DNA from: Megasphaera micronuciformis F0359
Lineage (GTDB): Bacteria; Bacillota; Negativicutes; Veillonellales; Megasphaeraceae
Assembly: GCF_000165735.1 (NCBI RefSeq)
Contig: NZ_GL538175.1
Location: 1 to 32,386, forward strand
Direction: 5' to 3'
Length of the DNA: 32,386 nucleotides
Shown: positions 1-32,386 of the stretch, piece after piece
How positions within the stretch are numbered: position 1 is the stretch's first letter
How the letters are laid out: each line of letters starts with the position of its first letter
Made by a program: the position numbers and the translations under genes
Notes under the pieces: generated by a model
Seen by the model: only the letters and a program-made list of their open reading frames with translations
Told to the model about the DNA's origin: nothing
The model's database searches: none

Positions 1-26
1 GTACGCTATTGCGTACGCCCTCTTTG
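1..26 (+). terminator. right part of a probable terminator of the gene left of the window
   Basis: GTACGC and GCGTAC pair around a TATT loop at 1-16. The right arm continues GCCC and then TCTTT, so the matching start of the left arm probably lies outside the window. This fits an intrinsic terminator for a gene to the left, but only half can be seen. Confidence 0.4.
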
Positions 27-53
27 TATGTATGAAAAAGTATCGTTAGGCTA

Positions 54-62
54 TGGTATAAT
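54..62 (+). promoter_or_regulatory. extended -10 promoter for the alarmone synthetase gene
   Basis: TATAAT at 57-62 is preceded by TG plus one base (54-56), an extended -10. No good -35 hexamer lies 16-18 bases upstream. The same TGG-TATAAT arrangement recurs before ruvC and before the SUFU-domain gene. Confidence 0.5.
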
Positions 63-125
63 AATTAGTAGTGAGGAGTAGCCACGATTTTCTTGGCTGA
101 TCGCATTCATCAGGGGGGAAGTTCA

Positions 126-734
126 TTGTCTATATACGGGGAGTATTATCCTACGCTGAAATATATACAAGATTATTTGATTAAGCAGATTGAATTATAT
201 GCCGATACGACGAGAGAAGAAACGGGAGAGGCTGCCTTTGAACATCTGATTACGCGTATTAAGTCTGAAGACAGTATGCGTGAAAAGTGTGAGCGTAAGG
301 GCATAGAACCGTCGCCTCAGGCGGTTTTACAGTCAATACACGATGCTATCGGCATTCGGGTTGTCTGCCGTTTTGTTGACGATGTGTATGAGACGGTTCG
401 TGCTTTATGGCGAATACCTTTTTGTCGAATTAAGGAAGAAAAGGATTATATCAAAGACGTAAAGCCTAACGGGTACCGGAGCTATCACCTTATCCTGGAG
501 ATTACCTTGCCTGATCAAGGTGACGGTGCCTATATTTCCGGCACCTATTATGCGGAAATACAGCTACGCACGATTGCCATGGATTCATGGGCCAGTTTGG
601 AGCATCAATTGAAATATAAGAAACAAATATCAGATCCGGAAATGATCAGCCGTGAATTAAAGCGGTGTGCCGATGAATTGGCTTCATGTGATTTGACGAT
701 GCAGACGATTCGAAACTTAATCAGACATGAATAG
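126..734 (+). CDS. small alarmone synthetase (RelQ/YjbM-like GTP pyrophosphokinase)
   Basis: RelA/SpoT nucleotidyltransferase-domain protein that should transfer pyrophosphate from ATP to GTP/GDP, making (p)ppGpp in the cytosol. The sequence shows the family motifs: GIRVVCRF, then KPNGYRSYHL (substrate loop), then EIQLRT followed by a WASLEH stretch typical of synthetase-only members. There is no HD hydrolase, TGS or ACT domain, and about 200 residues is the usual length of a small alarmone synthetase. I prefer the TTG at 126, which has a G-rich Shine-Dalgarno at 112-120. A TTG at 93 in the same frame would add 11 residues but its GAGGAG (73-78) is 14 bases away. A two-component system follows after 9 bases and is probably co-transcribed. 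Confidence 0.85.
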   Translation: MSIYGEYYPTLKYIQDYLIKQIELYADTTREETGEAAFEHLITRIKSEDSMREKCERKGIEPSPQAVLQSIHDAIGIRVVCRFVDDVYETVRALWRIPFCRIKEEKDYIKDVKPNGYRSYHLILEITLPDQGDGAYISGTYYAEIQLRTIAMDSWASLEHQLKYKKQISDPEMISRELKRCADELASCDLTMQTIRNLIRHE

Positions 735-743
735 GGAGTACAT

Positions 744-1418
744 ATGAGATTATTATTAGCTGAAGATGAAAAGGAATTATCTACAGCCGTAGCCACTATT
801 TTAAATGCGTCGGGTTATGAGACGGATATCGTATCCGACGGCGTACAGGCTGTTGAGGCAGCGGAAAGAAACAGTTACGATTGTATGGTATTTGATATTA
901 TGATGCCCGGAAAAGACGGAATTACGGCTCTTTCGGAAATCAGAGAAAAAGGAGATGTAACGCCGGTGATTATGTTAACCGCCAAGTCTGAGGTGGATGA
1001 CCGCATTACGGGACTTGACGCGGGGGCAGATGATTATTTAACCAAGCCTTTTGCCGTAAAAGAATTATTGGCTCGTATTCGTTCTGTTACGAGGCGTAAC
1101 GGGGAGACTTTTACACCCCATCTACTGACCTTCGCAAACTTGGAGTTTAATACGGAAACTCAAGAAGTGAAGGGGGAGAATACCATTCGTTTATCGTCAA
1201 AAGAAGGAAAGTTATTGCGTTACTTCCTTTTAAACCCGGAAAAAGAACTTACGACGGAGACCGTATTTACGCATGTATGGAACGATGCCGAGGAAGAAAC
1301 GACGAGTATTGTCTGGGTATATATATCGTATCTAAGGCAAAAGCTTGATTCCGTACAAGCTCAGGTAGAGATTACGGGCGAGGAAGGCGGAACTTTTCGT
1401 TTGACTGTGAAGGAGTAA
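744..1418 (+). CDS. OmpR-family DNA-binding response regulator
   Basis: Cytoplasmic transcription factor of a two-component system. The N-terminal receiver (about residues 1-115) has the acidic pair in LLLAEDE, the phospho-acceptor Asp51 in VFDIMMPG, the MLTA switch residue and the TKPF lysine. A winged-helix DNA-binding domain fills about residues 125-224, ending in YISYLRQKL and a GGTFRL wing. 224 residues is normal for the family. It sits 3 bases upstream of a histidine kinase, its presumed partner. The signal and targets cannot be told from sequence. Confidence 0.9.
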   Translation: MRLLLAEDEKELSTAVATILNASGYETDIVSDGVQAVEAAERNSYDCMVFDIMMPGKDGITALSEIREKGDVTPVIMLTAKSEVDDRITGLDAGADDYLTKPFAVKELLARIRSVTRRNGETFTPHLLTFANLEFNTETQEVKGENTIRLSSKEGKLLRYFLLNPEKELTTETVFTHVWNDAEEETTSIVWVYISYLRQKLDSVQAQVEITGEEGGTFRLTVKE

Positions 1419-1421
1419 CTT

Positions 1422-2684
1422 ATGAACATGATTCGTCGCTTACGGCGTAATTTTATTCTTATTGCTTCGGCTGCCGTCGTACTGCTTGTCTGTATTGTTC
1501 TGGTAACAGTAAACGCTACCAATTATAAGCGCACTATGAGCGATATAAATAGTGATTTACAGTATATTACGGCTCACGGCGGTATGTTACCCAAGAAGGC
1601 GGCGCCGACTGAAAGCGGTTGGTTCGGCGGGAATGAAAGGGAGAATAATAGGGATGAATTTTCTTATCAGACTCGTTACTTAACCGTTTTGGCCGATAAA
1701 GACGGGAATGTCAAAGATATAAATATGAAGAATACGGCGTCTTTTACAAAGGAAGAAGCCGTCCAGTATGCTCAAACTTCCGTTTCAACGGGACAGGATG
1801 AAGGTGTTTTTGAAAAGAGCGGGGCCGTGTATGCATACTTAATCACTGTTGACGGCGAAGATAATCATTTCATCGTTATTATGGATTGTACTCGCGAATT
1901 TGCGGCTCTTCATTCCTTGTGGCGCTATTCATGCGTTTTGGGTTTGGCATGTATCATTGCTTATGCCGTGTTAATAGCGGTCTTATCCAAGTGGATTATT
2001 CAACCTTTTGAAGCCAATATGGAGAATCAAAAGCGCTTTATTACCAATGCGGGTCACGAGTTGAAGACGCCTATCGCCATTATTTCGGCCAATGCGGAAG
2101 CTATTGAGTTGATTAACGGGAAGAGTCAGTGGACAGACAGTATTTTGAAGCAAGTCAGGCGCCAGACCGAGCTGATTAATGCACTGGTAACCATGTCGCG
2201 CATTGAAGAATACGGTCGAGACGAGTCCAGAAAAAGTGAGATTGATTTAACGGAAACGGTAGGTGCCGTTGCGGAGTCGTTTAAAACGGTAGCCAAAGAA
2301 CAAGGAAAGACTGTGCGGGCCGATATTGAAGAACATGTGAAGTTGGTGACAGATAGACACGCTTTTCATGAATTGACCAATATACTTGTCGACAATGCCG
2401 TCAAGTATTGTGATGACGGCGGAACGGTGCTTGTCAGCCTGAAAGGAAAGCGCAGAAGACGTAATAAGTTTACGCTTACTGTAGCCAATGATTATAAAGA
2501 AGGTAAGGGTCAAGACTATAGTCGATTCTTTGAGCGTTTTTATCGTGGCGACGAGTCACATAACAGCAGTAAGTCCGGGTTCGGGATCGGCCTGGCCATG
2601 GCGGCGGAATTTGTAGAGGCCATGAAAGGGGATATTAAGGTTTCGTGGCGTAACGGTGTTATTTATTTTACTGTTACCGGGTAG
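1422..2684 (+). CDS. sensor histidine kinase
   Basis: Membrane sensor kinase expected to phosphorylate the response regulator just upstream. Transmembrane helices lie at about residues 10-32 and 170-192, bracketing a roughly 135-residue extracytoplasmic domain of no recognised type. The dimerisation/H-box is GHELKTP with His212, and the ATPase has the N-box motif HELTNILVDNAVKY and the G-box GFGIGLAMA. 420 residues is ordinary. AAGGAG precedes the ATG by about 6 bases; a second in-frame ATG lies two codons on. The stop is followed directly by a strong terminator, so the relQ-like gene, regulator and kinase probably form one operon. Confidence 0.9.
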   Translation: MNMIRRLRRNFILIASAAVVLLVCIVLVTVNATNYKRTMSDINSDLQYITAHGGMLPKKAAPTESGWFGGNERENNRDEFSYQTRYLTVLADKDGNVKDINMKNTASFTKEEAVQYAQTSVSTGQDEGVFEKSGAVYAYLITVDGEDNHFIVIMDCTREFAALHSLWRYSCVLGLACIIAYAVLIAVLSKWIIQPFEANMENQKRFITNAGHELKTPIAIISANAEAIELINGKSQWTDSILKQVRRQTELINALVTMSRIEEYGRDESRKSEIDLTETVGAVAESFKTVAKEQGKTVRADIEEHVKLVTDRHAFHELTNILVDNAVKYCDDGGTVLVSLKGKRRRRNKFTLTVANDYKEGKGQDYSRFFERFYRGDESHNSSKSGFGIGLAMAAEFVEAMKGDIKVSWRNGVIYFTVTG

Positions 2685-2691
2685 ATATAAA

Positions 2692-2723
2692 AAAAGCAGG
2701 AAATCGTAAGATTTCCTGCTTTT
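2692..2723. terminator. bidirectional intrinsic terminator
   Basis: A perfect 14-bp stem (2692-2705 with 2710-2723) closes on a GTAA tetraloop. It is flanked by A on one side and T on the other, so it can stop transcription from the kinase gene (plus) and from rpsD (minus), whose stop codon is at 2739. Confidence 0.85.
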
Positions 2724-2738
2724 CGTGTATACCGTCGC

Positions 2739-3326
2739 TTATTTCGAGTACAATTCGACGATAAGTGTTTCGTTGATTTCTAAAGGTAATTCACTGCGTT
2801 CGGGCATGCGAGTCAATGTGCCTTCGAAAGCGTCGAAGTTCTTTTCAATGTACGGAAGATCAAAGGTCTTAACTTCCTGGAAGGACTTCTTATACATTTC
2901 GTTGTTACGCGAACCTTCTTTTAATGTAATCGTGCTGCCCACCTTGACCTGAGCCGAAGGAATGTCAACACGTTTACCGTCGACAAGAATGTGTCCGTGG
3001 TTTACCATCTGGCGAGCCTGACGGATGGAGTTTGCGAAGCCTATGCGATATACAAGGTTATCCAAACGGCATTCCAGCAATTTGAGCATATTTTCGCCCG
3101 TAACGCCTTCCTGCTTCTTCGCTTTATCGTAATAGCGGACAAACTGACGTTCGAGCAAGTTGTAGTATGCTCGTAACTTCTGTTTTTCCAATAATTGTGT
3201 GCCGTATTCAGACATTTTTTTCTGTCTTTGATCTTTCTTCACACGTTTTAATGCCTTAGGATGGCCGTAAACGTTTACACCGAAACGGCGGCACTGTTTA
3301 AAACGTGCTTCTCTCCTCGTTGCCAT
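2739..3326 (-). CDS. rpsD: 30S ribosomal protein S4
   Basis: Primary 16S rRNA-binding protein that nucleates 30S assembly. The start [16 protein letters not shown] is typical of S4. The S4 RNA-binding domain is seen around residues 85-150 ([20 protein letters not shown], then [17 protein letters not shown]). At 195 residues it is slightly shorter than the usual 200-206. It stands alone rather than in the alpha operon, as in many Firmicutes, and is divergent from the asparaginase gene. A promoter lies about 50-78 bases upstream. The short leader might carry autoregulation, but I cannot show it. Confidence 0.97.
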
Positions 3327-3375
3327 TAGTTACATCACCTCATTAGAATAAAATAATATAGAATTACATCTGTAA

Positions 3376-3404
3376 ATTTTACTATACAAAGTCGGTTAAG
3401 TCAA
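3376..3404 (-). promoter_or_regulatory. rpsD promoter
   Basis: Read on the minus strand: TTGACT (3399-3404), 17-bp spacer, TAAAAT (3376-3381). It is about 50 bases upstream of the rpsD ATG. Confidence 0.7.
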
Positions 3405-3416
3405 TGCCGGGTATTA

Positions 3417-3445
3417 TGGACAAGAGAACGTCCCTTTTGTATACT
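3417..3445 (+). promoter_or_regulatory. asparaginase promoter
   Basis: TGGACA (3417-3422), 17-bp spacer, TATACT (3440-3445), each one mismatch from consensus. It lies 29 bases before the chosen start codon and diverges from the rpsD promoter. Confidence 0.65.
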
Positions 3446-3474
3446 TTATCGTAAGTGCGGAAAGGAGTATGAAT

Positions 3475-4443
3475 ATGAAAAATGTGTATATTATCGCTTG
3501 CGGCGGCACCATAGCCGGCCGTGCCGATTCGGCATCGAATCTGACAGGCTATACGGCAGGGGCCGTGCATATAAACGAACTGTTGTCTGCCGTTCCCGAA
3601 TTGGATAAAGTAGCACGAGTGCATGGCGAGCAGCTGTGCAATCTGGATAGTTCCGATATGACAGAAGCTCTATGGGTAAAACTGGCTAAAACCGTTGAAG
3701 GTATTGCAGCACGTGATGATGTAGACGGTATCGTCATCACACACGGTACGGACACGCTGGAAGAAACTGCCTACTTTTTAAATCTTACGGTTCATACGCA
3801 TAAGCCCGTTATTATAACGGGGGCCATGCGCCCCGCCACGGCACTCAGTGCCGACGGACCGTTAAACCTGTGGGAAGCCGTGCAGGTAGCGGCTACACCT
3901 GGAGCCGGTCAGTACGGGGTACTCATTGTCATGAACGGTACGATTTGCAGCGCACGTTTCGGATATAAGACGGATACGACTCATGTTCAGGCTTTTCACG
4001 GAAGACAGATGGGTGTCGTCGGCTTTGTGCAAAACGGCATACCTTATTTTTATCAGGCTCCTTTACGCTGCCATACATTCCAATCTAAGTTTGATATTCC
4101 TGCTGAGACCTTGCCTCACGTAGCGATTATTTATTGTCACGTAGGGATGACGGAAAAAACGGTCAGAGCTCTTATACAAGATTTGTCGGGAATTATTTTG
4201 GTCGGTTTGGGACACGGTAAGAATCCGAACTACATTGAAAGCGTATTAAAAGAAGCGGCATCTACAGGTGTGAAAATCGTGCGCACATCGAGAGTTCTCG
4301 GCGGCATTGTTTCCGAAGGAGGCGGGCAAGGCTTTATTTGCGGTGACTCACTCATGCCGCAACAGGCGAAAATCCTCTTGCAGCTATCCTTGGATAAGGG
4401 AGAAACGGAGGAAGAAATACAGCATAATTTCCGTATATATTAG
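3475..4443 (+). CDS. L-asparaginase (cytoplasmic, type I-like)
   Basis: Hydrolyses L-asparagine to aspartate and ammonia. The two family signatures are present: IIACGGTIAG near the N-terminus with the nucleophile Thr12, and VITHGTDTLEETAYFL with the second catalytic Thr/Asp pair. There is no signal peptide, so it should be cytosolic. Two ATGs are possible. The one at 3469 sits only one base after AAAGGAG (3461-3467), while the one at 3475 has a 7-base spacing and is chosen. About 322 residues fits the family. It appears to be a single-gene unit; the following SLH gene has its own promoter. Confidence 0.9.
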   Translation: MKNVYIIACGGTIAGRADSASNLTGYTAGAVHINELLSAVPELDKVARVHGEQLCNLDSSDMTEALWVKLAKTVEGIAARDDVDGIVITHGTDTLEETAYFLNLTVHTHKPVIITGAMRPATALSADGPLNLWEAVQVAATPGAGQYGVLIVMNGTICSARFGYKTDTTHVQAFHGRQMGVVGFVQNGIPYFYQAPLRCHTFQSKFDIPAETLPHVAIIYCHVGMTEKTVRALIQDLSGIILVGLGHGKNPNYIESVLKEAASTGVKIVRTSRVLGGIVSEGGGQGFICGDSLMPQQAKILLQLSLDKGETEEEIQHNFRIY

Positions 4444-4452
4444 AGCCTGTCG

Positions 4453-4481
4453 TTGTTCTTACAGTCTGCCTATGCTAAAAT
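4453..4481 (+). promoter_or_regulatory. promoter of the first SLH protein gene
   Basis: TTGTTC (4453-4458), 17-bp spacer, TAAAAT (4476-4481) with TGC in front (extended -10), 46 bases upstream of the ATG at 4528. Confidence 0.6.
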
Positions 4482-4527
4482 AAATAAGATAACTACGTTT
4501 TTCTTATTACAGATGGGAGCGTTGAAT

Positions 4528-5553
4528 ATGAATTATCGAAATATAGCGGTAGCAGCCTTGTGTGCAGTTACCTTAAGCGGAGCTGCTTTTGCAGCTGAAA
4601 CGACGACATCCAAAGGATTAACGGATATTAATGACTATTGGGGTAAAACGGCTGTCGAGTCGTTTTACAGTCGCCAGTATATCAGTGGTATCGACGGAAA
4701 ATTTCACCCTAATGACGACATTACCCGTGAAGGGGTAGCCTCGATTATAGACAAGATGATCGGCGGCGAAACGACGGCCACCGTTGATTTTAAAGATGTT
4801 AAGGGACGCTGGTCCGAAAAAGCGGTTGCTTCTATGGTAGATAAGCAGATTATGAAGGGGTACGGGGACGACTCCTTTAAGCCTGAAAAAGATGTAACCC
4901 GTCAGGAATTTGCCGTTATTGCCTATAACTACTTGAACTATAAGGGGGCACCGGCAGAAACTTCGGCTGTGGAATATAAAGATGCTAAAGACATTGCTCC
5001 GTGGGCAAAGAAAGCTGTCGATATGTTGAATGCACTGGGGGTCATGAAAGGATCGGACGGTCTGTTTTTACCGAATAAGAACATTACTCGCGGTGAAGCG
5101 GTAAATGTATTGTATCGCCTTCAGGCGGAACCGGTAGTATCCAAGAATCAGGGAGCCGAATTACAGAAGGTTGTCTTGTCCGATATTACCAAAGTGTACG
5201 GGTCCGTTAAAAAGTTTGCCGATGACGGTAACTTGTATTGGAACGGAAACACCTTGTATGTGACGGCAAAGACAGCGGCTAATCGCAATAAATTGGAAGA
5301 CTCCTTTAAAGCTGACAGCCGCATTGCGGAAAGTAGTGTCGTTGTAGTCAATAATAAATACAGCTTTAATGAATATAAGAAAATTCAGGAAGACGCTTTG
5401 AAGCTGTATGAAAAGACAGAAAAGGCTGAAGGTACCGCCGCTGTCGATTATTTGAACGAACAGGTAGTGTTGAAGGTGCCCAGCGTGTCTAAGGAAACAA
5501 AAAAAGCTCTTGAAAAAGCCTTCGGTGCAAAAGTGCGTACACGCATCGTATAA
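4528..5553 (+). CDS. secreted SLH-domain protein, triple SLH plus unassigned C-terminal domain
   Basis: 341-residue exported protein. A signal peptide (about residues 1-23, ending AAFAAE) is followed by three SLH repeats at about 32-78, 89-136 and 151-198, each ending in the ITRE/VTRQE/ITRGE motif. SLH triplets bind secondary cell-wall or peptidoglycan structures; in Negativicutes they tether the outer membrane to the wall. Residues about 210-341 form an alpha/beta-looking domain that I do not recognise. It is clearly shared with the next gene (pattern YGS, DG-LY, LE--LK-D, DY-NEQ, LEK--G). There is no long coiled coil or beta-barrel, so it is probably periplasmic. The open frame extends upstream to TTG 4453, but the GGGAG before ATG 4528 and the signal peptide fix the start there. 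Confidence 0.85.
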   Translation: MNYRNIAVAALCAVTLSGAAFAAETTTSKGLTDINDYWGKTAVESFYSRQYISGIDGKFHPNDDITREGVASIIDKMIGGETTATVDFKDVKGRWSEKAVASMVDKQIMKGYGDDSFKPEKDVTRQEFAVIAYNYLNYKGAPAETSAVEYKDAKDIAPWAKKAVDMLNALGVMKGSDGLFLPNKNITRGEAVNVLYRLQAEPVVSKNQGAELQKVVLSDITKVYGSVKKFADDGNLYWNGNTLYVTAKTAANRNKLEDSFKADSRIAESSVVVVNNKYSFNEYKKIQEDALKLYEKTEKAEGTAAVDYLNEQVVLKVPSVSKETKKALEKAFGAKVRTRIV

Positions 5554-5576
5554 ACGGGGGCAGGCGGAGGAACGAA

Positions 5577-6644
5577 ATGATAAACTCTAAACGGTTGGCC
5601 GCATTGTGCGGAGTCTTCTTCTTAACTTCGGTTGTGACGGCAGTAGCCGTTTCACCGTATACGGATATATCCGACAAAACGGATAAGGCAGCTGTTGATT
5701 ATGTATACGACATACAGGGTCTTACGTTTGCACAGGGAACGGAATTTCATCCCTTGCAGCCCGTAAGTCGGCAAGAGTTCGCAGATATGCTCTATCGTTT
5801 GACGCCGTCATTGCATCCGACAGAAATGAAGACGGAAGAAGACGCCTTAGCCGTCTTGGCTCAGAACAAGATTATGCAAAAAGGAAGTGCAGAGGCGGCT
5901 TTGACACGCACGGAATACGAAGCTGTTATTAAGGCGTATATCACTTATATGCGTCAGGATACCTTGCAACAGGCCGTGCCGGAACAAACGGCGGGTAGCG
6001 ATACGGTGAGTCGCTTGGAAGCGGTCCGCAGTGTATATGCGCTAATCGGTCCGGGCGGTATGTATACGGACTATGTAGCGGCTCAGCAAAAGGTTATGAA
6101 GACCTTGAATGATGAATACGGATCGATGCTTACTTTTTATGAAGACGGAGTCTTGTATCGCCAAGGCGATACCTTTGTTGTCGGACTGACGGGCCGGCCG
6201 TCTATGTCGTTGGAACGTCGTCTTAAACATGATTTGGCTGACGGGCCGAAGGTAGAGATCAAAAAAGTATCTATGTCCAGAAGTGACTACGCTTACCTTA
6301 TGCGTAAGGCGGCGGCTTTGATTGTGGCCACAGTCGGTACCGATGAGTTTTCCGGCGTATTACCCGACTATGAAAATGAACAAATCATCGTCATGACAAA
6401 GCATCCGCTGTCGCAGGAGTTGTTAAATTTATTGGAAAAAGAAATCGGCACAGGTATTATCCGCAATGAAGATGCGGTTACGGCCGGTACGAGTAAGAAA
6501 CCGGTTGCGGAGACCTCGACTGAACGAAGACCCGTTACGGCGGCGAACAGGAAACATCGTCCCAAGGTCGACTTCTATTCTCCGTTACTGGATCGGTCCG
6601 TGTCCGAAGCTATTACAAAATATCAGAACGATTTATACAGATAA
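5577..6644 (+). CDS. secreted SLH-like paralogue with the same C-terminal domain
   Basis: 355 residues, 23 bases downstream of the first SLH gene and probably in its operon. The N-terminal hydrophobic signal (about residues 5-25) is followed by one fair SLH repeat (26-75, with VSRQEF) and one or two degenerate ones. Residues about 175-295 align with the C-terminal domain of the upstream protein. A 55-residue basic, Thr/Pro-rich tail (about 300-355) has no counterpart in the paralogue. The pair looks like an old tandem duplication in which this copy lost canonical SLH motifs. The function is unknown, but an envelope location is likely. A strong terminator follows. Confidence 0.8.
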   Translation: MINSKRLAALCGVFFLTSVVTAVAVSPYTDISDKTDKAAVDYVYDIQGLTFAQGTEFHPLQPVSRQEFADMLYRLTPSLHPTEMKTEEDALAVLAQNKIMQKGSAEAALTRTEYEAVIKAYITYMRQDTLQQAVPEQTAGSDTVSRLEAVRSVYALIGPGGMYTDYVAAQQKVMKTLNDEYGSMLTFYEDGVLYRQGDTFVVGLTGRPSMSLERRLKHDLADGPKVEIKKVSMSRSDYAYLMRKAAALIVATVGTDEFSGVLPDYENEQIIVMTKHPLSQELLNLLEKEIGTGIIRNEDAVTAGTSKKPVAETSTERRPVTAANRKHRPKVDFYSPLLDRSVSEAITKYQNDLYR

Positions 6645-6656
6645 ACGGTGTTTACC

Positions 6657-6705
6657 ATAATGTTGAAGGTCCGTCTGTTGATGAGATCTTCAACATTATT
6701 TTTTT
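6657..6705 (+). terminator. intrinsic terminator after the SLH pair
   Basis: A 12-bp stem (6657-6668 with 6688-6699) is followed by T at 6699-6705. It ends the SLH operon and lies just past the stop of the convergent response-regulator gene at 6726. Confidence 0.85.
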
Positions 6706-6725
6706 GAAGGCGCTGAACCGAAATG

Positions 6726-7409
6726 TTACTCGCGAACGATATAACCGACGCCACGAACCGTTGTAATGTAAGATTCGTGACGGTCTGTGCAAAGTTTGGA
6801 ACGCAAGTAGCGTATGTATACATCGACTACATTTGTCGTTCCGAAGAAGTCATATCCCCAGACGTGTTCTAAAATGCTGTGACGGGAAAGAACGATATTT
6901 TTATTATGAATTAAAAAGGTTAAGAGTGAGAACTCTTTTTTCGTCAGACTGATGCGCCGTTCTTTTATGTATACTTCGTGTGCATCTAAATCGACGAGCA
7001 AATCTTTCAAAGTTAAAGTGCGCCGAAAATTGTTGCACACGGCTTTTCCCGAATGTAGAAGGGCATGAATGCGGGCGGACAGTTCACGGCAATTAAAGGG
7101 CTTGGTCAAATAATCATTTGCTCCGTATTCGAAGGCCTTTACTTTAGTCGTAATGTCGTCACAATCGGATATAATCAAGACGGGAACGGCAGAAATTTTA
7201 CGAATTTCCTTACACAAGAGCAGACCGCTAATATCGAGAAGCCGAATGTCCAGAACGATTAAATCAAACCGGTTTCCCGCCAGTTTGTTTAAGGCTGAAA
7301 GTCCCAATGTATCGGTCGTGCAGTCATAGTGCTCCGTAGCTAATTCCTGCCGTATGTAGGCTGCCGTTTTGGCATCTCCTTCAATGATAAATATCTGACG
7401 TTCTTTCAT
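6726..7409 (-). CDS. orphan OmpR-family response regulator with an atypical receiver
   Basis: 227-residue transcription factor with a receiver (about 1-120) and a winged-helix DNA-binding domain (about 130-227, ending VDVYIRYLRSKL and TTVRGVGYIVRE). The phospho-acceptor Asp54 (VLDIRLLD) and the TKPF lysine are present. In the acidic pocket the sequence is IIEGD: Gly11 takes the place of the Asp that binds Mg2+ in PhoB-type receivers (VVEDE). The Pro after the phospho-site is also missing. Phosphorylation may be weak or absent. No kinase gene is adjacent. A palindrome overlaps its own -35 region, which suggests autoregulation. Confidence 0.85.
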   Translation of the reverse strand: MKERQIFIIEGDAKTAAYIRQELATEHYDCTTDTLGLSALNKLAGNRFDLIVLDIRLLDISGLLLCKEIRKISAVPVLIISDCDDITTKVKAFEYGANDYLTKPFNCRELSARIHALLHSGKAVCNNFRRTLTLKDLLVDLDAHEVYIKERRISLTKKEFSLLTFLIHNKNIVLSRHSILEHVWGYDFFGTTNVVDVYIRYLRSKLCTDRHESYITTVRGVGYIVRE

Positions 7410-7453
7410 AGTAAAAGCCTCCTGTTACAATGAATTTTAGAGCTCTTTACTCA

Positions 7454-7482
7454 ATTATAAAAAACGAATGAATATTCATAAT
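7454..7482 (-). promoter_or_regulatory. promoter of the orphan regulator with an overlapping palindrome
   Basis: On the minus strand TATAAT (7454-7459) lies 17 bp from a weak -35, ATTATG (7477-7482). The perfect 12-bp palindrome ATGAATATTCAT (7468-7479) covers the spacer and the -35 edge, a usual place for an operator. Confidence 0.5.
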
Positions 7483-7487
7483 ATACA

Positions 7488-7512
7488 GACCTTTTTATAC
7501 TCTCATAAGGTC
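7488..7512. repeat. inverted repeat between two divergent genes
   Basis: GACCTT (7488-7493) and AAGGTC (7507-7512) are inverted around 13 bases, midway between the orphan regulator and ruvC. It could be a binding site or have no role; there is no T-run, so it is not a terminator. Confidence 0.3.
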
Positions 7513-7564
7513 CGTTAATACAAGACTTTATGGGGGTATTTCATAGGCACTCCTTGTTCTTCTG

Positions 7565-7573
7565 TGGTATAAT
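7565..7573 (+). promoter_or_regulatory. ruvC operon promoter (extended -10)
   Basis: TATAAT (7568-7573) is preceded by TGTGG, an extended -10. No convincing -35 is present. A GAGGAGG ribosome site and the ruvC ATG follow about 30 bases later. Confidence 0.6.
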
Positions 7574-7602
7574 AAATAAGTTATGTAGAGGAGGATTTTT
7601 GT

Positions 7603-8103
7603 ATGAGAGCCATGGGTATTGATCCGGGTACGGCTATTTGCGGTTTCGGCGTCGTCGACTCTGACGGCAGTCGGTTACGGCCGGTTACATACGGGACCAT
7701 TCAGACTACGCCGGACAGAAGCGATGCGGATCGCCTTGTGACAATATATGAAGGCTTACATGAGTTATATGAGAAATATAAGCCTGATATAATCGGTGTT
7801 GAGCAGCTCTTTTTTAACCGTAACGTGACGACGGCTATTACGGTCGGACAGGCACGAGGCATTATTTTGCTGACGGCGAAACAAGCGGGAATTCCTCTTC
7901 TTGAGTTCAACCCGTTACAAGTAAAACAGGGAGTTACGGGATACGGCAGAGCAACGAAAGAGCAGGTTATCGATATGACCATGCGCCTTCTCGGCATTCG
8001 GGAAAAGATTAAGCCCGACGATGCGGCTGACGGCTTGGCAATGGCTATATACGCCGTCTATTCCAGTCATTCGCAACGTTTGAATAGAAAGGTACAGCTA
8101 TGA
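7603..8103 (+). CDS. ruvC: Holliday junction resolvase RuvC
   Basis: Endonuclease that cuts Holliday junctions during recombination and repair. Of the acidic active site, Asp7 in GIDPGT, the Glu in VGVEQLFF and the closing Asp pair in PDDAADGLAMAIYA are visible. 166 residues is the normal length. It opens a ten-gene operon and overlaps ruvA by four bases (ATGA), which implies translational coupling. Confidence 0.97.
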   Translation: MRAMGIDPGTAICGFGVVDSDGSRLRPVTYGTIQTTPDRSDADRLVTIYEGLHELYEKYKPDIIGVEQLFFNRNVTTAITVGQARGIILLTAKQAGIPLLEFNPLQVKQGVTGYGRATKEQVIDMTMRLLGIREKIKPDDAADGLAMAIYAVYSSHSQRLNRKVQL

Positions 8104-8699
8104 TCGGATATGTTAAGGGTACGGTTGAGTGTATATTCGCTTCATCCGTTTTTATTGACGTGCACGGAGTAGGTTATCGCGTATATGCACCGGTTTCTAC
8201 TCTTGCACACTTGAACGTTGGCGAAGAGAGTCTCTTGTATACATACATGAATGTGCGGGAAGATGCCATTGTCTTATACGGTTTTCTGACGCAAGATGAA
8301 TACGATCTTTTTATGCTTCTCATCGGCGTTAACGGCGTGGGACCTAAGGTAGCCAACGGCATTTTGAGTGCTACCGGGACGGATTCATTCAGAGCCGCCG
8401 TGGCCAATAAGGACATCGGTTTGTTGACGAAAATGCCGGGTATCGGCAAGAAAACGGCGGAACGTATTGTCTTGGAATTGCAAGATAAGGTGGGCACACC
8501 CGTAAGTAGCGGTGAAAGTGAAAAAACGCCCGAACCTTCGCCTATAGAGGGAATAGGAGCGGAAGTAACGGCAGCCCTTGCCGGTCTTGGATATTCGGAA
8601 CGGGAAATTGAGCCGATCATAGCTCGGGAAGCAAAGGAGCATGATTCGGTAGAATCGTTATTAAAAGCGTGTTTGCGTGCCTTGGGAACAGGGAGATAA
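8100..8699 (+). CDS. ruvA: Holliday junction branch-migration protein RuvA
   Basis: Tetrameric junction-binding subunit that loads RuvB. The N-terminal OB-fold region (MIGYVKGTVE to about 62) is followed by helix-hairpin-helix motifs (IGVNGVGPKVANGIL and MPGIGKKTAERIVLEL). A flexible acidic linker (about 145-160, SGESEKTPEPSP) leads to the C-terminal RuvB-contacting domain (AALAGLGYSEREIE). 199 residues is typical. It overlaps ruvC and is 3 bases from ruvB. Confidence 0.97.
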   Translation: MIGYVKGTVECIFASSVFIDVHGVGYRVYAPVSTLAHLNVGEESLLYTYMNVREDAIVLYGFLTQDEYDLFMLLIGVNGVGPKVANGILSATGTDSFRAAVANKDIGLLTKMPGIGKKTAERIVLELQDKVGTPVSSGESEKTPEPSPIEGIGAEVTAALAGLGYSEREIEPIIAREAKEHDSVESLLKACLRALGTGR

Positions 8700-8702
8700 A
8701 TT

Positions 8703-9725
8703 ATGGAAGAAACGCGTATTGTTGAAATGGGTGATTTACCCGGCGACTCATGGCAGTACAGCCTGCGACCCCATTATTTAAAAGAATATATAGGCCAGGA
8801 AAAGGCCAAGAGAAATCTGGAAGTCTTCATCGCAGCGGCAAAAATGCGCAAGGAAGCCTTGGACCATGTTCTTTTGTACGGACCGCCCGGCCTGGGTAAA
8901 ACGACGTTGGCAGGGATTATTGCTAACGAAGCGGGCGTCGGTTTTCGCATTACGTCGGGACCGGCTATTGAGCGAGCCGGAGATTTGGCGGCATTATTGA
9001 CGAATTTACAGGAACGGGATGTTTTGTTTATCGATGAAATTCACCGTCTTTCGCACAGTGTAGAAGAAGTTTTATATGCAGCCATGGAAGACTATGCTCT
9101 GGATATCGTTATCGGCAAGGGACCCAGTGCTCGCTCCGTGCGTATTGATTTACCGCCTTTTACTTTAATAGGGGCGACAACGCAAGTCGGCAGATTGGCC
9201 TCGCCTTTGCGCGATCGATTCGGGGTTATCAGTCGTCTGGAATTCTATAAGCCTGAAGAGTTGGTTCTTATTATTGAGCGGACCGCCGACATTCTCGATA
9301 TGCGTATTGAACGTGATGGGGCCTTGGAAATAGCCGGCCGTTCGCGCGGGACACCGCGTATTGCCAACAGGCTGCTAAAGCGCGTTCGCGATTTTGCTCA
9401 AGTAGCCGATGCGCCGGCCATAACAAAAAACATTGCATCCGAAGCTCTGAATCGGTTGGAAGTGGATGCTTGCGGTTTGGATCGCACGGACCGTCGAGTC
9501 TTAACGGCTATTATTGAAAAATTTGACGGCGGTCCCGTCGGCCTTGATACTATTGCGGCGGCGATCAGTGAGTCGGTTGATGCGGTAGAAGACGTGTATG
9601 AACCCTTTTTAATGCAATTGGGATTTCTAAACAGAACGCCGCGCGGACGCGTAGCTACCGCTGCGGCTTACCGTCACTTGGGCCTGGCGGTACCGCAGGC
9701 GGATGAGCAAGGCAAGTTGTTTTAA
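8703..9725 (+). CDS. ruvB: Holliday junction branch-migration ATPase RuvB
   Basis: AAA+ motor that drives branch migration with RuvA. It has [12 protein letters not shown] at the start, Walker [10 protein letters not shown], Walker [10 protein letters not shown], sensor motif [18 protein letters not shown] and the C-terminal winged-helix (GLDTIAAAI, then [12 protein letters not shown]). 340 residues is standard. It lies third in the ruv operon. Confidence 0.98.
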
Positions 9726-9755
9726 GTCTTGTCACGGAATGCAGGAGGAAAAAAC

Positions 9756-10997
9756 ATGATTTCATATAAACGTTCGGTTCTTGCGGTCATGACGGCAGCT
9801 TTTATATGGTTAACCGCTTTTCCTGCCGGGGCTGCGGATAACGATATAGTGCGCATCGGTATTCGGGAGGGGCAGGGATCCGTGTCCGTAGCCGGTCCTT
9901 TCGGTGTCGGTGTCTATCGTAACGGCAGTCTTTGGAAAAAATACGCTGCCGGTAAGAACGTAACCGTTACATATAGTGATAAAGGGCTGACTGTTGACGG
10001 GGCAGCCTTGGGACAGCGCGTTCTTCTGCGGTCTTTAGATGCCAAAGGCGCTCTGAAAATCAGCAACGGTTATTCGTATCGGGGTGACTTGGAAGTAATT
10101 AAATCGCCTCAGAGGTGGGGGTTGACGGTAGTTAACGTCGTGCCTGTTGAAAAATATCTGTACGGTGTAGTGGGGAAGGAAATGTCTCCGTCTTGGAGCG
10201 ATGAAGCCCTGAAAGCGCAGGCCGTGGCGGCTCGTACCTATGCCGTTTCCCATAAGGGGTATTTTCGCAATCGAGGCTTCGATATGACCGATGATACGAA
10301 CAGTCAGACGTACGGCGGCGTAAATGCTGAAGCGCCGTCCGTACTGAGAGCCGTTAAGGCAACGCGCGGAGAAATTCTGACATACGGCGGCAAACCGATT
10401 GATGCTTTTTTCAGTGCCAATGCGGGTGGCTGGACGGAGCACAGTGAAAATGTGTGGGGCAATAAGATTCCTTACTTGAGAGGCGTATCGGACAAAGCTG
10501 ATAAGATGCCCGAATATCGGTGGTCCGTCACGATTACACCTGAACGCTTGGCTGCCGATTTGGCGGCTGCGGGAAAGGGAGTTGGACAGATTAAGTCTGT
10601 CTTACTCTCCCCTTTGTCCAAACGACCTATGAGTGCTGCCGACCGCGGTATATCGGGACGTGTTTTGTCTTTTACCGTTACGGGAACGGCGGGACAGACA
10701 AAAATTACGGGAAATGCCTTTCAAGGGATACTGGGATTAAAAAGTACGCTCTTCGATTTTTATCAGGGGAACGGCAATCCGCCCGATCCGGATACGGGCA
10801 AGGTTTTGCGAAATAATGTCTTTATAGTGAAAGAAAAGACACCTCTCGTCATTTACGGCTTTGGTTGGGGGCACGGTCTGGGTATGAGCCAGTACGGGGC
10901 CTATCAAATGGCTAAAGAACACGGCTCGGATCCGACTTTTTACAGAAAAATACTCGCCCACTATTACAGCGGTACAAGTTTATCGAAGTTATATTAA
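9756..10997 (+). CDS. secreted SpoIID/LytB-domain protein (peptidoglycan lytic transglycosylase-like)
   Basis: 413 residues with a signal peptide (about 1-27, ending PAGAADN). The SpoIID domain includes KYLYGVVGKEMSPSW, then EALKAQAVAARTYAVSH and a later NAGGWTE; the C-terminal motif is GWGHGLGMSQYGAYQMA. Family members are lytic transglycosylases acting on stem-less glycan strands or their activators. In non-sporulating Negativicutes they lie in the ruv operon, as here. The frame opens at 9729, but AGGAGG before ATG 9756 and the signal peptide set the start. Confidence 0.9.
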   Translation: MISYKRSVLAVMTAAFIWLTAFPAGAADNDIVRIGIREGQGSVSVAGPFGVGVYRNGSLWKKYAAGKNVTVTYSDKGLTVDGAALGQRVLLRSLDAKGALKISNGYSYRGDLEVIKSPQRWGLTVVNVVPVEKYLYGVVGKEMSPSWSDEALKAQAVAARTYAVSHKGYFRNRGFDMTDDTNSQTYGGVNAEAPSVLRAVKATRGEILTYGGKPIDAFFSANAGGWTEHSENVWGNKIPYLRGVSDKADKMPEYRWSVTITPERLAADLAAAGKGVGQIKSVLLSPLSKRPMSAADRGISGRVLSFTVTGTAGQTKITGNAFQGILGLKSTLFDFYQGNGNPPDPDTGKVLRNNVFIVKEKTPLVIYGFGWGHGLGMSQYGAYQMAKEHGSDPTFYRKILAHYYSGTSLSKLY

Positions 10998-11011
10998 GGA
11001 GTAGATTGATT

Positions 11012-12031
11012 TTGAAACTGTCCGACTTTTCCTATGAATTGCCTCAGGAATTGATAGCACAGCATCCGGCTGAACCCAGAGATACGGCACGTCTCATGCT
11101 TTATGACAAGAAAACAGGTGAAACGGAAAATAAGATATTTCGGCAATTGACAGACGAATTGCATCAGGGAGATGTACTGGTTTTTAACGATTCAAAGGTC
11201 ATTCCCGCACGCCTGCACGGTACGCGTGTGCCTACGGGCGGTAAGGTAGAAGTCCTCTTGCTGACGCCTGTAGGAGAGGACCGTTGGGAAGTATTGGTAA
11301 AACCGGGTAAGAAAGCCCTGCCCGGATCCACCTTATCTTTCGGAGAAAGGTTGACGGGGGTTGTAGAAGATCGTACCGATTACGGCGGGCGGGTTATTCA
11401 CTTTACTTATGACGGTGTTTTCGACCATATTATTGAAGAAATCGGCGAAATGCCTTTGCCGCCGTATATTCATAAAAAACCCGAAAATCCTGACGACTAC
11501 CAAACTGTTTATGCTCGAGAAAAAGGGTCTGCTGCCGCTCCTACGGCGGGGCTTCACTTTACGGATGAACTGTTGGAAAAAATCAGGGACAAAGGAGTAG
11601 AAACGGTCTTTGTCACCTTACATGTAGGACTCGGCACCTTCCGTCCTGTCGAAGAAGAAAATATTGAAGACCATGTGATGCATAGTGAATACTACAGTAT
11701 TACACCCGAAGCGGCGGCAGCCGTTAATCGGGCTAAGGAAGAAGGACGTCGTATTGTCGCCGTCGGCACGACCTCGGTACGGACCTTGGAAAGTGCGGCC
11801 GAAAAGGGACGACTGAAAGCCGGTGCGGGAAAGACGAATATTTTCATTTATCCCGGATATACTTTCCGGATTGTCGATGCTCTCGTGACGAACTTTCATT
11901 TGCCCGAATCGACGTTACTTATGCTTATCAGTGCCCTGTCCGACAGAGAACATATTTTAAAAGCTTATGAAACGGCAGTTCGTGAAAAGTATCGCTTTTT
12001 CAGCTTCGGCGATGCCATGTTTATACACTAG
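11012..12031 (+). CDS. queA: S-adenosylmethionine:tRNA ribosyltransferase-isomerase QueA
   Basis: Makes epoxyqueuosine by adding the ribosyl part of AdoMet to preQ1-modified tRNA. Family blocks include DFSYELPQELIAQ at the start, LVFNDSKVIPARL, TAGLHFTDELL, VTLHVGLGTFRPV and VTNFHLPESTLLMLISA. The start is one of two in-frame TTGs, 11006 or 11012, after AAGGAG (10996-11001). I choose 11012 because the protein then begins MKLSDF like its relatives. It precedes tgt, the partner queuosine gene, in the same operon. Confidence 0.95.
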   Translation: MKLSDFSYELPQELIAQHPAEPRDTARLMLYDKKTGETENKIFRQLTDELHQGDVLVFNDSKVIPARLHGTRVPTGGKVEVLLLTPVGEDRWEVLVKPGKKALPGSTLSFGERLTGVVEDRTDYGGRVIHFTYDGVFDHIIEEIGEMPLPPYIHKKPENPDDYQTVYAREKGSAAAPTAGLHFTDELLEKIRDKGVETVFVTLHVGLGTFRPVEEENIEDHVMHSEYYSITPEAAAAVNRAKEEGRRIVAVGTTSVRTLESAAEKGRLKAGAGKTNIFIYPGYTFRIVDALVTNFHLPESTLLMLISALSDREHILKAYETAVREKYRFFSFGDAMFIH

Positions 12032-13147
<1,116 letters not shown>

Positions 13148-13187
13148 TGTCCGTTGCGAATAAACAATATTTTCGGAGGTGATATAC

Positions 13188-13469
13188 GTGGAATTTATGG
13201 AACAGATGCAGTCTTTTGCCCCCATTATTTTGATGGTAGTCATTTTTTATTTCATGTTATGGCGGCCGCAAAAAAAGCAGCAAAAACGACGTCAGGAAAT
13301 GCTTAACAGCATGAAAACGGGTGCCAAGGTTATTACGATCGGCGGCATCTACGGGACGATTGTTGAATTGCATGAAGACTATGCTATGTTGCGTATTGCC
13401 GAAAAGACGGAAGTCAAAATTACCCGGCAGTCCATCAGTCAGGTTCTCGGCAAAAAAGAAGGAGAGTAG
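13188..13469 (+). CDS. yajC: preprotein translocase subunit YajC
   Basis: Small single-span inner-membrane protein associated with SecDF. A transmembrane segment (about residues 9-28, IILMVVIFYFMLWRPQ) is followed by a basic stretch and a small soluble domain with the family motif VITIGGIYGTIV. The start is GTG 13188, five bases after GGAGGTGA. The frame opens at GTG 13179, which overlaps that site; ATG 13197 is an alternative. Confidence 0.93.
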   Translation: MEFMEQMQSFAPIILMVVIFYFMLWRPQKKQQKRRQEMLNSMKTGAKVITIGGIYGTIVELHEDYAMLRIAEKTEVKITRQSISQVLGKKEGE

Positions 13470-13473
13470 AAGG

Positions 13474-14046
13474 TTGCTCGTTACGGAAGAAAAGAAATGT
13501 CTTCGGAAACAAATGAACGAACTTTTACACAATCTGCCTGTCGCTGAAACGGCGGCAGGCAGCTCCGTTATTTGTAAAACGTTGGGACAGTTACCTGATT
13601 ACCATAAGGCACGGCGTATTATGGCTTTTTTGAGTATGCCCGGTGAGGTCGACTTGGACTCATTTATTGAAAAAGCGTTGGCGGATGATAAGGAAGTCTA
13701 CGTACCGAGATGTCTGGACAAGGGGAATATGGAAGGCGTACGTCTTTACGATTTAGGACAGACGGTTTTTGACCGCTACGGCATTCGTACGGCACTCGAG
13801 GGAGCTCCGACCTGTACTGCCGACGTACCGGACCTACTTATCATATCCGGTCTTGCCTTTGATAAAAATGGCTGCCGCTTGGGACGGGGAGCCGGGTTTT
13901 ACGACCGATTTATTGCCGATGCCCGGGCGTCTCAGGTAGTGGCCGTGGCCTTTGCCGCACAAATAGTGGAACACGTTCCGACGGAAGCTCATGATCAGAC
14001 CGTGTGCCGTATTGTGACGGAAAAAGAAATTATTCATGTATCGTAA
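13474..14046 (+). CDS. 5-formyltetrahydrofolate cyclo-ligase
   Basis: ATP-dependent conversion of 5-formyl-THF to 5,10-methenyl-THF, returning a storage folate to the one-carbon pool. The signature is GLAFDKNGCRLGRGAGFYDRF near the C-terminus, which holds the nucleotide-binding loop. 190 residues fits the family. TTG 13474 follows AAGGAGAG at 13459-13466 by 7 bases. The open frame runs back to 13321, but that part overlaps yajC in another frame. The gene sits between yajC and secD, so this folate gene interrupts the usual yajC-secD pair. Confidence 0.9.
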   Translation: MLVTEEKKCLRKQMNELLHNLPVAETAAGSSVICKTLGQLPDYHKARRIMAFLSMPGEVDLDSFIEKALADDKEVYVPRCLDKGNMEGVRLYDLGQTVFDRYGIRTALEGAPTCTADVPDLLIISGLAFDKNGCRLGRGAGFYDRFIADARASQVVAVAFAAQIVEHVPTEAHDQTVCRIVTEKEIIHVS

Positions 14047-14069
14047 AAAACCGGAGAGGGGGAGCTTTG

Positions 14070-15317
14070 TTGCGTCAAAAAAATATGCTTAAATTTTTCG
14101 GCGCCGTCATTATTATTATCGGCGTCTTCGTTACCTGCATTCGTCCGCTTGCCGAGTCGATTAAGCAAGGCTTGGATCTGCAAGGCGGGACTCATATCGT
14201 GCTGGAAGCCCAGGACACGCCGGATGCGCCTGTTACGGATGATTCCGTAAATCGGGCTGTGACTATCGTTGAACGGCGTATTAATGAAATGGGGTTGACT
14301 GAACCGATTGTACAAAAAGAAGGGTCGCGACGGATTATTGTCGAATTGCCCGGTGAAAAGAACCCGGAAAAGGCCATTGAAACCATCGGTAAGACGGCCG
14401 TTATGGAGTTTAAAGATGAATCGGGTACGACTCGTATGACCGGTAACGACTTGAAAAATGCCAAGGAACAGAAGGATAACAGCGGCAAAAATGTCGTTGC
14501 CATTGAGTTTACGGACGAAGGGGCTAAGAAGTTTGCCGACTTGACGGCAGCCAATGTAGGACACAAGATTTCCATTACTTTGGACGGCGACGTACTTACG
14601 GCGCCTGTCGTAAACGAAGCCATTACGGGCGGTAAGGCCGTAATTACGGGGAACAACTCGTTGGAAGAAGCGAAAAACCTGGCTATTCTCCTGCGTTCAG
14701 GTGCCCTTCCCGTACAGTTGAAGGTTCTCGAAGTTCGTACCATCGGGCCGAGCTTGGGACAAGATTCTAAGGATAAGAGTGAACGGGCCTTTGCCATCGG
14801 CATTCTTTTGATTATGCTCTTTTTGGTCGTCGTTTATCGCATGTCCGGTGTTGTGGCCAACGTAGCCTTATTGGTCTATGTGCTCATTCTTTTGGCTATT
14901 TTAAAGTATTTGGATGCGACACTGACGCTCCCGGGGATTGCCGGCATTATCCTTTCCATGGGTTTTGCCGTTGATGCGAATATCCTTATATTTGAACGAT
15001 TTAAAGAAGAAGTCCTTGTCGGCAAGAGTTTGCGTACGTCCATGCATGCCGGCTTTAAGCGTGCGTTCAGCACTATTTTGGACGCGAACGTATCCGTCAT
15101 GATTGCCGCCATCGTATTGATTACCATGGGTGCCGGTACGGTTAAGGGTTTTGCCGTCAACTTGGCTCTCGGTATTGTCGTCAGCATGTTTACGGCCATT
15201 GTTGTCAGCCGGTCTCTATTAACCTGGTTCATTAATACGGAACTGATTAAGTCGCCGTGGTTCTACGGGTTGAATCGCAAGTTGGATAAAGAGGATACAA
15301 AGGGGGGACAGGCATGA
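14070..15317 (+). CDS. secD: protein translocase subunit SecD
   Basis: Membrane component that uses proton-motive force to help release exported proteins. One N-terminal span is followed by the LDLQGGTHIVLEA motif, a periplasmic P1 domain (about 30-230) and a C-terminal block of five spans. That block contains GIAGIILSMGFAVDANILIFERFKEE, quoted here only by its core VDANILIFERF. 415 residues fits the short Gram-positive-type SecD. TTG 14067 and 14070 are both possible; 14070 is 5 bases from GAGGGGGAG. It overlaps secF by four bases (ATGA). Confidence 0.95.
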   Translation: MRQKNMLKFFGAVIIIIGVFVTCIRPLAESIKQGLDLQGGTHIVLEAQDTPDAPVTDDSVNRAVTIVERRINEMGLTEPIVQKEGSRRIIVELPGEKNPEKAIETIGKTAVMEFKDESGTTRMTGNDLKNAKEQKDNSGKNVVAIEFTDEGAKKFADLTAANVGHKISITLDGDVLTAPVVNEAITGGKAVITGNNSLEEAKNLAILLRSGALPVQLKVLEVRTIGPSLGQDSKDKSERAFAIGILLIMLFLVVVYRMSGVVANVALLVYVLILLAILKYLDATLTLPGIAGIILSMGFAVDANILIFERFKEEVLVGKSLRTSMHAGFKRAFSTILDANVSVMIAAIVLITMGAGTVKGFAVNLALGIVVSMFTAIVVSRSLLTWFINTELIKSPWFYGLNRKLDKEDTKGGQA

Positions 15318-16249
15318 AATTCAGTATTGTAAAACATCGTAAATGGTGGTTCACCCTGTCGACCCTCTTGGTCGTTGCCAGCATCGTGTCCATTGTTATG
15401 AACGGCTTCAACTTCGGTATCGACTATACGGGCGGTACGATTCTGGACTTGCGTTTCGGCAAAGCCGTTACAGTCTCCGAAGTTCGCCAAGTACTGGATA
15501 CGTCGGGTATGAATCTGGACAACAGTGTCATTCAGCTCACCGGTGTAACGGAAGGTGATTCGTCGCAGGACGTTATGATCCGTATGCGCAACTTGTCGAG
15601 CGATGAAACAAAGGCCTTGGCAGATAAGTTCAGCGCTCAGTTGGGAAATTCGGAAGTAAAGCGCACCGAATCGGTCGGTGCCGTCATCGGGGCGGAAGTT
15701 ACGAAAAATGCCGTGACCAGCCTGGCTGTCGCCTTTATTGCTTTGGCGGCGTATATATCCTTCCGCTTTGAATATAAGATTGCCGTTTCGGCCATCGTAT
15801 CGATTCTGCATGACTTGATCATGGTATTGGGCGTCTTTTCCTTCTTTCGATTGGAAATCGACGCATCCTTCCTGGCGGCTATTTTGACGGTCGTCGGCTA
15901 CTCCATGAATGAAGCTGTTGTTATCTTTGACCGCGTTCGTGAAAATATTCGGACGCATAGGCGAACGGATACGTACGAATGCCTGGCCGAGGACAGTATT
16001 GCTCAGAGTATTCACCGGAGTATTTATACGCTGACAACCGTATTGTTGGCCTGCGGATCCTTGCATTTCTTCGGCGGCGAATCGACGAAGAACTTTTCGC
16101 TCGTCATGTTAATCGGCTTTATCAGCGGGGCTTATTCCTCTATTTGTGTCGATACCTCTTTATGGGTCGTTTGGAAGAGCCGCACAGACAAGCGTCGTGG
16201 CTTACATTCCGGAGAAGAAGATGTGCCGGAAGAGTCCGTAGAAGCTTAA
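15314..16249 (+). CDS. secF: protein translocase subunit SecF
   Basis: Partner of SecD in the export channel. The first span is followed by GIDYTGGTILDLRF, the SecF signature. Five more spans follow, with VVGYSMNEAVVIFDRVRENIR in the fourth/fifth-span region (core NEAVVIFDRVRE). 311 residues is typical. It is the last gene of the ruv-sec operon; a 13-bp-stem terminator begins six bases after the stop. Confidence 0.95.
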   Translation: MKFSIVKHRKWWFTLSTLLVVASIVSIVMNGFNFGIDYTGGTILDLRFGKAVTVSEVRQVLDTSGMNLDNSVIQLTGVTEGDSSQDVMIRMRNLSSDETKALADKFSAQLGNSEVKRTESVGAVIGAEVTKNAVTSLAVAFIALAAYISFRFEYKIAVSAIVSILHDLIMVLGVFSFFRLEIDASFLAAILTVVGYSMNEAVVIFDRVRENIRTHRRTDTYECLAEDSIAQSIHRSIYTLTTVLLACGSLHFFGGESTKNFSLVMLIGFISGAYSSICVDTSLWVVWKSRTDKRRGLHSGEEDVPEESVEA

Positions 16250-16254
16250 CTGTT

Positions 16255-16286
16255 AAATGCCTTGCCCTATCGGGCAAGGCATTTTT
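16255..16286 (+). terminator. intrinsic terminator after secF
   Basis: A 13-bp stem (16255-16267 with 16272-16284) with a TATC loop runs into five T. It ends the ruvC-to-secF operon. Confidence 0.9.
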
Positions 16287-16311
16287 ACGTGCGGCAATGA
16301 AAGGCACACTG

Positions 16312-16320
16312 TGGTATAAT
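16312..16320 (+). promoter_or_regulatory. promoter of the SUFU-domain gene (extended -10)
   Basis: TATAAT (16315-16320) is preceded by TGTGG as at ruvC. No clear -35 is present. ACAGGAGG and an ATG follow about 10 and 25 bases later. Confidence 0.55.
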
Positions 16321-16345
16321 TAGTAAAACAACAGGAGGATGTACG

Positions 16346-17044
16346 ATGAAAAGCGATGTAACGGCCTTCCTTTCAAGAGCCGGGGCGGTCGGTAAAGAAA
16401 TGCAAAATTACGGGGCCGACATACGAAATCATTTTGAAACTCTATTTACGCATCGGCGTATGACCGTATATGAATCTCTGCCTGAAAGCCGCTCCTTTGT
16501 CGATGTGACCGTATTGGAACCGACGGAAGAGGAGCCGTTTTACTTTTTGTATACATCAGGAATGAGTCGCATGTCTATGGCCTCATATCCGGGCAGCGGC
16601 GGTGAGGAATCTTCTTTAGCCGAATTGTATTTAATGATACCCGCTAAAGAAGAGATGCGTACTGTTGGCGGGATACGTCCTTGGCCGGTCCGTCTTCTTG
16701 CCGAGTTGGGCGCCTTTCCCCATATGTACGGCATGTGGTTTTCCTACGGTTTTTATTTACCCTTGGCCAGAGACTGTGAGTACACATCGACACAGGGAAC
16801 TTTTTCCGGGGCGCTTATGATTCAGTTCGACGGCGAGCTGGGAACCGTTCCTACGGCTGACGGTCATCGTATACAGCTGTTTATGCCTTTTCCCGTATAT
16901 GCCGAAGAGGCGGAACTGTACGGCTCTGTAGGACCTGACGAACTGACGGAACGGATACTTCGCTATAACGGCGGTACATTTTTAATTGATTTAAAACGAC
17001 CCAACGCGGGTCTTGAACGACACGTTGGGGATTTGCGGAAATGA
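16346..17044 (+). CDS. SUFU (suppressor of fused)-domain protein
   Basis: 232-residue soluble protein without signal peptide. The pattern matches the bacterial SUFU fold: VDVTVLEPTEEEPFYFLYTS (about 52-71) then GMS, AELYLMIP with a following WPVRLLAELGAFP, YGMWFSYGFYLP, and QLFMPFPVYAEEAELY. In bacteria this family is proposed, from comparative genomics of polymorphic toxins, to include immunity proteins; most members are untested. No toxin gene is adjacent, so the role here is open. It has its own promoter and sits behind the secF terminator. Confidence 0.75.
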   Translation: MKSDVTAFLSRAGAVGKEMQNYGADIRNHFETLFTHRRMTVYESLPESRSFVDVTVLEPTEEEPFYFLYTSGMSRMSMASYPGSGGEESSLAELYLMIPAKEEMRTVGGIRPWPVRLLAELGAFPHMYGMWFSYGFYLPLARDCEYTSTQGTFSGALMIQFDGELGTVPTADGHRIQLFMPFPVYAEEAELYGSVGPDELTERILRYNGGTFLIDLKRPNAGLERHVGDLRK

Positions 17045-17050
17045 TATAAT
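17042..17050 (+). promoter_or_regulatory. possible extended -10 promoter for the YqeC-like gene
   Basis: TATAAT (17045-17050) is preceded by TGA, so the extended -10 uses the stop codon of the SUFU gene. There is no strong -35. AAGGAGG at 17099-17105 serves the next gene. Confidence 0.4.
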
Positions 17051-17112
17051 CGGCCCTTTTGATGAGACGGTCGGAATCGTTTCTCGTATTTCGGATTCAA
17101 GGAGGTATGGTT

Positions 17113-17883
17113 GTGGAAGATAAGCGGTGGTTACGATTGTTGCAGCCGGGGATTACGGCTATTGTAGGAGCCGGAGGGAAAACAACCGTATTGGAACGGC
17201 TCGTTGCCTACGGACACGGTGCGAATCTGCCCGTTGCGGTCAGCACAACGGCAGAGGCGGACGGAGAGCGGTTGGCGGAAATCGAGGACCTGGATATTAT
17301 TTGTACGAACGATCGTGAAGAGGGCGAAGCTTTTTGCATTGAAAAAATAAACGCTCATCGGGTACCCGCTTGGTTCTCGTCCGTAAGTGAAGAGGGGATT
17401 TATAAGGGAATCGATGCGGACACTCTGGAATGGTTGCGCGTAAGACATCCGGCATGGTATTTGATCGTTGAGGCAGACGGTGCTCATCATAAATGGTTGA
17501 AGGCCCCCTTGCCTGAAGAAGCTCCTATTCCTCAGGACTGCGATACGCTTATTGGGGTCGTCAATCTGCAAATGCTCGGGTCGTCCATTACCGATGAGCG
17601 GGTAGCCGGCGCCGAACAGGCGGCTTTGATTATGAATCGTCCTACGGGGGCTATTGTTACGCCTGCCCTGTTGGCTAAGCTGTTGACGCATCCTCGCGGT
17701 CTGTTTCGTACTTCCGCTTCACGCAGAGTACTCTTTTGCAGCGGCTATAATGCCGTACAGCATCGTATGACGGAGGCTCTTTTGGATGATTTGGAAGATT
17801 TGGATTTACAAGTCATTGTCTTAGCTGACGGGTATAAAGATACATGTACTATTCGGCAATATATTTCCCAAGACTCAAGATAA
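17113..17883 (+). CDS. YqeC-like putative selenium-dependent hydroxylase accessory protein
   Basis: 256-residue putative nucleotide-binding protein. A P-loop-like GAGGKTT sits at residues 19-25, and a middle motif LIVEADGAHHKWLKAP is followed by IGVVNLQMLGSSI. Both are hallmarks of the YqeC family, which travels with selenium-dependent molybdenum hydroxylase genes. The biochemical role is not established. GTG 17113 lies 7 bases after AAGGAGG; ATG 17107 is only one base away and is less likely. No hydroxylase, selD or molybdopterin gene is in the window. Confidence 0.75.
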   Translation: MEDKRWLRLLQPGITAIVGAGGKTTVLERLVAYGHGANLPVAVSTTAEADGERLAEIEDLDIICTNDREEGEAFCIEKINAHRVPAWFSSVSEEGIYKGIDADTLEWLRVRHPAWYLIVEADGAHHKWLKAPLPEEAPIPQDCDTLIGVVNLQMLGSSITDERVAGAEQAALIMNRPTGAIVTPALLAKLLTHPRGLFRTSASRRVLFCSGYNAVQHRMTEALLDDLEDLDLQVIVLADGYKDTCTIRQYISQDSR

Positions 17884-17956
17884 AGGACTTCAAGATGTGG
17901 GTGCGTGAAAAAGTATCTCTTCGTCTTTGGAAGAATTATAACATGAGTATTCTCTA

Positions 17957-17985
17957 TTGACATATATCTTCGTGTACGATACAAT
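17957..17985 (+). promoter_or_regulatory. consensus promoter of the aromatic leader and tyrA operon
   Basis: TTGACA (17957-17962), exactly 17 bp, TACAAT (17980-17985): one mismatch from the sigma-70/A consensus. Transcription should begin near 17992, 33 bases before the leader ORF. It is one of the two best promoters in the window. Confidence 0.8.
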
Positions 17986-18024
17986 ATCAGCAATTATTAC
18001 TCAATTGATGAGAGGTAATATCAA

Positions 18025-18171
18025 ATGAAGACCTTGTCCACATCGTTACGGACAGTTGAATACGGAGCAAACTTTTTTAGCTGGGGCTACTATTTTAGCG
18101 CCGGCTATTTTTGCTACAAAAAATTCAACAGTACGACAAATGACATGAGACAAGTTCGCGTCGATGAATAA
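18025..18171 (+). CDS. aromatic-rich leader peptide of the tyrA operon (attenuator)
   Basis: A 48-codon ORF with ATG at 18025, AGAGG at 18011-18015 and TAA at 18169-18171. Residues 17-34 read FFSWGYYFSAGYFCYKKF: ten Phe/Tyr/Trp codons in eighteen, with one more Tyr at 13. It lies between a consensus promoter and a strong terminator (18222-18249), upstream of tyrA-aroA-aroC-aroK. This is the classic layout of attenuation, where ribosome stalling at scarce aminoacyl-tRNA changes RNA folding. A 6-bp hairpin, AATTGT/ACAATT (18171-18193), starts at the stop codon. I have not proved an antiterminator pairing. The peptide itself probably has no function of its own. No T-box core sequence is present. 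Confidence 0.75.
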   Translation: MKTLSTSLRTVEYGANFFSWGYYFSAGYFCYKKFNSTTNDMRQVRVDE

Positions 18172-18221
18172 ATTGTATAAATTCGGGACAATTGAAAGTC
18201 GATAGTTATCGGTACCTAACG

Positions 18222-18249
18222 GGCAGGCTCATGAGAGCCTGCCTTTTTT
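18222..18249 (+). terminator. attenuator terminator before tyrA
   Basis: GGCAGGCTC (18222-18230), loop ATGA, GAGCCTGCC (18235-18243), then six T. It lies 50 bases after the leader stop codon and 164 bases before tyrA, so full termination would silence the operon unless it is relieved. Confidence 0.88.
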
Positions 18250-18413
18250 ATTTGATACAAGGAAAGAGCTGAAATTACGATTATGTTGTCAGTGAGGATT
18301 CTTATATATACGGGTACGGTTGCAGTCGGAAAGTTACAGACCGAGTAGAAAGCTCGGCTTTGGAGTCTTGATGCCAAAGGCCCTTTTGGTGAGAAAACCG
18401 TATAGGAGTTACT
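18250..18413 (+). other. untranslated stretch between attenuator and tyrA, no recognised gene
   Basis: About 160 bases with no convincing reading frame. It contains a small hairpin CCGAG/CTCGG and the tyrA ribosome site TAGGAG. Given the two gene remnants downstream it might be the scar of a lost first gene, for example a DAHP synthase. I tried all three forward frames and found no family motif. Confidence 0.3.
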
Positions 18414-19310
18414 ATGAGAGAAGAAGCAAAAGAATTTTTAAAAAATTTGAATATTGCCGTTATCGGCTTAGGGCTTATGGGAGGATCCTTTGCCAAACGA
18501 TTGCGTGAACGGACGAAATGCCGGATTACAGCTTTTGATTGTGAGGCTGAGACGTTGAACAAAGCCCTGGCAGACGGGGTTATCGATGCCGGCTATACGG
18601 AAGGAAACGAAGAACTGAAAAAGGCGGATCTTCTTATTGTGTGTCTGTCACGAGATAATATGCTTTCCTTTTTGCGACAAAACGCCGTATATTTAAGAGA
18701 AGGACAAACGCTGACAGATATTATAGGCATAAAGGGAAACTCCGTTGAAGCGGCGAAAAATCTTTTGCCTGATGGCGTCGATTACGTACCTGCCCATCCC
18801 ATGGCCGGACGGGAAGGCTGCGGATATGATATGTCCAGGGCCGATATCTTTGATTGTGCCAACTATATTATCGTACCGAATAAGCGTACAAGCCGTAAAG
18901 GCATAAAAATAGTGGAAAGCCTGGCAAAGGCTCTGGGATGTTCTCACATCCCCGTCGTAACGACTAAAGAACATGACCGGAGAATTGCTTATACGAGTTG
19001 TCTTCCCCACGTGTTGGCGACGGCCTTGGTCAACAGTCCGTCTATGGACGGGCGTATGGGCCGATTTATTGCCGGCAGCTTTAAGGATGCCACTCGTGTT
19101 GCCGATATTAATGCCGCTCTATGGGCACGCCTTCTCTTAGCCGATAAAAAAGCGCTGTTACAGGAAATAGATCGCTTTAAAGAAGCTCTGGATAAGGTAG
19201 AAGAGAGCCTTTTACAAGGTGACAAAGAAGGACTGGAAGAATTTTTAAAAGAAGCGGGAACACGAAGAAGAGAAATGATTCGTGAATACCGTAAAGGTCA
19301 ACATGAATAA
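18414..19310 (+). CDS. tyrA: prephenate dehydrogenase
   Basis: NAD(P)-dependent oxidative decarboxylation of prephenate to 4-hydroxyphenylpyruvate, the tyrosine branch. The Rossmann motif is IGLGLMGGSFAKRL (about 17-30). The catalytic His lies in VPAHPMAGREGCGY, and the helical C-terminal domain has GSFKDATRVADINAALW. 298 residues is normal for a domain without ACT or chorismate mutase. Its last 29 bases overlap the aroB remnant in another frame. It is the first intact enzyme gene behind the attenuator. Confidence 0.92.
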   Translation: MREEAKEFLKNLNIAVIGLGLMGGSFAKRLRERTKCRITAFDCEAETLNKALADGVIDAGYTEGNEELKKADLLIVCLSRDNMLSFLRQNAVYLREGQTLTDIIGIKGNSVEAAKNLLPDGVDYVPAHPMAGREGCGYDMSRADIFDCANYIIVPNKRTSRKGIKIVESLAKALGCSHIPVVTTKEHDRRIAYTSCLPHVLATALVNSPSMDGRMGRFIAGSFKDATRVADINAALWARLLLADKKALLQEIDRFKEALDKVEESLLQGDKEGLEEFLKEAGTRRREMIREYRKGQHE

Positions 19311-19415
19311 TAAATCGTATCGGATCTGTTACGGACCGGGACCGGTGAACGCTTTTAAGCAGAAAGGCGGACTTTTCGAAGTAAACAGGTGTACGACCTG
19401 TACAAATCGTCATAA
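19282..19415 (+). pseudogene. aroB: aroB remnant (3-dehydroquinate synthase), internal deletion
   Basis: From GTG 19282, overlapping the end of tyrA, the frame reads NTVKVNMNNKSYRICYGPG. This matches the usual start of AroB (pattern TVxVxL-x-SYxIxxGxG). After about 20 residues the similarity stops. A second frame ending at TAA 19413-19415 (KQVYDLYKSS) just before the aroA ribosome site could be the old C-terminus. AroB normally has about 350 residues; here at most 130 bp remain. The catalytic core is gone, so no DHQ synthase is made from this locus. aroA still has a G-rich site before its ATG. Confidence 0.72.
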
Positions 19416-19429
19416 AAGGGGCACATGGC

Positions 19430-20713
19430 ATGAATTTAGTATTGACACCGAAAAAATTGAGCGGCATTTTAGCTGTGCCGTCATCTAAAAGTGCAGGGCA
19501 CAGAGAGTTGATTTGTGCGGCACTGGCAGACGGCAAAAGCTTGGTAAAAAATATAACTCCTTCCGAAGATTTGGAAGCTACGTGTCGAGTTCTTCAAGCG
19601 TTCGGTGCGACTGTTGAAACGGTGTCGCATGAAGACGGTCGCCTGACCGTTGCCGTAACGGGCGGATTAAGGCCGCAGACAGGATCACTTAGGGCAGATT
19701 GCGGCGAATCCGGTTCGACCGTGCGTTTTCTCATTCCCGTCGGCTTGTTGACGGGAATGAAGATTACCTATACTGGACGAGGTCGCCTGCCCGAGCGGCC
19801 GTTGGATCCATTTTTGAATATTTTCGACAACAAGAAAATTGCTTATACAAAGGGGAAAGATTCCTTGCCGCTCACTGTAAAAGGACGATTAAAAGGGGGT
19901 ATTTACGAACTTCCTGGAAATGTTAGTTCTCAGTTTTTTACGGGGTTATTGATGGCGCTGCCCCTTTTGCCGGATGATTCGGTATTGCAAAGTACGACGG
20001 TAGTAGAGTCGGAAAGTTATATCAACATTACTTTAGACTGCCTGCGACGGCATGGTATATATGTAGAAAAAGAGCGTGACGGGTTATATCTTATTCGCGG
20101 TCGGCAAGCTTATCGTACCGGTGAATACCCGGTAGAAGGAGACTTTTCACAAGCCGCCTTTTGGCTCGTCGGCGGCATTATCGGCGATACTGTCGAATTA
20201 AAAGGCTTAAGCAATAATTCGACTCAAGGCGACAGAACTGTCGTATCCTTCATCGAGTCCATGCGCGGACGCATTGAACGAAGCGGCAGTGTGTTACGGG
20301 CCGTACCGTCTCGGACAACGGGACTGACGATTGACGTGAAAGACTGCCCGGACTTGGTGCCGGCTCTGGCTGTTCTGGGAACCTTCAGTCAGGGTATAAC
20401 GAGGATTGTTAACGGGGCGAGAGTGCGGCTTAAGGAATGCGACAGGATTCACGCCATGACTCACGAGTTGAACTCCATAGGCGCAAAGGTGCGAGAAACC
20501 GGGGACGGATTGATTATTGAAGGCGTTTCTTCCCTGACAGGCGGGCGCGTACAGGCGTGGAATGACCATCGCATTGCCATGGCCTTGGCCATGGCTTCAC
20601 AGAGATGTACCGGTAAATTGACTATTGAAGGGGCCGAGTGCGTACGCAAGTCCTATCCTTCTTTTTGGCAAGACTTTGCACATATGGGCGGCATAGCCGT
20701 AGAGGAGACTTAA
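19430..20713 (+). CDS. aroA: 3-phosphoshikimate 1-carboxyvinyltransferase (EPSP synthase)
   Basis: Transfers enolpyruvate from PEP to shikimate-3-phosphate. Motifs seen are VPSSKSAGHRELICAALADG at the N-terminus (Lys/Ser substrate site), DCGESGSTVRFLIPV, SSQFFTGLLMALPL, VEGDFSQAAFWLVGG, RLKECDRIHAM and WNDHRIAMALAMA. 427 residues is standard, and the protein is intact. It is two bases from aroC, so the pair is probably coupled. Confidence 0.96.
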   Translation: MNLVLTPKKLSGILAVPSSKSAGHRELICAALADGKSLVKNITPSEDLEATCRVLQAFGATVETVSHEDGRLTVAVTGGLRPQTGSLRADCGESGSTVRFLIPVGLLTGMKITYTGRGRLPERPLDPFLNIFDNKKIAYTKGKDSLPLTVKGRLKGGIYELPGNVSSQFFTGLLMALPLLPDDSVLQSTTVVESESYINITLDCLRRHGIYVEKERDGLYLIRGRQAYRTGEYPVEGDFSQAAFWLVGGIIGDTVELKGLSNNSTQGDRTVVSFIESMRGRIERSGSVLRAVPSRTTGLTIDVKDCPDLVPALAVLGTFSQGITRIVNGARVRLKECDRIHAMTHELNSIGAKVRETGDGLIIEGVSSLTGGRVQAWNDHRIAMALAMASQRCTGKLTIEGAECVRKSYPSFWQDFAHMGGIAVEET

Positions 20714-20714
20714 G

Positions 20715-21803
20715 ATGAATACAATAGGGCATAATTTAAAATTGACCGTATACGGCGAATCACACGGTAAATCTATAGGAGCCGTATTGGATGGATTGCC
20801 GTCGGGGGAATACCTTGACTGGGATGAGGTAAAAAAAGAAATGGCACGACGGGCTCCGGGAAAAAATACCTTGTCTACATCGCGGAAAGAAGGCGATGTC
20901 TTTGATGTACAGAGCGGTTATTTTAATGATGCTACGACGGGAACACCGCTGGCCGTTATGATAGAAAACACGAATACCCGGTCTGAGGATTATGACGAGT
21001 TACGACATCTCATGAGACCGGGGCATGCCGACTACACGGGCAAAGTACGCTATGACGGGTACAATGACTATCGCGGCGGCGGGCACTTTTCAGGTCGATT
21101 GACGGCCCCCTTGGTCTTTGCCGGAGCGGTAGCTTCGCAAATTTTGGCGCGACGGGGAATCTACGTGGGCTCTCATATTCTGCAGATTCATGACGTCCAG
21201 GATCGACCTTTTAATCCCGTACATGAAGAGTTAAGTCTCCTTCTTTTTTTAAAGAACATGACCTTGCCTCTTTTGGATGAAACCCGAACCGAAGCGATGG
21301 AAGAAGCGGTTGCCGTAGCCAAGAGCCGTCAGGATTCCGTCGGCGGTATTATTGAAGGCATTGTGACGGGTATGCCGGCCGGGTACGGCGATCCGCTTTT
21401 TGACTCCGTTGAAAGTCGGCTGGCACAAATGCTGTTCTCCGTTCCGGCTGTTAAGGGGATTGAATTCGGCGACGGATTTGCCCTGGCTGCCATGACGGGA
21501 TCTGAAAGTAATGATTCCTTTTATTATGATAAGGACGGGACGGTCAAGACACGGACCAACCATAACGGCGGCATTAACGGCGGTATTACGAACGGTATGC
21601 CCCTTGTTTTTCGGACCGTTATTAAAGCTACGGCATCTATCGGACAGGAACAGCAGACCGTCGATACGGATTCGGGAAAGGACACGACTCTCATCATCAA
21701 AGGGCGGCACGATCCTTGTATCGTCCAACGGGCCGTATCGGTTATCGAAGCGGCTACCGCTTGGACCGTTCTCGATATATTACTGACTCGGGGAGACTTA
21801 TAA
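20715..21803 (+). CDS. aroC: chorismate synthase
   Basis: FMN-dependent elimination of phosphate from EPSP to give chorismate. Motifs are YGESHGKSIGAVLDGLPSG, MRPGHADYTGKVRY, YRGGGHFSGRLTAPLVFAGA and NHNGGINGGITNGMPLVFR, followed by RHDPCIVQRAVSVIEA. 362 residues is normal and all signature blocks are intact. It is followed after one base by the pheA remnant. Confidence 0.96.
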   Translation: MNTIGHNLKLTVYGESHGKSIGAVLDGLPSGEYLDWDEVKKEMARRAPGKNTLSTSRKEGDVFDVQSGYFNDATTGTPLAVMIENTNTRSEDYDELRHLMRPGHADYTGKVRYDGYNDYRGGGHFSGRLTAPLVFAGAVASQILARRGIYVGSHILQIHDVQDRPFNPVHEELSLLLFLKNMTLPLLDETRTEAMEEAVAVAKSRQDSVGGIIEGIVTGMPAGYGDPLFDSVESRLAQMLFSVPAVKGIEFGDGFALAAMTGSESNDSFYYDKDGTVKTRTNHNGGINGGITNGMPLVFRTVIKATASIGQEQQTVDTDSGKDTTLIIKGRHDPCIVQRAVSVIEAATAWTVLDILLTRGDL

Positions 21804-21804
21804 G

Positions 21805-22180
21805 ATGAGTGTACAAAAGAGAGAAAAGATCGCTTGTTTCGGGGTTCCCGGGTCATATAGCCACGAATTATACACGTTTCGTCGTCATATCCAAGGATGT
21901 CTTACCACATCAGGGAGACAAGATGACCCTGGTTATTATTACGGAACACGTACCGGGAGCCCTGTATAAGGCTTTGGGATACTTTTATCATTCAGGTATG
22001 AATATGACTCACTTAGAGTCGCGACCTATACCGGGAAAACCTTTTGAATACTCGTTTCATATTGACGTGACGGGAGACCTCGACTCGGCGGTGTGTAAAA
22101 AGGCTTTGGGAAAATTAGAGGGACAATGTAAATACTTTAACATCCTGGGAACCTACCGGGCCGCCGAGAACAGATTATGA
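21805..22180 (+). pseudogene. pheA: pheA remnant (prephenate dehydratase): N-terminal tip joined out of frame to the ACT domain
   Basis: From ATG 21805 the frame reads KIACFGVPGSYSHE, the usual start of prephenate dehydratase. At about 21868 similarity jumps to the +1 frame: TNYTRFVVISK, the end of the catalytic domain (TRF motif), followed by an intact ACT domain (PGALYKALGYF, then MNMTHLESRPIPGKP and EYSFHID) to TGA 22180. About 150 residues of catalytic core are missing and the frame is shifted, so the enzyme is dead. ATG 21923 has GGGAG five bases upstream and could express a free ACT domain of about 85 residues. Confidence 0.8.
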
Positions 22181-22333
22181 CCTTCCATCCGTTCATATTA
22201 ATCTCAATGCCGGCATGTCAGACAGCCGTATATGCTGGTTACTCGGGTCGTAGGAAAGCGGAAATCCGTTCGGAACGAAATATGGGACGTTCCGTAATCT
22301 CAGCATAGTAAAAAAGACGGAGGATTTTATATC
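22181..22333 (+). other. gap between pheA remnant and aroK with an inverted repeat
   Basis: No reading frame is recognised. CGGAACG (22271-22277) and CGTTCCG (22288-22294) form a 7-bp stem around ten bases, without a T-run. The aroK ribosome site ACGGAGG follows. The repeat may be a processing or binding site, or debris of the decayed region. Confidence 0.3.
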
Positions 22334-22849
22334 ATGGAAAATCATAATATTGTTATTATCGGTATGCCCGGAAGCGGTAAGACGACATTCGGGACCGCAT
22401 TGGCAGAAGCTCTGGGGCGCGATTTTTACGACGCCGATACCTATTTGGAAACCAGTGAAGGCCGAACTATCAAAGAGTTGTTTGCCGTCAGTGAAGATTG
22501 TTTTCGAGATGCGGAAACCCGTACGGCCCGTGCCTTGGGGAGTAAAAAGGGTGTCGTTATAGCCACGGGCGGCGGCGTTATTAAAAGGCGGGAAAATATT
22601 GATATTTACAAGGAAAACGGAATTATCATTTTCCTTGACCGGGCCCCGGAGGATATTGTTACCGATGTAGATGTATCGACCCGTCCCTTACTCAAAGACG
22701 GACCGTCTAGAGTCTTTGACCTGTACAGAGAGCGCATTGATACTTATCGTTCATCGGCAGACTATCGTATGGCTAATGATGAGAGTATTGAACATGTATT
22801 GGAACATTTGGAGCGTCTTGTAAAGGAACTGTTGGAAAAAAGAATCTGA
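22334..22849 (+). CDS. aroK: shikimate kinase
   Basis: Phosphorylates shikimate at O3 with ATP. The P-loop is GMPGSGKTT (about 10-18), followed by the shikimate-site DADTYLE, the GGG motif in ATGGGVIKR and the lid arginine in STRPLL. 171 residues is typical. It is the last gene of the aromatic operon. Together with aroA and aroC it takes shikimate to chorismate, so the operon still supports the whole lower pathway although aroB and pheA are broken. Confidence 0.93.
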   Translation: MENHNIVIIGMPGSGKTTFGTALAEALGRDFYDADTYLETSEGRTIKELFAVSEDCFRDAETRTARALGSKKGVVIATGGGVIKRRENIDIYKENGIIIFLDRAPEDIVTDVDVSTRPLLKDGPSRVFDLYRERIDTYRSSADYRMANDESIEHVLEHLERLVKELLEKRI

Positions 22850-22854
22850 AAATA

Positions 22855-22883
22855 TTGTACTAAATCGGAACAATGTATATAAT
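22855..22883 (+). promoter_or_regulatory. promoter of the ACS-type MFS gene
   Basis: TTGTAC (22855-22860), 17-bp spacer, TATAAT (22878-22883), starting six bases after the aroK stop. The permease can thus be expressed apart from the attenuated operon. Confidence 0.75.
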
Positions 22884-22935
22884 GGGTTCAGTATTTATGA
22901 AATCGGTAGTATTTTAGTTAGGGGGGAAGCCCTTT

Positions 22936-24237
22936 ATGGGTGAAGAGTTAAATAAGGCCGTTACGGCAAAGAAAACCAAGAAGCGATGGTTTATGCTTTT
23001 TCTGCTGTTTATTTTAACAGCTATAAACTATTTGGATCGCACCAATATGGCTGTAGCGGCACCCAGTATGAGTAGTGATTTGGGGTTTGATGCGGCTACA
23101 ATGGGGCTTCTTTTTTCCGCCTTTGCCTGGTCATACGGGTTGATGCAGATTCCCGGCGGCTGGCTTTTGGAATGCTTCGGGTCGCGAGTATCTTACACGG
23201 TCTCTTTGTTCTTATGGTCCGCTTTTACGGTGGCTATGGGGTTCGGCAAGAGCTTTGCGTCACTATTCGGTATTCGTCTCGCCATCGGAGCAGCCGAGGC
23301 TCCGGCCTTTCCCACGAACAGTCGTGTGGTAGCGGCTTGGTTTCCCGATAAGGAGCGGGCGACGGCCACGTCAATTTATACGGCCGGTGAATTTATCGGA
23401 CTTGCTTTTTTAACACCCGTTCTTTTTTGGGTTCTGGAAAACTACGGATGGCAGGAAATCTTCTATCTCACCGGCGGCATCGGAATTATGGCTTGCTTGG
23501 GTTGGCATTATTTATATCGAGATCCTGCCGAATGCACCGATGTCAATCAAGGGGAGTTGGATTATATTCGTGAAGGTGGCGGGTTAGCGGAAAAAGCGGG
23601 AGCCACGCGCTCTATTACGCGTCGTCAAATTACGGAACTTTTCAAACATCGTCAGCTCATCGGCGTATACATAGGGCAGTTTGCCAATACAAGTACCATG
23701 TATTTCTTTTTAACCTGGTTTCCTACGTATCTTATTGTGGCGAAACAGATGCCTATGCTGAAGGCCGGTATTTATGCGGTCATTCCTTACATAGGGGCCT
23801 TGTGCGGCGTCTTGTTGGGAGGGCGTTGGTCCGATTGGATGTTACAACGCGGGGCATCTTTATCAAAGGCCAGGAAGATTCCCGTTATTTTCGGACTCCT
23901 GTGTTCCATGACCATTATGGCGGCAAACTACGTAGACTCCTTTCATGAGGTCATTGCCATTATGACTCTGGCTTTCTTCGGACAAGGGATGGCGGCCATT
24001 GTTTGGAGTACCGTCGGTGATATGGCACCCGCCGATTCAGTCGGCTTGGCCGGCGGAGTTTTCAATTTTATCGGCAATCTGGCAGGCATTATAACGCCCA
24101 TTGCTATCGGCATTATAGTCCAGGCTACGGGATCCTTTGTAGGGGCTATGCTTTTCATCGGATGCGTAGCGGCTGTAGGAGTTTTTTCCTTCATCTTTAT
24201 TGTCGGAGATATTCATCGCATAGAAGTAAAAGAATAA
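22936..24237 (+). CDS. MFS permease, anion:cation symporter (ACS)-type
   Basis: 433-residue inner-membrane carrier with about 12 predicted spans. INYLDRTNMAVAAPSM after span 1 and the GGWLLECFGSR loop are typical of the ACS family, whose characterised members (DgoT, GudP and hexuronate carriers) bring in sugar acids and other organic anions with protons. The substrate is not readable from sequence. Its position directly behind aroK makes quinate, shikimate or a related hydroxy-acid a reasonable guess. AGGGGGGAAG precedes the ATG. A stem-loop follows the stop. Confidence 0.88.
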   Translation: MGEELNKAVTAKKTKKRWFMLFLLFILTAINYLDRTNMAVAAPSMSSDLGFDAATMGLLFSAFAWSYGLMQIPGGWLLECFGSRVSYTVSLFLWSAFTVAMGFGKSFASLFGIRLAIGAAEAPAFPTNSRVVAAWFPDKERATATSIYTAGEFIGLAFLTPVLFWVLENYGWQEIFYLTGGIGIMACLGWHYLYRDPAECTDVNQGELDYIREGGGLAEKAGATRSITRRQITELFKHRQLIGVYIGQFANTSTMYFFLTWFPTYLIVAKQMPMLKAGIYAVIPYIGALCGVLLGGRWSDWMLQRGASLSKARKIPVIFGLLCSMTIMAANYVDSFHEVIAIMTLAFFGQGMAAIVWSTVGDMAPADSVGLAGGVFNFIGNLAGIITPIAIGIIVQATGSFVGAMLFIGCVAAVGVFSFIFIVGDIHRIEVKE

Positions 24238-24248
24238 TAATTTCATTA

Positions 24249-24288
24249 TACAAAGGCGGTGCACATCATTTTGTGTACCGCCTTTGTA
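24249..24288 (+). terminator. long stem-loop after the MFS gene
   Basis: TACAAAGGCGGT (24249-24260) pairs with ACCGCCTTTGTA (24277-24288), with an inner GCACA/TGTGT extension. There is no T-tract after it, so it may be a weak terminator or an RNA 3' end stabiliser. Confidence 0.6.
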
Positions 24289-24318
24289 ACTGTAAAGTAA
24301 CAAGATTCTGTCAATTAT

Positions 24319-24347
24319 TTGTTAAATGAAACTACCTGTGCCATAAT
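24319..24347 (+). promoter_or_regulatory. promoter of the unknown membrane-anchored protein gene
   Basis: TTGTTA (24319-24324), 17-bp spacer ending TGTGC, CATAAT (24342-24347). This combines a fair -35 with an extended -10. Confidence 0.6.
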
Positions 24348-24413
24348 AAAGAAAAGGTAGCATAGCCTGATAAGGAAAAAGGATATGCAAAACTTTGGTG
24401 AGGCGAAGTGATT

Positions 24414-25310
24414 ATGAGCTTATTATTTTTAAGCCATTGTATTCGTAGGCTCTTGAGGTCAAGGTCTGCTGTTGTAAGCCTTGTTTGCGTAAGTATTTTA
24501 TGTGCAGTTGCGGGAGCTTATACGACATACAGGAATATAGAGTACGGGCAAGCGAATAAAGAAGTAATTGACAGGGTGGCATTGGCGAATGAAGGCTTTG
24601 CCGCGGACCTTACGCGGCTGGCCTCTGATTCCTCAGCTGATGAAAACGGGTGCATTTACGACGATATGGAGGTACATCGCCGTGAACTGACGGTAGTAGT
24701 ACGTGAGTACAGAGAAAGTCCGGATAGAGCGGATGATGAAGAAAAAAGTAAGAAAATAGCACAGTTTCTGAAAGCGGAAGAAGAGATATACGACCGCACC
24801 CTGCATATCGTAAAGATGTCTCCGACAGATTTTAACGTCGATAGGCAAACGGAAGAAGTGCGGTTGCAAGAATCTGTAGACAAGCTGTTAGAAACGGCTA
24901 GAGATTTGAGCGTTACGAAGGATCAGTACCGGCAAATTATCACTTTTTCGGAAGCCGTCAAGGCGTTAAAGGCTTATAAGACCCATGAAGGCAGACGACA
25001 GAATGCAGTCAAGGCGGAAGAAACGATGCAAGCCTTTGCTTCGTATATTAAAAGCAAGTCCTATTACGAGGCCTATCGGCTTTTGTCGCCGGCCGCTATG
25101 AGAAAGGTCCCCTTTACGAATTGGGTCGGTACATACGGCAACAGCCGGTACGGCTACCTGACGAAGTTACAAAGTCGACCGGACGGTAAGGATGCGGTTA
25201 TTCTGACCTATGCGATAGGGCCGGATAAGGGAGAAGGAAAGAAGGACATAACGGTACGGCTCGTTCAGGTAGATACAAAGTGGCTTATTGACAGTATTGA
25301 TGAAGAATAA
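24414..25310 (+). CDS. membrane-anchored protein of unknown function with a possible NTF2-like C-terminal domain
   Basis: About 298 residues. One N-terminal transmembrane helix (about 18-37) is followed by a charged helical middle (about 45-195, rich in Glu/Lys/Arg, likely coiled coil). A compact C-terminal domain (about 205-298) begins with AFASYIKSKSYYEAYRLLSP and ends with VRLVQVDTKWLIDSID, a pattern seen in NTF2-like/DUF4878-type domains. That reading is an inference. The protein should be anchored with its bulk outside the cytoplasm. The start is uncertain: GTG 24408 or ATG 24414. It forms its own unit, with a promoter upstream and a bidirectional terminator after it. Confidence 0.7.
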   Translation: MSLLFLSHCIRRLLRSRSAVVSLVCVSILCAVAGAYTTYRNIEYGQANKEVIDRVALANEGFAADLTRLASDSSADENGCIYDDMEVHRRELTVVVREYRESPDRADDEEKSKKIAQFLKAEEEIYDRTLHIVKMSPTDFNVDRQTEEVRLQESVDKLLETARDLSVTKDQYRQIITFSEAVKALKAYKTHEGRRQNAVKAEETMQAFASYIKSKSYYEAYRLLSPAAMRKVPFTNWVGTYGNSRYGYLTKLQSRPDGKDAVILTYAIGPDKGEGKKDITVRLVQVDTKWLIDSIDEE

Positions 25311-25321
25311 TCTACAAGGAC

Positions 25322-25355
25322 AAAAAAAAGACGCTGCAAGCAGCGTCTTTTTTTT
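25322..25355. terminator. bidirectional terminator between the unknown gene and aroD
   Basis: GACGCTG (25330-25336) pairs with CAGCGTC (25341-25347), flanked by eight A and eight T. It can stop the plus-strand gene and the minus-strand aroD operon, whose last stop is at 25363. Confidence 0.9.
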
Positions 25356-25362
25356 GTACAGC

Positions 25363-26109
25363 TTAATGAAGGGTTTCCAAAATCTTCTGTAAGACTGTTA
25401 CTTCAATTTGGCCGGGCGCCGAAGCTTTTTTTGCCGAGCCGAAGGTTAAAGCCGAGCCGAAAACTTCACCGCTAATGCGGCTGACCGCACCGAGCTTGCC
25501 CATGGACATGGTGATAATCGGTTCATCGGGATACTGAGATTTTACCTGTTCCGTCGCGGCTAACAAGGTGAGAACATCTTTAGCCGATTGGGGCATGCAA
25601 GCCAACTTGGCTACATGAGCTCCTAGCTTTTTCATGCCTATTAAACGAGATTCGATTTCTTCCTTTGCCGGAGTCTTATCAAAGTCATGGTTACTCATGA
25701 CGACGGTAACCCCCTTGGCTTTAGCGGCAGCGATGACCTTGGAGATATTGTCGGCGTTACGGAAATATTCTACGTCCACAGCATCTACAAGACCGCTTTC
25801 AATGGCTGAAAGGATCAAATCAAAGTAGTAATCTTCCGAAACCTGTGTTTCACCGCCTTCTTCCTTCGTGCGGAAGGTGAAGAGAATCGCGCTGTCGGGA
25901 AGTTCGTTGCGAACGGCCTGAAGTGCTTCGTTGACGGCTTTCAAGTCTGTTACTTCTGTCAGGAAGTCAATACGCAGTTCAACGACATCGTAGATTTTAT
26001 CCTGCAAGTAGCGGCATTCCTGAACGAGTTCGTCGACGGTACGGCCGACGATGGGCACACAAATTTTGGGGATTCCGTTATCCAAGGGGATTTTTCCGAT
26101 AGTTACCAT
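25363..26109 (-). CDS. aroD: type I 3-dehydroquinate dehydratase
   Basis: Interconverts 3-dehydroquinate and 3-dehydroshikimate through a Schiff base. Lys168 (HVAKLACMPQ) is the imine lysine and His141 (MSNHDFDKTP) the general base. ELRIDFL and FTFRTKEEGG hold the substrate Glu and Arg. 248 residues is typical. AGGAGG lies 8 bases before the ATG. It is the last gene of the minus-strand operon, 19 bases after the MFS gene. E. coli also has aroD beside ydiB and ydiN, the same set as here. Confidence 0.95.
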   Translation of the reverse strand: MVTIGKIPLDNGIPKICVPIVGRTVDELVQECRYLQDKIYDVVELRIDFLTEVTDLKAVNEALQAVRNELPDSAILFTFRTKEEGGETQVSEDYYFDLILSAIESGLVDAVDVEYFRNADNISKVIAAAKAKGVTVVMSNHDFDKTPAKEEIESRLIGMKKLGAHVAKLACMPQSAKDVLTLLAATEQVKSQYPDEPIITMSMGKLGAVSRISGEVFGSALTFGSAKKASAPGQIEVTVLQKILETLH

Positions 26110-26128
26110 ATTATATACCTCCTAGGGC

Positions 26129-27334
26129 TTACGCCGCTTTTCTGTTTTTCATAACACTGTTATACCGCACATAAATGATGCAGGCAACGATGAATCCTGC
26201 CAAAGCGATGGCTGCATCAAGCCCCATGATGGAGTTGATACCGCTATCGGCCATATATCCTGTAATAACGGGAATGGTAAAGGAAGCAATGGAGCCGGTA
26301 GTATAGAAAATACCGGTCATAGTACCCTTGCCCTTGGGGAACATTTCCGTCATCATAACCAAACCGAGCTGCATAACGCCGCCGGCAGCGGAAAAGCCTA
26401 CGACCGCCGAGAGAATCGGAGCCAGGGAAGCGGACGGATAGTAATACAGACCGCCGATAGCCAAGGTGGATATCAGAGTGTATACAACAAGAAGTGTAAT
26501 GGGGCGAACGCCTTTTTTCGTAATGAAGGCGGTGAAGAAGACGCAAGCCAAAGAACCGATGGAGTAGTAGCTCATTAAGGAACGAGCTGCCAAGTCCGGC
26601 ATTTGCGCCACGGCAACACCGTATTTTGTAAGCCACTGACTGATAAGATAGAAGGTAGCCTGAGAAATATAGCCGTACAGTACGAAGCAAATACCTTCAA
26701 GGTACCATTTGGATTTCGGGGCTTCTACAGGAGCTTCCGAAGCGTCGTTCTTGTCATTGTTGCCTACTTGATTCATGGCAGGGAAGCCCATTTTCAACAT
26801 AATGACAAAATTCAGAGCCAAGATGACGGCAGCTACGATAAAGGACCAGCCGTACCAAGCATTCATCATGACGAGGACGCCGATGAAGAGAGGCAAGAGG
26901 AATTGCCCTGCCGAAATGAAGGCTTTCAAAAGTACTGTAACCGTGCTGGCACTTTCGGGATACGATTCGATCAGTGCCGGATACGTACCGGCATCGAGGA
27001 AGGAGTTGGCAATGCCTGCCAAAATCCCGAAGACGCAGGCAACGGCCGTTGTGGGGCTGACTAAAATGCCGAGGAAGAAGGCAATGTAGGTAATCATACC
27101 CAAGAGAACGAAGGGTTTACGACCGTATTTGTCGGATAATTTGCCCGATACGAAAAGAACGATGAGTCGGCCGATACCGAGCATGCCGATGACGCTCATG
27201 ACGTCGGCTAAACTGCCCCAACGTGCAGCAAGGGCATCCATGTTTTGGGCGAGAATCAATACGCCGATGCCGTGTACGAAATAGTTGAGATACAGGCTCA
27301 GGCATAAGGGGCGATAAGAACGGGTCTGTTCCAT
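26129..27334 (-). CDS. MFS permease, YdiN-like (putative quinate/shikimate-type transporter)
   Basis: 401-residue carrier with about 12 spans. From my memory of E. coli YdiN, the match is good: HGIGVLILAQNM, GIGRLIVLFVSGKLSDKYGR, AGIANSFLDAGTYPALIESYP and KAFISAGQFLLPL all have close YdiN counterparts. YdiN is itself only predicted to carry a shikimate-like substrate. A short charged loop (about 195-210) splits the two halves. It lies between a YdiB-type dehydrogenase and aroD, which supports import of quinate, shikimate or dehydroshikimate. AAGGAG precedes the ATG. Confidence 0.85.
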   Translation of the reverse strand: MEQTRSYRPLCLSLYLNYFVHGIGVLILAQNMDALAARWGSLADVMSVIGMLGIGRLIVLFVSGKLSDKYGRKPFVLLGMITYIAFFLGILVSPTTAVACVFGILAGIANSFLDAGTYPALIESYPESASTVTVLLKAFISAGQFLLPLFIGVLVMMNAWYGWSFIVAAVILALNFVIMLKMGFPAMNQVGNNDKNDASEAPVEAPKSKWYLEGICFVLYGYISQATFYLISQWLTKYGVAVAQMPDLAARSLMSYYSIGSLACVFFTAFITKKGVRPITLLVVYTLISTLAIGGLYYYPSASLAPILSAVVGFSAAGGVMQLGLVMMTEMFPKGKGTMTGIFYTTGSIASFTIPVITGYMADSGINSIMGLDAAIALAGFIVACIIYVRYNSVMKNRKAA

Positions 27335-27364
27335 AGTGATAAATCTCCTTTTATGTCGCGTAGC

Positions 27365-28243
27365 TTAGAATAAAACGTCTCTAATGAAATCAACGGGCAT
27401 GTCCTTGCCGGTCCAGAGTTTGAAGGCTTCAGCACCTTGATAAAGCATCATGCCAAGACCGTTAAAGTTTTTGCAACCTACTTCGTCGGCCCAACGCATC
27501 AACTCCGTCTGACGCGGTGCATATACCGTATCCATAACTACGAGTTCCTTGTGTAAGTACGATTTGTCGGGAATGGCTACGACGCCTTCCAGCGGTTTCA
27601 TGCCGCACGACGTGCCGTCAATGTAAATGTCGCTGCTGTCCAATTCGCGCTTAAGTGAAGCGTGATCAGCCAAGTCGTATAAGGTAACCTTGCATTCAGT
27701 CTGTTCGTTCAACTGAGCCACGACCTTTTCAGCTTTCGGGAAAAATTCATCCCGGCGGTTGAAGACGGCAATTTCGCGAACACCGTCGAGAGCTGCCTGA
27801 ACGAGAATAGCCGTAGCGGCACCGCCGGCACCGACGATGGTCATCTTCTTGCCTACGTACTCAACGCCTTCTTCTTTCAAGGAACGCATGGCACCTGTTC
27901 CGTCCGTAATTGTGCCGGTCAGAACGCCGTTATCGTTAACGACCGTGTTGCAGGCACCGACGATTTGAGAAACGGGGGAGAGTTTGTCCAAATACTGAGT
28001 AATAGGCCCTTTGTTCGGCATGGAGACGTTCCAGCCGCGAACCTTCATGGCACGTAAGCCCTTTACCGTATCTTCCAAGGTGCTGTTGTCTACTTCAAAG
28101 CAAACATAAACATAGTCAAGTCCCAACTTTTTAAAAGCTTCATTATGCATAGTCGGTGACATGCTGTGGCGAATGGGGTAAGCGATTAAACCGATTAATT
28201 CCGTATGTCCCGTAACGCGTTCCGTAATAGCTATTTTTCCCAT
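27365..28243 (-). CDS. ydiB: quinate/shikimate dehydrogenase, YdiB type
   Basis: Oxidises quinate to 3-dehydroquinate and shikimate to 3-dehydroshikimate, or the reverse. Substrate residues are SMSP, Lys78 in VSMPNKGP and Asp114 in TITDGTGA; the dinucleotide motif is VGAGGAATA. It follows E. coli YdiB rather than AroE in ELIGLIAYPIRHSMSP, FNRRDEFFPKAE, GMKPLEG and YQGAEAFKLWTGKDMP. The NRRDEFF after the nucleotide site is the YdiB feature linked to using NAD as well as NADP. 292 residues compares with 288 in YdiB. No other aroE is in the window, so it may also serve biosynthesis. Confidence 0.88.
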   Translation of the reverse strand: MGKIAITERVTGHTELIGLIAYPIRHSMSPTMHNEAFKKLGLDYVYVCFEVDNSTLEDTVKGLRAMKVRGWNVSMPNKGPITQYLDKLSPVSQIVGACNTVVNDNGVLTGTITDGTGAMRSLKEEGVEYVGKKMTIVGAGGAATAILVQAALDGVREIAVFNRRDEFFPKAEKVVAQLNEQTECKVTLYDLADHASLKRELDSSDIYIDGTSCGMKPLEGVVAIPDKSYLHKELVVMDTVYAPRQTELMRWADEVGCKNFNGLGMMLYQGAEAFKLWTGKDMPVDFIRDVLF

Positions 28244-28384
28244 AATAATACCTCCCGAAAAAACAATAAAATAGTGATATATGTGTGAAAATTCACTTTG
28301 TACGGCAAAATAAATACCGTTAAAGTCGGTAATGCACAGGCCCGAGACGACCCTTATAGGGCCGTTCCGGTCTGTTTGTACGTC
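28244..28384 (-). other. gap between ene-reductase and ydiB genes with a dyad
   Basis: 141 bases without a gene. GTGAAAATTCAC (28285-28296) is a near-perfect dyad, and a GGCCC/GGGCC pairing lies nearer the ene-reductase stop. There is no clear T-run or -10/-35 pair, so I cannot say whether ydiB-MFS-aroD has a second promoter. The dyad could be a binding site. Confidence 0.35.
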
Positions 28385-30391
28385 TTATAAATCAAAGCCG
28401 CCCATGGCATCAATGGTATTGATAATATTGCGGCCCGATTCGGTGCCGTGCATAATCTGTCCCGTTTTGCGGCTGTTGCCGATATTATCAAAGGGAATGC
28501 CGTGTTCACGGGCATAGGTTTCAAACGGATTATCCTTAGGAATAGCCGGTACGAGTCCCATGCAGATGAAGCCGTAGTCGAAGGGATATTCCTGTGTTAC
28601 GCCGTCTTTTGCAGCTACGAAGGAGTGGGGATTGACCTTTTGGAGGGCCGTACCCAAGTGCATATTCACGGGGTGCTTGATTAAAAGTTCATGGAAGGTC
28701 GATTTGGAAACTACATCCAAGTCCTTGCCGAAAGCGGGCATCATTTCAATGACCGTAACATCGGCTTTACGCAAGGTGAAAAATTCCATAACGTCCAGGC
28801 CGACAGCACCGGCACCGATGATAACGACTTTCTTGCCTTCCGCATTCTTTTCGTAGAAAGGAATGTTGGACATGAAGCCTTCAACGGAACGAATATCCGA
28901 ACCTTCGGCATCTGTCAGTTCACGGAGCCCTTCGATAGGCGGTAACATGGGATCGGAACCGGTAGCACTGTAAAGAATATCCGGCTTCAATTCATCAAGC
29001 AGTTCTTTCGTCGCTTCCGTATTCAAACGAATTTCCAAATTCGGCAGAGCGGCAGCTCGTTTTTCCAAATAGGCCGGGAAATCTTCGATACGTGTCTTTT
29101 CGGGGAAGCGAGCAATACGGCGAGCCATACCGCCTACTTCATTGCGTTTTTCCAAAACCGTGACCGTGCAACCTACTTCGGCGGCTGTACAAGCGGTTTC
29201 CAGGCCGGCTGTACCGGCACCGATGACGACGACATGTAAGGGACGTGTCACTTTTTGACGTTTATAAGCTTCACCGCCGATAACGGACGGGTTAATAGTA
29301 CAACGCAGCGGTTTGGATTTGGCAATACGGTGATCGGCACAGCCGATGTTACAGCTGATACACTTACGAATATGATCCGTTTCGCCGAGGCGAGCTTTAT
29401 TAGCCCAATCGGGATCGGCAATGAGGCCGCGACCGATGGCGATAAAATCCGTCTTGCCCTGGGCGATAATGTCATCGGCAATCTGCGGATTGCGGATATT
29501 GCCGGACAGAATTACGGGCTTGCCGAACTTTTTCTTTACGCTTTCGGATAAGTAAGCTCTCCACGCATCGGGTAAATCACATTTATCGATTTGGTATTGA
29601 ATAGAGTCGTTTACGGCTGCCGATACGTTGATAATATCCACTTCCGGAACGATGTATTCAAGAAGTTGCAAGGTGTCTTCCAAGGTGTTGCCGCCTTCAA
29701 TAAATTCGTCAGCGGAAATACGGAAGGAAATGGGAACCCATTTACCTACGCGGGCACGAACGGCCTCTACGACAAGACGGGCAAAGCGGGCTCTGTTTTC
29801 ATACGATCCGCCGAATTCATCTGTACGCTTGTTGTACAAGGGAGAAAGGAACTGATCGAGAAGGTACGAGTGCCCCCCGTGGATTTCGACCATGTCGAAA
29901 CCGGCACCGATAGCACGTTCTGCCGCATCGGCATATTTCTGAACGATATTCAGGATTTCCTGTTTTGTTAACGGACGAGGAGCCGGGTTGCCTTCTTTAG
30001 AAGGTACGGACGAAGACGAAACGGACTGTAAGCCTCCGAGACGTTCGGGGTAAGCCGAAGCACCTGCGTGGTTCAACTGGATGGAAGCGAGGGCTCCGTA
30101 TTTATGAATACGTTCGGTCAATTCGAAAAGACCGGGCATAAACTGTTTCCCGTCGATACGCAACTGTTTTGTACCGTTCGTAGCAAGGGGAAAGTCGATA
30201 CAGGCGTTTTCTACCGTAATCAGGGCCGTGCCGCCACGAGCCCGCAGGCCGTAGTAATCTTTCATTTCTTCCGATACTTCACCGGAGTAGGTAGCGTAGT
30301 TTGAGCCCATCGGCGGCATAACGACACGATTTCTGAAGGTTGTTCGTTTTACCGTGAAGGGTTCAAAAATATGAGGGAAATGCTTGCTCAT
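28385..30391 (-). CDS. FMN/FAD/[4Fe-4S] ene-reductase (2,4-dienoyl-CoA reductase / old-yellow-enzyme family)
   Basis: 668-residue two-part flavoenzyme. An N-terminal TIM-barrel OYE domain (about 1-365) contains VVMPPMGSN, IQLNHAG, EIHGGHSYLLDQFLSP and RISADEF. Cys344, 347, 351 and 364 (CISCNIGC and a later C) bind the [4Fe-4S] cluster. The C-terminal FAD/NAD(P) domain (about 384-668) has VVVIGAGTAGLETA and a second VVIIGAGAVGLD. Relatives reduce activated C=C bonds (dienoyl-CoA, enoates, cyclohexene-carboxylates). Lying first in an operon with YdiB, a YdiN-like carrier and AroD, it may reduce dehydroshikimate or shikimate. The substrate is my inference. Confidence 0.9.
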   Translation of the reverse strand: MSKHFPHIFEPFTVKRTTFRNRVVMPPMGSNYATYSGEVSEEMKDYYGLRARGGTALITVENACIDFPLATNGTKQLRIDGKQFMPGLFELTERIHKYGALASIQLNHAGASAYPERLGGLQSVSSSSVPSKEGNPAPRPLTKQEILNIVQKYADAAERAIGAGFDMVEIHGGHSYLLDQFLSPLYNKRTDEFGGSYENRARFARLVVEAVRARVGKWVPISFRISADEFIEGGNTLEDTLQLLEYIVPEVDIINVSAAVNDSIQYQIDKCDLPDAWRAYLSESVKKKFGKPVILSGNIRNPQIADDIIAQGKTDFIAIGRGLIADPDWANKARLGETDHIRKCISCNIGCADHRIAKSKPLRCTINPSVIGGEAYKRQKVTRPLHVVVIGAGTAGLETACTAAEVGCTVTVLEKRNEVGGMARRIARFPEKTRIEDFPAYLEKRAAALPNLEIRLNTEATKELLDELKPDILYSATGSDPMLPPIEGLRELTDAEGSDIRSVEGFMSNIPFYEKNAEGKKVVIIGAGAVGLDVMEFFTLRKADVTVIEMMPAFGKDLDVVSKSTFHELLIKHPVNMHLGTALQKVNPHSFVAAKDGVTQEYPFDYGFICMGLVPAIPKDNPFETYAREHGIPFDNIGNSRKTGQIMHGTESGRNIINTIDAMGGFDL

Positions 30392-30435
30392 ATGATGTGA
30401 ACCTCCTTACAGTCCGAAAAATAAAAGTGAAAAAC

Positions 30436-30450
30436 AGAACAAATTGTTCT
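30436..30450. promoter_or_regulatory. 15-bp palindromic operator candidate in the ene-reductase 5' UTR
   Basis: AGAACAA-A-TTGTTCT is a perfect 7+1+7 palindrome just downstream of the minus-strand -10, where a repressor could block the promoter. It differs from the ATAGT boxes further upstream, so it may serve another factor. Confidence 0.5.
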
Positions 30451-30460
30451 TTTCGTGATT

Positions 30461-30489
30461 ATTATACGAGTCAGAAAGATTAACAACAA
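30461..30489 (-). promoter_or_regulatory. ene-reductase/ydiB/MFS/aroD operon promoter
   Basis: On the minus strand TTGTTG (30484-30489), 17-bp spacer, TATAAT (30461-30466). It is followed by the palindrome and then AAGGAGG before the ATG at 30391. Confidence 0.75.
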
Positions 30490-30519
30490 TGCTTTTATTT
30501 CTTATAATTTCGTTCAAAA

Positions 30520-30709
30520 AAACTATTAATTATGATATGATAAACGCATAGTTTATTTTAAAAAGCGGCGAAAAATGTATGGAGTTCATAGCTTTATAAA
30601 ATATAAATATAGCAAGTACCGAATCTATGCCTTTGCGGAAAAACTGATTATGTCATTTATTCGAGAAAATTAATAGTTTATTGAACAGCGTTAATAGAGA
30701 AATACTATT
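30520..30709. promoter_or_regulatory. cluster of ATAGT/ACTAT boxes, candidate LysR binding region
   Basis: The gap between the ene-reductase and lysR genes (30392-30737) is AT-rich and holds no gene. AAACTAT (30520-30526) and ATAGTTT (30548-30554) form an inverted repeat. ATAGTTTATT recurs at 30548-30557 and 30673-30682, 125 bp apart (about twelve helical turns). ACTATT at 30704-30709 overlaps the likely lysR -10. LysR factors often bind such spaced sites and loop DNA; assignment to this regulator is inferred. Confidence 0.5.
30681..30708 (+). promoter_or_regulatory. lysR gene promoter
   Basis: TTGAAC (30681-30686), 16-bp spacer, TACTAT (30703-30708), overlapping ATAGT/ACTAT boxes as expected for autoregulation. 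Confidence 0.5.
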
Positions 30710-30737
30710 GATTTATTTGTAAATGAGGGGCGATACG

Positions 30738-31631
30738 ATGAATTTAAAACAACTTGAGTATTTTTCGGTCTTAGCGGAAACAGAACATTACCGAAGGGCA
30801 GCTGAACTTCTTTATATTACGGAACCCAGCTTAAATCGTGCCATTCGAGATATGGAAAAAGAAATGGGCGTTCGGCTTTTTGAAAAAAAGGGGCGCAATA
30901 TTTTCCTGACCAAGTACGGGAAGATGTTTTATCCCTATGTGACTAAATCGCTGGAAGAGTTGAATCGAGGCCTTCAGGTCATGAAAGCCTATACTCGTCC
31001 CGATAAGGGAACGATTAATCTCGGCTTTGTTTATACTATGGGATATACGATGGTTCCCGATATGATTACAAGCTTTCACGGCATGGAAGGGAATAAAGAT
31101 ATAGAGTTTAACTTTACACAAGGAACGACGCGTGAATTGATAAAGAGTTTAAAAGATGAACAGACGGATATGATTTTTTGCTCCTCTGTAGCCGATGAAC
31201 CGGAAATTATGTTTTATCCCATTGCGGAAGAACGGCTTGTGGTGGTTGTGCCGGAAAATCATGTCCTGGCTAAAAGGGCGTCCGTGTCGCTAAAAGAAAT
31301 AGAGCCGTATCCTTTTATTCACTTTCATGCAGGAAGCGGTATGCATACGACGGTAGAGACTCTGTTGGAACGGGCCGATGCTCATCCGCATGTAGTCTGC
31401 CATATAGAAGAAGACAATGCCATGGCGGGTTTTGTGGCGGCAGGCTACGGATTAGCCATTATGCCGGATTTTTATTTACTAAAGCACTATGCGGTTGAAC
31501 GAATTCCTATTGCCGACAAGACGGATCGTCGCTACCTGTACATGGCTGTTCATAAGCAGCATCCTATGCTTCCCGTTGTTGAACGATTTCGAAATTTCGT
31601 ACTCGTGCAAGGACAACGTGAAACTATATAA
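30738..31631 (+). CDS. LysR-family transcriptional regulator
   Basis: 297 residues. The N-terminal winged helix-turn-helix reads MNLKQLEYFSVLAETEHYRR, then LYITEPSLNRAIRDMEKEMG and LFEKKGR. The periplasmic-binding-like effector domain follows (about 90-297, with DMIFCSSV, VVVVPENHVLA and GLAIMPDFYLL). GAGGGG lies 6 bases before ATG 30738; ATG 30723 in frame is less likely because that site would fall inside the gene. Divergent from the ene-reductase operon, it is the natural candidate to control it, with quinate, shikimate or dehydroshikimate as possible effector. Confidence 0.9.
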   Translation: MNLKQLEYFSVLAETEHYRRAAELLYITEPSLNRAIRDMEKEMGVRLFEKKGRNIFLTKYGKMFYPYVTKSLEELNRGLQVMKAYTRPDKGTINLGFVYTMGYTMVPDMITSFHGMEGNKDIEFNFTQGTTRELIKSLKDEQTDMIFCSSVADEPEIMFYPIAEERLVVVVPENHVLAKRASVSLKEIEPYPFIHFHAGSGMHTTVETLLERADAHPHVVCHIEEDNAMAGFVAAGYGLAIMPDFYLLKHYAVERIPIADKTDRRYLYMAVHKQHPMLPVVERFRNFVLVQGQRETI

Positions 31632-31676
31632 AAGTATGCATATAATGATATATAAAAAAGAATAAGAGGTAAGATG

Positions 31677-31742
31677 ATGGGTCCCGGTCGCCTTGAGGAA
31701 GACGGCCGGGAAGGTGATATGAAATGTTATGGAATATGTTGA
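31677..31742 (+). CDS. possible 21-residue peptide ORF over a stable hairpin
   Basis: ATG 31677, with AAGAGGT 7 bases upstream and TATAAT at 31641-31646, opens MGPGRLEEDGREGDMKCYGI plus a final C. The TGA overlaps the TTGACA of the tRNA promoter. Bases 31682-31711 fold into a 13-pair stem (TCCCGG/CCGGGA at the base, one C-A mismatch, loop GAGG) without a T-run. It could be a peptide, a structured RNA, or simply a lysR 3' stem-loop. I do not recognise it. Confidence 0.35.
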   Translation: MGPGRLEEDGREGDMKCYGIC

Positions 31743-31767
31743 CAGATAAAAAAATATTGGCTATAAT
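31739..31767 (+). promoter_or_regulatory. perfect consensus promoter of the tRNA-tuf cluster
   Basis: TTGACA (31739-31744), exactly 17 bp, TATAAT (31762-31767): a full consensus match, as expected for stable RNA genes. The first tRNA begins 22 bases after the -10. Confidence 0.9.
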
Positions 31768-31788
31768 TGGTTATGTTCTGTGAGAGAT

Positions 31789-31864
<76 letters not shown>

Positions 31865-31872
31865 GAATTTGT

Positions 31873-31958
31873 GGTGGGATTCCCGAGTGGCTAAAGGGAG
31901 CAGACTGTAAATCTGCCGGCGTCCGCCTTCGAAGGTTCGAATCCTTCTCCCACCACCA
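31873..31958 (+). tRNA. tRNA-Tyr (anticodon GTA)
   Basis: 86 bases, class II with a long variable arm, and CCA encoded. The acceptor GGTGGGA pairs with TCCCACC, and the anticodon loop is CTGTAAA. It is a Tgt substrate (GUN anticodon), linking it to queA/tgt earlier in the window. Confidence 0.97.
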
Positions 31959-31965
31959 TTATCGT

Positions 31966-32041
<76 letters not shown>

Positions 32042-32092
32042 TATTTTTTTTGCCTGAGGGCAAACAAAATTAAAGCTTTTGACGGTATTTAA

Positions 32093-32168
32093 GCTGTTGT
32101 AGCTCAGTCGGTAGAGCGTATCCTTGGTAAGGATAAGGTCACCGGTTCAATCCCGGTCAATAGCTCCA
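32093..32168 (+). tRNA. tRNA-Thr (anticodon GGT)
   Basis: 76 bases with CCA. The acceptor GCTGTTG pairs with CAATAGC (one G-T pair) and the anticodon loop is TTGGTAA. It is the second threonine isoacceptor of the cluster. Confidence 0.96.
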
Positions 32169-32173
32169 TACTT

Positions 32174-32250
32174 GGCGGCTTAGCTCAGTTGGCTAGAGCA
32201 TGCGGTTCATACCCGCAGTGTCCAGAGTTCGAATCTCCGAGCCGCCACCA
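32174..32250 (+). tRNA. elongator tRNA-Met (anticodon CAT)
   Basis: 77 bases with CCA. The acceptor GGCGGCT pairs with AGCCGCC and is fully paired at position 1, unlike the initiator. GGTTCATACC around the anticodon matches elongator Met; a lysidine-modified Ile tRNA is less likely. Confidence 0.9.
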
Positions 32251-32255
32251 CACAC

Positions 32256-32283
32256 AAATAACCTCGTTAATTCGGGGTTATTT
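32256..32283 (+). terminator. hairpin between the tRNAs and tuf
   Basis: AAATAACC (32256-32263) pairs with GGTTATTT (32276-32283). The right arm ends in three T but no longer T-run follows. It could be a partial terminator or a processing site separating tRNAs from tuf mRNA. Confidence 0.5.
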
Positions 32284-32368
32284 CTATATGACGGAGAAGA
32301 TTTCTGAAATTTTCCCATCTATGTAGAAATATATACAAACGCTTTCCTAGTGAAGGAGGAAATGTACA

Positions 32369-32386
32369 ATGGCAAAAGAAAAATAC
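32369..32386 (+). CDS. tuf: elongation factor Tu (start only, cut by the window end)
   Basis: Six codons, MAKEKY, after AAGGAGG at 32353-32359. MAKEK[FY] directly behind a Thr-Tyr-...-Thr tRNA cluster is the usual start of EF-Tu; E. coli tufB lies behind thrU-tyrU-glyT-thrT. Only the N-terminus is visible, so the call rests on this start and the context. Confidence 0.8.

Follow-up and report, generated by a model that had tools for sequence, protein, structure and literature searches.

In the attenuators of proteobacterial pheA and trp operons, stall codons in a leader peptide, a protector hairpin, an antiterminator, and a terminator follow the same order and logic as the parts of the locus described here. 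These attenuators are treated in the review PMC11802643, which also describes the aroR-aroF attenuator of Corynebacterium glutamicum (Neshat et al. 2014): a leader peptide with Phe-Tyr-Phe precedes a DAHP synthase operon, ribosome stalling raises transcription, and the system responds to limitation for Phe but not to the availability of Tyr. An aroF attenuator that senses Tyr-tRNA is listed in PMC2659441. The uORFC-13-1 motif of Acholeplasma aroF places an upstream open reading frame (uORF) with one or more Phe codons and a terminator before DAHP synthase; according to PMC8632094, its 24 examples come only from Acholeplasma and environmental sequences. In Firmicutes, including Peptostreptococcaceae, leader-peptide attenuation is described for histidine genes of a few lineages, in sections of PMC9413887 and PMC2965389 that mention no aromatic leaders. 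By their descriptions, the actinobacterial aroR-aroF element differs from the leader reported here in lineage and in its response to Phe rather than Tyr, and uORFC-13-1 differs in its range of hosts; with respect to the proteobacterial attenuators, the Rfam amino acid operon leader families gave no match to the leader, at gathering score or at E values up to 10. In Firmicutes, the control of aromatic genes is generally attributed to T-box RNAs or TRAP.

We analyzed a stretch of 32,386 nucleotides from Megasphaera micronuciformis F0359 (contig NZ_GL538175.1, positions 1 to 32,386), referred to below as the window. A first-pass annotation had proposed that a leader-peptide attenuator controls an aromatic operon in this DNA (Table 1). 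The near-consensus promoter, the ribosome site, the 48-codon open reading frame (ORF) with ten aromatic codons in eighteen, and the small hairpin at the stop codon were all found as it had described them; its terminator likewise has a G/C-rich stem followed by six T, but with 10 pairs instead of the claimed 9 bp. The eighteen stall-region residues comprise five Phe, four Tyr, and one Trp. None of 20,000 dinucleotide shuffles of positions 17987 to 18250 contained an ORF of at least 25 codons holding ten aromatic codons per any 18, and the leader ORF ranked highest in aromatic density among the window's 348 such ORFs on both strands, the next having 9, 8, and 8. Promoter patterns of this quality occur three times in the kilobase scanned (2.3 expected by chance). 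Among 99 collected leaders, 76 have a promoter-like sequence no more than 130 nt before the start codon, as counted with a loose pattern and no chance control. The small hairpin at the stop codon is present in the minimum-energy fold, and the attenuation model needs it at no step.

Table 1. Features of the leader locus, the downstream genes, and the T-boxes of the same genome
Feature	Position	Strand	Evidence
Sigma-70-type promoter, TTGACA-17-TACAAT	17957..17985	+	11/12 consensus matches
Shine-Dalgarno-like GAGAGG of leader ORF	18010..18015	+	sequence
Leader peptide ORF, 48 codons, MKTLSTSLRTVEYGANFFSWGYYFSAGYFCYKKFNSTTNDMRQVRVDE	18025..18171	+	ATG 18025, stop TAA 18169-18171; homologues found
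Putative stall region, ten aromatic codons, residues 17-34 (FFSWGYYFSAGYFCYKKF)	18073..18126	+	codons kept across 59 relatives
Predicted protector (1:2-type) hairpin of untranslated RNA, holding the antiterminator strand	18033..18154	+	pair probabilities in naked RNA
Core hairpin AGCTGG:CCGGCT in coding region, possible RNA polymerase pause hairpin	18079..18106	+	probability 1.00 in naked RNA
Putative antiterminator 5' strand CATGAG, within leader ORF, pairing with CTCATG (18228-18233)	18144..18149	+	covariation in relatives
Intrinsic terminator, stem 18221-18230/18235-18244, loop ATGA, T-run 18244-18249	18221..18249	+	10 pairs, 7 G-C, six T
tyrA, prephenate dehydrogenase, first gene of proposed regulated operon	18414..19310	+	Pfam PDH_N, PDH_C
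aroA, EPSP synthase	19430..20713	+	Pfam EPSP_synthase
aroC, chorismate synthase	20715..21803	+	Pfam Chorismate_synt
ACT-only ORF between aroC and aroK	21809..22180	+	Pfam ACT, 24 bits, under cut-off 27
aroK, shikimate kinase	22334..22849	+	Pfam SKI
MFS transporter after aroK	22936-24237		Pfam
MFS transporter between aroD and aroE	26129-27334		
T-box before trpE, own genome (L151)	G000:C33:31795-32032		84.5 bits, under family cut-off 93
T-box before trpS, own genome (L149)	G000:C37:38583-38794		93.6 bits, over cut-off

Taken together, the sequence elements, their conservation, the covariation of the antiterminator, and the mutually exclusive modeled folds make it very probable that transcription attenuation at the window leader is ribosome mediated and of the trp/phe type. 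In the proposed scheme, the RNA would begin just after position 17985. Without translation, the coding region would fold into a long hairpin holding CATGAG, the terminator would form, and transcription would stop. On shortage of Phe- or Tyr-tRNA, a ribosome would stall within residues 17 to 34 and open the long hairpin; CATGAG, now just past the stalled ribosome, would pair with CTCATG, the end of the terminator 5' arm together with the loop, before the 3' arm is made, and RNA polymerase would then read into tyrA-aroA-aroC-ACT-aroK. When charged tRNA is plentiful, the ribosome would reach the stop codon and cover CATGAG, so that the terminator would form. The stalling, its timing, the read-through, and the rank of Phe and Tyr over Trp as main signals are steps that we infer.

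Folding of the window RNA was modeled for each of these states, with the main stall folds counting only RNA downstream of the ribosome. In naked RNA, the protector pairing CTTGTC:GACAAG (18033-18038 with 18149-18154) had a probability of 0.85 while the terminator 3' arm was still missing and of 0.99 in full-length RNA, and GTTGAAT:ATTCAAC (18055-18061 with 18123-18129) reached 0.98; the antiterminator stood at 0.01 before the 3' arm and the complete terminator at 0.98. For nine of 11 modeled stalls (Y13, F18, W20, Y23, F24, Y28, F29, Y31, and F34), the antiterminator rose to 0.83 to 1.00, with lower values at F17 (0.51) and Y22 (0.30), and a ribosome modeled at the stop codon covered the antiterminator strand and favored termination. 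A check for mutually exclusive antiterminator and terminator forms, proposed with the original claim, thus returned both. When upstream RNA was allowed to pair round the stalled ribosome, the antiterminator reached only 0.01 to 0.08 in the three stalls modeled, and in finished RNA the terminator won at 0.98 to 0.99 in every modeled state. Since the terminator wins once its 3' arm is made, antitermination would have to be kinetic; a kinetic decision is accepted for known attenuators. The locus combines clustered codons for the pathway products, a terminator before the first gene, an antiterminator freed by stalling in the folding model, and, in folding of the window only, a protector hairpin.

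A DNA search of 60 genomes, the window's own included, gave matches in 17: 14 of the 15 in the genus, both genomes of a second genus in the family, and one of another family, where leader DNA identity reaches 97% over 36 nt. In three genomes (G001, G015, and G016) nothing but the terminator matched at the DNA level, and reading of the locus revealed the leader. G005 carries two copies, giving 18 leaders; the next gene is DAHP synthase for 15, tyrA in G001 and in the window's own genome (G000), and an ACT-domain gene for the second G005 copy. That copy (L053, L198) was seen to precede an ACT-domain-pair gene. The consensus of 17 leader peptides is AIEYVFTYFSWGYxYFSAGYFCYDKFN, and the ends drift. 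A profile of these peptides matched 72 of 380 Negativicutes genomes at an E value of 0.01; on reading, leaders were kept in 61, four genomes were rejected, and seven were left out (G092, G195, G196, G268, G330, G333, and G334). Among 53 further Negativicutes loci that were read, eight (G332, G073b, G007b, G008b, G173, G116, G143b, and G273; E values of 5e-4 to 9e-3) were dropped as non-leaders.

The family extends into a second class. Scanning named genomes with the pattern TATTTTAGCGCYGGCTATTTT gave 14 stretches, of which 13 were leader-like: seven from Megasphaera or Veillonellaceae and six from Clostridia (Clostridium sp. OS1-26, three in Intestinibacter bartlettii, and two Clostridium metagenome-assembled genomes). 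A stretch from Legionella fairfieldensis proved on reading not to be a leader. A wider profile of 31 peptides matched 57 of 391 Clostridia genomes at an E value of 0.001, and all 30 Clostridia loci then read (29 from these matches plus a third Intestinibacter copy) were leaders, each followed by a terminator-like hairpin, for a Clostridia total of 36 leader loci. An even draw of 398 genomes from the phylum had matches in 12 at an E value of 1e-4, five already known and seven new; six of the new loci lie before DAHP synthase (by reading) and one before 3-dehydroquinate synthase (NCBIfam aroB). Megablast of positions 17900 to 18450 against phage records gave no match.

Aromatic genes follow 96 of the 99 leaders collected (18 + 45 + 6 + 30). 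DAHP synthase is the next gene in 85, with 80 calls by a motif rule (GPC motif within 1.3 kb) and five by reading; the other aromatic next genes, by family matches where scanned, are TyrA (four), AroK (three), AroE (two), AroA (one), and PheA (one). The remaining three leaders precede an ACT-pair protein (G005b), a LarA-family protein (L096), and an unrecognized frame (G038), and a near twin of the last (G025) has DAHP synthase after its leader. A ribosome site was present in 97 of the 99, a count that is partly circular because most starts were picked with the site in view, and a hairpin with a T-run was picked in all 99, taking the best without a score threshold, with G086 clearly the weakest. 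Far from being peculiar to one operon, the leader belongs to a family found across Negativicutes and Clostridia, mostly before DAHP synthase. In Intestinibacter bartlettii, three leader copies (L096, L094, and L157) stand before a LarA-family racemase-like gene, aroE, and pheA; the first of these targets may have a role in the metabolism of aromatic lactates.

Considered alone, the 6-bp window antiterminator did not go beyond shuffles (P value, 0.29; minimum duplex energy), and the same test fell below 0.05 in 13 of 65 leaders; given this weakness of the single-leader test, comparative tests were used instead. Across the family, a stretch about 28 to 35 nt past the core is complementary to the end of the terminator 5' arm and the loop, with CATGAG/CTCATG in Megasphaera, TAATGAGT/ACTCATTA in Clostridia, and the further pairs AAATGAGT/ACTCATTT and AAGAATCTCT/AGAGGTTCTT; in some lineages its position varies (TGATGAGTC/GACTCATCA at 11 nt) or it has bulges. 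A pairing of the terminator arm with the AGCGCCGGCT core was dropped, as the stretch some 28 to 35 nt after the core fits better. In 64 clusters, which remove relatedness only in part from these statistics, the element scored 6.50 with its own terminator and 5.15 with swapped ones, the observed sum was not attained in any of 100,000 permutations, and the element beat the upstream window in 56 clusters (five equal) and the downstream window in 50 (nine equal). An anchored count (TG[AG]G:CTCA, found in 49 of the 99 leaders, 44 distinct) gave pairing at position -2 in 40 of 44, against 21.2 in shuffles (0 of 5,000), as A-T (20), C-G (14), G-T (three), G-C (two), and T-A (one). Position -3 paired in 32 of 44 (shuffled, 23.5; P value, 0.0002) and position -1 in all 44 (shuffled, 42.1; P value, 0.025), while positions -4 and +1 to +4 gave no clear pairing excess in the 44 distinct leaders, so that covariation is confined to three loop-side positions. 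Seven held-out leaders scored 7.71 with their own terminators and 5.50 with swapped ones, six of them above the upstream control, and in the held-out pair AGTGAGGTTT/GAATCTCACT the anchor region is changed on both sides. These results also bear on whether the locus simply encodes a small protein without regulatory function, has a terminator of its own, and happens to precede an aromatic operon. Such a gene would have the promoter, ribosome site, ORF, and terminator that are all present here, but no Pfam family was found for it, and it would leave without reason both the steady place before aromatic genes and the co-varying overlap between ORF and terminator; we find this explanation scarcely credible.

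To assess the codons, 59 cores from 64 cluster representatives were aligned; five rows (G413, G423, G451, G025, and G121) were dropped by judgment because the position of the core or the element looked off, and several of these stayed in the antiterminator permutation test. Internal gaps in the 59 diverse cores are multiples of three. At four positions of the core, 92 to 100% of the relatives have an aromatic codon, which nearly always specifies Phe or Tyr, and the core Phe/Tyr codons show synonymous change as well as Phe/Tyr exchange. Over the 18 codons leading to the end of the core, Phe/Tyr density is 0.52; beyond that point, aromatic density is 0.09. The expectation that aromatic codons are kept while others drift was therefore borne out in these relatives. 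Conservation of the reading frame weighs against a structured RNA that acts independently of translation, such as a riboswitch or T-box-like element, with the ORF incidental. Such an RNA would suit the very conserved core nucleotides and the folding of positions 17992 to 18250 (-78.4 kcal/mol; mean of shuffles, -53.5; z, -5.57), and a candidate aromatic riboswitch mentioned in PMC4448216 precedes the aroFBC-tyrA operon of Enterococcus faecium. However, the ORF spans the core in all 99 kept leaders, gaps in the aligned cores respect the codon frame, and synonymous change is seen. At the leader, no Rfam family scores above its gathering threshold, and a search with the T-box model (RF00230) finds nothing there even at E values up to 10, although it gives 13 matches elsewhere in the genome, six over the cut-off. 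We consider this alternative most unlikely. Sub-threshold Rfam matches at the leader (L20 leader, 25 bits against 58.7) were taken as chance.

The Trp codon behaves differently from the Phe and Tyr codons, being TGG in 30 of the 59 relatives and replaced by Gln in 18. Over all 99 peptides (4,655 residues) there are 596 Phe, 519 Tyr, and 98 Trp; 79 peptides hold at least one Trp, in 51 of them at or near the hairpin codon by a pattern-based count, and the Trp codon lies in the arm of a possible hairpin, which may explain it. Persistence of the Phe/Tyr codons beside a Trp codon kept in only 30 relatives points to Phe/Tyr, and not Trp, as the conserved signal of the family, as far as sequence can indicate. 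T-boxes lie before trpE and trpS in the same genome (Table 1), which fits a division of labor with Phe and Tyr read by the leader and the Trp genes controlled by T-boxes. The first-pass proposal that Phe, Tyr, and Trp are sensed together is thus upheld only in part, by the conserved codons for Phe and Tyr more than by the Trp codon.

The coding region may itself be constrained as RNA. The core hairpin, AGCTGG:CCGGCT with GCTA:TAGC, is paired in 88.1% of alignment cells in the 59 relatives, against 25.5 to 45.8% for slid versions. It exceeded shuffles in paired cells (0 of 500), covariation score (0 of 500), and cells changed on both sides (1 of 500), and did not do so in pairs changed on both sides (130 of 500) or pair types (218 of 500). 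Changes on both sides were more numerous when the pairing was slid by -1, affecting 28 cells and 7 pairs compared with 15 and 3 in the original register. RNAalifold predicted only three pairs in the core (-1.03 kcal/mol) and not this hairpin, so the case for it rests on the counts, and our confidence in it is moderate. The hairpin may serve as a polymerase pause hairpin, and its pairing may be the reason why the Ser, Gly, and Ala codons are conserved. Such a constraint matters for a rival reading, in which a conserved SAGYF peptide arrests the ribosome by sensing free aromatic amino acid in the tunnel, as TnaC does, and not uncharged tRNA. A nearly invariant Gly-Tyr-Phe (G in 57, Y in 54, and F in 53 of 59) and the DNA identity of up to 97% over 36 nt in another family's genome would suit such nascent-peptide arrest. 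However, the possible coding hairpin has the Gly, Ser, and Ala codons in its arms and would account for them without arrest; most core positions show replacement of Phe by Tyr or the reverse; and the N-terminal and C-terminal parts drift. In our judgment, arrest in place of attenuation is very unlikely. That the invariant Gly-Tyr-Phe adds arrest to attenuation, one peptide reading both free aromatic amino acids and tRNA charging, appears highly improbable.

Downstream of the proposed attenuator, Pfam confirmed tyrA, aroA, aroC, and aroK in the order first annotated, with the addition of an ACT-only ORF before aroK that had been missed. By eye, this ORF resembles the regulatory domain of prephenate dehydratase; it is possibly a separate Phe-binding subunit. 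DAHP synthase was not found in the window's own genome, where the sole PF00793 match is 3-deoxy-8-phosphooctulonate synthase and no type II match was obtained, and 3-dehydroquinate synthase was not found there either; both absences rest on an assembly rated 98.33% complete. The genome keeps aroD, aroE, aroK, aroA, aroC, and tyrA. Given that the two early enzymes were not found, that the later genes are kept, and that MFS transporters lie nearby, the cell perhaps imports quinate, dehydroshikimate, or shikimate. The spacer of about 160 nt between terminator and tyrA (18250-18413) folds like its own shuffles (z, -0.44). A search of it for a DAHP synthase relic showed no clear remains; at most, about 40 nt at its beginning look like the region around the ribosome site and start codon of DAHP synthase in relatives, a likeness noted without a chance test.

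Collectively, leader-peptide attenuation of the aromatic operon is strongly supported by the exclusive folds, the kept codons, and the covariation, whereas joint sensing of Trp is only partly borne out, and the leader is not restricted to a single operon. Attenuation of this kind has been described before, but the family and the range it covers appear to be new, and we found no account of this family in the open-access literature searched. We would give an even chance to the wider proposal that aromatic biosynthesis in Negativicutes, and in many Clostridia, has one homologous attenuator family as a main switch, which reads the joint supply of Phe and Tyr and leaves Trp genes to T-boxes, with a coding sequence that doubles as a conserved, partly co-varying hairpin and antiterminator strand. 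The findings suggest that the added role of its codons in RNA structure can keep a leader peptide recognizably homologous between distant lineages. The family would give a searchable model for Rfam, and it offers a clean test of a ribosome reading two amino acids with one leader. DAHP synthase is the entry step of the pathway, and a leader-peptide attenuator that can be recognized from sequence across two classes would help to complete the picture of how this enzyme is regulated in many anaerobes, including Megasphaera, Clostridium, and Intestinibacter.
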